DNA from: Candidatus Thiopontia autotrophica
GTDB lineage: Bacteria; Pseudomonadota; Gammaproteobacteria; GCF-002020875
DNA length: 64,000 nucleotides
Direction of reading: 5' to 3'
NCBI GenBank assembly: GCA_014384675.1
Contig: JACNFK010000024.1
Location: forward strand, 81,018-145,017
The notes beneath the pieces were generated by a model. The model was not told the DNA's origin and searched no databases. It saw only the letters and a program-made list of their open reading frames with translations. The translations under genes were made by a program, and so were the position numbers. Numbering within the stretch: position 1 is the first letter of the stretch; every line of letters starts with the position of its first letter. Below are positions 1 through 64,000 of the stretch, one piece after another.

Positions 1-2
1 TG

Positions 3-1106
3 CGACCATTCTGGTCCGAGAACATGGGTAACCCATCATCACGCCACCGTTATGGTCGGATCGCCAGAAATGCGATAGAGAAGGCCAGGGCGCAGGTTGC
101 CGAATTGCTGAATGTTTCGGTTGACCAAATTATTTTTACAGGAAGTGGAACAGAGGCAAATCATCTTGCAATTCATGGTATTGCCAAATCATTATCATCT
201 AAAAACTTAACTAATAAGGTGGTTGCGGTTGGCTCGACAGAGCATGCAAGCATTCTCTCTGCTGCCAATAGTATGGAGCATAGTGGTTGGGATGTTGTTC
301 AGCTTCAGGTAGATCATAATGGGTTGTTTGGGGATGAGGCTCTGAAGCAGATTAGGGCAAATTATCCCTCAATCGTCTCTGTAATGTTGGCCAATAATGA
401 GACTGGAGTGATCCAGAATATTGCACCAGTAGTTGAGCAGGCTCACAAGATTGGTGCAGTTGTCCATGTCGATGCAAGTCAGGCAGCAGGAAAAATTCCA
501 CTGAACTTTACCGAACTGAATGTAGATTGCATGACTGTTTCAGCCCACAAGATGTATGGACCAAAGGGGGTGGCAGCATTGATATTGGCGCCATCCCTGG
601 AACTGAGCCCGATTATTAATGGTGGAGGCCAGGAGATGGGGCTGCGTTCAGGCACCGAAAATGTCCCTGCAATAGTAGGATTTGGTGCTGCAGCACTGTT
701 GTCAGTCAATAATCTGAAAGATAGTGGTGCCAGCTTGTTGGAGACAAGAAGATATCTTGAGGCCGGACTTAAGAATATAGATGGAATAGAGATTGTGGCT
801 GAGACGGCAGATAGATTACCCAATACGGTAATGATGATCATCACCGCGGTTGAGGGTGAGACCATGTTGATGCAGCTTGACCAGCGTGGTTTTTGTCTCT
901 CGAGTGGATCAGCCTGTCAGGCTGGAAAAACAGACCCGAGCCATGTTTTGATGGCTATGGGCATTTCCGGGCAACAGGCAAAGAGTGCAGTGAGAGTAAG
1001 CCTCTGCAGAGGAGTTACCAGAGATGAAATAGATCTGTTTCTGGATGCATTGTCAGAGATTGCATTATCGCAGTCGTCAGCCGTTAGTATGACAGCCTGG
1101 GGTTAA
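3..1106 (+). CDS. NifS/IscS-family cysteine desulfurase, 5' end outside the window
   Basis: PLP-dependent (class V aminotransferase fold) enzyme of the cysteine desulfurase family, which takes sulfur from L-cysteine as an enzyme persulfide. The frame stays open to the window edge and reads ..FWSENMGNPSSRHRYG before the first internal ATG at 24, which is a mid-N-terminal family motif, so the true start lies upstream. The PLP lysine is in SAHKMYGPKG and the catalytic cysteine in SSGSACQAG. About 368 codons are visible against roughly 380-400 for the family. It lies 112 bp upstream of iscS and is clearly diverged from it. Paralogues of this kind are found next to iscS in some gammaproteobacteria; which sulfur acceptor it serves cannot be read from the sequence. 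Confidence 0.9.
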   Translation, partial: RPFWSENMGNPSSRHRYGRIARNAIEKARAQVAELLNVSVDQIIFTGSGTEANHLAIHGIAKSLSSKNLTNKVVAVGSTEHASILSAANSMEHSGWDVVQLQVDHNGLFGDEALKQIRANYPSIVSVMLANNETGVIQNIAPVVEQAHKIGAVVHVDASQAAGKIPLNFTELNVDCMTVSAHKMYGPKGVAALILAPSLELSPIINGGGQEMGLRSGTENVPAIVGFGAAALLSVNNLKDSGASLLETRRYLEAGLKNIDGIEIVAETADRLPNTVMMIITAVEGETMLMQLDQRGFCLSSGSACQAGKTDPSHVLMAMGISGQQAKSAVRVSLCRGVTRDEIDLFLDALSEIALSQSSAVSMTAWG

Positions 1107-1218
1107 GTGAAGTAGATCAAAATGGTACAATATCAGCAATCAACGAAAGAGAAGTATGGCTCTTGTGAAGAGCATGGTGGGAGCTTGCTTCTTGATATGG
1201 AAATTTACGAGTAGATAA

Positions 1219-2460
1219 ATGATGACACAATCAAATAACCAATCCAGCAGTCGCCCCATATATCTGGATAACTCAGCAACTACCCCGGTTGATCCGCGTG
1301 TTGCTGAGGTGATGGTGCAGTACCTTACAGCTGATACCAAGTTTGGTAACCCGGCCTCCAAATCTCATGTCTATGGGTGGGAGGCAGAGGATGCGGTCGA
1401 GAGCGCTAGAGAGGATGTTGCTCAACTGATTGGGGCAGATCCCAAAGAGATTATCTGGACATCGGGCGCTACAGAATCGGATAACCTTGCCATCAAGGGG
1501 ATTGCCCACTTTTATCACAAGAAGGGTAAACATATTGTCACCAGCTCAATTGAGCATAAAGCGGTTCTTGATAGCTGTCGCCAACTGGAGCGTGAGGGTT
1601 ATGAGATTACCTATCTGCAGCCGGAGTCTGACGGACTTATAGATATATCCAGGCTGGAGGCAGCTCTGCGTGATGACACAATTCTGGTCTCCATTATGCA
1701 CGTTAATAACGAGATTGGGGTGGTGCAGGACCTGGAGGCAATTGGAAAGTTAACGCGCGAACGCAAAATTTTCTTCCATTCAGATGCGGCACAGAGTGCT
1801 GGCAAGGTGGAGATTGATGTAAACAGAATGAATATTGACCTGATGTCATTCTCGGCACATAAGGTTTATGGCCCCAAGGGTGTTGGTGCTCTCTATGTTA
1901 GACGCAAGCCGCGTGTAAGGCTGGAGGCACAGATGCATGGCGGTGGTCATGAGCGTGGCATGCGCTCCGGAACGCTTGCTGTACATCAGATTGCAGGAAT
2001 GGGCGAGGCCTTCCGTATCGCAAAAGAGGAGATGGCAGAGGAGTCAGTTCGTCTGGAGGCTCTGCGTGACCGTTTCCTTGATGGCATCAAGGAGATGGAA
2101 GAGGTCTATGTCAACGGAGATCTCAAGAACCGTGTTCCTGGAAACATAAATGTCAGTTTCAATTTTGTAGAGGGTGAATCATTGATGATGGCACTAAACA
2201 GGCTGGCAGTATCCTCCGGATCTGCCTGTACCTCAGCCAGCCTTGAACCATCTTATGTGCTGCGCGCAATCGGGAGAAATGATGAGTTGGCGCATAGCTC
2301 TATCCGTTTTACCTTCGGCCGTTTTACTACCGAGGATGAGGTTGATGAAGCAGTCTCTCTGGCTGTTCATCATGTAAATAAACTGCGCGAGCTATCACCA
2401 TTATGGGATATGTACAAGGATGGTATCGACCTTAGTACAGTACAGTGGGCGGCACACTGA
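1219..2460 (+). CDS. iscS: Cysteine desulfurase IscS
   Basis: Main sulfur donor for Fe-S cluster assembly and tRNA thiolation in the cytoplasm. The 413-residue protein matches the usual length (E. coli 404). It has the N-terminal [14 protein letters not shown] motif, the PLP-binding lysine at about K215 in [11 protein letters not shown], and the catalytic loop cysteine at about C337 in [14 protein letters not shown]. The C-terminus ([14 protein letters not shown]) is typical of the IscS branch that docks with IscU. Two adjacent ATG codons (1219 and 1222) could both start it and no strong ribosome-binding site is visible. iscA follows after only 29 bp, leaving no room for iscU, which normally lies here. 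Confidence 0.97.
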
Positions 2461-2489
2461 ATACACTCCACAGAGACTAGGAATTAGAG

Positions 2490-2813
2490 ATGGCAATTAC
2501 AATGACATCTGCAGCAGCAGAACGGGTTAAGAGTTTTCTGGATAATCGTGGCCAGGGTGTTGGCCTGCGCCTTGGAGTAAAAACATCTGGATGTTCCGGT
2601 ATGGCCTATGTGCTCGAGTTTGTCGATGAGGTTGAGGATGATGACCAGATATTTGAGCTGGATGGTGTCAAGATAATCGTTGACCCAAAGAGTATGGTAT
2701 ATCTGGATGGTACAGAGCTGGATTACGGGAAAGAGGGGCTGAACGAGGGCTTTCAGTTCAATAACCCTAATGTAAAAAACAGCTGTGGGTGTGGTGAGAG
2801 CTTTAATGTTTGA
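2490..2813 (+). CDS. iscA: Iron-sulfur assembly protein IscA
   Basis: A-type Fe-S carrier/scaffold of the ISC system, 107 residues. The three conserved cysteines that ligate iron or a cluster are visible: one in [10 protein letters not shown] and two in the C-terminal CGCGESF motif. It lies 29 bp after iscS and just before hscB; the hscB start is within a few bases of the iscA stop, so translation is probably coupled. An upstream AGGAATTAGAG stretch can serve as ribosome-binding site for the ATG at 2490. Confidence 0.96.
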
Positions 2814-2818
2814 GCCTT

Positions 2819-3340
2819 ATGGATCTTACAACCAACTACTTCGAACTGTTTGGGATTCCTGTCAGCTACTCAGTTGACAAGGGAAGGCTTGCGGAAAGTT
2901 ATCGTGAGCTACAACAGTTGTTTCATCCTGATCGCTTTGCCAGCTCTTCAGCACAAGAGCGCAGACTTTCGCTGCAGATGGCCTCGAGGATCAATGAAGG
3001 AAACCGTGTGTTACGCGACCCGATTGAGCGGGCACGTTATCTCTTGGAGCTGAATGAAGTCGATCTGGGTACAGATGGAGAGACTCTTCGTGACAACCAG
3101 TTTCTGCTGGAGCAGATGGAGCTGCGTGAGGAGCTGGATGAGATCCAGCACGGCAGTGATCCAGGGAGTGCTCTTGACCGCTTTGTAATGCAGATGGATG
3201 AGCGCATCAGAGAACAGGGTGAACAATTTACCCGGCAATGGGAGAGCTCGCATGAAGAGGCACGTCAAACTATCCAGAGAATGCAATTCTTCAGCCGTCT
3301 CTACCATCAGGCAGAAACCATGCTGGATGATTTAATTTAA
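2819..3340 (+). CDS. hscB: Fe-S protein assembly co-chaperone HscB (J-domain)
   Basis: J-type co-chaperone that delivers IscU to HscA and stimulates its ATPase. The N-terminal J domain carries the HPD triad (FHPDRFA), followed by the C-terminal helical client-binding domain with the characteristic FLLEQMELREELDEI segment. The ATG at 2819 gives a start like that of E. coli HscB (MDYFTLFG). A TTG at 2810 that overlaps the iscA stop is an alternative with a better-placed GAGAG upstream. It sits between iscA and hscA as in the canonical operon. Confidence 0.95.
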   Translation: MDLTTNYFELFGIPVSYSVDKGRLAESYRELQQLFHPDRFASSSAQERRLSLQMASRINEGNRVLRDPIERARYLLELNEVDLGTDGETLRDNQFLLEQMELREELDEIQHGSDPGSALDRFVMQMDERIREQGEQFTRQWESSHEEARQTIQRMQFFSRLYHQAETMLDDLI

Positions 3341-3349
3341 GAGGTCTCC

Positions 3350-5224
3350 ATGGCACTGTTACAGATTTCCGAACCTGGACAATCGTCCGCACCACATCAG
3401 CATCATCTTGCAGCAGGGATTGATTTGGGCACAACCAATTCATTGGTTGCCTCTGTGCGTAGTGGATCTGCCGAAACCCTGCCAGATGATAATGGAGAGC
3501 ATATGCTTCCATCTGTAGTTAGATATCATGCAGGGTCGAAAGCCCCAACCGTTGGATATTTAGCGCGTGAATCTGCTGTAGATGACCCAATTAATACACT
3601 AGTGTCAATCAAGCGCATCATGGGCAAGAGTGTTGAAGAGCTTAAAGACGTATCAAGGCAGTATCCATACTCGTTTATTGAGACCCAATCATCAGTCCCA
3701 AGAATCAAGACAGCTGCAGGTGCGGTTAGCCCTATTGAGGTTTCGGCAGAGATCCTCTCTGTTCTCAACAGACGTGCAGAAAGTACTCTGGGTAGTGATC
3801 TGGAGGGGGTTGTTATTACAGTTCCTGCATACTTTGATGATGCGCAGCGTCAGGCAACCAAGGATGCTGCAAAATTGGCAGGATTGAATGTGTTGCGCCT
3901 GCTTAACGAGCCAACTGCAGCAGCAGTTGCATATGGCCTGGATTCACAGCCAGAGGGGATCCATGCCGTTTATGATTTTGGTGGAGGCACCTTTGATATC
4001 TCAATTCTGCGCCTGACCCGTGGGGTTTTTGAGGTGCTCTCAACTGGTGGTGATGCGGTGTTGGGCGGAGATGACATGGATCATCTGGTTGCGGAGTGGA
4101 TGAGTAGAGAGGCAGGAGATGAGACCTTGTCTCTTCAGTATCTGTTGACAGAGGCCCGCAATGCAAAGGAGGCATTGACCAAATCTGAAGAGGTTGAATT
4201 GACTCTGCAACATGGTAATTCAGCGGTGTGGCAGGGGGTGCTTACAAGAGAGCAATTTGATGAGCTGGTTGCGCCAGTTGTTAAGAAGACCATGAGAATT
4301 GTGCGACGCGCAATACGTGATGCCGGTGTAGAGAGAGATGAGATTAACGAGATAGTGTTGGTTGGAGGTTCTACAAGAGTTCCTCTGGTTAGAAAAGAGA
4401 TGGAGACGTTTTTTGAGCAGACTCCACTGCAGGGAATCGATCCCGAACGTGTGGTAGCTCTAGGTGCCGCCATTCAGGCTGATATTCTGGTTGGCAACAA
4501 AAAGGATGGTGAGCTGTTGCTGCTTGATGTGACACCACTCTCTCTTGGTCTGGAGATTATGGGTGGAATGACAGAGGTGGTAATCCCCAGAAATACCACA
4601 ATACCGGTTGCCAGAGCGCAGGAGTTCACCACTTTCAAGGATGGACAGACAGCAATGTCGATCCATGTTGTTCAGGGTGAGCGTGAGATGGTTGAGGATA
4701 ACCGTTCGTTGGCCCGTTTTGAGTTGAGAGGCATTCCACCAATGGTGGCTGGGGCGGCCAGGATACGGGTAACTTTTCAGGTTGATGCAGACGGCTTGCT
4801 CTCTGTCTCTGCACGAGAAGAGAATAGCGGGGTGGAGGCGGAGATTGAGGTAAAACCATCCTATGGACTAAGCGATGGTGAAGTAGAAGGTATGCTAAAG
4901 GATTCTTACCGTTTTGCCGAGGCTGACCGTGATATGAGAATGTTGCGAGAGCAACAGGTGGAAGCTGACAGAACCATTGTCGCATTAGAGGCAGCACTCC
5001 AGCAGGATGGTGACTCCTTATTGAGTGGTGATGAGAGGGCCCGACTTGAAGAGTTGATTGCCAGACTGCGTGAAATCTCCTTGGGTGACAATAGAGATGA
5101 GATAGAAAAGGCCATTGAGAAAACCAATAGAGAGAGCGAATTTTATGCGGCTCGAAGAATGGATCGCTCAGTTCATGATGCCTTATCTGGAAAAAGTGTG
5201 GATGAGATAGGAGAGGGGAAATGA
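3350..5224 (+). CDS. hscA: Fe-S protein assembly chaperone HscA (Hsp70 family)
   Basis: Specialised Hsp70 that helps transfer clusters from IscU, 624 residues. The actin-like ATPase domain shows [24 protein letters not shown] and [12 protein letters not shown]; the substrate-binding domain follows from about residue 395 ([14 protein letters not shown]). The start ATG has a GAGGT ribosome-binding site nine bases upstream. The stop overlaps the fdx start (ATGA). HscA and HscB normally act on the LPPVK motif of IscU, which is not encoded in this operon as seen here. Confidence 0.97.
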
Positions 5225-5559
5225 CGCAGATAATTGTATTGCCACACGAAGAGCTCTGTCCTGAGGGGGCTGTTATTGAGGCGGAGATTGGAACAACCAT
5301 ACTTGATGCGCTGTTGGAGAATGATGTAGAGCTTGAACATGCTTGTGAAAAAAGCTGTGCCTGTACCACCTGTCACTGTTACGTTCGAGAGGGTGGGGAC
5401 TCTCTGAATGAGAATGAGGAGGCTGAGGATGATATGCTTGACAAGGCTTGGGGGCTTGACCTTGATTCCAGGTTGAGTTGTCAGGCGGTGGTTGCAGATG
5501 AGGATCTGGTGGTTGAGATACCTAAATATACTATTAACATGGTTTCTGAAAACAATTAA
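5221..5559 (+). CDS. fdx: ISC-type [2Fe-2S] ferredoxin
   Basis: Adrenodoxin-like [2Fe-2S] ferredoxin that supplies electrons for cluster assembly, 112 residues. Cluster ligands are visible in the pattern [12 protein letters not shown] and a distal cysteine in RLSCQAVV. It overlaps hscA by four bases and is co-directional with the rest of the isc genes. Its length matches E. coli Fdx (111 residues). Confidence 0.96.
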
Positions 5560-5570
5560 GTAGTCGTCTC

Positions 5571-5632
5571 CAGGTAATCAGCCCGCCTCGTGCCTCGGTT
5601 ACTTCGTCTCCTGCCTGCGCGGGGATGACCTG
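5571..5632. repeat. REP-like imperfect palindrome between fdx and iscX
   Basis: The 110-bp fdx-iscX gap contains CAGGTAATCAGCCCGC (5571-5586) facing an imperfect inverted copy (5619-5632, reverse complement CAGGTCATCCCCGC). The inner arm with its GCGCGGGGATGACC core resembles widespread bacterial REP-type palindromes. It could fold in the transcript and lower or stabilise iscX expression. Only one clear copy was seen in the window. Confidence 0.45.
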
Positions 5633-5669
5633 ATAAGAGCTTCCTGAGCTATTAAATGAGAGTTTTAAG

Positions 5670-5870
5670 ATGAATTTAAGATGGACAGATGTACATGATA
5701 TTGCCATTGAATTGGATGAGGCCTATCCGGATATGGATCCGATGACGATTAACTTCGTTGATCTGCACCGTTTTGTGTTGGAGCTGGAAGGGTTTTCCGA
5801 CAACCCTGACCATGGTGGGGAAAAAGTGCTGGAGGCGATTCAGATGTCGTGGATCGAAGAGCGTGATTAG
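5670..5870 (+). CDS. iscX: Fe-S assembly protein IscX
   Basis: Small acidic protein (66 residues) of the IscX/YfhJ family that binds IscS and iron and modulates cluster assembly. Family features visible are the N-terminal LRWTDVHDIAIEL, the central YPDMDP and the C-terminal EAIQMSWIEER. It closes the isc operon, separated from fdx by a palindrome, and is followed by a hairpin terminator before ndk. Confidence 0.95.
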   Translation: MNLRWTDVHDIAIELDEAYPDMDPMTINFVDLHRFVLELEGFSDNPDHGGEKVLEAIQMSWIEERD

Positions 5871-5917
5871 TGGTAAAATCTGCGCTCGGATTTTGAGCTG
5901 AATTTTTATGACTGAGG

Positions 5918-5943
5918 CCCGCATTGATGCGGGTCGATTTTTT
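5918..5943 (+). terminator. Intrinsic terminator after iscX
   Basis: Perfect 6-bp stem CCCGCA/TGCGGG with a TTGA loop, followed by TCGATTTTTT. It lies 47 bp after the iscX stop and just before the ndk ribosome-binding site, so it separates the isc operon from ndk. Confidence 0.8.
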
Positions 5944-5959
5944 ATGGAGAAAAGAACCC

Positions 5960-6388
5960 ATGGCGATTGAACGCACTTTTTCGATTATCAAACCAGATGC
6001 TGTAGCCAAGAATGTAATTGGCAAGATCTATTCCCGTTTTGAGTCTAACGGTCTGCGTATCGTTGCCTCGAAAATGGTGCATATGACCAAAGAGCAGGCT
6101 GGTGGCTTCTATGCTGTGCACAAGGAGCGTCCTTTCTACAATGACCTGGTTGAGTTCATGACTTCTGGCCCTGTAATGGTTCAGGTTCTGGAGGGGGAGG
6201 GTGCGATCACCAAGAATCGTGAGATTATGGGGGCTACCAATCCACAGGAGGCGGCTGAAGGCACTATCCGTGCAGACTTTGCCGATACCCTGGACGAGAA
6301 TGCCGTACATGGTTCCGATGCTCCTGAGACTGCAGCACAGGAGATCGAATATTTCTTCCCAGAGGGAGTCTGTGAACGCACCCGTTAA
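5960..6388 (+). CDS. ndk: Nucleoside diphosphate kinase
   Basis: Exchanges gamma-phosphates between NTPs and NDPs, 142 residues. It begins [15 protein letters not shown], a typical Ndk start. The phosphate-accepting histidine is in AVHGSDAPE, and [12 protein letters not shown] and [11 protein letters not shown] are family segments. The ATG at 5960 is chosen because a GGAGAAAAG ribosome-binding site lies at 5947-5955; an upstream TTG in frame is not needed. ndk-rlmN is a conserved gammaproteobacterial pair. Confidence 0.97.
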
Positions 6389-7463
6389 TTTACTGGGGTT
6401 AAACCGTACACAACTGGAGGCCTTCTTTGCCGAGCATGGTGAGAAGGCCTTTCGTGCTTCTCAGGTGCTGAAATGGATCCATCAGCAGGGGGTTGCAGAT
6501 TTTGCTCAAATGACAAATCTGAGCAAAACTCTGCGTGAGAAGCTAACGGATATATCTGTTGTTCAGATTCCAGAGGTTATTGCCGACCGCATCTCTACTG
6601 ATGGTACTCGCAAGTGGCTACTTGAACTGGAGGACGGGAATTCGGTAGAGACCGTTTTCATCCCGGAGAAGGGGCGTGGTACCTTGTGCATCTCTTCTCA
6701 GGTTGGGTGCTCACTTAACTGTACATTCTGTAATACAGCACAACATGGTTACAGCCGTAACCTCTCTTCTGCAGAGATTATTGCGCAACTGTGGGTGGCA
6801 GACAGGCTGCTAGGGCGTGAGGGCCCAGGGTCACATCAGCGAGTTATCACCAATGTAGTGTTGATGGGAATGGGGGAGCCGTTGCTGAATTTCGACTCCG
6901 TGGTCTCCGCCATGGAGTTGATGAAGGAGGATTTCGCCTATGGACTCTCTCGCAGAAGAATAACCCTTAGCACCTCTGGAGTGGTTCCAATGATGGATCG
7001 TCTCAAGGAGACGTGTCATGTCAGTCTTGCAGTCTCGCTCCATGCTACAAATAATAAGCTGAGGGATCAACTTGTCCCCATCAACCGGAAATATCCGTTA
7101 GAGGAGTTGATGGATGCATGTAGACGTTATGTCGATGGTTCTCCGAGAAGTCGGGTTACTATCGAGTATATTTTGTTGGGCGGCATTAATGACAGTAGAG
7201 AGGATGCAGCGGCACTGGTTTCGCTGTTACGTACAGTGCCTTCCAAGGTTAATCTGATCCCATACAATCCATATCCTGGTGGGCAGTATGAACGTCCATC
7301 ATCAGAGGCTATTGACAGGTTCCGTTCTGTTCTGATTCAGGCTGGCATTACAACAGTCACCAGAAAAACCAGAGGGGAGGATATTGAGGCGGCATGTGGC
7401 CAGTTGGCTGGACAGTTCAAGGATCGAACCAGAAGGTCTGATAATCCTGAACTCCACAGTTGA
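6372..7463 (+). CDS. rlmN: Dual-specificity rRNA/tRNA methyltransferase RlmN
   Basis: Radical SAM enzyme that methylates C2 of A2503 in 23S rRNA and A37 in some tRNAs, 363 residues. The radical SAM cysteines are in [14 protein letters not shown] (CX3CX2C). The two catalytic cysteines are recognisable in GRGTLCIS and [10 protein letters not shown]. Start chosen at GTG 6372, which overlaps the ndk end by 17 bp and has AGAGGGA upstream; no ATG fits, and an open extension upstream within ndk is not family sequence. Confidence 0.95.
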
Positions 7464-7524
7464 CCGCTACAAATTGTCGCAAGCTAATGACATTAAATAT
7501 AAATAACAGTATGTGGTTGTTCGC

Positions 7525-7546
7525 TCCCATCAAGCTTTTTCAGAGG
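7525..7546 (-). repeat. Dispersed element terminus (CCTCTGAAAAAG family), copy 1
   Basis: Read on the minus strand this is CCTCTGAAAAAGCTTGATGG, matching loci near 19417, 27796, 34987 and 57707. It lies in the 95-bp gap between rlmN and the pilW start. Only the terminus is recognisable here, so it is probably a remnant. Confidence 0.7.
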
Positions 7547-7558
7547 TTCCTCAGGATA

Positions 7559-8029
7559 ATGCAGGCTAAAGTATCTCTGGTTTTGAGGCTGGTTTTTGTC
7601 ATAATGGTAGCGACTGTTTTATCTTCTTGTGCAACAACCATAAAATCCCAAAAAAAGTCGGCAAAGGTGGCACAATTACAGCTGGAATTGGGGGTTGCTT
7701 ATATGGAGCAGGGGTATATGGATATGGCTCTGGTTAACCTGGAAAAGGCGCAATCAATCAAGCCGGATGATCCTGAGATACAGTATGCATTGGCACTGTT
7801 GTATCTGAAAAAGGGGAGTGAGGAGAGAGCCGAACAGCACTTTATGCGGGCAATGAGAGAGGACAAGCCATATCCGGAGGCACAGAATGGATATGGTGTG
7901 TTGCTGTGTCGTCAGGGGCGTCACCGGGAGGCGGCCATCTACTTCGGTATGGCGATCAATAATCCTGACTACAAAACCCCGGATGTTGCTACCAGGAATA
8001 GTGAAATTTGTGGAGATGAGATGAAATGA
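7559..8029 (+). CDS. pilW: Type IV pilus biogenesis lipoprotein PilW/PilF, C-terminally shortened
   Basis: TPR lipoprotein that in this family supports outer-membrane secretin (PilQ) assembly. The protein has a short signal peptide ending in the lipobox LSSC (C24), then TPR repeats (LGVAYMEQGYMDMALVNLEKA, ALLYLKKGSEERAEQHF, YGVLLCRQGRHREAA). It ends at NSEIC, where family members read NAGLC and continue for roughly 90 more residues, so the last TPRs are missing (156 residues against about 250). The stop overlaps the rodZ start (ATGA). Start chosen at ATG 7559 because it directly precedes the signal peptide; an in-frame TTG at 7460 is unlikely. Confidence 0.82.
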   Translation: MQAKVSLVLRLVFVIMVATVLSSCATTIKSQKKSAKVAQLQLELGVAYMEQGYMDMALVNLEKAQSIKPDDPEIQYALALLYLKKGSEERAEQHFMRAMREDKPYPEAQNGYGVLLCRQGRHREAAIYFGMAINNPDYKTPDVATRNSEICGDEMK

Positions 8030-8889
8030 GCGAGAAAAACAAAAATGGTGTGGTTGATCAGGGTGAGTTGTTCGAGAAGCCATTGGGGGAGCGCCTGCGT
8101 GAGGCCAGATTGGAGCAGGGGGTCGAGCTGGCTGATGTTTCTCACCAGCTCAAGGTGGAAGAGTCGGTTCTTGTGGCCATTGAAGAGGGAAGAAAGCCAC
8201 CAAGAGCTCTTCCAGATGTATTTTTCAAAGGATTTATCAGAAACTATGCGCGTTACCTAAAGGTTGAGACAGGTGCAAAAGAGACAAGTGTTAATGTCTC
8301 CTCACTAGGTACCACCCCCCCCAGAGAGATTGGCGGAGATAAAGCCGAGAGACCATCTTTTGATCTCGCCTCCAGGCTGGGATCAATTGTTGAGTCGGCA
8401 GGTAATTGGGGCAGAAGTTTTGTAAAAGATCCGGTTAATGAAGTAAAAGAGAATCCATTGCCACCCGTTGTCATACTATTGTCATTGGTTCTGGTTTTCT
8501 GGCTGTTGTCAGGAGGTGATCCCGCGGATGAGCAGCCTGTAGTGGTTGAATCGGTATCGACAGAAAATATTGAGAGCGGTGGTCCGGAGGCAACGGAAAC
8601 AGAGGCCGCCAAACCTGTGAAACCAACCAAACCAGCTGTTAATGATGGAGTTGTGACTATTCAGTATATAGATAGTGCATGGACCAGAATTACCGACGGT
8701 CTTGGACGGGTATTGGTAAAGAGAAGTCTGGATGCAGGCACTATCAAGGATTTCAAGGGGCCACTGCCTTTGAAGGTTGATTTGGGAGCCAGCAGGGTTG
8801 ATATTAAATTCAATGGCAAGCCATTCGATTTTCTTAACTACATCAATGATGATGGTACAGTCCAGTTTGTTCTGGAGAGCAATGAGTGA
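8026..8889 (+). CDS. rodZ: Cytoskeletal shape protein RodZ
   Basis: Bitopic membrane protein that links MreB to the cell-wall elongation machinery. It has an N-terminal helix-turn-helix of the RodZ type ([20 protein letters not shown], then [14 protein letters not shown]), a single membrane segment at about residues 147-164 ([18 protein letters not shown]), a Thr/Glu-rich linker, and a C-terminal periplasmic beta domain ([15 protein letters not shown]). At 287 residues it is shorter than E. coli RodZ (337). It overlaps pilW by four bases and ispG by four bases. Confidence 0.92.
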
Positions 8890-9962
8890 CATCGCTCTCT
8901 CCTGTGTCACGTAGAGTCTCTCGCAAGATCCACGTGGGTGGAGTTGCGGTTGGTGGTGATGCCCCAATCTCTGTACAGAGCATGACCAACACCAATACAT
9001 TAGATGTGGAGTCAACGGTTGCCCAGATAGAGGCGTTACAACAGGTGGGGGCTGATATTGTAAGAGTCTCTGTGCCGGATATGGATGCGGCTGAGGCTTT
9101 TGGAGTAATAAAACAGAGGGTATCAGTTCCTCTGGTTGCAGATATCCACTTTGATCACAAGATTGCATTGCGTGTTGCTGAACTTGGGGTGGACTGTCTG
9201 AGGATTAATCCAGGCAATATAGGCAAGGAGGAGAGGGTACGAGAGGTGGTTGCCTCTGCACGTGATCATGATATTCCGATTCGAATCGGTGTTAATGCCG
9301 GTTCCCTGGAAAAAGATCTGCAGAAAAAGTATCGGGAGCCAACTCCGGAGGCAATGGTGGAGTCTGCGTTTCGTCATATAGAGTACCTTGATAAGCTCGA
9401 TTTCCAGGACTTCAAGATAAGTCTGAAGGCCTCGGATGTTTTTATGACTGTGTCAGCATACCGATTGCTGGCAGATCAGATTACACAACCGCTCCACCTC
9501 GGAATTACAGAAGCGGGTGGTTTGCGTAGTGGGGCAGTCAAGTCCTCGATAGGGCTTGGATTACTGCTGTCCGAGGGTATTGGAGACACAATTAGGGTCT
9601 CCCTGGCGGCGGATCCGGTTGAAGAGATAAAGGTAGGTTTTGATATTTTGAAGAGCCTTCATCTGCGTAGCAAAGGGGTAAACCTTATTGCCTGCCCATC
9701 ATGTTCACGGCAAAATTTTGATGTCATTGATACTGTAAACAGGCTGGAGGAGCGTCTGGAGGATGTGATTGAGCCGATCAATGTGGCAGTAATAGGATGT
9801 GTAGTTAATGGGCCCGGTGAGGCCAAAGAGGTACAGGTTGCAGTAACCGGAGGTGATCCAAATCTGATCTACCTGAATGGTATTCCTGACCATAAGGCTG
9901 GTAACGAGGAGCTGGTTGATGTGTTGGAGCGTCAAATCCGGGAACAACTTGGTAACAATTAG
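8886..9962 (+). CDS. ispG: 4-hydroxy-3-methylbut-2-enyl-diphosphate synthase IspG
   Basis: Penultimate enzyme of the MEP isoprenoid pathway, a [4Fe-4S] protein that reduces MEcPP to HMBPP. Its 358 residues contain the TIM-barrel segment [15 protein letters not shown] and the cluster ligands [11 protein letters not shown] and GCVVNGPGE. Position between rodZ and hisS is conserved in gammaproteobacteria. The start overlaps the rodZ stop. Confidence 0.97.
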
Positions 9963-9976
9963 GTGAGTAGTAACCG

Positions 9977-11245
9977 ATGAGCAATAAAATACAGTCTATT
10001 CGAGGGATGAACGATCTGTTGCCCGAGAACTCTCCACTTTGGCAGTTTGTAGAAGGGGTGATGCGTAGTACGCTAAAAGAGTATGGCTACCAGGAGATTC
10101 GTATGCCAATTGTTGAAAAGACGGAACTTTTCAAGCGTTCAATTGGTGAGGTTACTGATATTGTGGAAAAGGAGATGTACACTTTTGAAGATCGCAATGG
10201 TGACAGCCTTACCTTGAGGCCTGAAGGAACTGCAGGGTGTGTACGTGCGGTAATAGAGAATAGTCTGCTCAGGGGGCAGGCACAGCGTCTCTGGTATATG
10301 GGCCCAATGTTTCGTCATGAACGCCCTCAGCGTGGACGTTATCGTCAGTTTCATCAGATGGGGGTAGAGGTATTTGGCCTTGAAGGGCCAGATGTGGATG
10401 CTGAACTGATCGCGATCTCAGCACGAATCTGGCAACAGTTGGGGATAGATAGCGTAACCTTGCAGGTCAACTCATTGGGGTCCGCACACTCCCGTGAGCG
10501 CTACAGGAATATCCTGGTTGAATACTTCAAAGGGCATCAGGATAAACTTGATAAAGATAGTCTGCGCAGGCTGGAGAGTAATCCACTGCGTATTCTAGAT
10601 AGTAAAAATCCGGAAATGCAGAGTGTTATTGAACAGGCTCCGGTACTTGAGGATTCTCTGGACGAGGAGGATCTTCTCCATTTTGAACAACTAAAAACAA
10701 CACTGGACAGCATGAATATCGGTTATGAGGTTAATCCACGGCTGGTGCGAGGGTTGGATTATTACGGTAGAACAGTTTTTGAGTGGGTTACAGACCTACT
10801 TGGTGCTCAGGGGACAATCTGTGCAGGTGGTCGTTATGATGGGTTGGTGGAACAGATTGGAGGCAAGGCAACAACAGCAGTAGGCTTTGCGATAGGTCTG
10901 GAGCGTCTGGTTGAGTTGATGAGGGAGCAGTCACTATCTTTTGGCGAAGAGAAACCGCATGCATATCTGGTCCTGGCCGGGGAGCAGGCAACATCAGTCG
11001 GGCTGGGTGTTGCAGAGATGATCAGAAGTGCAGTCCCGGGTTTGAGATTGATAACCAACCTTGGTGGAGGAAGTTTCAAGACCCAGTTTAAGCGCGCAGA
11101 TCGATCTGGTGCTCGTCTCGCACTGGTTATTGGTGATGATGAGGCAGCTAGCGGAATGGTCACAATTAAGGATCTGCATGGCAAAAGTGAGCAACAAACA
11201 GTTTCAGTAGATGATGTGGCAAACATATTGTCACGTTATAATTAG
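9977..11245 (+). CDS. hisS: Histidyl-tRNA synthetase
   Basis: Class II aminoacyl-tRNA synthetase charging tRNA-His, 422 residues. Visible motifs are the N-terminal [10 protein letters not shown], class II motif 2 around [19 protein letters not shown], the histidine-A motif [14 protein letters not shown], and motif 3 [12 protein letters not shown]. The C-terminal anticodon-binding domain begins around residue 330. It follows ispG by 14 bp. Confidence 0.98.
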
Positions 11246-11312
11246 GTGCCAGTGTGGTTTTCGTGAAAACGGAAATTCAGAGTAGGCGATAGATGAGATA
11301 GAGAGGATAGAG

Positions 11313-11942
11313 ATGGAATTCAATACAGCGGACCAGGAAGAGATTGAGGTTCTGAAAAAGTGGTGGAAGGAGAACGGAACTTCTACGGTTGCCGGAGTTG
11401 TTATCGGCCTCGCCTTGTTGTTTGGTTGGCAGGGGTATAGTGGGTATGTAGATAGTCAGGGGATGGCGGCATCACAATATTTTGAGCAGATGCAGAGCGC
11501 ACTTATTCAAAAAGAGAGCGAGCAGGCAGAGAGTTTTGGTAACCAGTTGATGGATCAATATCCAGGAACAATTTATGCGGCTAATGGTGCATTGGGGCTG
11601 GCTGCACTGCAGGTTGAGAGAGGAGACGGTGCTGCGGCAAGAGTTCACTTTCAGTGGGTATTGGAAAATAGTAATTTTGAATCTCCGCGTCAGTTGGCTC
11701 AGCTTGGAATGGCCAGGTTGTACCTTGCTGAGGGTGATGTAGAGAGCGCACTGAAGCGACTCTCTGATGAGGAGCATGGTATTTATGCGTCTCACTTTAG
11801 CGAGATTAAAGGTGATGCATTGAGTCGTAAGGGAGATCACGTAGCTGCTCAGAGTGCTTATGTTGAGGCAATTCAATTGGCAGATTCTACAGATCAGCGT
11901 CGAGCACTTCTTGAGATGAAGCTCTCCGAGGTGACTCAGTAA
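11313..11942 (+). CDS. yfgM: YfgM-family TPR membrane protein
   Basis: Ancillary subunit of the Sec translocon region in E. coli, where YfgM interacts with PpiD and chaperones. The 209-residue protein starts with a short cytoplasmic stretch (EEIEVLKKWWKENG), one membrane segment at about 24-44 (STVAGVVIGLALLFGW), and a periplasmic TPR-like helical domain. It has a GAGAGGATAGAG ribosome-binding region and abuts bamB by a one-base overlap. The hisS-yfgM-bamB-der order is the usual one. Confidence 0.92.
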   Translation: MEFNTADQEEIEVLKKWWKENGTSTVAGVVIGLALLFGWQGYSGYVDSQGMAASQYFEQMQSALIQKESEQAESFGNQLMDQYPGTIYAANGALGLAALQVERGDGAAARVHFQWVLENSNFESPRQLAQLGMARLYLAEGDVESALKRLSDEEHGIYASHFSEIKGDALSRKGDHVAAQSAYVEAIQLADSTDQRRALLEMKLSEVTQ

Positions 11943-13126
11943 TGCAGCTTCGCTGGATCAGATGGTTATCCCTGTTTCTGGCTGGTGTTGTACTGGCGGG
12001 ATGCTCAACAATCAACTCAGTAGGAGACAAGGTTGGTGGGTGGATAGGTGATGACGATCCCGACGCCCCGGCATCTCTGGAAGATATTGTTGAAAAGGTG
12101 AATCCGAAAATCTCCTGGAACAAATCTATGGGGTCTGGAACCGATGGATTGTGGGTAGATCTAAAGCACAAGATATCTGGAGAGATGGTTTATGCGGCGT
12201 CTGTCGATGGTACAGTCAGCGCAGTAAAGCTGTCATCTGGTAGCACTGTGTGGGAGCGGGAGCTTGATGAGGTGGTTATGACCGGAGTGGCCACAGGAGA
12301 AGGTAATGTTTATGTTGGAACCGAGTCAGGTAATCTGGTTGCTCTGGATAGAATTGGTGGTCAAGATCGGTGGTCCATTTCGCTGTTAAGCGAGATCCTC
12401 TCCCCTCCAGCGGTCGCTGCCGGTGTTGTTGTGGTTCGTACTGTGGATGGAAAACTGGTCGGAGTTAATGCAGAAGATGGTCTGGAGATATGGCGATACC
12501 AGCGTGAGGTACCAGTTCTCACTCTGAGAGGAACCAGCTCTCCAGTAATAGTTGGTGACATAGTGTATGCCGGTCTTGATGGAGGTGAGGTGGTTGCACT
12601 TGGTTTGCAGGACGGGCGTGAACTCTGGGTCAAGAGTGTTACCTCTCCAAGGGGGCGTACGGAAATTGAACGCATGGTCGATATTGATGCAGACCCAGCT
12701 GTTGCTGATGGGGTTGTATATGTAATTAGTTACCAAGGGGATCTTGCTGCTATAAATGGGGAGCAGGGTGATCTGGTCTGGAAGAGAAAGCTGAGTGGAG
12801 TGACTGCTCCGACAGTTTATGGGCCGTACCTGTTTCTCTCTGATGCAGAAGGAAATGTATGGGCGTTTGATCGCAAGGATGGGAGCGCACTGTGGAAACA
12901 GGATGGATTGAAGAATCGCAACCTGACATCTCCTCTGGTCTCTGGAACAAATCTTGTGGTTGGTGATGCTGAGGGTTATCTGCACTGGATCTCTGGTGAA
13001 GACGGCCATTTTGCAGGCAGAGTAAAGACCGATTCTGACGGGGTCTCCGCTACACCGCTCCCATTTCGGAATCAGGTTATCAGTTACGGCAATGGCGGAA
13101 AGCTCTCTGCAGTAACTCAGGACTAG
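11942..13126 (+). CDS. bamB: Outer membrane assembly lipoprotein BamB
   Basis: Beta-propeller lipoprotein of the BAM complex that inserts beta-barrel proteins. The signal peptide ends in the lipobox LAGC (cysteine about residue 21). Repeated PQQ-like blades are visible (VYVGTESGNLVALD, VYAGLDGGEVVAL, VYVISYQGDLAAING, VWAFDRKDGSALW). The 394-residue length agrees with E. coli BamB (392). It starts on the last base of yfgM and lies 12 bp before der. Confidence 0.95.
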   Translation: MQLRWIRWLSLFLAGVVLAGCSTINSVGDKVGGWIGDDDPDAPASLEDIVEKVNPKISWNKSMGSGTDGLWVDLKHKISGEMVYAASVDGTVSAVKLSSGSTVWERELDEVVMTGVATGEGNVYVGTESGNLVALDRIGGQDRWSISLLSEILSPPAVAAGVVVVRTVDGKLVGVNAEDGLEIWRYQREVPVLTLRGTSSPVIVGDIVYAGLDGGEVVALGLQDGRELWVKSVTSPRGRTEIERMVDIDADPAVADGVVYVISYQGDLAAINGEQGDLVWKRKLSGVTAPTVYGPYLFLSDAEGNVWAFDRKDGSALWKQDGLKNRNLTSPLVSGTNLVVGDAEGYLHWISGEDGHFAGRVKTDSDGVSATPLPFRNQVISYGNGGKLSAVTQD

Positions 13127-13138
13127 AGGCTAGCTTAA

Positions 13139-14587
13139 ATGTCTGACTGTCCGCAGGATGAGGAAGTATCCGTTCGCACCTCAATTCCGGTTATTGCTCT
13201 GGTGGGGCGCCCTAACGTTGGTAAATCTACCCTTTTCAACCGCTTGACAGGAACCCGTGATGCGCTGGTGGCCGATCTTCCAGGATTGACTCGGGACCGC
13301 CAATACGGGATTGCTCTCATTGATGGAGATGATGGCCAGTCTCGTCGTTATATGGTGGTTGATACCGGTGGCCTGAGTGATGATCCAGAAGGGATAGAGT
13401 CTCTGATGGAGGACCAGGTATGGATTGCTGTAGAGGAGGCAGATGCAGTTCTCTTTTTAGTGGATGGTCGTGGTGGGCTGACAGCTGCTGATGAGGCAAT
13501 TGGTCGTCAACTGCGTCAGTTGGGAAAGCCGGTCCACCTGGTTGTGAACAAGACAGAAGGGCTGGATGAGAATATTGCTGGAGCAGAATTTCATGCGCTG
13601 GCGCTAGGTCAGCCTTACGCAATATCTGCAGCACATAACCATCGTATATTCAGTCTGGTAGAGAATGTTCTTAAACCATTTTCTCATACTGTAGATAGTG
13701 ATCAGGAGGATCAGTCAAACATCAGAGTTGCTGTTGTGGGGCGTCCAAATGTTGGTAAATCAACCTTGATAAACCGTTTAATAGGTGAGGATAGATTGCT
13801 CGCATATGATATGCCGGGTACAACCAGGGATAGTATTGAAGTTCCGTTTGAAGAGGATGGGAAAGAGTATCTTTTGATCGATACGGCTGGAGTCAGAAGG
13901 CGCGGCAAGATTCATGAAGCTATCGAGAAGTTCAGCGTCATTAAGGCCTTTCAGGCTATTGAACGTTCCAATGTTGTCATTATGGTAATGGATGCCAGAG
14001 AGGGAATGACAGATCAGGATGCCACTCTGCTGGGTATGATTATCGATTCAGGCCGCGCCCTGGTTATTGCATTCAATAAATGGGATGGCATGGATCCATC
14101 AGATCGTGAGCGCAACAGGGATGAGCTGGAGCGTCGTCTTCACTTCCTGGATTATGCAACCATCCACACCATCTCCGCGCTACATGGTAGTGGAATCAGG
14201 GATCTTTTTGATAGTGTAAATGATGCCTATCGCTCAGCCACGCAAGAGATGAAGACTCCAGAGTTGACCAGAATACTTGAACAGAGCGTTACCGCACATC
14301 CGCCACCGCTGGTTCATGGTCATCGCATAAAGATGCGTTATGCTCATCAGGGCGGGCAGAATCCTCCAAGGATAGTGATTCATGGAAATCAGCTGAGTTC
14401 TGTTCCCAATGCATACCGTCGTTATCTGATGAATCAGTTTCGCAAGGCATTCAGGCTTGATGGCACCCCGGTTCGGCTTGAGTTCAGAACCTCAAGCAAC
14501 CCTTATGCGGGAAGGAAAAACAAGCTTACTGATCGTCAGGTTCGTAAACGTCAACGATTGAAGGATTTCACCAAAAAAAGACGTTAA
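13139..14587 (+). CDS. der: Ribosome biogenesis GTPase Der
   Basis: Tandem-GTPase protein needed for 50S subunit maturation, 482 residues. Both G domains are clear: [14 protein letters not shown] near residue 24 and [14 protein letters not shown] near 201, each with a DTGG/DTAG switch and an NKxD (VNKTEG, diverged; FNKWDG). A C-terminal KH-like domain ends in a basic tail ([12 protein letters not shown]). It converges with epmB, overlapping by four bases. Confidence 0.97.
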
Positions 14588-15597
14588 ACGGGGGTTTTTC
14601 TGGGCTCTCCCTCAATCTCACGTACAAGTTTGGGTACAAGATAGCCAGGAAGAAGGCTGCCAAGTTCTTCCAGGAGAAGAGATGCGGTACTCTCCGGAAC
14701 CTCGAAATGGTGACTACCCTGAACACGATCCAACATGTGCAGGTAGTATGGAAGAACCCCACACTCGAATAGTCTGTGGCTTAGTGATTCAAGTGTCGAT
14801 ACCCGATCATTCACCCCCTTGAGCAGCACGGACTGATTCAATAGAGTGACTCTTGAATCACCAATGGCTCTCAATGATGATTCAACATCCCTGTCCAGTT
14901 CATTTGGATGGTTGCTATGGATGACCATGACCACCTTTAGTCTCGTCTCCTTGAGTAACGTGAGCAGGGAGCTGTCAATCCTGCTCGGTAGAATGACTGC
15001 CATTCTGCTGTGGATTCTGAGGGTCTGCAGGTGAGGAATCGTCTCCAGTTTTGATATTAGTTTATTAAGCCGGTTGTTGCTGAGCATAAGAGGATCTCCT
15101 CCGCTCAGGATAACCTCATGGATGGTATGGTCTGACCTTATCTGGTCAATGGCATCCATGGCGTTTGAGGCAGACAGCGTGTGATCTCGATATGGGTAGT
15201 GACGACGAAAGCAGTAGCGACAGTGGATGCCGCAGGCTGAGGTTGTAATAAGCAGAACCCTGCCATGGTATTTCTGTAAAACCCCGTTGCCACATATTGC
15301 TCCACTATCACCAACCGGGTCGGTTCCGTATCCATCCACAATATCCAGCTCATCGACTGAGGGCATTATCTGTTTAAGTAGTGGATCGTCAGAGTTGCCC
15401 TTCTCTATGCGGTGTATATAGCTTGTAGTTGCCCTTATGGGGAACTGCTGTTCTCCATCTGCAACTGTTGAAAAGTTGTCTGTTGATAGTTCGAGCATCT
15501 CTACAAGCTCTTTTTTTGTGCGCAGTGATTGAGCGATCTCCTTCTGCCACGAAGAGGTTGAATCGGACTGCACAATAACTTGGGAAGCGGGTATCAT
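14584..15597 (-). CDS. epmB: EF-P (R)-beta-lysine synthase EpmB
   Basis: Radical SAM lysine 2,3-aminomutase that makes (R)-beta-lysine for modification of elongation factor P, 337 residues. The radical SAM motif is [16 protein letters not shown] and the PLP/substrate region [12 protein letters not shown] follows. It is divergent from efp with 36 bp between start codons, and epmA follows efp, so the whole EF-P beta-lysylation set is together. Confidence 0.95.
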
Positions 15598-15633
15598 AGT
15601 CGGCTATTTTCCAATAATTACAGGTTTGATGCT

Positions 15634-16203
15634 ATGGCAACAGTAAGTACAAGTGAATTCAGGAATGGGCTCAAGGTTATGATTGATGGGGCACCATGCT
15701 CCATTATTGAGAACGAGATTGTAAAACCTGGGAAGGGACAGGCATTTAATCGGGTAAAACTGAAATCACTTATTGCCGGAAAGGTATTGGAGCGTACCTT
15801 TAAGTCAGGAGAGTCCCTGGAGCGTGCTGATGTACATGAGGAGGAGTATCAGTACTCATACACAGATGGGGATCTGTTCTATTTTATGCATCCTGATAGT
15901 TTTGAACAGATTGCAGCAGACCATGCAGCTATGGGTGATACTGAAAAGTGGTTGAAGGGGCAGGAGATGTGTCTGGTTACATTGTGGAACGGCAACCCCA
16001 TCTCCATTACTCCTCCAAATTTTGTGGAGTTGCAGATTACCGAGACAGATCCTGGTCTGCGCGGAGATACATCAGGTGGTGGTGGCAAACCAGCCACATT
16101 GGAGAGTGGTGCTGTAGTAAGGGTTCCACTATTTGTTGCAGAGAATGAGGTGATCAGAGTTGATACAAGAACTGGGGAGTATGTCGCTCGTGTCAAAGAG
16201 TGA
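15634..16203 (+). CDS. efp: Translation elongation factor P
   Basis: Ribosome-binding factor that relieves stalling at polyproline stretches, 189 residues. Start chosen at ATG 15634 ([15 protein letters not shown]). The modified lysine falls exactly at K34 in VKPGKGQAF, consistent with EpmA/EpmB beta-lysylation. The end overlaps the epmA start region by 23 bp. Confidence 0.97.
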
Positions 16204-17143
16204 TGATGATAATTCTGTAGGGTTGCTGCGAGAGCGTGCAACCTTTATTGGTGCAATACGCACATTTTTCTCCGAGCGTAATGTGCTGGAGGTAGAGACC
16301 CCGATCCTCTCTACTGCTGCGACAACGGATCCACATATTGACTCCTTCTCTACCGAGACAGCAATAGGGATACCGCTATACCTTCAGGCCTCACCCGAGC
16401 TATTCATGAAGAGGTTGTTGTCTGCAGGGACAGGTCCGATATTTCAATTGGCTCCAGTGTTTCGATCGGAAGAGGCAAGCCCGCATCATAACCCAGAGTT
16501 TATGATGCTTGAGTGGTATCGACCTGACTTCACCATGGAGCAGTTGATGGATGAGGTAGAAGAGCTGGTGAGCAACTTTGTTGATCTACCCTCCATTGAG
16601 CGGTTTACTGTTGCAGAGGCATTTCAGCAGGTGGTGGGAATTGATGATCTTCTCTCTACAACAGCAGAACAACTTAAGGATGTAGCTGTTGCAATGGGGT
16701 TGCCATCAGCTGGAGAGATGGAGCTGGAGTGGGACGGCTGGATTGACTACTTTCTTGTTCTGGCAGTAATCCCGCGCCTTTCGCATGCCGCTTTTTTCCT
16801 TACGCACTATCCATCATCACAGGCTGCTTTGGCACGAATAAGTCCGGATGACCCAAGGGTGGCAGAACGTTTTGAGTTAATGCTGAATGGCATAGAGATT
16901 GCGAATGGTTTCCGTGAGTTGACAGATGCGGCAGAGCAGCGCAAACGTTTTGAGAGAGAACTTGGGATGCGTGCTGAGGATGGCATGGATATAGTGCCAA
17001 TAGATATGAAATTTCTTGCGGCCATGGAGGATGGGTTGCCGGAGTGTTCTGGGGTTGCTGTGGGAGTCGAGCGCCTAATGATGGTATCAATGGGAAAAGA
17101 GCATATAAGTGAGGTAATGCCATTTCCTTATCAATCAGTCTGA
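16181..17143 (+). CDS. epmA: EF-P lysine ligase EpmA (GenX/PoxA)
   Basis: Paralogue of the class II lysyl-tRNA synthetase catalytic core, without an anticodon-binding domain, that ligates (R)-beta-lysine to EF-P Lys34. About 320 residues. Class II motifs are visible: motif 2 around [25 protein letters not shown] (shown in part) and motif 3 [12 protein letters not shown]. The ATG at 16181 lies inside the efp end with GGGGAG only two bases upstream; GTG 16190 is a better-spaced alternative. Converges with psd, overlapping by 13 bp. Confidence 0.95.
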
Positions 17144-18021
17144 TCAAACCCTCCTATACTCTCTCCCATCTTTAGGGGGAGACCGCTTTGGAATTCGTCT
17201 GCAAAATTGATTGCCTCTTTTCCAAAGAGAAGAATAACTGTGGATCCCATATTGAAGCGTCCCATCTCTTCACCTTTTTTCAGGGTTATGGATTCTGCGC
17301 CATCCCCATCATATTTCCATGTATGAACAAATTTCGTTCCCGGTGGGGTAATCTCTCCAGCCCATACAGTTTCAATGCTTCCTACAAAGAGTGCACCAAC
17401 CAATACCATCGCCATTGGTCCCGCAGCCGTATCAAATAGAGTGGCTACCCGTTCGTTTCTGGCAAACAGGCCCGGTACGGTACGAGTAGATGGGTTATTC
17501 ACCGGGTAGAGGCGACCAGGGATATAGATCATCTCCCGTAGAGTGCCATCTGTTGGCATATGAATACGGTGGTAGTTTCTAGGGGAGAGGTAGATGGTAG
17601 AGAATTTTCCATCCATGAACGGTGTCGCACGTTCCGAGATGCCTCCAAGCAAGGTTGTAAGGTTGAAACTGTGTCCCTTTGCCTGAAATATGGCCTGCTG
17701 GCAGATCTCCCCCTGCTGACTGACAGTTCCATCCACAGGGCTGATTAGTGTTGTTGCGTCCCCGGAAAATGGTCTGGATGTTGGATTGAGCTCCCTGGTA
17801 AAAAACGAGTTGAATGAGCGGTAGCTTTTTATCTCAGGGTTGGCAGCAATGGACAGATCAATCTTGTAGAGATTGCAGGCGAGTCGAATCAGTGTTTGTG
17901 ATAGTAGCCGGTTTTCTGATCTGGTAATTGCATGAACAATACGTGAAAGCAGATGGTGAGGAAGAGCTGCCACTATTAGCAGGAAGAGGGTATCTGTCAG
18001 TTTCTGTAGCAGCTTGTTCAT
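17131..18021 (-). CDS. psd: Phosphatidylserine decarboxylase proenzyme
   Basis: Pyruvoyl-dependent membrane enzyme producing phosphatidylethanolamine, 296 residues. The self-cleavage site that creates the pyruvoyl group is the GST in RFNMGSTVILLF near residue 260. Also typical are the SPVDGTVSQQG and the HRIHMP segments with catalytic histidine. It overlaps mltD by four bases (ATGA), so the two are probably one operon. Confidence 0.95.
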   Translation of the reverse strand: MNKLLQKLTDTLFLLIVAALPHHLLSRIVHAITRSENRLLSQTLIRLACNLYKIDLSIAANPEIKSYRSFNSFFTRELNPTSRPFSGDATTLISPVDGTVSQQGEICQQAIFQAKGHSFNLTTLLGGISERATPFMDGKFSTIYLSPRNYHRIHMPTDGTLREMIYIPGRLYPVNNPSTRTVPGLFARNERVATLFDTAAGPMAMVLVGALFVGSIETVWAGEITPPGTKFVHTWKYDGDGAESITLKKGEEMGRFNMGSTVILLFGKEAINFADEFQSGLPLKMGESIGGFDQTD

Positions 18022-19385
18022 GGTCTGGTTGGTGAGGTCTCGGTAACATTGATTGTTATGGCAAGCACTGTTCCTGCTTTGAGGATGTCGCCATCATTGA
18101 TGCCATTCTGTCGCATCAGCTCCTTTGTGGATATATAAAACTGTTCTGCAATCTCACTCAAGGTGTCATCTGGTTTGACTTTATAGGTGATGGTTTGGGT
18201 GGCCATTTTGGCAATAAAGTATGGCTGTTCTGATGGGTGTTTGGATATGTCGTCCATCAGTTTTCTGGTGGATGGGTCCATTGGTGAAGGGATAAAAAGA
18301 GCATCTCCAGTAAGTATGGTGTGGCCATCAATCTTGTTGCGTTGCTGAATGGCGATAATATTTGAATTGTACTGTTCGGCAATCTCACTCAGTGACTCCC
18401 CGGCAGCCACAATGTGCCGATCCCATTTTGTGAACATCTTGCGATCTATCTTTTGGAGGTTGTCGTTGAATAGAACGGCATTAGTGTGTGGAAGGAGTAA
18501 TTGGTGAGGACCATTAGGTGGTGTTGCCCATCTGTTGAGTCCTGCATTGAGTTGATAGATATCCTGCTGCGGGAGTTCCGCAAGTTTTGCAGCAAGCGAG
18601 ATGTCAATCTGCTGTTTTGTCTCTACAGCGATGGTTAGAGGATGGTCTGGTATTGCTGGCAATGTATATCCATACTTGTCAGACTCTTCTATGAAACGAG
18701 CCAGTGCCAATAGACGTGGAACATACCCCCTGGTCTCTCTGGGTAGTTTTAGTTCCCAGAAATCAACGTGGGTATTGGCAACTTGTCCTCTCTCCTTGTT
18801 ATAGGCGCGCATCGCCTTGCGAACATTTCCGGCACCAGTATTGTATGCCGCTAGTGCCAGTAGCCAGTCTCCATTAAACTCTCTGGCCATATCCTGCAGA
18901 AAGTAGAAGGCAGCTTCTGTGGACTCCAGCGGAGAGCGCCTCTCGTCAATCCACCAGTTCTGTTTGAGGCCGTAGCTCTTGCCGGTTGATGGAATAAATT
19001 GCCAAAGACCAGAGGCATTTCCCGGTGAGTATGCATAAACCCGGAATGCACTCTCTATTGCCGGTAACAGTACAAGCTCCAGCGGGAGTTTTCTCTTCTT
19101 TGCTCTCTTTACAATATGATAGAGATACGGAGTGGCCCGGTTCAGTACCCTGGTCAGATATTCCGGATTATTCTTGAACCAGAGAATATGCTGAATCAGG
19201 CGTGGATCCTTTCTCTCTTTCAGAGTAAAGCCACTACGCACCTCATCCCACAGTGAGCTGCTTGATGGTGCAGCAGAGGCGCTGTTGAGTGTGGAGAAGA
19301 GAGATAGAAGCACAAACAGGATAAGGGGTAGTGAGATTATCCCTCTACCAATAATGCGCTGTTTTTCCTTTATGAACTGTGTCAT
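18018..19385 (-). CDS. mltD: Membrane-bound lytic murein transglycosylase D
   Basis: Periplasmic enzyme that cleaves peptidoglycan to anhydromuropeptides. The ATG at 19385 directly precedes a signal peptide (residues about 1-38, ending NSASA); an open extension further upstream contains the dispersed repeat and is not coding. The SLT domain shows the catalytic glutamate in LLPAIESAFRV and SGLWQFIPSTGKSYGL. Two LysM repeats follow (HIVAAGESLSEIAEQYNSN and YKVKPDDTLSEIAEQF). 455 residues, close to E. coli MltD. The gloB gene, usually between mltD and yafS, is absent here. Confidence 0.94.
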   Translation of the reverse strand: MTQFIKEKQRIIGRGIISLPLILFVLLSLFSTLNSASAAPSSSSLWDEVRSGFTLKERKDPRLIQHILWFKNNPEYLTRVLNRATPYLYHIVKRAKKRKLPLELVLLPAIESAFRVYAYSPGNASGLWQFIPSTGKSYGLKQNWWIDERRSPLESTEAAFYFLQDMAREFNGDWLLALAAYNTGAGNVRKAMRAYNKERGQVANTHVDFWELKLPRETRGYVPRLLALARFIEESDKYGYTLPAIPDHPLTIAVETKQQIDISLAAKLAELPQQDIYQLNAGLNRWATPPNGPHQLLLPHTNAVLFNDNLQKIDRKMFTKWDRHIVAAGESLSEIAEQYNSNIIAIQQRNKIDGHTILTGDALFIPSPMDPSTRKLMDDISKHPSEQPYFIAKMATQTITYKVKPDDTLSEIAEQFYISTKELMRQNGINDGDILKAGTVLAITINVTETSPTRP

Positions 19386-19416
19386 GGCTCTGGTATTATA
19401 TCCAAAGCTTAGAGCA

Positions 19417-19566
19417 CCTCTGAAAAAGATTAATGGGATGGGGGGTTGGGGGAAGGGCTCTACAGGTGTTATTGTAACATACTGAACCATAACCCTTCCC
19501 CCATAGGATAACTTGTGCGGGAGATCTGATTGGGTCACGAAGTGATTTAATCAGAGCTTCCTTATA
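19417..19566 (+). repeat. MITE-like element, copy 2 (about 150 bp)
   Basis: Left end CCTCTGAAAAAGATTAATGG and right end (reverse complement TAAGGAAGCTCTGATTAAAT) form related inverted termini. The interior has a G-rich arm ATGGGGGG (19438-19445) facing CCCTTCCCCCAT (19492-19503). It fills most of the gap between the divergent mltD and yafS. No coding potential. Confidence 0.7.
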
Positions 19567-19590
19567 CAGATCAGATTCCATATATTTGCC

Positions 19591-20241
19591 TTGAGAAGAT
19601 TAAATTCCAGTCATCAGTTTGAGCAGTGGTTTACCTCTGAGGCAGGCAATTTTTTGCTGCAACAAGAGAGGGAGTGGAATAGGGATGCATTAACGAATGT
19701 ATATGGAATGCATCTGATGCAGTTGGGGGTGGCAAAGGAGAATTTTGCAAGGCAAGCGAAAGAGGTTCACCACTCTTTTGTAATGGCGACAGCCATCTAC
19801 GAGGAGCAGAGCTGGGCTGTTGTGGAGGGTGAAAGTGAGGCGTTGCCAATTGCAACAGAGTCACTTACTGCCGTCATCCTGCCCCATGTTCTGGAGTATT
19901 CTGCCAATCCGCATCAGGTATTGCGTGAGGTAACCAGAGTGCTTGACGAAGATGGAGAGCTCCTGATTTATGGGTTCTCACCATGGAGTATTCAGGGGTT
20001 GCTTGGTATTGGTAAAGAGACAACCTGCCTCTCCAGAAGAAAGATCATGGATTGGTTGGCTCTTTTGGGGTATGAGGTGAGAGAGCAACGGATATTGCCG
20101 ATTTTGACCCTCTCATGGCGAAGGTCAAGATTAAATACAGGGGCCTACCAGCTAGTGGCCAAGAGAAGGGTTACCCCATTAAGCAGAATTCATTCACGGT
20201 GGAGACAACGTGCCACAGTGGCATCAAGAAATTATGGTTGA
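19591..20241 (+). CDS. SAM-dependent methyltransferase, YafS-like
   Basis: 216-residue protein resembling class I SAM-dependent methyltransferases of the YafS group, which precedes rnhA and dnaQ in E. coli. The core fold region [25 protein letters not shown] and [11 protein letters not shown] (each shown in part) is the usual motif III-post region of this group, while the glycine-rich SAM loop (GMHLMQLG) is weakly conserved. Start is a TTG at 19591 with no good ribosome-binding site; no ATG fits before the conserved region. The substrate is unknown. Confidence 0.8.
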
Positions 20242-20668
20242 GATATTTACAGATGGTGGCTGTAGAGGAAACCCTGGAGTTGGAGGGTGGGGAGCTCTTC
20301 TGCGTTACGGTGAGGTGGAAAAGGAGCTGTGGGGTGGAGAATCCAATACCACCAATAATCGTATGGAGCTGTCAGCCGTGATTCATGCACTGGAGGCAGT
20401 TAAACGTTCAGTTCCACTACGGATTACAACAGACTCAAAATACGTCAAAAGCGGCATCACCGAATGGATTCACAACTGGAAGAAAAATGGTTGGAAAACT
20501 GCGGCCAGGAAACCTGTAAAGAATGTTGATCTGTGGCAACAACTGGACAGTCTGGTGCAGATGCATCAGGTGGAGTGGGCCTGGGTAAAGGGGCATAGTG
20601 GCCACCGTGAAAACGAAATTGCAGATGAGCTTGCGAACAGGGGAATGGATGAGGCGAATAACTTATGA
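20234..20668 (+). CDS. rnhA: Ribonuclease HI
   Basis: Cleaves RNA in RNA-DNA hybrids, 144 residues from the ATG at 20234. Acidic catalytic residues are in [27 protein letters not shown] and the C-terminal [15 protein letters not shown] at 20210 with GGAG five bases upstream is an alternative start that would add eight residues. It overlaps yafS at its start and dnaQ by four bases at its end. Confidence 0.96.
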
Positions 20669-21342
20669 GACAGGTAGTACTGGATACGGAGACAACCGGT
20701 CTGGAGCCGTCACAGGGGCACCGTATTATCGAGATCGGTTGTATTGAGATGGTCAACCGTAGACTTACTGACAACCACTACCATCAGTATATTCAGCCGG
20801 ATCGTGAGGTTGATGCAGGAGCCATGGAGGTGCACGGTATTAGCAATGAGTTCCTTGAAGACAAGCCAAGGTTTGAGAATGTAGTAAATGACTTTATTCA
20901 GTATGTGAAGGGTGCAGAGCTCATTATTCACAATGCCCCATTTGATGTCGGTTTTATAAACCATGAACTGAAGTTGTGGGATCCGTCTCATCCAGCTCTG
21001 GAAGAGATATGTACGATTACTGACAGTTTACAGATGGCACGTAAACAGTATCCAGGGCAGAAAAACAGTCTTGATGCGCTCTGCAGGCGTCTGGATATTG
21101 ATAACTCGCAACGTACCTTGCATGGTGCGCTGCTGGATTCGGAGATTCTGGCCGAGGTCTATCTCTCCATGACTGGAGGGCAGACCGGGCTTGACCTTGA
21201 TGGACTGGCAGAATTTGGCGGGGTGGAGCCCATTCGTCCCATCTCCAGTGATCGTCCCCACTTGCGGGTTATCAAGCCATCAGCTGATGAGCTGGCCGCA
21301 CACCATGATTATCTAAAAAAGATCGGTAGTGAAATCTGGTAA
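20665..21342 (+). CDS. dnaQ: DNA polymerase III epsilon subunit (3'-5' proofreading exonuclease)
   Basis: DEDDh exonuclease that proofreads for the replicative polymerase, 225 residues. Motifs: Exo [13 protein letters not shown], Exo II around [14 protein letters not shown], Exo [18 protein letters not shown]. The C-terminal tail after about residue 180 is the alpha-subunit binding segment. It overlaps rnhA by four bases, as in the conserved yafS-rnhA-dnaQ cluster. Confidence 0.97.
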
Positions 21343-21353
21343 TGAGATTAAGA

Positions 21354-21932
21354 CTATAGCCTGCGTTCGGAGTTTCTGGACATCTTCATTACCATCTCAA
21401 GAATCTCGCTTGCCAGGTATCCTGCAACCAGTAGCATAAAACCGAGTAGTGCCCCTGTTCCTATAATCCATGCCAGGCTGCTCTGCTCGAGCAGAGGGGC
21501 AAGAACCTTATGTAGTTCCGGTAGCAGAATCCCGGTCTGAAGCCCCATTGTCTGTAGCGCAGTGATCATGGTAACTGTCAGGGTAATGACAAATAGCAGC
21601 TCACCAGTAAGTCTTGCCAGTACGGTAACGATCTCTGATAGTGCATAACGTGGATCATAAAGAGAGCGAATCTCTGCTGCACGCAACAGCATAAGGTGAA
21701 CCATCATGTATCCTGCAACAAAAAGGATAATCTGGACAATTACAGGAAGAAGTATCCCCGCTGATTGATTGTCTGCAGATAGTAGTTTCTGCCAGGTCTC
21801 AATGGCATCACCAATCAGATAGATCGTAAGTGCGATTGCGCTTAATCTGAGAAGGCTGGAGAACCCTGTCCTGAAGAAGCGTCCTTCAGTCAGTGAGCTG
21901 AGCCAGCTATAGACAAATAGAAACCTTTCCAT
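21354..21932 (-). CDS. Predicted integral membrane protein of unknown function
   Basis: 192-residue protein not assigned to a family. Four hydrophobic stretches are visible, roughly residues 27-42, 62-84 (ILLPVIVQIILFVAGYMMVH), 113-130 and 155-175 (WIIGTGALLGFMLLVAGYL). It lies convergent to dnaQ (11 bp apart) and divergent from gltA. No catalytic motif or signal for a specific function was seen. Confidence 0.75.
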   Translation of the reverse strand: MERFLFVYSWLSSLTEGRFFRTGFSSLLRLSAIALTIYLIGDAIETWQKLLSADNQSAGILLPVIVQIILFVAGYMMVHLMLLRAAEIRSLYDPRYALSEIVTVLARLTGELLFVITLTVTMITALQTMGLQTGILLPELHKVLAPLLEQSSLAWIIGTGALLGFMLLVAGYLASEILEMVMKMSRNSERRL

Positions 21933-22036
21933 TCTGCTTGATCCAAGAGTAAAAAAACTGTCGTAATAAATTGTGTCATTCTGATTATGGAGTAATCTAC
22001 ACTGTGGGGAGAGATAATGATAGAGGAGAGATATTG

Positions 22037-23365
22037 ATGACGAACAAGAAGATATGTCTGAATCGTAATGTGGAGTCAGGAGACCATCATGATCATCATA
22101 AAATGGATGATGTGGTCGTGCTTCCGGTTATCGAAGGAAGTTACGGGCCGGATGTAATAGATGTTCAGCAGCTCTATAACGAAACCGGCATGTTCACCTA
22201 TGACCCCGGTTACCTCTCTACCGCCAGTTGTCGTAGTAGCATCACCTATATTGATGGTGACAAGGGGGAGCTTTTCTATCGTGGATATGCCATTGAGGAG
22301 TTAGCAGACAACAGCAGTTATCTGGAGACCTGTTACCTGCTGCTTGATGGTGAGCTACCAACCGGACAACAGCTTGAAAAGTTTGAGAAAACTATCAAGG
22401 AGCATACGATGGTTAACGAAGCGATCAGACGCTTCTATGAAGGGATGCACTATGATGCACACCCCATGGCCATTACTCTTGGTGTAGTTGGAGCACTCTC
22501 TGCCTTTTACCATGACTCTATTGATATCAGGAACCCCAAACATCGCGAGATCTCTGCCCACAGACTGATTGCAAAGATGCCAACAATAGCAGCCTACAGT
22601 TACAAGTATTCGGTAGGGCAGCCATTCATCTATCCTGATAACAGTCTCGGATACGCTGAAAATTTCCTCCACATGATGTTTGCAACCCCTGCGGTTGACT
22701 ACAAGGTGAATCCAGTTGCAGCTAAAGCTATGGATCTAATTTTCATCCTCCATGCAGATCATGAACAGAATGCCAGCACATCTACAGTACGTTTGGCTGG
22801 AAGTTCAGGCACAAATCCATTTGCCTCAATTGCAGCCGGTATCGCCTCACTCTGGGGGCCAGCCCATGGTGGTGCAAATGAGGCAGTGATCCACATGCTG
22901 GAGGAGATCGGGACAAAGTCTGCTATACCTTCTTATGTAGAGCGAGCCAAATCAAAGGATGACAAGTTCAGGCTGATGGGGTTTGGACATAGGGTGTATA
23001 AGCATTATGATCCACGAGCCCGTATCATTCGTGAAGCCTGCCATAATGTGCTGGATGAGCTTGACCAGAAGGATACCCCACTGTTTGAGGCTGCTCTGGA
23101 GCTTGAGCGCATTGCACTAGAAGATGAGTACTTTGTAGAGAGAAAGCTCTACCCTAATGTGGATTTCTATTCAGGACTTATTCTCAAGGCACTTGGGATC
23201 CCGCTTAATATGTTTACAGTTATCTTTGCCATGGCTCGTACTGCGGGCTGGATAGCACAGTGGAGTGAGATGCTGGATGATCCATCCCAGCGTATTGGAC
23301 GTCCACGCCAGCTTTATAGTGGAGCTACTCCACGTCCCTACAAAAAGGTTGAAGAACGGACATAA
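22037..23365 (+). CDS. gltA: Citrate synthase
   Basis: Condenses acetyl-CoA and oxaloacetate at the entry of the TCA cycle, 442 residues. Catalytic residues are visible in [24 protein letters not shown] and [15 protein letters not shown] (the His, His, Asp triad region). Start chosen at ATG 22037 with GAGGAG upstream (22023-22028). A hexameric type II enzyme is likely from the E. coli-like length and N-terminal beta domain. A strong terminator follows. Confidence 0.96.
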
Positions 23366-23391
23366 AAAAACCCGCTACTGCGGGTTTTTTT
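23364..23391. terminator. Bidirectional intrinsic terminator between gltA and the HU gene
   Basis: AAAAAAACCCGC, loop TACT, GCGGGTTTTTTT: a perfect stem followed by T on either strand. It begins at the gltA stop and lies 20 bp from the end of the convergent HU gene, so it can serve both. Confidence 0.92.
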
Positions 23392-23410
23392 ATCAAGGTG
23401 ATGCAGTACC

Positions 23411-23737
23411 TTACACGATATCTTTCAGCGCTTTTGCTGGAGTTATCTTGAGCGCATTATGCGCTGGCTTTGCAGCAATAGTCAGAGACTCACCAGTTTG
23501 TGGGTTACGACCTTCACGAGCCTTGGTAGCCTTCTTCTTGTAACGTTTGATAGTCATGATTCCTGGAAGAGCAAAGCGACCAGCAGAACGTGGTTTAACA
23601 TGACGCTCAATGATTGTTCCCAGACTAGCCAGAACATCAGATACAGCCTTCTTGGAAAGACCAGTATCGTCTGCAATAGTAGCGATAGTTTGAGCCTTGG
23701 TGAATGCGTCTTTTACAGCAGTAGTTTTAGGTGCCAT
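23411..23737 (-). CDS. HU-family DNA-binding protein
   Basis: Nucleoid-type basic protein, 108 residues, slightly longer than HU (90). The family signature KAREGRNPQTGE in the DNA-binding arm and the N-terminal helices (DDTGLSKKAVSDVLASL) are visible. A leading MAPKTTAVK and trailing ITPAKALKDIV extend the core. It is monocistronic, closed by the bidirectional terminator shared with gltA. A 9-bp inverted repeat lies just upstream. Confidence 0.93.
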   Translation of the reverse strand: MAPKTTAVKDAFTKAQTIATIADDTGLSKKAVSDVLASLGTIIERHVKPRSAGRFALPGIMTIKRYKKKATKAREGRNPQTGESLTIAAKPAHNALKITPAKALKDIV

Positions 23738-23760
23738 TACAGCGTTTCTCCTTCTTTCGT

Positions 23761-23786
23761 TTGAAAATTGTCCGGTAAATTTTCAA
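23761..23786. promoter_or_regulatory. 9-bp inverted repeat upstream of the HU gene
   Basis: TTGAAAATT (23761-23769) and AATTTTCAA (23778-23786) are perfect inverted copies separated by 8 bp, about 24-49 bp before the HU start codon. Position and symmetry fit an operator; the binding protein is unknown. The rest of the 264-bp gap up to the lipase gene shows no convincing gene. Confidence 0.4.
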
Positions 23787-24001
23787 CAGGATATTGTGAT
23801 GAATCTACAGGAGCATGCATTGTGTCCTCTCCGTTATGAAAAGGGAAGTGATTTTTTCGTTATTTTAAAAAAAAACTCATCTAACCCTGTTCAATATCAG
23901 TTTACAGCGATCATGGGTGGTGAGCATCGGCAAAAACAGGGGTAGCATCAGGAGACAGCTATCAACTGCAATGAGAGTGTGAAGATAACATGATCTTCAT
24001 C

Positions 24002-24844
24002 CTATTTTTTTGTGACTAGCCGGTTAAGTAGACCACCCAGCAGGTAACCATCATCCATGATTATACGGTGTGGTGCAAAAGTTGGAATGGCTGCCGAGCG
24101 CCCACGCAGTTTTGGTATGTTGTTCATATCCTGGCTCCAGAAAGGGACCAGCGCATCATTAACCTCTGATGGGGGTTGTCTGCGGATTATGGAGAAATAG
24201 TTGATATCAGGATGGGGCTGTTGATTTAACCAGTGCAGTAGCGTTCCAGGACGTGCCAGAGTCAAACCCTTTATCATGGGACGAGACCTTCTCAGTACCT
24301 GGTACTTGTCGTGAGCCATCAGTTTGGGTAACAGGCTTAAGGGGAATGGCAGGGTTGCAAGGTCATAGGCAAAGTTTGCGTATGGGGATCCCTGATGGGG
24401 CGAGGCAATAGTGATTAGTGAGTTGATGTTTGGCACTCTGTTTCTTACTACAACCATACGTGCGACAACTCCGCCTGCAGAGTGTCCAATCAGATATATT
24501 GGTTCATCAGGGTGGTTGTTGGATATGGTGGTCAGCATCTGTTCCAGTAGCTCGCTCTGTTGTTCAAGCGGAATCAGTGTGGGGATATCTGCAAGGTAGA
24601 GGATTCGATTGCCACGATTTTTTAGCGGTGGACGTGAAATCAGTACCCCTGTAGGACCTCCTGCCTGGGCTCTCCCGGCCCGCTCCCACCCCATCTGCTG
24701 GAGTGCATCAATGGCACCACTGCGTTCCCATGATGAGCTATTGTTGAGTAGGCCATGCAACAGGACAGCAACCTCAGCCTCTGCCGGTACACTTGCAAGT
24801 AACGACAGCCAGAGTGGCAGCAAACTGAATAGCTTTATTTTCAT
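24002..24844 (-). CDS. Secreted alpha/beta hydrolase, lipase-like
   Basis: 280-residue protein with a signal peptide (residues about 1-23, ending AEA). The core has VAVLLHGLLNNSSSWE near the oxyanion hole and the nucleophile elbow GHSAGGVVARM, and SLITIASPHQGSPYA typical of triacylglycerol lipase/PGAP1-like esterases. The catalytic His is likely in FAPHRIIMDD near the C-terminus. Periplasmic or secreted location is inferred. Substrate unknown. Confidence 0.85.
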   Translation of the reverse strand: MKIKLFSLLPLWLSLLASVPAEAEVAVLLHGLLNNSSSWERSGAIDALQQMGWERAGRAQAGGPTGVLISRPPLKNRGNRILYLADIPTLIPLEQQSELLEQMLTTISNNHPDEPIYLIGHSAGGVVARMVVVRNRVPNINSLITIASPHQGSPYANFAYDLATLPFPLSLLPKLMAHDKYQVLRRSRPMIKGLTLARPGTLLHWLNQQPHPDINYFSIIRRQPPSEVNDALVPFWSQDMNNIPKLRGRSAAIPTFAPHRIIMDDGYLLGGLLNRLVTKK

Positions 24845-24883
24845 GGCCTGATGATTATATGTTTACTCTGTTAAGTCAATCAT

Positions 24884-25645
24884 TTAGGAAAGCTCTAAAA
24901 CGTTGACTATGTTTTTTGTGCTCTCTTCAGCTACTCTGTCTAGCGACTCTCCTCGAATATCTGCAATGGCCTGCGCAATTGCTGGAAGCTGTTCGGGAGA
25001 GTTTCTCTCACCTCTTGCCCAGACAGGGGGGAGATCAGGCGCATCGGTCTCCAGGGCTATTGAGTGCAGAGAAACCTCACGCACTGTTCGATGGAGTTTG
25101 GCTGCATTGGGTCGTGTTACCACACCACCTACACCAATCAGAAACCCCATCTCTATATACTGTTGAGCCTGTTCCAGGCTTCCACTGAAAGCGTGGACAA
25201 CTCCTCCGTAGTGGTTGTGCTCATGCAGTATTTGAACTGCCTCCTGATGTGCCTTGCGCACATGAAGTAGAAGAGGGCGCTTGTGTTCTCTTGCTATATC
25301 CAGTTGTCGGATAAAAAGTTCCCTCTGTCCTTGACGATCACTATCTGGCAGATAGTAGTCCAGACCAATCTCACCTACCGCAACAATATCGCTATTGGAT
25401 GAGAGCACGGTATCCAGAGCAGTCAAATCTTCCGTCGTATGCTGAGCAAGAAAGAGGGGGTGTAGCCCAATGGCCACCCTTAGGCAGCTCTGTTTTTTAC
25501 GGAGCTGTAGTGCCTTGTCCCACTGCAGGCTACTGACCCCGGGGATGATTATCTGATCTACTCCAAGCGCAATACAGTTGCTAATCACCTTGTCACGATC
25601 TCTGTCAAAGTCAGGAAAGTCGAGGTGGCAATGTGAGTCAATCAT
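24884..25645 (-). CDS. TatD-family metal-dependent hydrolase
   Basis: 253-residue TIM-barrel hydrolase of the TatD/YcfH/YjjV group, whose members include 3'-5' DNA exonucleases and D-aminoacyl-tRNA deacylases. Metal-binding motifs are visible: SHCHLDFPDFDRD at the N-terminus, GEIGLDYY, LLHVRKAH, VHAFSGSLEQA and ALETDAPDLPP. Its start codon overlaps the FNR-type site of the divergent hemerythrin operon. Confidence 0.92.
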   Translation of the reverse strand: MIDSHCHLDFPDFDRDRDKVISNCIALGVDQIIIPGVSSLQWDKALQLRKKQSCLRVAIGLHPLFLAQHTTEDLTALDTVLSSNSDIVAVGEIGLDYYLPDSDRQGQRELFIRQLDIAREHKRPLLLHVRKAHQEAVQILHEHNHYGGVVHAFSGSLEQAQQYIEMGFLIGVGGVVTRPNAAKLHRTVREVSLHSIALETDAPDLPPVWARGERNSPEQLPAIAQAIADIRGESLDRVAEESTKNIVNVLELS

Positions 25646-25694
25646 TGATGAATATCAAATACCAAAGGTATTGTATAGTGAGATAATGTTAGCT
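25645..25694 (+). promoter_or_regulatory. FNR/DNR-type activator site and promoter of the hemerythrin operon
   Basis: TTGATGAATATCAA (25645-25658) is a perfect match to the FNR/CRP-subfamily palindrome TTGAT-N4-ATCAA. A GATAAT -10 hexamer at 25682-25687 puts the likely start site near 25694, about 42 bp from the centre of the palindrome, the spacing expected of a class II activated promoter. Whether the regulator senses O2 (FNR/ANR) or NO (DNR) cannot be told from the site. Confidence 0.7.
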
Positions 25695-25722
25695 GAAATC
25701 ACAAAAATCATGAGTATATAGT

Positions 25723-26160
25723 ATGGACGCGATATCAGACATTATGACACACCACCACCGTGCGTGTGATGAGCTCTTCTCAAATATGGAGAACGCTGTA
25801 TCTTCTGGGGATTGGGACTCTGCAGATAGTGCATGGAAGGAGTTTCAGGGGAACATATTGAACCACTTCGCCAGTGAGGAGGAGACGCTGTTTCCTGCCT
25901 TCGAGGATGTGACAGGAAATAGCCAGGGACCGACCATGGTGATGAAGATGGAGCATGAGCAGATGAGGTCACTGCTTGATGGGTTGAAGCAGGCAATGGA
26001 AGAGAGACATGCCGAGCAGGTGCTTGGGGTTGCGGATACCTTGATGATGATGATTCAACAGCACAACATGAAAGAGGAGCAGATTCTCTATCCAATGATT
26101 GATCAGGCACTCTCCCCGGCTGAACCCATTATTGATAAATTGACTCTCTCTGCTGAATAG
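25723..26160 (+). CDS. Hemerythrin-domain protein
   Basis: 145-residue four-helix-bundle protein with the di-iron ligand pattern of the HHE/hemerythrin family: HHHRACDELF, NHFASEEETLFPAFE, KMEHEQM and QHNMKEEQILYPM. Such proteins bind O2 or NO or take part in Fe-S repair and nitrosative stress. First gene of a three-gene operon behind an FNR/DNR-type site; DUF2249 and a polytopic membrane protein follow within a few bases. Confidence 0.92.
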   Translation: MDAISDIMTHHHRACDELFSNMENAVSSGDWDSADSAWKEFQGNILNHFASEEETLFPAFEDVTGNSQGPTMVMKMEHEQMRSLLDGLKQAMEERHAEQVLGVADTLMMMIQQHNMKEEQILYPMIDQALSPAEPIIDKLTLSAE

Positions 26161-26169
26161 GGCGTGGAC

Positions 26170-26436
26170 ATGGTTGAGGGTGAGATCATCTGTGATGTTC
26201 AGAATTTACCGGCACCGGAGCCGATGCAGAAGATCATGGATGCTGTAGCAAAACTTGGTGAAGGTGAATATGTGCGCATGTTGCACCGTATGGAGCCTTA
26301 TCCTCTCTACTCTGTGCTTGATGATATGGAGTTTGACCACCTTCTCTATCTTGATGGCGAAGCCCCATACGAGATCATGATCTATGGCAGGAATGACCAA
26401 CTGGCCAAAGAGCGGGTGAATGGGCAGTATGGTTAG
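26170..26436 (+). CDS. DUF2249 domain protein
   Basis: 88-residue protein of the DUF2249 family, seen from its (P)APEPMQKIMDAVAKLGEGEYVRMLHRMEPYPLY core and C-terminal EIMIYG (core quoted in overlapping short parts only). DUF2249 domains commonly accompany hemerythrin genes in denitrifiers and sulfur oxidisers; the role is unknown. ATG 26170 is preferred over a GTG at 26164. It lies nine bases after the hemerythrin gene and five before the membrane protein. Confidence 0.82.
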   Translation: MVEGEIICDVQNLPAPEPMQKIMDAVAKLGEGEYVRMLHRMEPYPLYSVLDDMEFDHLLYLDGEAPYEIMIYGRNDQLAKERVNGQYG

Positions 26437-26441
26437 AGCAG

Positions 26442-27737
26442 ATGATTAACACTGCAAATATCTCGATAGAGAATGCACCACCAATCCATATTCCCTTTCG
26501 TTTTATCCTGACCGCTCCACTGTTCGGGCTTGTTTTTTCACTACTGTTACTCTTCTCTGGGGCTGAACTAATCTCCAGCAGATGGAATCCTGGAATGATC
26601 GGTGCGCTACATCTCGTCAATATAGGGATGTTGATGATGGTTGTAATTGGTGTTCTGTTTCAGATTCTTCCAGTACTGGGGGGCGTCCATTTTAAATGGC
26701 AGGGGACCATATCTAGAGTAATCTATCTCTCGTTAACGGTTGGGGTGCTGTTCTACTCTGTTGGGTTTTTCTTCTCCGAATCCAGTCTTCTCTTCATCTC
26801 CTTCATTGTGCTAACTGTTGGGCTGTTGCCATATATACTACTGCTACTGTACGCTCTATTCATGGTTGATAATCCGCCTGAGACCATCTATCTGTTTCGT
26901 TATCCGGCCCTTTTCCTGCTGCTACTGGTTGTAGTTGGGGTGGTGCTATTGATAACCCCGGGAATTGGACGTGTAACCCTGTTTCCACTGACCGATATCC
27001 ATGCAGTCTGGGCGTTTGGTGGGTGGTTCACCCTGCTTCTGATGGGGATCAGTTTTCAGATGATACCCATGTTTCAGGTAACACCAGACTTTCCTGGGTG
27101 GATCAAGAAGCTGGTGATTCCATTTGTGGCTGTGATGCTGCTGTTGTGGGGTGTAGTGAGGATGGCTGGGTTCTCTGGTCTGGAGGCAGATATTTTTCTT
27201 CTCCTTGCTGCTGGTGCCATGGTGGCCTTTGGTGTTTCCGGCTTACTGATTATCGCCAGGAGAAAACGCAAGATATTTGATGCGACAGTATATTTTTGGC
27301 AGTTTTCGTTTATATCCCTGATTATCGGGTCATCCATGCTGATCTACTCACTACTGTTTTCAGGAAAGATTCCAGGATGGTTGGCACTCTTCTGGATCTT
27401 CTGTTTTCTGTTGCCGATGGTGTCAGGAATGTTGATAAAAATTACCCCGTTTCTGGTTTTTCTCCATCTGCAGCAAAAGGTCATCAAGGATCCTCAGCAG
27501 ATGAAAAACCTTGCCAATATCCCAAATATTTTTCAGATCCTCCCAACACAAAGCGCCCGGATACTGTTGATGCTATTCTCTCTATCCGTGGTCGCATGGG
27601 GTGGGGCACTGCTCTTCCCGGCTGCAATTCATATTGTAGGCCTGGTTCTGGCTATCTTCTTTGGGTGGATGTTCTGGACCGTCTTCAACTGTTACAAAAC
27701 CTACTGGGTTAAATTAACCGAATTTGGTATTGCTTAG
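26442..27737 (+). CDS. Polytopic membrane protein related to NnrS / heme-copper oxidase subunit I-like proteins
   Basis: 431 residues with about 12 predicted membrane segments. Histidines lie in transmembrane contexts (GALHLVNIGMLMM, TDIHAVWAFGGWFTLL, and LQQ-flanked FLVFLHL), a layout similar to membrane proteins linked to NO metabolism, but not the full ligand set of an oxidase. Third gene of the FNR/DNR-site operon with hemerythrin and DUF2249, so a role in NO or O2 handling is inferred from context only. Confidence 0.75.
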   Translation: MINTANISIENAPPIHIPFRFILTAPLFGLVFSLLLLFSGAELISSRWNPGMIGALHLVNIGMLMMVVIGVLFQILPVLGGVHFKWQGTISRVIYLSLTVGVLFYSVGFFFSESSLLFISFIVLTVGLLPYILLLLYALFMVDNPPETIYLFRYPALFLLLLVVVGVVLLITPGIGRVTLFPLTDIHAVWAFGGWFTLLLMGISFQMIPMFQVTPDFPGWIKKLVIPFVAVMLLLWGVVRMAGFSGLEADIFLLLAAGAMVAFGVSGLLIIARRKRKIFDATVYFWQFSFISLIIGSSMLIYSLLFSGKIPGWLALFWIFCFLLPMVSGMLIKITPFLVFLHLQQKVIKDPQQMKNLANIPNIFQILPTQSARILLMLFSLSVVAWGGALLFPAAIHIVGLVLAIFFGWMFWTVFNCYKTYWVKLTEFGIA

Positions 27738-27795
27738 AGATCATGTAGTTATCAGATGTTTCTGATGTAGTTGCGATGGTATTCCGGACCTATCA

Positions 27796-27814
27796 CATCA
27801 AGCTTTTTCAGAGG
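27796..27814 (-). repeat. Dispersed element terminus (CCTCTGAAAAAG family), copy 3
   Basis: Minus strand reads CCTCTGAAAAAGCTTGATG, identical over 19 bases to the copy near 7525. It lies in the 87-bp convergent gap between the membrane-protein gene and the MDR oxidoreductase. Only one terminus is recognisable. Confidence 0.65.
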
Positions 27815-27824
27815 TAGGGGATAT

Positions 27825-28823
27825 CTACCCTGTTGTTAGTACAATCTTGCCAGTCGTGGAGCCTTCCTCAACCATGCGGTGGGCATCGGCTGCCTGTTCC
27901 AGTGGCAATATATGGCTAAGGTGTACTTGAAGCTTTCCAGCCTCAAAGAGCCTGGTGCACTGTTCAAGGATCTCCGTCTGGTGTAGACGCATATCATGCA
28001 GAGCGGAGACCAGAGGTGTAAGCATAAGCTCCTGGGTGACCCGCAGGTTGCGACCACGGGCACTTTTCCAGTCAGCCTGCTCTGGAATCTGCAGTAGGGT
28101 TACAACCTCACCGTAGTTGCCTGCGGCGCGCAGAGAGTTGTTGAAGGTCTCACCTCCTACAGTATCAAAAACCATGTTGACCCCGTCTTTGCTGCTCCAC
28201 TGCTGAACGGCCGCCACAAAATCATCCTCTTTATAGAGGATCGCAAGGTCGGCACCAAGTGATTTAACAAATTCAGCCTTCTCTTTGGAGCCTACAGTTG
28301 TAGCTATCCTGGCATCAACTGTAGACGCCAGCTGGATAGCCAGATGTCCCACACCACCAGCACCGGCGTGGATAAGAACCTCGTCTTCCGTATGCAGAGT
28401 GCCACGATCAAATAGTGATTCCCATGCGGTGATCAGGGCAAGCGGGGCGGCTGCAGCCTCCTCAAAACTCAGGTTTTCGGGCTTTCTGGCAACATAGTGC
28501 TCATCTACCACCGCCATCTCGGCATAGTTTCCTGTGGCACCACCCAGGCCGCCATTAAAGTAGTAGACCTCATCACCAGGTTTAAAGCGGGTGCACCCGT
28601 CTCCACTCTCTTTGACAACTCCGGCACCATCACAGCCCAGAACATGATGAGGAGCATCAGTGAAGTAGACCCCATTGGCTCGCAATTTGGTATCCACTGG
28701 ATTAACTCCAGCAGCATTAACCTTAATCAACAACTCATCCGGAGAGCTGATTTCGGGTTCCGGTATCTCCTCATATTGAAGCTGTTCAGCTCCACCAGGA
28801 GATCTCATAACAACTGCTTTCAT
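27825..28823 (-). CDS. Medium-chain dehydrogenase/reductase, quinone oxidoreductase-like
   Basis: 332-residue NAD(P)H-dependent oxidoreductase of the zinc-independent MDR superfamily. It has the GroES-like N-terminal domain (VNAAGVNPVDTKLRANG, LGCDGAGVV) and the Rossmann loop AGAGGVGHLAIQLA. No structural zinc cysteines are visible. It lies 11 bp downstream of ccmF on the same strand, where ccmG and ccmH would be expected; no functional link to heme maturation is evident. Confidence 0.88.
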   Translation of the reverse strand: MKAVVMRSPGGAEQLQYEEIPEPEISSPDELLIKVNAAGVNPVDTKLRANGVYFTDAPHHVLGCDGAGVVKESGDGCTRFKPGDEVYYFNGGLGGATGNYAEMAVVDEHYVARKPENLSFEEAAAAPLALITAWESLFDRGTLHTEDEVLIHAGAGGVGHLAIQLASTVDARIATTVGSKEKAEFVKSLGADLAILYKEDDFVAAVQQWSSKDGVNMVFDTVGGETFNNSLRAAGNYGEVVTLLQIPEQADWKSARGRNLRVTQELMLTPLVSALHDMRLHQTEILEQCTRLFEAGKLQVHLSHILPLEQAADAHRMVEEGSTTGKIVLTTG

Positions 28824-28834
28824 TGCGTTGGGTA

Positions 28835-30778
28835 TTATCCGGCTTGGGCCTCACGAGCACGCTTTGCTATCCGTCTGTAACGTGGATCAGTTGCTGCCAA
28901 AATCCCGCCAAGAGACATCACCATAACCCCTAGCCATATCCACTGGATAAATGGCTTGTAGTAGACACGCATGGCCCAGGCATTACTGTTTTTGATCGGT
29001 TCACCCATTGCAACATAGAGATCACGGAAAAGCCCCTCATCAATAGAGGCCTCAGTCATAGGCATGCTCTGTACGGTATAGAATCGTTTTTCAGGATGGA
29101 GCACGGCAACCTCCTGCTGGTTTTCATCATATACGTACACTAGTCCCTCTGTCGTGGTGTAGTTTGGACCTTGACGCTCCACCATTCCATCCAGATGGAA
29201 TGTATAGCCTCCAGCCTCAACCTTGCTGCCTGGTTCCATCCGTACATCCTTCTCAATACTGAATGCAGTAGTGAAACCAACTCCGATGATGAACAGTCCA
29301 AGTCCTGCATGAGCGACCAGCATTGCTAAATGGCTTCTGGATATTTTCTTGTTTCGGGATGACTTGTTCCAGAAATCCTGAAGCATGGTGATGATTATCC
29401 ATACCGCAATAGCTGAACTTATACTCAACTGAATGGATGTTGTGTCGAATATCAGGAAGGGGAGAGAGAGGCCAATTATCAGCGACACAAGTAGCGCCGC
29501 CTTCTGCTCACCAATAACACGACCTGGCTTGTCAGCTTTCCAGCGAATAACCGCGCTCAATCCAATCAGGAATGACATCGGTAACATGATGGGGACAAAT
29601 ACGGCATCAAAGTATGGAGGGCCAACTGAGATCTTGCCCATCTCTAGTGTATCAAGAATAAGAGGGTAGAGAGTTCCAATAAGTACCGTCATGGTGGCAA
29701 CCACCAGCAGGACATTGTTTACCAGTAGCAGAGTCTCTCTGGAGAACGTCTCAAATTTACCTCCACCACGAATCATTGGCGCGCGCCATGCATAGAGAGC
29801 CAGTGACCCTCCAATAACGATCGCCAAGAAGAAGAGAATAAATACACCTCGTGACGGGTCAGAAGCAAAGGCGTGAACCGATACCAGAACACCGGAACGT
29901 ACCAGGAAGGTTCCCAGCAGACTTAGGGAGAAGGTGAAAATTGCCAACAGAACAGTCCATACTTTGAAGGCGCCACGTTTTTCAGTCACAGCCAGAGAGT
30001 GCAGCAGTGCTGTTCCCATAAGCCATGGCATGAACGATGCGTTCTCTACCGGATCCCAGAACCACCATCCACCCCAGCCAAGCTCATAGTAGGCCCACCA
30101 GCTGCCGAGTCCAATTCCCAGAGTCAGGAAGACCCACGCAATTGCTGTCCAGGGGCGAGACCAGCGTGCCCATGTAGCATCCAGATGTCCACCAATCAGT
30201 GCAGCAATGACAAATGCAAAAGGCACTGCGAAGCCAACATATCCCATATAGAGGAGTGGAGGATGGATAATCAGCCCCGGATCCTGTAGCAGCGGATTCA
30301 GATCACGACCATCAGCAGCAGCAGGGATAAGGCGGTCAAATGGGTTTGAGGTGAAGAGAAGAAATAGTAGGAAACCGATACTAACCAGCCCCATAACTGC
30401 AAGCGCACGAGATGTCAGGGTAAATGGAAGACTCTTGCTAAACCAGGTAACTGCAGCACCCCACAGACTCATAAGAAAGGCCCAAAGCAGCAGAGAGCCC
30501 TCATGGCCACCCCAGATCGCGCTCACCTTGTAGATCATGGGAAGTTGAGAATTTGAGTTTGTGGCTATATAGCGGACAGAGAAGTCGTCTTGTGCAAAGC
30601 CGATCCCAAGCAGAATTATTGCCAACAACAGAAAGAGGAACTGTCCTTGGGCGGCAGGACGTGCCAGAGCCATCCAGTTTGAGATCCCTTTATGTGCTCC
30701 AACCAGAGGGATAATCCCCTGAATGATAGCAATTGAGAGGGCAATCATCAGGGCAAAGTTGCCTAGCTCAGGAATCAT
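28835..30778 (-). CDS. ccmF: Cytochrome c heme lyase CcmF
   Basis: Large membrane subunit that attaches heme to apocytochrome c in system I, 647 residues. The WWD heme-handling motif [19 protein letters not shown] is near residue 235, with periplasmic histidines in the surrounding loops, and about 14 membrane segments. It overlaps ccmE by four bases. The partner genes ccmG and ccmH do not follow. Confidence 0.96.
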
Positions 30779-31248
30779 TGTTTACTCTCCAGCATTCTTC
30801 TCTTCCCCTCTTCATGGCCAGCCTCTAGCGCCTCGGCAACCTCTGGTGGCATGTAGTTCTCATCATGCTTGGCCAAGACCTCTTCAGCCACAAAGATTCC
30901 ATCATTGCCAAGCTTTCCAAGTGCCACAATGCCCTGTCCCTCACGGAAGAGATCAGGAAGGATTCCGGTATAGGCAACAGTCACAGTGTCTGCTTCATCA
31001 GTAACATCAAAATTAACAGTTAATCCACCATCACTGTTTTCCGTATCTCTAATCAGGCTGCCATCTGCAACCAATCCACCGAGACGGAAGGTGTGCCCTT
31101 GTGGGGCCTCGCCGGCAACTACCTGAGTTGGGCTGTAGAAGAGGTTGATGTTCTCGTTGAGGGCTTTCATCATCAGGGTTGCTGCACCAGCAACAGTCGC
31201 GATGATTAGCAGAATCAGAAGGAGTCTTTTTTTTCTTTTAGGTGTCAT
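30775..31248 (-). CDS. ccmE: Heme chaperone CcmE
   Basis: Periplasmic heme chaperone of system I, 157 residues. One N-terminal membrane anchor (about 9-29), an OB-fold domain ([12 protein letters not shown] to [14 protein letters not shown]) and the heme-attaching loop [12 protein letters not shown] with H128 and Y132. Transcribed between the ccmC fusion and ccmF. The last 110 bp reappear, damaged, at the right edge of the window. Confidence 0.96.
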
Positions 31249-31273
31249 GGGAAGGTTATTGTCTTTAGGTTAA

Positions 31274-32491
31274 TTAATTATTCTCTTGCCTGATCCGTCT
31301 GGCAATGCTCAGTTTAGCCTCACGAGTTGTCCTTAGTGCTCCAAGCAGGTTAAGCAGAAAGACCACAAAGGCAATTGAATATCCTGCTATTACGTAACTG
31401 GAGTGGTCACGGATATTAAGTGCAGCGATTGAGTTTGCGTTGACGCTTGCTGCCCCGGAATCGGATTGAAGTTTTCCGGTTACGTGAGCTCCCCAGTGGG
31501 TGCGTAGCTGTTTCGGTAGTTTGCCTGCAAAGTTGACCATAATTTTCTCTGCATCATCAGACACCAGGATTTGGTGTTGGTTCCCATCCGACTGGATACT
31601 CTCAACATTTCCTCTAAACTCTATCTGTTCGGTTGGAGAGCCTGCAACCAGCTCTGTTGGGGAGAGAATATCTATCCTGTCTGTTGTGGCTGCATGATAT
31701 GCGACATATCCAATTGCAATCACAGGAATCAGCAGATGCAGTGGACGTACTTTTATATCTGGCAGGTCACGAACCCAGCTGCCACGAGAATCTTGCTGGA
31801 GCGAAAGCCCGCGTGCACGAATAAGAGTGACTACAGCAAAAAAGAGAGATAGTGCAACCAGCATCAGTAGCATGGAGCTGAGCATGGTCATCTCCATCGA
31901 TGGCTTGGCGATTTTTGAGACAGTCGCCCCTTGATGGAGGGTATTCCACCATTCGACCGAAAAGTGGATGATGGGTATATTGACGACACCAACCAGGGCA
32001 AGTACCGAGCTGGAGCGTGCGGCATTCTGCCGGTCATCCATTGCGGCACGCAGTGCCATGTAGCCGAAGTATAGAAATAGCAGAATCAGCTCCGAGGTCA
32101 GTCGTGCATCCCATTGCCACCAGGTTCCCCAGGTTGGTTTCCCCCAGATTGACCCAGTAAGAAGTGCAAGAAAGGTAAATGCGGCGCCGATGGGGGCGCT
32201 GGCCGCAGCAATGGTGTCAGCCAACTTGATTCTCCAGATCAGGAAGATCGCCCCCGAGGTTGCCATGATCATGTAGATCATCATCGAGTTGGATGCTGCT
32301 GGAACATGTAGATATATAAGTCTGTAGCTCTCTCCCTGTTCAGAGTGGGTTGGAGCAACTGCAAAGCCGATATAGAGGCCAACAATCATTAATGCAAAGG
32401 AGAGCCCGGCCAGCCACGGAAGCAGCTTTCCAGACATTGAATAGAAGTGTTTCGGTGAGGAGAAACGGTAGATAAAATTAGGTAATTTCAT
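31274..32491 (-). CDS. ccmC: CcmC fused to a CcmE-like OB domain and a CcmD-like tail
   Basis: 405 residues, far longer than CcmC alone (about 245). Residues 1-235 are CcmC: six membrane segments, the WWD motif WGTWWQWDARLTS (121-133), and heme-ligand histidines H62 (YLHVPAA) and H186 (TLHQGAT). A seventh membrane segment (about 250-268) leads to a domain at 272-360 that resembles the CcmE OB fold (ILSPTELVAGSPTE, FAGKLPKQLR, HVTGKL). It lacks the CcmE H-x3-Y heme loop. Residues 362-402 (HSSYVIAGYSIAFVVFLLNL, then a basic tail) look like CcmD. Topology would put the OB part in the periplasm. No separate ccmD is present. Confidence 0.88.
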   Translation of the reverse strand: MKLPNFIYRFSSPKHFYSMSGKLLPWLAGLSFALMIVGLYIGFAVAPTHSEQGESYRLIYLHVPAASNSMMIYMIMATSGAIFLIWRIKLADTIAAASAPIGAAFTFLALLTGSIWGKPTWGTWWQWDARLTSELILLFLYFGYMALRAAMDDRQNAARSSSVLALVGVVNIPIIHFSVEWWNTLHQGATVSKIAKPSMEMTMLSSMLLMLVALSLFFAVVTLIRARGLSLQQDSRGSWVRDLPDIKVRPLHLLIPVIAIGYVAYHAATTDRIDILSPTELVAGSPTEQIEFRGNVESIQSDGNQHQILVSDDAEKIMVNFAGKLPKQLRTHWGAHVTGKLQSDSGAASVNANSIAALNIRDHSSYVIAGYSIAFVVFLLNLLGALRTTREAKLSIARRIRQENN

Positions 32492-32505
32492 GGTAGTTAT
32501 TGTGG

Positions 32506-33192
32506 TCAGCTAATACTTATTCGGGTGGAGGCTGCGGTTGCTATGGGGGATAGTGCCAGAGTAAATAGCAGGAGTGCTCCAAGGATATAGATGTAACCAT
32601 CCACTGGTAGTCCGGCAGCAGACTCATTGACGGCCATTGAGCCAAAAATGAGTACAGGAATATATAGGGGAAGAATGAGTAGCGAGAGCAACACTCCACC
32701 ACGTTTTAGTCCGACAGTAAGCCCCATTCCAATGGCGCCTACCAGGCTGAGAATAGGTGTCCCCAGTGCCAGGGTTATGACCAGAGTAACCATCGCATCA
32801 GTTGGAAGGTAGAGAAGAACCCCAAGGAGAGGAGCAACAAAAATAAGTGGCAGCCCGGTTATTAACCAGTGAGCAATAATCTTGGCCAGCACCAGAACCG
32901 AGAGTGGGTGGTGGCTCAGAGTAATCTGCTCCAGAGAGCCATCCTCAAAATCAGAGCGAAACATCCCGTCCAGCGAGAGCATGGCGGAGAGCAGTGCTGC
33001 GACCCAGATGATTCCCGGGGCGATGGTCTCCAGTACCGAGGGAGAGGGGCCAACCCCGAGAGGGAACAGGGTTACCACAATGACAAAGAAAAGCAGAGGG
33101 TTGGCTATCTCGCCGCGGTGGCGAAAGGCAAGAGTCAGGTCTCGGATCAGAACCTGTAAAAATGCATTTGATAGAGAGCCGGAAGGGGTCAT
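32506..33192 (-). CDS. ccmB: Heme exporter membrane subunit CcmB
   Basis: Membrane component of the CcmAB ABC transporter that drives release of holo-CcmE, 228 residues with six membrane segments. Typical CcmB segments are RDLTLAFRHRGEIANPLLFF and MLSLDGMFRSDFEDGSLEQ. Overlaps ccmA by four bases and precedes the ccmC fusion by 14 bp. Confidence 0.95.
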   Translation of the reverse strand: MTPSGSLSNAFLQVLIRDLTLAFRHRGEIANPLLFFVIVVTLFPLGVGPSPSVLETIAPGIIWVAALLSAMLSLDGMFRSDFEDGSLEQITLSHHPLSVLVLAKIIAHWLITGLPLIFVAPLLGVLLYLPTDAMVTLVITLALGTPILSLVGAIGMGLTVGLKRGGVLLSLLILPLYIPVLIFGSMAVNESAAGLPVDGYIYILGALLLFTLALSPIATAASTRISIS

Positions 33193-33899
33193 GCGGCGGT
33201 TGTCCAGAGGTTGTTGGCCTGTTGGTTGTCAGCATACATCTCGAGGTTGAGAGATTGATAATATTCGTTATCTGTTTTTAGTGGGTGGTGGGTGGTCAGC
33301 ACAATGATTCCTCCAGCCGCTACGTGCTCCTCGAATATTTTCTCGATCTCTGCAATTCCCTTGCGATCCAGTGCAGTAAATGGCTCATCCAGAATCCAGA
33401 CAACTGTTTCAGTTGCCAGCAGTCTGGCAAGCGCAACTCTGCGGTTTTGTCCGGCAGAGAGGTGACGGCAGGGGATATCCTCAAATCCGGCAAGCGAGAG
33501 CCGTGCCAGAATTTTGTACAGGTCACTATCGCTTTTTGGAGTAGATAGTGCCTGGGCAAAGTGGAGATTTTCCAGTGCAGTCAACTCACCCTTTATACCG
33601 TTATGGTGCCCAAGATAGGCAGCATCAGTGTAGTAGTCGGCACGCTCTTTGGTGATATTTTCACCTCTCCAGAGAATCTCTCCCTCACTTGGTAGCATGA
33701 CTCCACAGAGCAGACGCAGCAGGCTGGTTTTTCCGCATCCATTACGTCCTTCAATCTGCAGGATCTTTCCGGGTTTTATCTCGATATTGAGGTTGCTGAA
33801 CAGGACTCGATCCCCACGGATGCACTCAAGATCAACTGTCGCCAGACTGTTGTTCAAGTCATGCTTGCTGTTTCTCTTGTTCATGACATCCATTCCCAT
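33189..33899 (-). CDS. ccmA: Cytochrome c maturation ATPase CcmA
   Basis: ABC ATPase of system I, 236 residues from the chosen start. Walker A GRNGCGKTSLL, signature LSAGQNRRVALAR and Walker B WILDEPFTALD are clear. ATG 33899 is chosen because GAGGAGG lies about ten bases upstream; GTG codons at 33908 and 33926 are alternatives. First gene of the ccmA-B-C-E-F operon. Confidence 0.95.
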   Translation of the reverse strand: MGMDVMNKRNSKHDLNNSLATVDLECIRGDRVLFSNLNIEIKPGKILQIEGRNGCGKTSLLRLLCGVMLPSEGEILWRGENITKERADYYTDAAYLGHHNGIKGELTALENLHFAQALSTPKSDSDLYKILARLSLAGFEDIPCRHLSAGQNRRVALARLLATETVVWILDEPFTALDRKGIAEIEKIFEEHVAAGGIIVLTTHHPLKTDNEYYQSLNLEMYADNQQANNLWTTAA

Positions 33900-33975
33900 G
33901 TTCAGCACGCCTCCTCGTGCCTGCACTCCTCCCTGAATTGATGCAGGATTCTAGCACATTAGAGGGTAAAAAATA

Positions 33976-34455
33976 CTAGCGCCTGAAGGGGTCACGCAGA
34001 TCCTGTTGAACCGTTGTGAGACGGTTGGATATGTCGTTCACCTTTTTACGGATTGTGGTCATCTCCTCGTGAACGTCATTCTGAATCATCTGAATATTTC
34101 TTGATGATTTACCAATCTCTTTTCCCATGCGGCTAACCCCCTGGACAATATCGGAAAATCCACCACTTAATCTGCTGATGCCACGATTTGCCTCATTCAG
34201 AGGAGCCGAGATATCGTCAATTTTTTTATCAAGCTGGGTAATTGCCTGCTGGTTTGCCGCTGTCTGCTCCGAGATGTCATAGACCATCTTGAATAGAAAG
34301 ATAGCAGCTGCAACCAGAAATAGACGGATAATCAGCGGAGTGTTAAAGGTGGGGCCTGGTCGAGATGGGGGAATGACTACAGGAGTAGTTGAGTTGCTAC
34401 CACTCTGTTGAGGCTCAACTTCTGGAGTATCTTCATGGTTTGTGTTGCCGTTCAC
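33976..34455 (-). CDS. Hypothetical single-pass membrane coiled-coil protein
   Basis: 159 residues, family not recognised. A polar, proline-rich N-terminal region (1-38) precedes one membrane segment (about 41-60, LIIRLFLVAAAIFLFKMVY), then a long heptad-rich helical region (about 63-155) with repeated Ile/Leu spacing suggesting a periplasmic coiled coil. Its start overlaps the Sel1 gene stop by four bases, so the two are likely co-transcribed. Confidence 0.75.
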   Translation of the reverse strand: MNGNTNHEDTPEVEPQQSGSNSTTPVVIPPSRPGPTFNTPLIIRLFLVAAAIFLFKMVYDISEQTAANQQAITQLDKKIDDISAPLNEANRGISRLSGGFSDIVQGVSRMGKEIGKSSRNIQMIQNDVHEEMTTIRKKVNDISNRLTTVQQDLRDPFRR

Positions 34456-34913
34456 TCGGTTATCTCCTCATCTGCTTTCTGTTGTCTGTCTGCACGTCTG
34501 TACCACTCCTGAGCCTTCTCCTTGTCCTCTTCGACACCATCTCCCGAGTCATACATCATGCCCAGAGTGACCATGGAGCCAGAGAGCCCATGTTCTGCTG
34601 CCCTGGTAAACCACTCTACGGCAAGTGCCGTATCAACCTCGGTACACTCACCCTGATAGTACATAAACCCCAGGCTGTGCTGAGCAAAAGCATGCCCCTT
34701 TTCTGCGGCCTCTTTCATGTATCTGAAAGCCTTGTCCTTATCCTGACTCCACCCCAGACCATTCTGATTGATTATGGCAACCCGAAACAGAGCCTCACTG
34801 TTACCCTGGTCGGCCAGCGGGGTTAGATGCTGCATGGCCAGTGCAAAATTTTTGGTCTCGAATGCGGCAAGCCCGTCAGCAAGTTGGAAGCTCTCGGCTT
34901 CAGAGTTAATCAT
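34452..34913 (-). CDS. Sel1-repeat protein
   Basis: 153-residue soluble protein made of Sel1-like TPR units: AMQHLTPLADQGNSEALFRV, YMKEAAEKGHAFAQHSLGFM and WFTRAAEHGLSGSMVTLGMM with the usual A-A-x-x-G spacing. No signal peptide is seen. ATG 34913 is preceded by AAGGAG at good spacing; an open extension upstream runs into a dispersed repeat. Sel1 proteins are adaptor scaffolds; the partner is unknown. Confidence 0.85.
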   Translation of the reverse strand: MINSEAESFQLADGLAAFETKNFALAMQHLTPLADQGNSEALFRVAIINQNGLGWSQDKDKAFRYMKEAAEKGHAFAQHSLGFMYYQGECTEVDTALAVEWFTRAAEHGLSGSMVTLGMMYDSGDGVEEDKEKAQEWYRRADRQQKADEEITE

Positions 34914-34986
34914 GATCCACTCCTTGATAAAGTTCTGTGGAATATAGCAAAGTTTGAAGGATGACTGTACTCTTCTCGTTAGGTAG

Positions 34987-35081
34987 CCTCTGAAAAATCT
35001 TAATGGGATGGGCGTACCGCCTCCTGCGGATGCGTAACACCAAGGGCGGCAGTGACGAGACGTGGACTTAATCATAGGTTC
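34987..35081 (+). repeat. MITE-like element, copy 4 (about 95 bp)
   Basis: Left end CCTCTGAAAAATCTTAATGG and right end TTAATCATAGGTTCCTTA (reverse complement TAAGGAACCTATGATTAA) are inverted relatives of the 19417-19566 element. The interior differs, with a CCGCCTCCTGCGG-type stem. It lies between the divergent Sel1 gene and the phosphorylase gene. Confidence 0.65.
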
Positions 35082-35116
35082 CTTAGCTGTAAACGGAAAA
35101 GATCAAGGAGTTAAGT

Positions 35117-35854
35117 GTGGGACGTTTGGCAATTATTGGTGGCACCGGCCTCGAGGAGATGGATGGGTTGGAAAATGTAGAACGTATCATGGTTGATACC
35201 CCTTACGGCCAACCATCGTCGGACTTGATCAAGGCCAAACTCAAAGGGGTAGAGCTTCTCTTTCTCTCTCGTCATGGCGAGGATCATTCAATACCACCAC
35301 ACAAGGTGAATTACCGAGCCAATATCTGGGCCCTGAACAAGCTGGAGGTTGGCTCTATTGTTGCGGTTGCAGCCATAGGCGGTATTACCGAGGCAATGCT
35401 TCCAGGCAGAGTCTCGATTCCGGATCAGATAATTGACTATACGTGGGGGAGAGAGCACACCTTTTTTGATGGCCCAGAGGTTGAGCATATCGATTTCAGC
35501 TGGCCATACTGCAGTGAGCTGCGAAACAGTCTGCTGGATGCCGCTGGTTCGGCTGGTGTAGATGTTGTGGATGGTGGCACTTACGGTGCTACCCAGGGAC
35601 CAAGACTGGAGAGTGCTGCGGAGATTGAACGAATGGAGCGTGACGGTTGCGACATTGTTGGCATGACCGGAATGCCGGAGGCGTCATTGGCGCGTGAGCT
35701 GGGTATCTGTTATGCCTGTTGCGCGGTCTCTGCCAACTGGGCGGCGGGGAAGAGTGATCGGGAGATCACCATGGAGGAGATTGGTGAAAACCTGAAGAGC
35801 GGTATGGATAGCGTTAAAGCAGTTATCTATTCATTAATAGATAGTCAGACATAA
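35117..35854 (+). CDS. S-methyl-5'-thioinosine/5'-thioadenosine phosphorylase family protein
   Basis: Purine nucleoside phosphorylase of the MTAP family, 245 residues, used in methionine salvage. Motifs: IIGGTGLEEMDG, FLSRHGEDHSIPPHKVNYRAN, DGGTYGATQGPRLES and VGMTGMPEASLARELG. The substrate-loop MTGMPEASLAREL resembles S-methyl-5'-thioinosine phosphorylases rather than true MTAPs, but eye inspection cannot settle this. GTG start at 35117 with AAGGAG six bases upstream. Converges with bioD, overlapping by about 30 bp. Confidence 0.88.
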   Translation: MGRLAIIGGTGLEEMDGLENVERIMVDTPYGQPSSDLIKAKLKGVELLFLSRHGEDHSIPPHKVNYRANIWALNKLEVGSIVAVAAIGGITEAMLPGRVSIPDQIIDYTWGREHTFFDGPEVEHIDFSWPYCSELRNSLLDAAGSAGVDVVDGGTYGATQGPRLESAAEIERMERDGCDIVGMTGMPEASLARELGICYACCAVSANWAAGKSDREITMEEIGENLKSGMDSVKAVIYSLIDSQT

Positions 35855-36509
35855 TGTGTTGAATCAGTTTCCATGGCTGTAGAGACTCTTCAACAGGAAT
35901 TGGAATAACCGGTTCCGGCACCAGTTCAGATATTGATTCAAGATTATTCTCATCCGAATATCTTTGTTTATTCAAGAAGATATACTTTATATCTAAACCT
36001 CTATCGAGTATTGCGTGGCGAGCCATCAGAACCTGATTTACCGCCCCCAGACGATCTTCCGCCACCAGAATCAGAGGCAGACCAACAGCTGTTGCAAGAT
36101 CTGCATTCAGGGCGTGTTCCGCAATTGGTGAGTAAAAGCCTCCGGCTCCCTCAATCAGCAATAGATCACTGGCTCCCCATTCAGCGCCAGGCCTGCATGC
36201 ATCCTTCAACATCTCAAGCGTTAGTCTGTTGCCGGAAATTGCAGCAGCGCGCTCAGGAGATACGGGCTGGGTGAAACGGTATGGACAGATCTCGGAGAGA
36301 CTCTCTATGGTACGGCTTGCAGTCTGGAGAGTGGAGGCATCCTGGGGGAAGAGTTTTTCCCCCTTTGTATCGACAAGGCAACCAGACTCAACCGGTTTTC
36401 TTGGGTGAACAGTTATTCCGTTATCTGCATAGTGTGCAGCAATGGCTGCGGTAATCTCGGTTTTTCCGACACCGGTATCTGTACCTGTAACAAAAAAACC
36501 TTGCCTCAC
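35823..36509 (-). CDS. bioD: Dethiobiotin synthetase
   Basis: ATP-dependent carboxylase forming dethiobiotin in biotin synthesis, 228 residues. The P-loop [16 protein letters not shown] is at the N-terminus, KPVESGC and [10 protein letters not shown] are further family motifs. Overlaps purC by four bases. Other biotin genes are not in the window. Confidence 0.94.
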
Positions 36510-37387
36510 TCAGTTAGCCGCTCCATCGCCTCACGATATTTGGCAACGGTATTGTCGACTACCTCTTGAGGAAGCTCAGGGCCAGGGTTTTTCTTGTCCC
36601 AATCAAGTGTCTCCAGGTAGTCACGCACGTACTGTTTGTCAAAGCTTGGAGGGCTCATCCCTGGATGGTACTGGTCTGCAGGCCAGAAGCGGGAGGAGTC
36701 CGGGGTCAGTACCTCATCAATAAGTACCAGATTGCCGTCATCATCCTGCCCAAACTCAAACTTGGTGTCAGCAATTATGATCCCGCGTTCCAGTGCATAA
36801 GCTGCAGCCTCGCTATATAGTCTCAGGCTGACATCACGCACCTGCTCGGCCAGCTCCTGTCCAAGCAATCCTGCGGTATATTCAAAATCGACATTCTCGT
36901 CATGCTCACCAACATCCGCCTTGGTCGATGGGGTGTAGAGTGGTTCTGGCAATTTGTCGGCCTGCTGTAGCCCCTCAGGCAGCTCGATTCCGCAAACAGC
37001 CCCGCTGCGCTGATAATCTTTCCAGCCAGATCCGATAATGTAGCCACGAACGATAGCCTCAACCGGTAGCGCCTTGAGGCGACGAACCACAATTGCATGG
37101 TCCTTGATGGGTTCACGTTCGGCTGGATCTGGCAACGCCTCCTCTAGGGTCATCTCTGCAATGTGATTGGGGATAATATCTCTGGTACGGTCAAACCAGA
37201 AGTTGGCCACAGATGTAAGAACTGCCCCCTTGCCGGAGATTGGGGTGGGGAGGATGACATCAAAGGCGGAGATGCGATCGGTAGTCACGATCAGCATGTG
37301 GTCATCATCAATCTCGTAGATGTCACGGACCTTGCCCTTGTGAATTAGTGGCAGGGAGGTAATGTTGGTATCAAATACAGTGTTCAT
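36506..37387 (-). CDS. purC: Phosphoribosylaminoimidazole-succinocarboxamide synthase
   Basis: SAICAR synthetase of purine biosynthesis, 293 residues, the longer form also found in many proteobacteria and yeast. Motifs: [26 protein letters not shown] (in part), [36 protein letters not shown] (in part) and [13 protein letters not shown]. Upstream gene of the purC-bioD pair. Confidence 0.96.
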
Positions 37388-37480
37388 AATAAGTTCTAAA
37401 TAGCAGTATCGCTTTTAATCGGAAAGCGGCGGATTATAGCAGGATCCATAAAACAGGAGGTATGAGTTGAAATGGAAGAA

Positions 37481-39721
37481 CTACTTGGTGAGTGAGGCAA
37501 ACAGTGCAGGCAGTTTCTCTGGCAGTCGCTCTACGTTGTCGATGACCACAAACTGGTTATCAAAGATATCACGCACGTAGTCATCGGCATTGGGGTCGAG
37601 TGAGATGCAGTAGGGGTAGATCCCCAGCTCATCCATCTCCTGTACCGCCTTGCGGGTATCATGGATCAGTAGCTGCTCATCCTCCACATCGACATCGGAT
37701 GGTTCACCATCGGTGAGGATCAGTAGCAGTTTCTTGTCGGCCTTCTGCCCCTTCAGATAGTGGGCGGCATGGCGAATAGCGCCTCCCATGCGGGTGGAGA
37801 ACCCGGCCTCCATCTTGGCCAGGCGTGCCTTCACCTCATCATCCCAGTGCTCACTGAACCCTTTGATGTGGTGGTAGCGCACATCATGTCTGGAGTTAGA
37901 GTGGAAACCGGCAATAGCGAAGGCATCACCCAGCTGCTCAATGGTCCAGGAGAGCAGGGAGGTGGCCTCCTGACAGAGTTCGAGAATGGTCTGGCTGGAT
38001 CCAGCTACCTTCTCGTTGAGTGATTCAGAGAGATCAATCAGCAACATCACTGCGATATCACGCCCATCATTGCGGTGGTCCATGTTGATCCGTGGATCTG
38101 GGGTTGCGCCACTCTTGAAGTCGATCAGGGAACGAATCGCTACATCAAGATCGAGCTCGGAGCCCTCCTCCTGATAACGGATGCGGACATAGTTCTGTGG
38201 TTTCAGCAGGTCAAGAATCTGCTTCATCCGCTTTACCAGCCCCTGATGCTTCTCCAGTAGCTCATCGATTTTGCTGGCATCACCAGCGGCGTGCTTGGCC
38301 TCATATAGGGTGACCCAGTCAGGACGGTAGCTCTTGGTGTTGTAATCCCACTCCTTGTAGTGGCGGGGAGGCAAGCCATCGACCTCATCCTCGGCCGAGA
38401 CCTTGCGGTTCTCCTCAAACTGCTCTTCATCGTCTCCGTCCTCGATGTAGATCCACATGTGGCGGTTATCATCCCGGTAACTTACCTCTGTATCAGTGAA
38501 GCGGATGTTGGGAAGCTGGTCTGCCTGGCGGCGGGTCTTTGCCACAAACTGGGATCCCAGTACCCCCATTTTTTGAGTAGAGTGCTCTCCGGATTCCATC
38601 ATCTCATGGAAGCGGTTGGCAAAATCGTTTACCACCTCACTCTGATAGCCATGCTTCGGGTCGAGAATAGCTCGTGAAAGCATTGTCGTGCGGTGGCGAA
38701 TACAGGACTCATTCTCATGGTCGCAGCTTCCCTCAACTGGGGCAGGGTGCAGGGCCATGAACAGTTTTCTGACTCCGGGATAGCGCTGCATCAGCAGGTA
38801 TTCAACACGGCAATCCTCCAGCATCATAATGGTGTGGCGCTGGAACGGACTGAAGTTGTCGACGATGATGGACTCGGTCCAGACACGATGGGCTGCAATA
38901 TGGGCCAACAGGGCACGATAACGGTCAATACCCCCAATACTGTTAAATGGCTCATAGCTATCTGGTATGCGAATGCCATCTGCCGTGTAGTAGGGGAGCT
39001 GTGTCTCATAAGGGTTGTAGCCACGGGAGTATGGAACCAGCTGCTCCGGGTCATCCCACATTGCGCGCATATAGAGATCAAGCTCGCGTTCACTGTCGAT
39101 AAATAGCGTACCACTACGCTCCTTCATCAACATCGCCTTGCTGTCGGCAGTCTCCAGGGCAAAATACTCTTTCTGTCGATCAGGGTTATTGTTGTAATAC
39201 TTGATGCCGTAGTCGGCCCAGTTGGCCAGCCCGTCAACACTTACCTGATGGAGCAGGTAGGGAGCCTGCTGCAGAAACTCAGGCAGTCCGGGGCTGGGGA
39301 AGGTGGTGTGGTGGCCATGGATTGAACTCGCAGTCTCCTCTGCCAGATGGTTGACCAGATCAAAATACTCCTCCATCTGCTCTTCTGTAGGCAGACAGCG
39401 GGTAACCTCATTCAGCGAATTGAGGAAGGGGATGATGGAGTTTCCATTGGGGGAGCGGGACATGATCCAGACCTGGTCCGATGTCTTGCCTATGAACTGC
39501 TCACCTACACGATCTGCCATCTCCGGCATCTCTTCCAGAAAGATGAGTACGGGCTCCACGCCACGTCCAATCATGCAGACAGTTGATGCACCCTCCAGAT
39601 AGGTGTCAATCGCCTCTGCAGAGAGGTGAGAAAGTGCATCACGGATGAAATCCTCAAAATGCTCATCAATAATTGGAAAATTGCAGCGGAGCTTTTCCCG
39701 AAATGTTTGTAGATCTTCCAT
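37481..39721 (-). CDS. cbbO: RuBisCO activation protein CbbO (von Willebrand A domain)
   Basis: 746-residue partner of the CbbQ AAA+ ATPase; together they remodel inhibited RuBisCO. The C-terminal vWA domain has a MIDAS motif (LLIDLSESLN) and LTDGEPSDVD. The N-terminal part is the long helical region typical of CbbO/NorD. ATG 39721 is chosen over an upstream in-frame start that lies close to the inverted repeat. Separated from cbbQ by the GxxExxY cassette, so the cbbQ-cbbO pair is interrupted. Confidence 0.92.
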   Translation of the reverse strand: MEDLQTFREKLRCNFPIIDEHFEDFIRDALSHLSAEAIDTYLEGASTVCMIGRGVEPVLIFLEEMPEMADRVGEQFIGKTSDQVWIMSRSPNGNSIIPFLNSLNEVTRCLPTEEQMEEYFDLVNHLAEETASSIHGHHTTFPSPGLPEFLQQAPYLLHQVSVDGLANWADYGIKYYNNNPDRQKEYFALETADSKAMLMKERSGTLFIDSERELDLYMRAMWDDPEQLVPYSRGYNPYETQLPYYTADGIRIPDSYEPFNSIGGIDRYRALLAHIAAHRVWTESIIVDNFSPFQRHTIMMLEDCRVEYLLMQRYPGVRKLFMALHPAPVEGSCDHENESCIRHRTTMLSRAILDPKHGYQSEVVNDFANRFHEMMESGEHSTQKMGVLGSQFVAKTRRQADQLPNIRFTDTEVSYRDDNRHMWIYIEDGDDEEQFEENRKVSAEDEVDGLPPRHYKEWDYNTKSYRPDWVTLYEAKHAAGDASKIDELLEKHQGLVKRMKQILDLLKPQNYVRIRYQEEGSELDLDVAIRSLIDFKSGATPDPRINMDHRNDGRDIAVMLLIDLSESLNEKVAGSSQTILELCQEATSLLSWTIEQLGDAFAIAGFHSNSRHDVRYHHIKGFSEHWDDEVKARLAKMEAGFSTRMGGAIRHAAHYLKGQKADKKLLLILTDGEPSDVDVEDEQLLIHDTRKAVQEMDELGIYPYCISLDPNADDYVRDIFDNQFVVIDNVERLPEKLPALFASLTK

Positions 39722-39746
39722 ATCTATTAGACTCTCCCTAATAAAA

Positions 39747-39790
39747 GCGGCCTCACGCAAAGGCGCAAAGACGCAAAGAAAGGCGCAAAG
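39747..39790. repeat. Left inverted repeat of the GxxExxY cassette
   Basis: GCGGCCTCACGCAAAGGCGC followed by further AAAGACGCAAAGAAAGGCGC units. The right-hand repeat at 40181-40216, read in reverse complement, begins GCAGCCTCGCGCAAAGACGC, so the two are inverted copies. Both consist of tandem CGCAAAG units. Confidence 0.8.
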
Positions 39791-39792
39791 TT

Positions 39793-40173
39793 TTATAAGC
39801 CATTTGCCACTCGCTGGATACCTTGCTTAATCAATGGTGCTCCAAAGTTAATCAGTAGTCCCAGTTTCTTGTTTGCCAGTCTCAGATAAGTGAGTAACTG
39901 TTTACTATGCACAAGCTGCAGTGTTTCCAGAGACTTCAGTTCAACAATTACACAATCATCGATAATCATGTCAGCTTTAAAGGCTTCATCTATGGTGTGT
40001 CCATCATAAAAGAGAGGAACAGCTACTTGGGTCTCCAGTGTATGTCCTCTTTTTCGCAACTCATAGGCCAATACACGTTCATACACAGATTCCAGCAAGC
40101 CTGGCCCAAGGTTATTGTGGATATGATAGGCAGTATCCACAATAGAGGTTGCTACCGAGTCCTCTTTTTTCAT
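39793..40173 (-). CDS. GxxExxY-family protein (PDDEXK nuclease-like)
   Basis: 126-residue member of the GxxExxY family. The signature GLLESVYERVLAYEL (G-x2-E-x2-Y) is near residue 24, followed by ADMIIDDCVIVELKS, a D...ExK arrangement of the PD-(D/E)XK nuclease fold. Function is unknown. It sits between cbbO and cbbQ, bounded by inverted CGCAAAG-rich repeats, and looks like an inserted cassette. Confidence 0.85.
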   Translation of the reverse strand: MKKEDSVATSIVDTAYHIHNNLGPGLLESVYERVLAYELRKRGHTLETQVAVPLFYDGHTIDEAFKADMIIDDCVIVELKSLETLQLVHSKQLLTYLRLANKKLGLLINFGAPLIKQGIQRVANGL

Positions 40174-40180
40174 CTACACG

Positions 40181-40216
40181 CTTTTCTTAGCGCCTTTGCG
40201 TCTTTGCGCGAGGCTG
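40181..40216. repeat. Right inverted repeat of the GxxExxY cassette
   Basis: CTTTTCTTAGCGCCTTTGCG continuing into TCTTTGCGCGAGGC. This is the inverted counterpart of the repeat at 39747-39790. It lies 22 bp from the cbbQ stop. No clear target-site duplication was found outside the two repeats. Confidence 0.8.
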
Positions 40217-40238
40217 CTGTTGCTGTTCATTTCAGCTG

Positions 40239-41048
40239 TTACCCAAAGATTGCATCAATCGAATGGTCAAGTGTCTCGCGGATATCAGCATCATCAGTAA
40301 TCGGGCGTACCAGTGCCATCCGGCAGGCGGCTTTTGCCTCAATCCCCTGGTTGATCAGGTTGGCGGCATAGGCGAGCAGACGGGTGGAGATTCCCTCATC
40401 CAGGCCATGCCCTTTGAGGTTGCGGGCTGTCTCTGCAATCTGTACAAGCTTGCCTGCTGTCTCGGAATCGATATTTCCCTCTTTCGCAACAATTTCTGTC
40501 TCCAGGCTGGCAGGAGGGTAGTCAAAATCGAGGCCGGTGAAGCGTTGTTTGGTGGACTGCTTCAGATCCTTCATCAGGCTCTGATATCCGGGGTTGTAGG
40601 AGATCACCATCTGAAAGTCAGGATGGGCATCAATAAGCTCACCCTTCTTGTCCAGTGGCAGGGTGCGACGATGGTCGGTGAGAGGGTGCATCACCACGGT
40701 CGTGTCCTGGCGGGCCTCAACAATCTCGTCCAGATAACAGATTGCCCCAATGCGAGCAGCAACTGTCAGGGGGCCATCCAGCCAGCGCGTGCCATTGGCG
40801 TCAAGCAGATAGCGTCCGACCAGATCAGAGGCGGTCATATCCTCATTACAGGCCACGGGAATGAGAGGGTTCTGAAGCTTCCAGGCCATGTATTCGATAA
40901 AGCGTGATTTACCACAACCAGTTGGTCCCTTAACCATTACCGGGAGGCGAGATGCATAGGCGGCCTCATAAAGTGTAACTTCATCTCCCTGTGCCTCGTA
41001 GTAGGGCTCATCCGTAATCAGGTACTGGTCGGTATTGATATCACTCAT
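40239..41048 (-). CDS. cbbQ: RuBisCO activase CbbQ (MoxR-type AAA+ ATPase)
   Basis: 269-residue AAA+ ATPase that with CbbO acts as RuBisCO activase. Walker A KGPTGCGKSRFIEYMA, Walker B AICYLDEIVEAR and the arginine/sensor region (KQRFTGLDFDYP) are visible. The start has TTTTTGGAGC upstream. It follows cbbM on the same strand, in the order cbbM-cbbQ-cassette-cbbO. Confidence 0.94.
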   Translation of the reverse strand: MSDINTDQYLITDEPYYEAQGDEVTLYEAAYASRLPVMVKGPTGCGKSRFIEYMAWKLQNPLIPVACNEDMTASDLVGRYLLDANGTRWLDGPLTVAARIGAICYLDEIVEARQDTTVVMHPLTDHRRTLPLDKKGELIDAHPDFQMVISYNPGYQSLMKDLKQSTKQRFTGLDFDYPPASLETEIVAKEGNIDSETAGKLVQIAETARNLKGHGLDEGISTRLLAYAANLINQGIEAKAACRMALVRPITDDADIRETLDHSIDAIFG

Positions 41049-41172
41049 TATGAAGCTCCAAAAAGTCTGGTTTGAATCTGTAATTCTGTTTGGATAAAGA
41101 TACTACAAAAATTGTGTTTTATCTTTGTCGAAAGAGAATTGTTATCTTGATAAGAACGGTTGGTTATTGGTA

Positions 41173-41203
41173 AAAAAAGAGACCCCACAAGGGGGTCTCT
41201 TTT
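41173..41203 (-). terminator. Intrinsic terminator after cbbM
   Basis: On the minus strand, AAAAGAGACCCC pairs with GGGGTCTCTTTT around a short loop and is followed by a T run. It lies 17 bp after the cbbM stop and before cbbQ, so most transcripts may end after cbbM and give more RuBisCO than activase. Confidence 0.88.
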
Positions 41204-41219
41204 CAGCAAAGCGGGGCTC

Positions 41220-42599
41220 TTATTTATGAACGCCCAGCTTGTCTCTCCATCCTGGGAAGATAGAGTCTGCATCATGAGGGAATGACTCGAATGCGCGAGC
41301 GAACTCTTTATGATCCTTCGCGAACTCAATTGGGTCAGCACCCTGTTTCCAGCACTCATAAGACTGGCGCAGTGAAGTTGCACCGGCAGCTGGGCTGTCG
41401 ATATGGCCATACGAACCACCACCAGAGGTGTTGATGATATTGCCGTGTCCAAGGTTCTCAAAGAATCCAGGCAGACGCAGTGCGTTCATTCCGCCAGAGA
41501 TGATTGGAGTGGTTGGCTTCATGCCGTGCCATTCCTGATGGTAGAAAGGACCATCTACGCTATCACGCTCAATCATATAAGCGATGATACGGTCATCCTT
41601 GCCGCCTTCCATCTTGCCGTAGCCCATTGTGCCTACGTGGATACCGGAAGCACCCATCAGACGAGACATCTTGGCCAGAATAAATGCAGTATATCCACGC
41701 TTTGAAGATGGAGAAGTTACCGCACCATGACCGGCACGATGATAGTGCAGATACTGGCTTGGGTACTGACGACGTGCAGTGGTTACCATTCCTGGGCCAC
41801 CTACATAACCGTCAACCAGGAATGCAACACGAGGTGCATCCTCGCCAAATGTCTCCAGAACAAAATCGGCACGAGCACACATCTCATGATAGTCATCGGC
41901 AGTGATGTTGGCTGAGAAGAGCTTGGGTTCACCAGTCTCGTCCTGTGCGCGCTTCATCGCATCAGCAACCAGAGGGATTACCTTCTTCAGTGGGCAGAAT
42001 ACCTGATTACCCTGGGGCTCATCATTCTTGATGAAGTCACCACCGAGCCAGAACTGGTAAGCTGCTTCAGCAAAAGGCTCAGGGCGCAGGCCCAGCTTAG
42101 GCTTGATGATGGTGCCCGCAATGTAACCACCATTGTCATGGTCACGTCCCAGCATAGTCCACAGGTCATTGATCGATTTAGAAGGACCATCAAACAGCTC
42201 CAGCATCTTGGGTGGAACGTAGAAGTCCTGCATCTGCAGGTCTGCACAGTCGCCCATGCCCTGATTGTTACCAATCGCCAGCGTCAGGAAGGAGACGATC
42301 ATGGCGCGACCGTCAATCACATTGCGGTCGAACAGCTCGATAGGGTAGGCAATTTTCATGATGCCTTCAGCTTCATCAATGAAATAGACCAGGGCATCTA
42401 CACCCTTGGTGAAGTCATCAGTGGTGCTAACCTCTACATTGGTGCCGGTAGAAGACTCTGCAGCAATGTGTGCAGCAACCTCCAGGTAACCGTAGCCGGC
42501 GGCTGGGTGCATGGTGTAGGCGGTAAGAATATGCTTGCCCCCTGCAAGTAGCTCATCTTCGTCTAGACTAAGGTCTGCATAACGTGCGGATTGATCCAT
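41220..42599 (-). CDS. cbbM: Ribulose-1,5-bisphosphate carboxylase, form II
   Basis: Dimeric form II RuBisCO large subunit, 459 residues from ATG 42599, which has AAGGAG ideally placed. Active-site segments are visible: [16 protein letters not shown] with the catalytic lysine/Asp/Glu region, the loop-6-equivalent [10 protein letters not shown], and [14 protein letters not shown]. No small-subunit gene accompanies it, as expected for form II. Divergent from cbbR and followed by cbbQ and cbbO. Form II enzymes suit low-O2, high-CO2 conditions. Confidence 0.97.
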
Positions 42600-42767
42600 T
42601 CTATTCTCCTTGTATGGTCTCAATGGTTAATTCTGTTGTCTGTAGATACGTGGTATCCCAAACCAGTAGTTGAACATTAGTGGCGGACAACTATAATTAA
42701 CAGTAAATCTTTTTGATTGTTATCATAAGTATTTATTTATAGTTAATCTATTTTATAATTTAACCAT
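42600..42767. promoter_or_regulatory. cbbM-cbbR divergent regulatory region
   Basis: 168-bp AT-rich intergenic region. Candidate CbbR half-sites TNA-N7-TNA occur at 42694-42706 (TAATTAACAGTAA) and 42733-42745 (TTATTTATAGTTA). TTGATTGTTATCAT (42713-42726) matches the FNR palindrome at 9 of 10 positions. A TATAAT at 42754-42759 lies 8 bp before the cbbR ATG. The AT-richness makes chance matches possible. Confidence 0.45.
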
Positions 42768-43685
42768 ATGTCACTAAATGTCACCTTTCGACAGCTCCGG
42801 GTATTCGAGTCGGTTGCACACCACTCAAGTTTTACCAGAGCCGCAGAAGAGCTCCATCTTACACAACCCGCAGTATCAATGCAGATTAAACAGCTGGAGG
42901 AGAGTCTCGGCCTTGCTCTGTTTGACCACTTGGGAAAGAAGATCTTTCTGACTGATGCAGGGAGTGAATTCTTCAAGACCAGTCGCTCCATCAGCCGACA
43001 ACTATCCGAGGCAGAGGAGTTCATAGAGGAGATCAAGGGGATCCACCAAGGGCACCTCAATATTGTGGTTGCCAGTACCGCCAACTCGTTTGCTACCAAC
43101 CTGCTGGCCACCTTTATTCAGCGTCATCCGGAAATCACCTTCTCACTGGATGTGACTAACCGTCAACGCCTGCTGGAGTCTCTCTCTGCAAATGAACCTG
43201 ACCTCGTCATAATGGGGCAGCCCCCGGAGAAGCTCGACGTGGTGGCGGAGGCCTTTATGGAGAACCCTCTGGTGATTGTGGTGGGGAAGAACCATTCACT
43301 ATTCAGGAAAGAGATTTCATTCACCCCGGAAAAGATACAGAAAGAGAGGTTTGTGGTGCGTGAGCAGGGGTCTGGAACCAGGACAGCGATGGAGCGTTTC
43401 TTTGAGGAGCGCGGCCTCCAGCTGGAGACCCGGATGGAGTTCGGTAGTAATGAGGCGATCAAACAGGCGGTACAGGCGGGGCTGGGGCTGGCAATGGTCT
43501 CCATCCATACTATTCAGCTGGAGCTCGAGGCAAAGGTATTGCGGGTGCTGGAAGTAAAAGATCTGCCAATCCAACGCCAATGGCATCTGGTCTATCGCAA
43601 GGGTAAGAGGCTATCGCCGGTGGCTGAGTCATTTCGGCAGTTTGTTCTGGATGAGGGCTCCTCTCTTGTGAGCGAGGTAAGGTAG
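42768..43685 (+). CDS. cbbR: LysR-type regulator CbbR
   Basis: 305-residue LysR-family regulator, divergent from cbbM as CbbR usually is. N-terminal winged HTH (FRQLRVFESVAHHSSFTRAAEELHLTQPAVSMQIKQLE, here only named in part: SSFTRAAEELHLTQPAVS). The C-terminal effector domain follows. The downstream def starts immediately after the stop. Confidence 0.9.
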   Translation: MSLNVTFRQLRVFESVAHHSSFTRAAEELHLTQPAVSMQIKQLEESLGLALFDHLGKKIFLTDAGSEFFKTSRSISRQLSEAEEFIEEIKGIHQGHLNIVVASTANSFATNLLATFIQRHPEITFSLDVTNRQRLLESLSANEPDLVIMGQPPEKLDVVAEAFMENPLVIVVGKNHSLFRKEISFTPEKIQKERFVVREQGSGTRTAMERFFEERGLQLETRMEFGSNEAIKQAVQAGLGLAMVSIHTIQLELEAKVLRVLEVKDLPIQRQWHLVYRKGKRLSPVAESFRQFVLDEGSSLVSEVR

Positions 43686-44201
43686 GTGGCGATACTGGAC
43701 ATTCTCCATCGTGGCGACCCAAAACTTGAGATTCGTGCCAGGCTGGTTACCGATTTTGACAAGACGTTGAGAACAATAGTTTCCGATATGTGGGAGACAA
43801 TGCATGAGAGCGAAGGGGTTGGACTTGCTGCCACCCAGGTTGGGATTGATCTTCAGCTAGTGGTGTTTGGTATGGAGAGCTCTTCCCGTTATCCCGATAG
43901 TGAGTCAATTCCATATACGGTATTGATCAATCCGACAGTAGAGCCGCTGGGGGATGATCTGGAGGAGGAGTGGGAGGGGTGTCTCAGTATCCCCGGGTTG
44001 CGTGGTCTGGTGCCACGTTACTCGCAGATCAGATATTCCGGAGTTGATATCGATGGAAAACCATTTGAATGCGAGGCGGCAGGATTCCACGCCCGTGTAG
44101 TACAGCATGAGTGTGACCATCTGCTCGGGATCCTCTATCCCGAGAGGATGGAGAATCCACAAGAGCTGGTTGCTGAGGAGGATCTGGAGGATATTACCTG
44201 A
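43686..44201 (+). CDS. def: Peptide deformylase
   Basis: Metalloenzyme removing N-formyl groups from nascent proteins, 171 residues. The three motifs are [19 protein letters not shown]-like (WEGCLSIPG) and QHECDHLLG with the metal-binding cysteine and histidines. GTG start abuts the cbbR stop without a gap. A second def near fmt is common in other genomes; whether this is the only copy cannot be seen. Confidence 0.94.
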
Positions 44202-44237
44202 TATAATTGGTCGGGAATAACAGATGGCTGGAGTGGT

Positions 44238-44423
44238 ATGTTTATGACAACAATTTTTTTTGAAGATCAGAAGCGCCAGAAACTGCTGGACGATCTGCTT
44301 GAACACTGGTGTAGTGAGTATTCTGGGTTTCATCGTGAGCAGATGGAGCAGGTATTGCTGAACAACCTGCAGGGGTATCCAACAGAGCGGCTACAGGCTG
44401 CGATGGACGATATCAACGAATAA
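44238..44423 (+). CDS. Small hypothetical protein
   Basis: 61-residue acidic ORF ([14 protein letters not shown]...) with helical character ([18 protein letters not shown]) in the def-icd gap. A GGAG lies five bases before the ATG. It is not recognised, and its reality rests on position, ribosome-binding site and amino-acid make-up only. Confidence 0.5.
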
Positions 44424-44458
44424 AAAACTCAGCGCTTACGCACGACAGGATTCAGGGC

Positions 44459-45676
44459 ATGATAATTCCATTCATTGAGGGGGACGGTATTGGCAGGGAT
44501 GTCTGGACAGCGGCGCGCAGAGTCTTTGATGCGGCGGTTGACCAATGCTACGGCGGCGAGCGCACAGTTGAGTGGATGGAGGTGCTGGCTGGAGAGAAGG
44601 CTTTCAGGCAGACTGGAGAGTGGCTTCCCGCAGAGACCCTGCAGGCCTTCCGTGACTATCATGTTGGCATCAAGGGGCCACTGACCACCCCGGTTGGTGA
44701 GGGGATGCGCTCCCTTAATGTTGCCCTGCGTCAGGAGCTTGATCTCTTTACCTGTCTGCGTCCGGTCCGTTACTTCAGTGGCGTTCCCAGTCCGGTCAAG
44801 CATCCAGAACGGGTCGATATGGTGGTCTTTCGTGAAAATACAGAAGATATATATGCTGGAATTGAGTATCTGCACGGCACAGACGAGAACGAGAAACTGA
44901 AGTCCTTTCTGATTGATCAGATGGGGGTGGATAAGATCCGCTTTCCCGATAGCTCGTCATTTGGGATTAAACCGGTCTCCAGGCAGGGTTCCGAGCGGTT
45001 GATTCGTCAGGCGATCCTCTATGCGCTTGAACACGGTCGGCCCTCAGTGACTCTGGTTCACAAGGGCAACATCATGAAGTTCACCGAGGGGGCCTTCAAG
45101 AGGTGGGGGTATGAACTGGCCGAACGTGAGTTTGCCGATCAGACTTTTGGCTGGAACCAGTACGACAAGATCAAGAGTGAGGATAGCGAGGATGCTGCCA
45201 ATGCAGCACTAAAAAATGCCGAAGCTGCCGGCAAGTTGATAATCAAGGATGTGATTGCCGACGCCTTCCTGCAGCAGATTCTGTTGCGACCGGCCGACTA
45301 CTCGGTTATCGCTACCCTTAACCTTAATGGGGATTACATATCAGATGCCCTGGCTGCCATTGTTGGGGGGATAGGTATTGCGCCTGGTGCCAATATAAAC
45401 CAGGAGAGCGGCCACGCCATCTTCGAGGCAACCCACGGTACTGCCCCTAAATATGCGGATCTGGATATGGTAAACCCAGGCTCCATGATTCTCTCCGGAG
45501 CGATGATGTTTGAACATCTGGGGTGGGGTGAGGTCTCCGAGATGATTCAGAATGCCCTGGAAGAGGTGATCTCCAACAAGACGGTCACCTATGATTTTCA
45601 TCGACTGATGGATGGTGCAACAAAGGTCACTACCTCAGGTTTTGCTGACGAGATTATTAAGGTGATTAATTCTTGA
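44459..45676 (+). CDS. icd: Isocitrate dehydrogenase (NADP-type)
   Basis: 405-residue TCA-cycle enzyme of the E. coli Icd type. Substrate-binding loop [20 protein letters not shown] (isocitrate Ser and Arg residues), and [13 protein letters not shown]. Residues that set NADP use in E. coli (Lys-Tyr in GTAPKYAD, Tyr and Arg in TYDFHRLMD) are kept. It lies next to aconitase B and near the RuBisCO genes. Confidence 0.96.
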
Positions 45677-45689
45677 ATACGAATGGTTG

Positions 45690-45803
45690 CATAAGTATTG
45701 ACGATATTGCCTGTACAGTACGCTCAGGCACATCCCTGTGTCGCTCTACTGTGGCCGTCCATGGCCACAGAAGACTGTACATACAACACCGTCAACACTT
45801 ATG
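45690..45803. repeat. Large imperfect palindrome between icd and acnB
   Basis: The 30-nt left arm (45690-45719, CATAAGTATTGACG... ...TGTACAGT) and right arm (45774-45803) are complementary at 25 of 30 positions. The 54-nt loop contains a perfect 8-bp hairpin CTGTGGCC/GGCCACAG (45749-45770). It fills most of the 145-bp icd-acnB gap. It has no coding potential. It may be a small non-autonomous element or an RNA structure affecting acnB expression. Confidence 0.75.
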
Positions 45804-45821
45804 TGGCTACAGTAATTGATC

Positions 45822-48362
45822 ATGCTGGAATCATATAACAAGGAGGCGGAGGAGAGGGCGGCACAGGGCATACCCCCAAAGCCACTCACTGCAGAGCAGA
45901 CCTCAGAGCTGGTATCCATGCTTGCAGATCCAGAGCTTGAGGGAGAGAGTGGCGCATTTCTGCTTGAGCTGCTCAGAGAGAGAGTTCCACCAGGCGTAGA
46001 TAGTGCTGCAGAGGTAAAGGCCGGTTTTCTGGCCAGAATAGTCAGAGGTGAGGTGACCTCACCATTGATATCCTCTCTGCAGGCAATAGAGATTCTTGGA
46101 ACCATGAGGGGTGGATACAATATAAATCCACTTGTTGCGGCACTTGATGACGACAAGCTGGCGGATGCCGCGGTTGAGGCGCTGTCACAAACCATTCTGG
46201 TGTATGACGCCTTCACCCATGTTGAAGAGAAGATGAGAGCTGGCAACCCACATGCAGCCACACTCATGCAATCATGGGCAGAGGCAGAGTGGTTCACAGG
46301 GCGTAGCGGGGTACCGGAGAGAGTCACCCTGACAGTTTTCAAGGTTCCTGGTGAAACCAACACCGATGACCTCTCTCCTGGAATGCATGCATGGACCCGT
46401 CCGGATATTCCACTGCATGCGCTATCCATGCTGAAGATGAGACGGGATGGATTAAGTGAAAAACCTCTGGATGAGATTGAGAGGCTCAAGGAGAAGGGTT
46501 TTCAGCTGGTCTATGTTGGAGATGTGGTAGGCACAGGATCATCCCGCAAGTCGGCCACCAACTCGCTCCTCTGGCATACCGGAAATGACCTGCCACATAT
46601 TCCAAACAAGAGAGATGGCGGCTACTGCTTTGGGGGCAAGATAGCACCTATCTTCTTCAACACCCTGGAGGATGCTGGAACCCTGCCGATCGAGATGGAT
46701 GTCTCCCGGCTCGATATGGGTCAGGTGATTGATCTCTACCCGCTACGGGGGGAGATTAGAGAACACGATACGGATGAGCTGATTACCACCTTCTCACTCA
46801 AGACAGAGGTATTGCGTGATGAGGTTCAGGCGGGTGGGAGAATTCCCCTGATCATCGGACGGGCCCTGACAGAGCGGGCGCGTGAATCACTGGGGTTGGG
46901 CCACTCGACAGTTTTCATCTCGACACTGCAGAGTGAGCCGGCAGGTGGATATACCCTGGCTCAAAAACTGGTGGGGAGGGCTTGTGGTCTCAAGGGTGTT
47001 GTTCCGGGCGACTACTGTGAGCCAGGAATATCCACCGTGGGTTCGCAGGATACCACCGGCCCCATGACTCGTGATGAACTGAAAGACCTCGCCTGTCTGG
47101 AGTTCAGTGCCGACCTTGTAATGCAGTCATTTTGTCATACCGCAGCCTATCCGCGCCCGGTAGATATCGAGACTCAACAGACCCTGCCCGGGTTCATGAT
47201 TCAACGCAACGGCATCTCGCTTAAACCGGGGGATGGCATCATCCACTCCTGGCTGAATCGCATGCTGCTGCCAGACAGGGTCGGTACCGGAGGCGACTCC
47301 CATACCCGTTTCCCGCTCGGCATCTCCTTTCCTGCCGGCTCCGGTCTGGTCGCCTTTGCGGCCGCCACCGGGGTGATGCCGCTGGATATGCCGGAATCTG
47401 TTCTGGTCAGATTCAAGGGGGAGATGCAGCCCGGGATAACCCTGCGTGATCTGGTCCATGCAATCCCGTATATGGCAATCCAGCAGGGGCTGTTGACGGT
47501 GGAGAAGGCGGGCAAGAAGAACATATTCTCTGGACGGATTCTGGAGATAGAGGGGCTGGAGGAGCTCACCGTGGAACAGGCCTTTGAGCTGACCGATGCT
47601 ACAGCAGAGCGTTCCGCCACTGCCGCAACCATCAATCTCAGTGAAGAGAGTGTTGCCGAATATCTGCGCTCAAACAGTGCACTGTTGAAGTGGATGGTCG
47701 ATCAGGGGTACCAGAGCAGGACAACCCTGGAGCGCAGAATTGATGCGATGGAGTCATGGCTTGAGGCCCCCGAACTGGTGCGGGCAGACAGTGGGGCAGA
47801 GTATGTAGAGACAATCGAGATTGATCTGGCGGAGATAACCGAGCCAATTCTCTGTGCCCCCAACGACCCTGATGACGCCCGCAAACTGTCAGAGGTGGCT
47901 GGAGAGAAGATTGACGAGGTCTTTATCGGCTCCTGCATGACCAATATCGGCCACTTCCGGGCTGCAGGACAACTGCTGAAGGGGGTTGATGAGCTGCCGG
48001 TAAGGCTCTGGATTGCACCACCAACCAAAATGGACAAGGGGCTGCTTGTAGAGGAGGGGGTATACAAAACTTTCGAGAGGGTTGAGGCGCGACTGGAGAC
48101 TCCTGGCTGCTCGCTCTGCATGGGAAATCAGGCCCGTATAGAGGACAACAGCACTGCACTATCCACCTCAACCAGAAACTTCCCCAACCGTCTCGGAACC
48201 GGAGCCAATGTATATCTGGCATCTGCCGAGCTCTCCGCAGTAACAGCAATCATGGGGCGAATCCCTAGCGTAGACGAGTACATGCAATACGCAGACGAGA
48301 TAACCGAAAATTCGGCAGAGATCTACCGTTACCTTGATTTCAGCAAACAAGGGCCGCTGTAA
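45822..48362 (+). CDS. acnB: Aconitate hydratase B
   Basis: TCA-cycle aconitase, 846 residues (E. coli AcnB 865). The [4Fe-4S] ligands are the cysteines in IGSCMTNIGHF and TPGCSLCMGNQAR. N-terminal HEAT-like domain (LVSMLADPELEGES) and swivelling domain are typical of the B type. ATG 45822 is preferred over a TTG at 45816. Converges with mfd, six bases apart. Confidence 0.96.
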   Translation: MLESYNKEAEERAAQGIPPKPLTAEQTSELVSMLADPELEGESGAFLLELLRERVPPGVDSAAEVKAGFLARIVRGEVTSPLISSLQAIEILGTMRGGYNINPLVAALDDDKLADAAVEALSQTILVYDAFTHVEEKMRAGNPHAATLMQSWAEAEWFTGRSGVPERVTLTVFKVPGETNTDDLSPGMHAWTRPDIPLHALSMLKMRRDGLSEKPLDEIERLKEKGFQLVYVGDVVGTGSSRKSATNSLLWHTGNDLPHIPNKRDGGYCFGGKIAPIFFNTLEDAGTLPIEMDVSRLDMGQVIDLYPLRGEIREHDTDELITTFSLKTEVLRDEVQAGGRIPLIIGRALTERARESLGLGHSTVFISTLQSEPAGGYTLAQKLVGRACGLKGVVPGDYCEPGISTVGSQDTTGPMTRDELKDLACLEFSADLVMQSFCHTAAYPRPVDIETQQTLPGFMIQRNGISLKPGDGIIHSWLNRMLLPDRVGTGGDSHTRFPLGISFPAGSGLVAFAAATGVMPLDMPESVLVRFKGEMQPGITLRDLVHAIPYMAIQQGLLTVEKAGKKNIFSGRILEIEGLEELTVEQAFELTDATAERSATAATINLSEESVAEYLRSNSALLKWMVDQGYQSRTTLERRIDAMESWLEAPELVRADSGAEYVETIEIDLAEITEPILCAPNDPDDARKLSEVAGEKIDEVFIGSCMTNIGHFRAAGQLLKGVDELPVRLWIAPPTKMDKGLLVEEGVYKTFERVEARLETPGCSLCMGNQARIEDNSTALSTSTRNFPNRLGTGANVYLASAELSAVTAIMGRIPSVDEYMQYADEITENSAEIYRYLDFSKQGPL

Positions 48363-48368
48363 CCGGTT

Positions 48369-51300
48369 TTACTGTTTTATCTCTTCCAGCAATTTCTCAA
48401 TTTTCCCTCTGCGCTCCTCGCTGTCACCCATCTCTTCAACTACCCTGAGCCGATCCTGCCCACTCAGCTGATACCGTTTGGGTTGCTGCTGAATTATGGT
48501 TATGAGCTTTAGTGGATCCACCTTGTGATCCTTGCCAATCAGCAGTACGGCACCATCATCACTTATCTCGATCTTGCTGACACCCAATGGAGCCGCCACC
48601 AGCTTCAGAGCTGTAGCATTCATCAGATTTTTTGCCACTGGGGGCAACAGTCCAAAGCGGTCCACCATCTCAACCTGGAGCTCATTCAGTTCATCCTGGT
48701 TGCGGGCTGCAGCAATTCGTTTGTAAAGTACCAGTCTGGCATTCACATCCGGGAGGTAATCGTTTGGAAGCAGGGCGGGCTCACCGAGATCAATCTCTAC
48801 CTGCTGTTCAAGCGGCTCCTCCAGATTGGTTTGAGTGCCGCTCTTGAGGTCTTCAACTGCCCGCTCCAGCATCTCGGCATAAAGATCAAAACCGATCTCC
48901 TGCATGCGCCCACTCTGGTCATCTCCCAATAATTCACCAGCACCACGAATCTCCATATCATGAACTGCCAGAGTAAAGCCGGCCCCGAGCTCCTCCAGCG
49001 ACTCAATTGCCTCAAGCCGTTTGACTGCATCAGGAGTGACCTGGTTTTTTGGGGGAATTATCAGATAGGCATAGGCTCGATGGTGAGAGCGCCCAACCCG
49101 GCCACGTAGCTGATATAGTTGAGCTAACCCCAGGCGATCAGCCCGATCCATGATGATGGTATTGGCAGTCGGTATATCGATACCGGTCTCGATGATGGTG
49201 GTGCAGACCAGAATATTGAAGCGACGGTGGTAGAAATCCTTCATCACTCGCTCCAGATCATGCTCTCGCATCTGTCCGTGAGCAACCTCTATGGTCGCCT
49301 CCGGCAGGAGCTCACGCAGCTCTCTGGCGGTCTTGTCTATGGTCTCCACCTTATTGTGCAGAAAGTAGACCTGGCCACCACGACGAATCTCGCGCAGACA
49401 GGCTTCGCGAATCAGTGCTGGATCCCATTCGCGGACAAAAGTCTTGATAGCAACCCGGTTGGTTGGTGGAGTGGCGATAATGGAGAGGTCACGCAGACCG
49501 GACATGCTCATGTTGAGGGTGCGTGGAATAGGGGTGGCAGTCAGAGTAAGTACATCAACCTCCGAGCGCAGCTTCTTGAACTGCTCCTTCTGGCGCACCC
49601 CGAAGCGGTGCTCCTCATCAATGATAACCATCCCCAGATTCTTGAATTTGACAGATTTCTGGATCAGCTTGTGGGTACCAATTACGATATCCACCTTGCC
49701 ACTGGCCAGCTGTTCAAGAGTATGATTAGTCTCTTTTTTTGTCTTGAATCGAGATAGCACCTCGATCTTGAATGGCCAGTCGGCGAAGCGGTCACTGAAA
49801 TTCTCATAATGCTGCTGAGCCAGCAGAGTGGTAGGGACCAGCACAGCAATCTGGCGTCCACTCTGAACCGTAAGGAACGCTGCGCGCATCGCCACCTCGG
49901 TCTTGCCGAATCCGACATCACCACATATAAGGCGGTCCATGGGCTGTTCAGAGACCATATCCTCAACTACTGCATCAATGGCATCTGCCTGGTCCGGGGT
50001 CTCCTCAAACGGAAACTGGGATGAAAACTGTTGATACTCGATATCAGGTTCTGATATTGCATGCCCCTGTTTGGCAGCCCGACGGGCATAGATCTCCAGC
50101 AACTCTGCAGCAACATCACGTACCTTCTGCGCAGCCTTCTTGCGCGCCTTCTGCCACTGATCACTGCCAAGACGGTGAATAGGGGCCTTCTCCGGGTCGG
50201 TTCCAGTATAGCGACCAATCAGATGGAGCGAGGTTACCGGCACATATAGCTTGTCACCTTTGGTGTACTCAAGTAGCAGATATTCAGCCTGACTGCCGCC
50301 AGCATCCAGGGATACCAACCCCCTGTAGCGGCCAATGCCGTGGTCAAGGTGGACCACAGGGTCCCCAATCTTCAGCTCCGAGAGGTGGTGAATTACTGCA
50401 TCTGCATTGATGCCACCCTTTTTGGAGCGTCTGCGTCGCTGCAGAACCTGCTCTCCAAACAGTTGTGACTCTGTAATAACAGCTATTGACGGCCTCTCCA
50501 GCAGGAGGCCGTCATCCAGCGGAGCCACCATAATGGAGAGCGCCTCCTCTCCATCCAGGAATTGACTCCAGTCAGTTACGGGGTGGGGGTGAATTGAGCG
50601 GGCACGAAACAGCTCCAGCAGAGCCTCCCTTCGTCCAGCCGACTCTGCAGCAATAACGGTACGACCACTAAACTCCTCCATAAATCCGGTAAGCCGCTGG
50701 AGTGGATTATCGGATCTGGAACTTGCCCCCAGCTGCATCGGTTTGCGGCTCTGCAGATTAAAATGGCCGGCTCTCTCTTCACTCTCAAAACGGTCCAGCT
50801 GTGCAATGGGGGAGCGGTTGATGGCTGCAAACAGCTCATCAGTTTTCAGAAAAATCTCATCAGGCGGAAGAACCGAGCGACTCTGGTCAAAGAACTGATC
50901 CTGATGGCGTTCGTGAATCTCCTCCCGGAACTGGTTGGCGCTGCTCTCTATCTCCTCTCCGCAGACAAGAAGATGGCGCTCCGGCAGATAATCAAACAGG
51001 GTGACAGTCTCATCAAAGAACAGTGGTAGATAGTACTCAATGCCGGATGGGGCAAGCCCCTGGCTAATATCTCTGTATATCGCACTCGCCTGGGGGTCAC
51101 CCTCAAAGGTTGCACGCCAGCTGCGACGAAAATGGCTTATCCCATCCTCGCTCATCGGGAACTCCCGGGCCGGCAGCAGATTGATATTCTCTACCTGGCT
51201 GGTTGTACGCTGGCTCTCCGGGTCAAATATTCTCAGTGATTCAACCTCGTCATCAAACAGATCTATCCGGTAGGGGGCATCTGCACCCATAGGGAAGAGA

Positions 51301-51833
51301 TCGATGATTGAGCCACGAAAGGCATACTCGCCATGTTCAATAACCTGGGATACTGAGTGGTATCCGCTCTGCTCCAGACGCAGTCTCAATTTATCCCGAT
51401 GCAGATTTTCGCCAGTCGAGAGGCTAAAAGAGTGGAGATCAACATATGTTCGTGGCGGAATGCGTTGCATCACTGTAGGTGCTGCAGCAAGTACAATGCC
51501 CCGTTTCATGGTGGGGAGCCTGGTCATCACCTCAAGACGGCGAGAGGTGATGTCGGGGTGAGGAGAGAAACGGTCGTATGGCAGGGTCTCCTGGTCCGGG
51601 AAGGTGAGGATCGGGATTGAGGAACCACCCCCATAAAAACGTACCTGCTCCTCAAGTATATTAAGTGTCGGAGTGTCCTTGACCACCACCAGCAGCGGGC
51701 CATCAGCTCTCTCTGCCGCATTTTTAATCAGCAGGCCTGCAGCACTTCCATAGAGCTGTGCCCAGTGAATTCGATCACCATCACCCTTGGGGAGTGGGGG
51801 GTGGAGAATGGAGGTGGTGGAGGGGGTAGCCAT
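48369..51833 (-). CDS. mfd: Transcription-repair coupling factor Mfd
   Basis: Removes stalled RNA polymerase at lesions and recruits UvrA, 1154 residues. Domain order: UvrB-like N-terminal domain, RNA-polymerase interaction domain (DPVVHLDHGIGRYRGL), RecG-like translocase with Walker A GDVGFGKTEVAMRAA, DEEHRFGV and TATPIPRTLNMSMSG, and the C-terminal autoinhibitory D7. Length fits E. coli Mfd (1148). Confidence 0.97.
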   Translation of the reverse strand: MATPSTTSILHPPLPKGDGDRIHWAQLYGSAAGLLIKNAAERADGPLLVVVKDTPTLNILEEQVRFYGGGSSIPILTFPDQETLPYDRFSPHPDITSRRLEVMTRLPTMKRGIVLAAAPTVMQRIPPRTYVDLHSFSLSTGENLHRDKLRLRLEQSGYHSVSQVIEHGEYAFRGSIIDLFPMGADAPYRIDLFDDEVESLRIFDPESQRTTSQVENINLLPAREFPMSEDGISHFRRSWRATFEGDPQASAIYRDISQGLAPSGIEYYLPLFFDETVTLFDYLPERHLLVCGEEIESSANQFREEIHERHQDQFFDQSRSVLPPDEIFLKTDELFAAINRSPIAQLDRFESEERAGHFNLQSRKPMQLGASSRSDNPLQRLTGFMEEFSGRTVIAAESAGRREALLELFRARSIHPHPVTDWSQFLDGEEALSIMVAPLDDGLLLERPSIAVITESQLFGEQVLQRRRRSKKGGINADAVIHHLSELKIGDPVVHLDHGIGRYRGLVSLDAGGSQAEYLLLEYTKGDKLYVPVTSLHLIGRYTGTDPEKAPIHRLGSDQWQKARKKAAQKVRDVAAELLEIYARRAAKQGHAISEPDIEYQQFSSQFPFEETPDQADAIDAVVEDMVSEQPMDRLICGDVGFGKTEVAMRAAFLTVQSGRQIAVLVPTTLLAQQHYENFSDRFADWPFKIEVLSRFKTKKETNHTLEQLASGKVDIVIGTHKLIQKSVKFKNLGMVIIDEEHRFGVRQKEQFKKLRSEVDVLTLTATPIPRTLNMSMSGLRDLSIIATPPTNRVAIKTFVREWDPALIREACLREIRRGGQVYFLHNKVETIDKTARELRELLPEATIEVAHGQMREHDLERVMKDFYHRRFNILVCTTIIETGIDIPTANTIIMDRADRLGLAQLYQLRGRVGRSHHRAYAYLIIPPKNQVTPDAVKRLEAIESLEELGAGFTLAVHDMEIRGAGELLGDDQSGRMQEIGFDLYAEMLERAVEDLKSGTQTNLEEPLEQQVEIDLGEPALLPNDYLPDVNARLVLYKRIAAARNQDELNELQVEMVDRFGLLPPVAKNLMNATALKLVAAPLGVSKIEISDDGAVLLIGKDHKVDPLKLITIIQQQPKRYQLSGQDRLRVVEEMGDSEERRGKIEKLLEEIKQ

Positions 51834-51885
51834 CTGCGCATTTTAACTGGATCCACGATTAGAAACGCGAAAAATAGGGACCTTC

Positions 51886-53148
51886 ATGTATACTGCAGCG
51901 ATGATTCGAGGACTGGAATTCCGTATTGGCCTGCGCTATACGAGGGCACGCCGGAAAAACAACTTTATCTCCTTTATCTCCCTGACCTCGATGTTGGGGA
52001 TTGCGCTGGGCGTGACCGCTCTCATTACCGTGCTCTCTGTAATGAATGGCTTCGAAAAAGAGCTTCGTGAGCGTATTCTGGGGATGGCCGCACATACAAG
52101 CCTGCTCGGTCTTGAGGATACTCTGCCGCGCTGGAGGGAGGTGGCAGAGACAGCAATGGAGAATGATCAGGTGCTTGGTGCTGCCCCCTACATAGAGGGG
52201 CAGGGGATGTTGAGTAGTGGTGATCAAGCCTTTGGGGTGATGATCCGTGGGATTGACCCTGCCGAGGAGCGCAATGTCTCCGAGGTCTCGGAGCAGATGG
52301 TGGAGGGGGAGCTGGAGGCACTTAATCAGACTCGCTTCGGCATTGTTCTGGGGACTGAGCTGGCATCCAGGCTGGGCGCAGGTCTCGGTGACAAGGTGAC
52401 CCTGATGATTCCAAAAGGGAGTGTTACTCCAGCCGGATTGGTGCCGCGCATGAAACGCTTCACTGTAGTGGGGCTGTTTGAGGTGGGGATGTACGAGTTC
52501 GATAGTGGACTGGCACTGCTTTCGCTGCGAGATAGCGGAAAACTGTTCCGCATGGGTGATGAGGTGACAGGGGTGCGACTGCGCCTGAGTGACATGTTCA
52601 AGGCTCCAGAGGTGAGCCGAGAGATTGCAAACGACTCAAACAGGGCGTTCAGGGTGACAGACTGGACCCGCCAGCATGCCAACTTCTTCAGCGCCATCCA
52701 GATGGAGAAGCGGGTGATGTTCATAATCCTCATGCTGATTGTGGCGGTGGCTGCATTTAATATCGTATCAACCATGGTGATGGTTGTTACCGACAAAGAG
52801 TCTGATATCGCAATCCTCCGCACCCTGGGAGAGCGCCCCCGCGATATTCTTGCCATCTTTATAGTCCAGGGAACGGTGATCGGAGTTGTGGGAACCCTGC
52901 TTGGCGTTCTTGGAGGGATCTCTCTGGCTCTCAATGTAGAGACCCTGATCCCGGCTATTGAACAGCTGTTCGATACGCAATTCCTCTCGGCCGATATCTA
53001 CTACATCAATGCCGTCCCATCGGACATGCGCTGGTCGGATGTAACCATGATTGCCGGGGTTTCGTTGGTGTTGAGTCTGCTAGCCACTATCTACCCGGCA
53101 TGGAAAGGGTCACGGGTACAGCCTGCGGAGTCACTGCGCTATGAGTGA
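51886..53148 (+). CDS. lolC: Lipoprotein-releasing ABC transporter permease LolC/LolE
   Basis: Inner-membrane permease that extracts outer-membrane lipoproteins for LolA, 420 residues. Family start [24 protein letters not shown] (in part), first membrane segment around [17 protein letters not shown], three C-terminal membrane segments, and the MacB-like periplasmic domain. Only one permease gene is present, so it may act as a homodimer or have a distant partner. A second ATG at 51901 aligns better with family starts; 51886 has AGGGA upstream. Confidence 0.93.
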
Positions 53149-53824
53149 CGGACCAGTTCTCCAGTGTCGTGACCTATCCCGCACCTTTGATGACGGCAGT
53201 AGCCGGGTTGAGGTGTTGCGCAGAGTTGAGCTGTCACTTGCCAAGGGAGAGAAGATCGCAATTGTCGGCGCCTCCGGCTCAGGAAAATCGACCCTGCTTC
53301 ACCTCCTCGGAGGGCTGGATCTGCCGACCAGTGGCGCGGTCAAGATTGACGGGGTTGATCTCGCCACACTCTCGGAGAACAGAAGAAGTCACCTCCGTAA
53401 CCGCCAGCTCGGTTTTATCTACCAATTTCACCATCTGCTTCCGGAATTCACCGCCCTGGAGAATGTCTCCATGCCGTTGCTGATCAGACGAACCTCGCGT
53501 TCCGAGGCAGAACAGCAGGCGGCAGATATTCTGCGGCGGGTTGGTCTGGGGCATCGTCTTGACCACAAGCCTGCAGCGCTCTCCGGTGGTGAGCGTCAGC
53601 GTGCAGCCGTGGCACGGGCGCTGATCACCAATCCACTGGCAGTGTTGGCGGACGAGCCCACCGGAAATCTGGACCGGGAGAGTGCAGAGCAGGTATACGA
53701 TCTTATGCTGGAGCTAAACAGAGAGGTTGGAACCAGTCTGGTATTGGTAACCCACGACCAGATGCTTGCCAGCAGAATGGACAGGGTGCTCAAGCTGGTA
53801 GATGGGGTGCTGGAGGAGGGTTAA
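53141..53824 (+). CDS. lolD: Lipoprotein-releasing ABC ATPase LolD
   Basis: 227-residue ABC ATPase powering LolC/E. Walker [17 protein letters not shown], signature [15 protein letters not shown] and Walker [12 protein letters not shown]. The LolD-specific [16 protein letters not shown] stretch is present. Overlaps lolC by eight bases and converges with the DUF2062 gene. Confidence 0.96.
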
Positions 53825-54342
53825 GAGGAGCGTCTCAAAGAGGCCCGTCTTCTCCACTGACGTCCCACATGCCAGATCCAGAACCAGCGCATTCCGAAAT
53901 ATCCAATTGTAGCGGCGATAACACCGTTAAACAGACACCCCAGCAGAAAGGGCTTCCATATAAGTGGCAGAATGGTCTCCAGCCAGCTATAAGAGAGCTC
54001 AAACTCCACGTTGATGGGTGGTGTTCCGAGCATGCTGGATCCAACCCAGTAGGCGAACCAGAACAGAAAGGGCATGGTGAATGGGTTGGTGACCCAGACC
54101 AGTCCAACCGCTATTGGCAGATTTACACTAAAGAAAATTGCGGCGGCAGCGGCCAGAATCATCTGGAAGGGTACAGGTACCCACGCCATAAAGAGCCCAA
54201 CCCCAAAGGCCCCGGCAACCGAGTGACGATTGAGATGCCAGAGATCAGCAGAATGCAGCATAGTGCCAAAGATACGAAGGTGCTTGTGCTCCCGTATGGT
54301 TTCATGGTTCGGCATATACCGTTTAATGATATGTTTTGGCAT
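53821..54342 (-). CDS. DUF2062 membrane protein
   Basis: 173-residue integral membrane protein of the DUF2062 family. Family core: [21 protein letters not shown] and [19 protein letters not shown] (each in part), three hydrophobic segments and a basic C-terminus. Function unknown. DUF2062 genes commonly lie between lolD and comEC in gammaproteobacteria. Confidence 0.88.
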
Positions 54343-54378
54343 ATTCTCTGATTATATTCACTGTACCTTATATATTCC

Positions 54379-56703
54379 ATGATACATATCAAAGGTTACA
54401 ACTTAATTACAAAAATTCCACCTGTTGCAGTTGCTGCGGTTTCACTGCTGTTTGGCATGGTAATGCTGTTTCAGCAACAGCAGCTGCCGTCACCAGTATG
54501 GGGAGTTATTCTGCTCCCCCTTGCTGTTATCAGTCACAGAACAGAGTGGGGGCGCCCGCTTGTCTGGCTGGTTGCCGGATTCCTCTGGGCAGCATTCATG
54601 GCAGAGCTGCGGCTTGCGGTCTCCCTGCCTGATGAGCTGGAGAAAAAGGATCTGCAGCTAGTAGGAGAGGTGGTAGATATCCCCCAGCGCAAGAGTAATG
54701 GCTCACTCCGGTTTCTGTTCCAGATAGAGAGTGCTGAGTACAAGGGAGAGCTGGTTGATCTGCCAGCACTTGCCCGCATCAGCTGGTATCGTACCCAGAG
54801 AGAGGTCAAGGCGGGCGAGAGATGGTCACTGCGGGTTCGTCTCAAGCAACCACACGGCTTTATGAATCCAGGAGGTTTCGATTACGAGAAGTGGCTATTC
54901 CAGCAAGGGATCCGTGCTACTGGATATGTACGTAAGGACCCGGGTAACAGAGTTCTGAACCCATCTTCATCAGGCCTGGATTCACTGCGTGCAGAGCTCA
55001 CCAGATGGATTGGTGAAAACAGCAGATCAGAGCGTGCAGACGGTATCCTCTCGGCACTGGCCGTTGGCGACAGACAGGGGATTGAAGAGAGAGAGTGGGA
55101 TGTATTCAGGCAGACCGGCACCAGCCACCTTATGGCAATCTCCGGTCTCCATATTGGGCTGGTATCGGGATTGTTCTTCTTTCTCTTTCGCTGGCTCTGG
55201 TCCATACCGAGCAGACTGTTGCTAATGGTTCCGGCTCAGCAGGCTGGGGCAGTTGGTGGTTTTCTCGGTGCCCTGGGGTACGCCGCCCTTGCAGGTTTTG
55301 CCATCCCTACCCAGCGCGCCCTGATTATGGTCTCGGTTGTTATGGCGATGATTTTGCTAAAGAGGGCTGTTGCCCCGTGGACAATATACTTCACCGCACT
55401 GATTGCGATTCTGCTGTTGGACCCATTTGCAGTTCTCTCGGCCGGTTTCTGGCTCTCGTTTGGGGCGGTTGGGCTCATCCTGTATGGGGTGGCAGAGCGC
55501 AGGGGGGGCGAATCAAAGTGGCTAACCATGATTCGCATCCAGTGGGGTCTTGCGATCGGAATGTTGCCAATGCTGCTCTTCCTGTTTCGCCAGGGTTCAC
55601 TGATCGCCCCTGTTGCCAATATTATCGCTGTGCCTTGGGTTAGCCTGATTGTTGTTCCGCTAAATCTTCTGGCATCACTGCTTCACCTGCTCTCAATATC
55701 TGGGGCCGAGCAACTGCTGCGGTTATCTGCAGAGATGTTTGAGTGGATATGGCCGCTACTGGAGTGGTTTTCAGACCTGGCTCTATCCCACTTCGGTTTT
55801 CACCAACCGGAACTATGGACCGTACTATTGGCTATGGTTGGGGCAATTCTGATTCTCTCTCCTGTAGGCTGGAGCAGACGCTGGCCAGGAGTTGTTGCCC
55901 TGCTGCCTCTGCTATTGCTCTCGCCAGAGCGACCAGACAAGGATGAGGCCTGGGTGACAGTGCTGGATGTGGGGCAGGGGCTGTCGACGGTAGTCGAGAG
56001 CATGGACAAGGTGATGGTCTACGATACCGGAAACCGCTTTAGTGCAACCTTCAATGCTGGTGATGCGGTAGTGGTCCCCTTTCTGAAATCCAGAGGGTGG
56101 AAGAGGGTTGATCTTCTGGTCATCGGCCATGATGACCGTGACCATATAGGCGGTATGGATGCCCTGATGAAAGCACTGCCAGTTGTGGAGTCAATATCAT
56201 CTGTACCGGAACAGGTTACCGGCGCAACCAACTGTCTGGCTGGTGAGAGCTGGATGTGGAATGGAGTCTCCATTACAGTTATCCATCCGGATAGTCCGGA
56301 CCGCTTCAAGGGCAATAATGGCTCCTGCGTAATCAGAATAGATGCAGGTGGTGAATCGCTGCTGCTGACCGGGGATATAGAGAAAGAGGCAGAGCACCAT
56401 CTGCTGTCAACATCTCCAGAGCTGCTCGATGTTGATGGAGTGGTGGTCCCGCACCACGGCAGCAACACCTCATCAACTGCAGAGTGGATAGATGCGGTAT
56501 CTCCCGCTTGGGCGGCCTTCCCGGTAGGGTACAAAAATCGTTACCGTTTTCCAAAGCAGAAGGTGGTAGAGCGTTACCGCAGAGGCGGAGTCAGGCTGTT
56601 TGAGACCGCCCATACCGGCTCCCTGCAGATCCGTCTGGGGAGAGCCGAGCTCCCAGTTCCATGGCGTCAATTCAGCCAAAAGATCTGGAGTGATGTAAAC
56701 TGA
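54379..56703 (+). CDS. comEC: DNA internalisation protein ComEC/Rec2
   Basis: 774-residue polytopic channel protein for transport of single-stranded DNA during natural transformation. N-terminal DUF4131 domain, central competence domain (GTSHLMAISGLHIGLVSG), and a C-terminal metallo-beta-lactamase-like domain with GHDDRDHIGGMDAL and PHHGSNTS. Together with a pilW gene this is consistent with a type IV pilus/competence apparatus. lpxK follows directly. Confidence 0.94.
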   Translation: MIHIKGYNLITKIPPVAVAAVSLLFGMVMLFQQQQLPSPVWGVILLPLAVISHRTEWGRPLVWLVAGFLWAAFMAELRLAVSLPDELEKKDLQLVGEVVDIPQRKSNGSLRFLFQIESAEYKGELVDLPALARISWYRTQREVKAGERWSLRVRLKQPHGFMNPGGFDYEKWLFQQGIRATGYVRKDPGNRVLNPSSSGLDSLRAELTRWIGENSRSERADGILSALAVGDRQGIEEREWDVFRQTGTSHLMAISGLHIGLVSGLFFFLFRWLWSIPSRLLLMVPAQQAGAVGGFLGALGYAALAGFAIPTQRALIMVSVVMAMILLKRAVAPWTIYFTALIAILLLDPFAVLSAGFWLSFGAVGLILYGVAERRGGESKWLTMIRIQWGLAIGMLPMLLFLFRQGSLIAPVANIIAVPWVSLIVVPLNLLASLLHLLSISGAEQLLRLSAEMFEWIWPLLEWFSDLALSHFGFHQPELWTVLLAMVGAILILSPVGWSRRWPGVVALLPLLLLSPERPDKDEAWVTVLDVGQGLSTVVESMDKVMVYDTGNRFSATFNAGDAVVVPFLKSRGWKRVDLLVIGHDDRDHIGGMDALMKALPVVESISSVPEQVTGATNCLAGESWMWNGVSITVIHPDSPDRFKGNNGSCVIRIDAGGESLLLTGDIEKEAEHHLLSTSPELLDVDGVVVPHHGSNTSSTAEWIDAVSPAWAAFPVGYKNRYRFPKQKVVERYRRGGVRLFETAHTGSLQIRLGRAELPVPWRQFSQKIWSDVN

Positions 56704-56711
56704 CCAAACCT

Positions 56712-57713
56712 ATGATTCGGCAATTTTTTGAAACAGTCTGGTACGACAGGCAGTGGTACAAAAAGAGACCACTCTATCTGCTGCCAATGATTGTGCTGCT
56801 CCCCGTAAGCTGGCTTTTCTGCCTGTTGGTGGAGATCCGTCGCAGCGGTTATCGCACAGGGCTGGTAAAGAGCAGAAGGGCGGCAGTGCCGGTTATTGTG
56901 GTTGGTAATATCACTGTCGGTGGCACCGGCAAGACCCCACTCATCATCGCTTTGGCCAGCTGGCTTCAGCAACAGGGATACCGTCCGGCTGTGATTAGCC
57001 GCGGTTATGGTCGCAAGAGCACAGAGGAGATATCCAGGGTAAGCGTAAATAGCAGTGCCGAAGAGGTAGGGGATGAGCCGCTACTGATCGCCTCCACAAC
57101 CGGAGTACCGGTATATGTTGGAGTAGATAGAGTGACTGTTGCAGACCGGGCGGTTATGGACCAGAGCTGTGATCTGATCCTCTCTGATGATGGACTTCAA
57201 CACTACAGAATGGGCAGGGATATAGAGATCGCAGTCATAGATGGCGAGCGTCGCCTGGGGAGCCGCCTCTGCCTGCCTGCAGGTCCTCTGCGTGAAAGGG
57301 CGAGTCGTCTGCAGCAGGTTGATGTTGTGGTGGTAAATGGCGATAACATGAGGCTCCAGCCGCAACCGCTCTATCTGTTGGGAGAGCAGTCTAGCGAGAA
57401 GATATCGCTGGATGATATTACAGGCAGGACCGTCCACGCCGTTGCCGGAATAGGCAACCCGGAGCGTTTTTTCACAATGTTGAGGAGCGCTGGTATCGAG
57501 GTAATTACCCATCCGTTTCCTGACCATCATCAGTATAATGCAGAGGAGCTGAATTTTGCCGATGGCCACCCTGTGGTCACCACAGAGAAGGATGCAGTCA
57601 AGATGAGAGAGCTGAATTTGGGGCAGGGGATAGATATCTGGGTAGCCCCGGTAACTGCAGAGCTGGACGAAAAGATTACACAAAAGCTGAAACAGAGACT
57701 AAGTAATCTCTGA
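56712..57713 (+). CDS. lpxK: Tetraacyldisaccharide 4'-kinase LpxK
   Basis: Lipid A 4'-kinase at the inner membrane, 333 residues. P-loop VGNITVGGTGKTPLI near residue 60, an N-terminal hydrophobic segment (PLYLLPMIVLLPVSWLF), and ILSDDGLQHYRM. Usually preceded by msbA, which is not here: lpxK follows comEC after eight bases. Confidence 0.95.
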   Translation: MIRQFFETVWYDRQWYKKRPLYLLPMIVLLPVSWLFCLLVEIRRSGYRTGLVKSRRAAVPVIVVGNITVGGTGKTPLIIALASWLQQQGYRPAVISRGYGRKSTEEISRVSVNSSAEEVGDEPLLIASTTGVPVYVGVDRVTVADRAVMDQSCDLILSDDGLQHYRMGRDIEIAVIDGERRLGSRLCLPAGPLRERASRLQQVDVVVVNGDNMRLQPQPLYLLGEQSSEKISLDDITGRTVHAVAGIGNPERFFTMLRSAGIEVITHPFPDHHQYNAEELNFADGHPVVTTEKDAVKMRELNLGQGIDIWVAPVTAELDEKITQKLKQRLSNL

Positions 57714-57774
57714 AAAAGCCCCATGGGATGGGGGTTTGGGGGATAATCCCTTCCCCCATAGAACAACTTGTAAG
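57707..57774 (+). repeat. Dispersed element (CCTCTGAAAAAG family), copy 5
   Basis: Starts TCTCTGAAAAAGCCCCATGG at the lpxK end and includes ATGGGGG (57728-57734) facing CCCCCAT (57753-57759). The tail ATAGAACAACTTGT matches ATAGGATAACTTGT of the copy at 19417-19566. It fills the lpxK-ycaR gap. Confidence 0.65.
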
Positions 57775-57785
57775 GCTAATAGACA

Positions 57786-57968
57786 ATGGTAGACAATAAA
57801 TTACTCGCTATACTGGTGTGCCCACTGTGCAAGGGGCCTCTGGTCTACGACAAGCCAAAACAGGAGCTGATCTGCAGAGCAGACAAACTGGCCTATCCGA
57901 TACGTGACGATATTCCGGTTATGCTGGAGGACGAGGCACGCAGAGTCAGCGCAGAAGAGCTTGAATGA
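57786..57968 (+). CDS. ycaR: Trm112-family small protein (YcaR)
   Basis: 60-residue protein of the Trm112/UPF0434 family. A pair of cysteines in [10 protein letters not shown] may bind zinc, although the second pair is incomplete ([12 protein letters not shown]). Sits between lpxK and kdsB as in many gammaproteobacteria, overlapping kdsB by four bases. Confidence 0.9.
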
Positions 57969-58705
57969 AATTTAGTGTAATCATCCCTGCCCGTTACGGC
58001 TCCAGCCGGCTTCCAGGCAAGCCGCTACTAGATATAAATGGCAAACCAATGGTTGCCCATGTCTGGGAGCGAGCCAGAGAGAGTGGGGCCGAGAGAGTAC
58101 TGGTTGCAACCGATGATGAGCGCATCAGAGAGGCAGTGACCGCGCTAGGGGCAGAAGTATGTATGACCAGAGCAGACCACACCTCTGGCACCGACAGGCT
58201 GGCAGAGGTCGCAGAACAGCTACAGCTGGACGCTGACGAGATTGTGGTAAACCTTCAGGGTGATGAGCCGCAGATGCCTGCGGAGTTGATCAGGCAGGTC
58301 GCAACAGATATGGACAGCCACCCTGATGCCTCTGTGACCACCCTATACCAGCCAATTACCGCACAGAGAGACCTCTTCGACCCAAATGCAGTAAAGGTGG
58401 TAATCGACGAGGCCGGTTATGCACTCTACTTCAGCCGTGCCCCCATCCCGTGGGACCGCGATAACTTTACCGACAATCAGCAGGGGCAGCCCACACGACA
58501 CTACCGCCATATCGGGCTCTACGCCTACCGGGCGGGTTTTCTTCACCGCTACACCCAGTGGCCAGCAAGCCCGCTTGAACAGATAGAGTCACTGGAGCAG
58601 CTAAGAGTTCTCTGGAAAGGGGAGAAGATACATCTAAGTGAGGCCCTGCAGGACCCTGGTCACGGAGTAGATACCGCAGAAGATCTTGCCAGGGTAATGG
58701 TATAA
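57965..58705 (+). CDS. kdsB: 3-deoxy-manno-octulosonate cytidylyltransferase
   Basis: Activates KDO as CMP-KDO for LPS core, 246 residues. Motifs: [22 protein letters not shown] and [11 protein letters not shown], all typical of KdsB. It overlaps ycaR by four bases (ATGA). No terminator is obvious in the 111 bp before the first toxin gene. Confidence 0.96.
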
Positions 58706-58790
58706 ACAAGATTAAAAACAATATTTATCTAACTGATAAAAAACCACAAAAATATCCAATTACATCTATTCTCAAAACAGCATGGCTTAA

Positions 58791-58816
58791 TATAGCATTT
58801 TTGCTATAATTAGCCC
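58791..58816 (+). promoter_or_regulatory. TA operator palindrome and promoter, copy 1
   Basis: TATAGCA-TTTT-TGCTATA (58791-58808) is a perfect 7-bp inverted repeat. A consensus -10, TATAAT (58805-58810), overlaps it. The likely start of transcription would fall at or next to the toxin ATG (58817), and no ribosome-binding site precedes it, so the toxin message may be leaderless. Repression by the antitoxin or toxin-antitoxin complex is inferred from overlap of operator and -10. Confidence 0.65.
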
Positions 58817-59143
58817 ATGAAGTGGCAGGTAGAGACGTTAAATCATGTGGTAGATCGAGAGCTGGAATCTCTGGAACCCTCACTGAAGGCCAGGTTCCTG
58901 CATATCAGCGAACTGCTGGAGACTTTCGGACCTGAGCGGGTTGGTGCACCGCATGTTAAGCATCTTGTTGATAAGCTCTGGGAAATCCGCATGAAAGGAA
59001 AGAGCGGCATAGCCCGAGCTATCTATGTCACAGTTACCGGTCGCCGGATTGTGGTTGTCCATGCCTTTGTAAAAAAGACGCAAAAGACCCCAAAGGCGGC
59101 CATCAGACTTGCGCTTGAACGTGTGAAGGAGATACAGATATGA
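58817..59143 (+). CDS. HigB/RelE-superfamily toxin (Gp49-like), copy 1
   Basis: 108-residue protein of the RelE/HigB superfamily, phage-derived Gp49-like branch. Signature segments DKLWEIRMKGKSGIARAIY and HAFVKKTQKTPKAAIRLALER fit ribosome-dependent mRNA interferases of this branch. Toxin precedes antitoxin as in higBA modules. Identical in sequence to the second copy at 61113. Confidence 0.9.
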   Translation: MKWQVETLNHVVDRELESLEPSLKARFLHISELLETFGPERVGAPHVKHLVDKLWEIRMKGKSGIARAIYVTVTGRRIVVVHAFVKKTQKTPKAAIRLALERVKEIQI

Positions 59144-59418
59144 GCAGTATTGCCAAACTTAAAAAGAAGTGGATGAAAGATCCAAAGGTCAACGAAGCCT
59201 TTGAAGAGATGGAGCCAGAATTCGAGGTTGCCCATGCCTTAATCGCTGCACGGGTCGAAGCTGGCCTCACCCAGGAGGAGGTTGCCAAACGCATGGGAAC
59301 CACACAGTCCGTTGTCGCCCGCCTTGAGGGTGGCCGCACACTACCCAGTATCAAAAGCCTGTATCGGTATGCTGAGGCAACAGGAACAAAGCCGGTCATC
59401 CATCTTGTTCATGGCTGA
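59140..59418 (+). CDS. HigA-type XRE antitoxin, copy 1
   Basis: 92-residue protein with an XRE helix-turn-helix (ARVEAGLTQEEVAKRMGTTQ, SVVARLEGGRTLPS). It overlaps the toxin by four bases. It probably binds the adjacent TATAGCA palindrome and neutralises the toxin. The N-terminal region (KKKWMKDPKVNEAFEEMEP) is the probable toxin-binding part. Identical protein to copy 2, which uses TAA instead of TGA as stop. Confidence 0.9.
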   Translation: MSSIAKLKKKWMKDPKVNEAFEEMEPEFEVAHALIAARVEAGLTQEEVAKRMGTTQSVVARLEGGRTLPSIKSLYRYAEATGTKPVIHLVHG

Positions 59419-59489
59419 TCCACATCTCTGGGCAAGTAACAACCGACATCTATACTTCCCAGTTAGTGCCACAGTTTTTTCAAATACAT

Positions 59490-59558
59490 TTTGCGGTGAT
59501 TAAGGGGGGTATTCACCGCAAGGTCAAGATTAATCACCGCATAATTTGCGGTGATTAA
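59490..59558. repeat. Array of four TGCGGTGA sites in two facing hairpins
   Basis: TGCGGTGA occurs at 59492-59499 and 59547-59554, and inverted (TCACCGCA) at 59513-59520 and 59534-59541. The first three are spaced 21 bp apart, two helical turns. The outer copies are exact direct repeats TTTGCGGTGATTAA; the inner pair forms a perfect 12-bp-arm palindrome (59530-59541/59547-59558). No gene starts directly beside it; tRNA-Ser lies 57 bp away. The remainder of the gap 59419-59615 shows nothing else. Confidence 0.7.
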
Positions 59559-59615
59559 ATGCGGGGCTTTTGAGGTTATGCCATTTATGGCATATGAAAG
59601 TTCGTTTGGTGTTAT

Positions 59616-59703
59616 TGGCGGAGAGAGAGGGATTCGAACCCTCGGTACGTTTCCGTACACACGCTTTCCAAGCGAGCTCATTCGGCCACTCTGACATCTC
59701 TCC
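59616..59703 (-). tRNA. tRNA-Ser (anticodon GGA)
   Basis: On the minus strand the gene begins GGAGAGATG (59703 downward) and its acceptor stem pairs with TCTCTCC at 59620-59626. The anticodon loop CTTGGAAAG carries GGA. A long variable arm with TACGGAAACGTA stem is typical of tRNA-Ser. The T-arm reads GGTTCGAATCC, and an encoded CCA lies at 59616-59618. Confidence 0.95.
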
Positions 59704-59917
59704 AAATAAGGTGCGCAAGGATATACGGAAGACCCATTTTCCGCAATGGAAATCTATTTATGAGCTCTCACTATCCTTCTGGATCGTGCGGCTGATTCAT
59801 ACTTCTCAGCTCTATCGGTAACTCCTGATGTAGTTGCACCACTGTCTCAAATACATATAATGGCCTCGCCCCGCCATTGGAGGAGGATGATCACTTTGGT
59901 GGAGAGGGGCACCACTT

Positions 59918-60904
59918 CTACCTGTACAGCTTCGCCATATCCCGCGTCTTCTTCTTGAACCACTCCTGCATGTGTGGCGGTTGCAGCACCTGTACCTGAG
60001 CCCCATAACCCAATAGCCACCAGTGAAGCTGCTCCGTCTCCTTTACTCGGGCGGAGACAATGACCCAGTCGTCATCAAACGGGCGTACCCCCTGGTTATG
60101 TGAGATCGGCGTCTCCTTGAGGGCCTCAATCACAAAGTTATTGGCCTTGAACTCCAGATCGATAAAATCACCCAGCGGATAGTCAAACGCCCCCTGGTTG
60201 ATATAGTGGTCCAGCTTGAAACCCTTTGGCGGTACCACCTTCTCATCCAGAGGGGTAGCACTGCGAAAGCGGTGCAATGCAAGCTGGCGCACCTCTGGAT
60301 AATCCCTGAGTGTAGCCACCAGATAGGTAACCCCATCCCGAAATACCAGACCAAGCGGGCTGACTGGATACTCCTTTGATGTCCGCACCCCACGCTTCAG
60401 ATAGCGCCCCTGAAACTTGCGGTCATGGAGCAGAGAGTCATAGATCACCCTCAACACATTCTCATCCACCTTCGGCTGAATCAGGCGCTGATTACGGGGC
60501 ACTACTCGCACCTTCTCAGTCCAGTTGGTGAGGTCACCAGACTTGCGCAGGATCTCCCGGGCCTGATCAAAGTGGTGGGCAAGGTGTCCGGTGATGGAGC
60601 GGGGGAGTTGGTCATAGAGAAACAGTTCGGTCATGAACATGGTAAGCGCAGTCTGTGGTGCCATCCCCGGGATATCCAGCATCTCCGCATCCTCCGCCCA
60701 AAACCACCTCTGGGTGCGGCCATCACGTTCGCTGCGTAGATCAAAGATAGAGGCCAGCGCATTAAGATCACGCTGCACCGTGCGTGTAGTAATCTCGAAC
60801 CCCTCCCCAGAGAGTTGATCAACCAGCTTGGTTACCGTAATGGAGCGTGGTGAACGCGGCACCAGCCGCAACATCTCAATCTGTCGTAGTGCTGAATCCG
60901 GCAT
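59918..60904 (-). CDS. WYL-domain transcriptional regulator
   Basis: 328 residues. An N-terminal winged helix-turn-helix (VTKLVDQLSGEGFEITTRTVQRDLNAL, in part) of the HTH_11 or DeoR-like kind, then a WYL domain with the core FRDGVTYLVATLRDYPEVRQLALHRF (in part), where the usual WYL is YLV, and a C-terminal WCX-like extension. WYL regulators bind nucleic-acid or nucleotide ligands and often sit beside defence genes; no defence gene is seen in this window. It lies between the two toxin-antitoxin copies. Confidence 0.88.
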   Translation of the reverse strand: MPDSALRQIEMLRLVPRSPRSITVTKLVDQLSGEGFEITTRTVQRDLNALASIFDLRSERDGRTQRWFWAEDAEMLDIPGMAPQTALTMFMTELFLYDQLPRSITGHLAHHFDQAREILRKSGDLTNWTEKVRVVPRNQRLIQPKVDENVLRVIYDSLLHDRKFQGRYLKRGVRTSKEYPVSPLGLVFRDGVTYLVATLRDYPEVRQLALHRFRSATPLDEKVVPPKGFKLDHYINQGAFDYPLGDFIDLEFKANNFVIEALKETPISHNQGVRPFDDDWVIVSARVKETEQLHWWLLGYGAQVQVLQPPHMQEWFKKKTRDMAKLYR

Positions 60905-61086
60905 ATTCTATCCTCCCAAATAGACGACATAACAAGTCGTATTTCCATCATACGCCTGTAATCCGGTAAACATCAACCGGTTACACCAAAAGAGAAATGA
61001 AAATGCCCGCCCCTTCTCAAATCCTATCCCGGATAAATACCACAAAAACATGCAATTACATCTATTCTCAAAACAGCATGGCTTAA

Positions 61087-61112
61087 TATAGCATTTTTGC
61101 TATAATTAGCCC
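61087..61112 (+). promoter_or_regulatory. TA operator palindrome and promoter, copy 2
   Basis: Same TATAGCA-TTTT-TGCTATA palindrome (61087-61104) with overlapping TATAAT (61101-61106), again directly before the toxin ATG without a ribosome-binding site. Confidence 0.65.
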
Positions 61113-61439
61113 ATGAAGTGGCAGGTAGAGACGTTAAATCATGTGGTAGATCGAGAGCTGGAATCTCTGGAACCCTCACTGAAGGCCAGGTTCCTGCATA
61201 TCAGCGAACTGCTGGAGACTTTCGGACCTGAGCGGGTTGGTGCACCGCATGTTAAGCATCTTGTTGATAAGCTCTGGGAAATCCGCATGAAAGGAAAGAG
61301 CGGCATAGCCCGAGCTATCTATGTCACAGTTACCGGTCGCCGGATTGTGGTTGTCCATGCCTTTGTAAAAAAGACGCAAAAGACCCCAAAGGCGGCCATC
61401 AGACTTGCGCTTGAACGTGTGAAGGAGATACAGATATGA
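61113..61439 (+). CDS. HigB/RelE-superfamily toxin (Gp49-like), copy 2
   Basis: 108 residues, identical to the protein at 58817. Same operon structure, with the antitoxin gene overlapping by four bases. Confidence 0.9.
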   Translation: MKWQVETLNHVVDRELESLEPSLKARFLHISELLETFGPERVGAPHVKHLVDKLWEIRMKGKSGIARAIYVTVTGRRIVVVHAFVKKTQKTPKAAIRLALERVKEIQI

Positions 61440-61714
61440 GCAGTATTGCCAAACTTAAAAAGAAGTGGATGAAAGATCCAAAGGTCAACGAAGCCTTTGA
61501 AGAGATGGAGCCAGAATTCGAGGTTGCCCATGCCTTAATCGCTGCACGGGTCGAAGCTGGCCTCACCCAGGAGGAGGTTGCCAAACGCATGGGAACCACA
61601 CAGTCCGTTGTCGCCCGCCTTGAGGGTGGCCGCACACTACCCAGTATCAAAAGCCTGTATCGATATGCTGAGGCAACAGGAACAAAGCCGGTCATCCATC
61701 TTGTTCACGGCTAA
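61436..61714 (+). CDS. HigA-type XRE antitoxin, copy 2
   Basis: 92 residues, identical protein to copy 1. DNA differs by two silent changes and in the stop codon (TAA here). The repeat ends in the last codons, so downstream sequence is unrelated. Confidence 0.9.
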   Translation: MSSIAKLKKKWMKDPKVNEAFEEMEPEFEVAHALIAARVEAGLTQEEVAKRMGTTQSVVARLEGGRTLPSIKSLYRYAEATGTKPVIHLVHG

Positions 61715-61832
61715 CCCTCTTCTCCTTTTTGAGAGATTAGAGCAGTTACACAGTTCTTTTTACAGCCTCCTGGTAATTGTTATCTTCAGGGCTTGAGTAG
61801 CCGTAGCAACCATACTCAATAACAGGATAAGC

Positions 61833-63863
61833 CTAATTTTCAAATGTCATCTCCAACTCTCTTAACTCTCTTCTCAGTGCTGCAGACCCCGGTACAGGAA
61901 AAGGAGCTGCCCGGTTAACTGCCTGTACAACCGACAAATCAAATGCCTCATTACCACTTCTGCTAACTACTGTGACCTTACCAACATGACCACCAGGAAC
62001 AAGGGTTACCTTTACTCGGCATGAACTATCTTTTGGCGCACTTTTTGGCCTATTCCAGACCCGCTCAATCTGCTGACGAATGGTTGCTCGCAATTGTGCC
62101 AGCTTCTGTGAGTCAGACTCTCTTCTGGAATTAGTGATTTGTTCACTCTCCAGATCAGCCTCCTCAAGCATCATCTCCTCTCGCAACATCTTCTGTATAC
62201 GCCTCTCTTTTGCCTTTTTCTCCACTGAGTCAATACCAAATCGATAGATGTTAGAAAGGTTGATTGCGGCCTCGGGATAACCGAGTTCAACCGATTTTTT
62301 GAGCAATGCAATAGCCTCATCAGGCGCCGTCTTCTCTTTAATCAGTCGCATTCCCTGTTGCATCAAGACAACCGCTTCATCCGGATAATTCTCTTGCTCC
62401 CACAGCCAATGAAGATACATTGCCAAAGCATCTTTTTCCCCTGCCTCCAATAGAGTATTCAGAAGCTCGAGTAGCTGATTTTCTTGGCGGCTGTCTGCGT
62501 GCCTCATTCCCGCCTTTACCTCAAGGTAACTATGCTTATCTTCACCAACAGTGGTCAACAAGTCATCACCATGACATTGAGAACAGTAAATCGCATATAA
62601 CTCTTGCCCCCTTATCAGCGCTTCACTTTGTAGCTGATAGGGGGTCATTTTATGAAGGCTGATCCAGTCCTCAATCGCTTGATCAACAATGTGCTGATGC
62701 AAATGCTCCATTTGGGATCTTTCCTCAATAGATGATGGGATGCCGACAAACTCAATATCGACCCATTCACCAAGATTGTCCCCATCACTAGCAACTGTTG
62801 TAAGCCACATCGACAATAGCGACATCGGCTTCTCGGGTTTAATGGAAATTACAATCTTGTCTGGCTCTCCAAACACCCACTGGATCGCCTGCGAGGCAAT
62901 ATCAATATTACTGAGCAATGCCTGTTCGATTTCAGCCTTGTTATTCCCCTTAACCTCTGTGATTTTTCCGGCCTCTTTCATTAAAGAGATCTCTTGCAAG
63001 ATAATGGCAGCTCGATCTCTGATCATTGCTCTATTCAGCCCCAGTTTCTCTTCAAGCAGTTGGAAGAGGCGCTGTATAACTCCTAGATCAGCAATCTCAT
63101 AGTTCACCTCATGAAGCGTAAGGCTCGCGACAATCGCACCCACAGCCTCATCATCATCGAGATACTCCAAATTATTCAAAATTGCGCGAAGTATTCTCTC
63201 CCCTCCAACCAGTGAACTCCCTTTTACTGAAAAAAAACCGGGAAGATCAAGCTGGTTTGATGTCTTACAGATATTGTTCTCACAACTGGTCTTCAAGGTG
63301 ATGTTTGCATGAACTTCATCAAGAGAGATCCCGGTCTTTTGCTGAATCTCTGCGACAACCACAGGGTTGAGATGCAGCTCAATATTGTGTATTTCGATAT
63401 CTTGCTCAATTAACTGAGAGTCACGAACGACAATCTCATCGATCTCTATCCATACCTCTCCGAGTTTCCCGGCGACCACGTCACGGATAACAGGAACCCC
63501 ATCCCTCTCATCCGCCACATAACTAACCATCGAACGAATTTCACGCTTCTCCTTGTCGCTGAGATCAATATACTGAAATGCCTCGTCGAACCATTGCTCA
63601 ACAAGCTCATTAGCGCGTTCAGTTGGTGTCGGCCCATAGAATGTCGGACGAGCAATCGTGGAGAGAATTTCCTTTTTGATCTCCGCAAACTCATCCTTCG
63701 TTAAGGCTCCTGCCTGATGAAGCTTATGGAGCAGTTGAATGTCTTCTAGTGCAGAGTGACCGCTTCTCTCGACAGCAGATGCGTCATCAAGAACAAGAAC
63801 AACAGCGAATACGATAGAGAAGATTCGTACAGTTATCGCCCAGCTTATGGACTTAAAAAACAT
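61833..63863 (-). CDS. Secreted mosaic protein: SHOCT-like, cytochrome c, Sel1-like and TolA/TonB C-terminal parts
   Basis: 676 residues from ATG 63863, which directly precedes a signal peptide (about residues 1-30, ending DDASA). Residues about 37-62 (LLHKLHQAGALTKDEFAEIK) look like a SHOCT domain. A class-I cytochrome c-like segment has the heme motif CSQCHGD (about 427-433) after GQELYAIY and ends AMYLHWL. A Sel1-like unit (PDEAIALLKKSVELGYPEAA) follows at about 513, then a charged helix and a TolA/TonB-type C-terminal domain (from IRQQIERVW, about 595, to the end). The region 70-400 is unrecognised. No family match for the whole. The open frame continues upstream into the ccmE remnant, but that part is unlikely to be translated as this protein. 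Confidence 0.78.
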   Translation of the reverse strand: MFFKSISWAITVRIFSIVFAVVLVLDDASAVERSGHSALEDIQLLHKLHQAGALTKDEFAEIKKEILSTIARPTFYGPTPTERANELVEQWFDEAFQYIDLSDKEKREIRSMVSYVADERDGVPVIRDVVAGKLGEVWIEIDEIVVRDSQLIEQDIEIHNIELHLNPVVVAEIQQKTGISLDEVHANITLKTSCENNICKTSNQLDLPGFFSVKGSSLVGGERILRAILNNLEYLDDDEAVGAIVASLTLHEVNYEIADLGVIQRLFQLLEEKLGLNRAMIRDRAAIILQEISLMKEAGKITEVKGNNKAEIEQALLSNIDIASQAIQWVFGEPDKIVISIKPEKPMSLLSMWLTTVASDGDNLGEWVDIEFVGIPSSIEERSQMEHLHQHIVDQAIEDWISLHKMTPYQLQSEALIRGQELYAIYCSQCHGDDLLTTVGEDKHSYLEVKAGMRHADSRQENQLLELLNTLLEAGEKDALAMYLHWLWEQENYPDEAVVLMQQGMRLIKEKTAPDEAIALLKKSVELGYPEAAINLSNIYRFGIDSVEKKAKERRIQKMLREEMMLEEADLESEQITNSRRESDSQKLAQLRATIRQQIERVWNRPKSAPKDSSCRVKVTLVPGGHVGKVTVVSRSGNEAFDLSVVQAVNRAAPFPVPGSAALRRELRELEMTFEN

Positions 63864-63916
63864 GTTCACTCGATTACTCTCCAGCATTCTTCTCTTACCC
63901 TCTTCATGGCCAGCCT

Positions 63917-64000
63917 CTAGCGCCTCGCAGCCTCTAGCGCCTCGGCAACCTCTGGTGGCATGTAGTTCTCATCATGCTTGGCCAAGACCTCTTCAGCCAC
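63917..64000 (-). pseudogene. Second ccmE copy, 3' end, frameshifted; continues beyond the window
   Basis: 63874-64000 repeats the ccmE 3' end (30782-30891) with one substitution and one extra 17-bp unit (CAGCCTCTAGCGCCTCG twice in tandem). The extra unit shifts the frame and gives a stop at 63917-63919, so the last residues of CcmE are replaced by a short tail. Only the last part is in the window; whether the rest is intact is unknown. The loss affects the C-terminal tail after the heme-binding loop, so the product might still work. Confidence 0.75.

Follow-up and report, generated by a model that had tools for sequence, protein, structure and literature searches.

In the window analysed here, a stretch of 64,000 nucleotides from Candidatus Thiopontia autotrophica, a single gene of cytochrome c assembly System I almost certainly encodes CcmC and CcmD in one chain, joined through a CcmE paralogue that consists of an anchor helix and an OB domain. 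The fusion is a rare new variant of System I, recovered from a small gammaproteobacterial group. The central domain has lost the heme-binding motif of CcmE, and a real CcmE is encoded next to the fusion. The reading that we favour, with a probability of roughly one half, is that the domain would act as a fixed, heme-dead CcmE surrogate on CcmCD, aiding the docking or the displacement of the real CcmE.

Locus and operon context

The fused frame opens with an ATG at 32491 and ends with a stop at 31274–31276, so that the bounds of 31274–32491 given in a preliminary description are correct, with the gene on the minus strand. Upstream lie ccmA and ccmB, while an ordinary ccmE and then ccmF follow downstream, and the fusion thus fills the ccmC–ccmD place in a System I operon (Table 1). 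The set ccmA, B, C, E, F and H is present, with ccmA assigned by position and an ABC_tran match and ccmH encoded elsewhere in the genome, away from the fusion locus.

Table 1. Features of the fused gene and its neighbours, in window positions
Feature	Positions	Strand	Remarks
Whole fused gene	31274..32491	-	CcmC, CcmE-like OB domain and CcmD; 405 aa
CcmC core	31763..32491	-	Residues 1–243; heme-ligand H62 and H186, WWD motif
CcmE-docking loop of CcmC	32336..32347	-	Residues 49–52 (HSEQ); D47-Y48-Q49-Q50 in E. coli
WWD loop	32108..32146	-	Residues 116–128 (WGKPTWGTWWQWD); Thr120 is the partner position of CcmD Tyr17
Added transmembrane helix	31685..31744	-	Residues 250–269; counterpart of the CcmE N-terminal anchor
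Periplasmic CcmE-like OB domain	31409..31678	-	Residues 272–361; without HxxxY
CcmD domain	31277..31411	-	Residues 361–405; single helix, basic cytoplasmic tail
H363 codon	31403..31405	-	Equivalent of CcmD Tyr17
Ordinary ccmE	30775..31248	-	HDENY present; every docking residue retained
ccmB	32506..33192	-	
ATP-binding ABC subunit	33189..33926	-	In ccmA position beside ccmB; Pfam ABC_tran
ccmF	28835..30778	-	

A 375-bp stretch of the ordinary ccmE (window 30819–31193) recurs with 100% identity near the contig end, from window 63617–64000 to about C24:145621. The repeated stretch carries no start and no membrane anchor, is in frame with a SHOCT-like open frame and has neighbouring segments that are repeated too; it probably reflects chimeric assembly or a duplication of very recent date. 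A candidate second ccmE at C24:144970–145275 was rejected as this identical partial copy, with no adjoining ccmC or ccmD.

Domain identities of the fused chain

Pfam matches along the window protein follow the order Cytochrom_C_asm (residues 16–186, E 1e-39), CcmE (276–345, E 0.003) and CcmD (363–403, E 0.011); in a scan of this protein by itself, the latter two fall under the curated cut-offs. At the level of the tail family, all eight of eight members match both the CcmE and the CcmD model (best E 2.7e-14 and 4.5e-9, respectively). Profile–profile comparison yields scores of 65.6 (P 9e-11) for the OB domain against CcmE and 58.6 (P 7e-13) for the tail against CcmD; the corresponding maxima in 60 column shuffles each are 20.4 and 17.9, and 50 CcmC-core windows compared with the CcmD profile reach at most 16.5. 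The Pfam order and these scores agree with the preliminary assignment of a CcmC core, a heme-loop-less CcmE-like OB domain and a CcmD tail.

The CcmC core scores 247 bits with the NCBIfam ccmC model (cut-off 186) and shows 51% identity with E. coli CcmC when aligned by Foldseek, and its WWD motif, H62 and H186 align with the conserved columns that mark a CcmC. By score, by WWD and by both heme-ligand histidines the core is intact, and heme transport and the loading of CcmE are its predicted activities. The full-length AlphaFold2 model (pLDDT 81.5, pTM 0.78) retrieves E. coli CcmC first and CcmE third in a Foldseek search.

A heme-dead CcmE paralogue within the chain

The central domain resembles CcmE in its N-terminal anchor, its OB fold and its conserved Gly/Pro positions, and also in sequence, where the similarity is weak but specific. 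Searching the PDB with a sequence profile returns two CcmE chains (E 4e-4 and 9e-4) plus one insignificant match. The AlphaFold2 model of the tail (mean pLDDT 79.7), built from six module sequences with no ordinary CcmE rows, comprises a helix, a short helix, five strands and a long helix. The prospect raised in the preliminary description, that structure prediction might yield no OB fold, is not borne out, since the five OB strands are predicted at residues 289–358. In a Foldseek search with this tail model, the CcmE chain 8ce8_E ranks fourth (E 1e-5) and has the highest identity among the matches listed, 22%. Generic OB matches from Foldseek, such as RPA and aminoacyl-tRNA synthetases, were set aside as reflecting the fold, the significant PDB sequence-profile matches being to CcmE only.

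Alignment bears out the earlier statement that the domain has no H-x3-Y: Asn359 stands where the heme-binding histidine would be, an asparagine occupies this position in all nine fused sequences, and the CcmD junction replaces the heme loop. Because the HxxxY loop is absent, the domain is a CcmE paralogue rather than a heme chaperone. The docking residues known from E. coli CcmE are lost as well, with R73, D101 and E105 all replaced and R104 retained in the alignment, so that the contacts through which CcmE usually docks are not available to the pseudo-CcmE. Within the OB domain, the turn corresponding to the docking strip of CcmE is among the most conserved stretches, with other residues in place and an invariant R-x-x-WGA motif.

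Matched changes on the CcmC docking surface

In E. coli, CcmC residues D47, Q50 and R55 hold CcmE through R73, D101 and E105, while Q49 together with CcmE R104 affects release (PMC6204919). In every complete fused chain D47 is replaced by His, Tyr48 by Ser and Q49 by Glu (E. coli numbering), and further changes occur at two residues below the heme-ligand H60 and at the x of WxWD. In window numbering, H49, S50, S67, N68 and Q126 are present in all complete fused chains and in 0 to 2% of 134 ordinary CcmCs, H49 and S50 being confined to fused chains; E51 is found in 7.5% of the same 134. The separate CcmE of the fusion genomes keeps all docking and heme sites unchanged. This altered chemistry on both sides of a known interface, conserved through the clade, suggests a new within-chain contact. 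The complete fused chains form one clade, and the matched CcmC changes may accordingly reflect chance inheritance rather than compensation.

The CcmD domain and its pairing with the WWD loop

The C-terminal part is homologous to CcmD along its single helix and basic tail, and from the domain layout and that tail it would run N-out/C-in. The MGG and YVW motifs of gammaproteobacterial CcmD are not kept, the fused tails having IRDH and YVI instead, and the CcmD model scores stay under the curated cut-off of 25.95 (15.7 bits for the window protein, 25.0 bits for L036).

H363 had been assigned to the CcmD part in the preliminary description, and it aligns without gaps at the place of E. coli CcmD Tyr17, a residue for which both coevolution with Met118 of the CcmC WWD loop and a position adjacent to it have been reported (PMC9616876). 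Among 114 ordinary loci, the residues at CcmC-120 (window numbering) and CcmD-17 combine as M-Y in 97, T-H in 9, T-Y in 4, T-R in 2, and M-S and M-H in 1 each, an association with Fisher P 7e-9 without correction for relatedness. Thr120 is present in every complete fused chain and His at CcmD-17 in 9/9 fused sequences. Since Thr120 and H363 follow the T-H pairing of free-standing CcmDs, the CcmD part most likely sits at CcmD's normal place. Covariation of Met-Tyr and Thr-His at CcmC 118 and CcmD 17 (E. coli numbering) occurs outside the fused clade, for example at L026, L042, L048 and L051. CcmD is required for the release of holo-CcmE (PMC6204919; PMC10457321), its exact role being called enigmatic (PMC6204919); the fused CcmD part is predicted to serve in this release.

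The pairing of Thr120 with H363 also bears on the idea that heme is bound non-covalently by H363 and Tyr366, two neighbouring residues where the OB domain ends, in place of the HxxxY loop. H363 is invariant and located where the CcmE heme loop would start, and in E. coli CcmD a Cys placed at position 17 becomes crosslinked to heme (PMC12077264). The Thr120 pairing, however, explains H363 as a CcmD residue, His also occurs in ordinary CcmDs without an OB domain, and a real CcmE is present, which together make such a heme relay very unlikely.

A separate ccmD, the absence of which had been proposed as a check on the fusion, was not found by a CcmD-model search of the genome: none is recognisable, and the matches consist of the fused tail and one 13.5-bit match only. 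The same search also gives matches in 14 of 14 control genomes, some of them without System I. The assembly is 98.6% complete, so the absence of ccmD elsewhere in the genome is likely, though short of certain. A ccmD hidden in the short gaps flanking the fused gene or elsewhere was also sought, and none was found.

Distribution, origin and constraint

The search for other proteins with this domain order recovered the same fused chain in nine genomes of two families, comprising all six genomes of the genus and three of five from the second family. One of these three, G345, had been considered as a stand-alone module, but its sequence is cut by the contig end. The remaining two genomes of the second family have ordinary ccmC and ccmD. 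A 399-genome sample of the phylum, the window's own genome included, contains no further full-length match at E 1e-9, the residual matches covering the CcmE part only. Other fusion candidates resolved into known arrangements: L064, L176 and further loci with long stop-to-stop frames are ordinary separate genes, and the apparent C–D fusions in G212, G089 and G138 are ordinary ccmD genes with MGGY within a long open frame. The CcmC tree unites the eight complete fused proteins in one clade (100/99), and closest to it stand CcmCs of Granulosicoccaceae, whose genomes have ordinary ccmD.

A distant gammaproteobacterium carries, at locus L092, a separate 160-aa pseudo-CcmE–CcmD gene between ccmC and ccmE (NCBIfam CcmE E 1.9e-14, CcmD E 0.002). 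The start of this module lies on the ccmC stop, so little change would be needed for fusion. The L092 CcmC falls in another part of the CcmC tree, is without the CcmC changes of the fused clade and keeps an ordinary docking strip; it has Met on the CcmC side of the CcmD-17 pair, with Tyr at the ungapped Tyr17 position, where the alignment is ambiguous. A search for relatives of the module matched the CcmE part only. On the OB tree, a single origin of the OB domain of L092 and those of the fused chains gives an AU p of 0.15, with long branches, and the unfused gene represents either an older stage or a second invention.

For L036 versus G250, the pair with unsaturated synonymous sites, dN/dS is about 0.06 in CcmC, 0.09 in the added helix, about 0.20 in the OB domain, 0.18 in the CcmD part and 0.05 in CcmE; in most other pairs dS is saturated or near-saturated. 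The OB part, which evolves about 4x faster than CcmE, is retained under purifying selection, though looser than CcmC and CcmE. That the fusion is an assembly artefact or a frame error is practically out of the question. Most of the assemblies are metagenomic, and the window's contig ends in a chimera-like stretch, yet nine genomes carry the same joins, one of these genomes shows them in 7 contigs, and synonymous differences are near saturation in most pairs compared; an artefact of a single assembly is thereby ruled out.

Proposed mechanism and competing explanations

From the cytoplasmic end of CcmC, the chain would pass through the added helix into the periplasm, form the OB domain there and return to the cytoplasm through the CcmD helix. 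The CcmD part would occupy its usual place, with H363 beside Thr120 of the WWD loop in the manner of E. coli Tyr17 and Met118. This topology and placement are, taken together, quite probable. The OB domain, fixed just before H363, would then be positioned above both the heme site and the loop of CcmC that docks CcmE, making contact through the new residues on both sides. There it could serve as a built-in surrogate that assists the docking of the real CcmE, and through competition for the same CcmC surface it could help holo-CcmE to leave after loading, the CcmE mimic just ahead of the CcmD part adding competition at the step where CcmD acts. The position over the heme site and the surrogate role are, jointly, a tentative proposal that we regard as somewhat doubtful. 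The suggestion of the preliminary description, that a CcmE domain may be tethered to the heme-loading site for docking or as a decoy, is plausible. A more specific form of the proposal, in which the heme-dead CcmE acts in cis as a displacer, driving or tuning the release of holo-CcmE through competition for the docking surface, with the L092 gene as an unfused form of the same device, is conceivable but on balance unlikely. Counted against the surrogate reading are the faster evolution of the OB domain, the L092 CcmC without the changes and the missing MGG and Trp of ordinary CcmDs; moreover, an OB domain that gripped the docking site too tightly would keep CcmE from loading.

The main rival to the surrogate reading ascribes no function to the OB domain itself: a duplicated CcmE anchor and domain would supply an extra membrane crossing, and the fusion would only fix the CcmC:CcmD ratio. 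One more helix is indeed required, with the CcmC C-terminus inside and the CcmD N-terminus outside, and both the looser constraint on the OB part and the loss of its heme site fit a spacer. A bare helix would suffice for this purpose, however, yet what purifying selection preserves is an entire OB domain whose docking turn carries a conserved motif, and in L092 the pseudo-CcmE and CcmD form a gene of their own, for which a spacer is unnecessary. We consider this explanation improbable, though a serious competitor.

The OB domain might alternatively cover the heme site between cycles, so that heme would neither leave nor react before apo-CcmE displaces the domain. Its position directly before the CcmD residue located at the WWD loop and the altered residues around the heme site would accord with such a gate, which sequence cannot separate from displacement of holo-CcmE; we judge it distinctly unlikely.

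Relation to known systems

Compared with CcmC and CcmD of E. coli CcmABCD (PDB 8ce1, 7f02), the fusion shares the CcmC core, the heme-ligand histidines, the WWD motif, the CcmD helix with its basic tail and the operon position, but it is one chain rather than two, with a CcmE-like domain between, lacks the MGG and Trp of CcmD and has a changed docking strip. Relative to the CcmE heme chaperone (PDB 8ce8 chain E, 1sr3), the pseudo-CcmE has the same N-terminal anchor, OB fold and Gly/Pro positions, and differs in lacking the HxxxY loop, in the replacement of R73, D101 and E105 and in being fused at both ends. Fusions are known in cytochrome c assembly, namely CcmH–CcmI in E. coli and CcsB–CcsA in Helicobacter (PMC3601427, PMC3884852). 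These likewise place partners of one complex in a single chain, but they join working partners, whereas here a heme-dead paralogue is added and the real partner remains.

A review of 2011 records no known variant of either CcmC or CcmD (PMC3601427), and the CcmD sizes with which a 2025 survey illustrates the range run from 37 to 100 aa (PMC12077264). No description of a CcmC–CcmE–CcmD or CcmE–CcmD protein was found in a full-text collection that covers a minority of the subscription journals. The fusion offers a natural single-chain CcmCD for structural studies, and its combination of a CcmE mimic with lineage-wide CcmC changes is a ready tool for the role of CcmD in release. Deletion or exchange of the OB domain could tell loading from release, and the fusion may help to show how a heme-loaded chaperone is released.

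A further counterpart is the L092 gene, which has the same order of a heme-loop-less CcmE followed by CcmD, the same RDH junction and the same place between ccmC and ccmE, and differs in being unfused to a CcmC that retains the ordinary docking strip. That CcmC (L092:1486–2223) has one extra residue inside the WxWD motif, reading WWEWTDAR against WWxWDAR.
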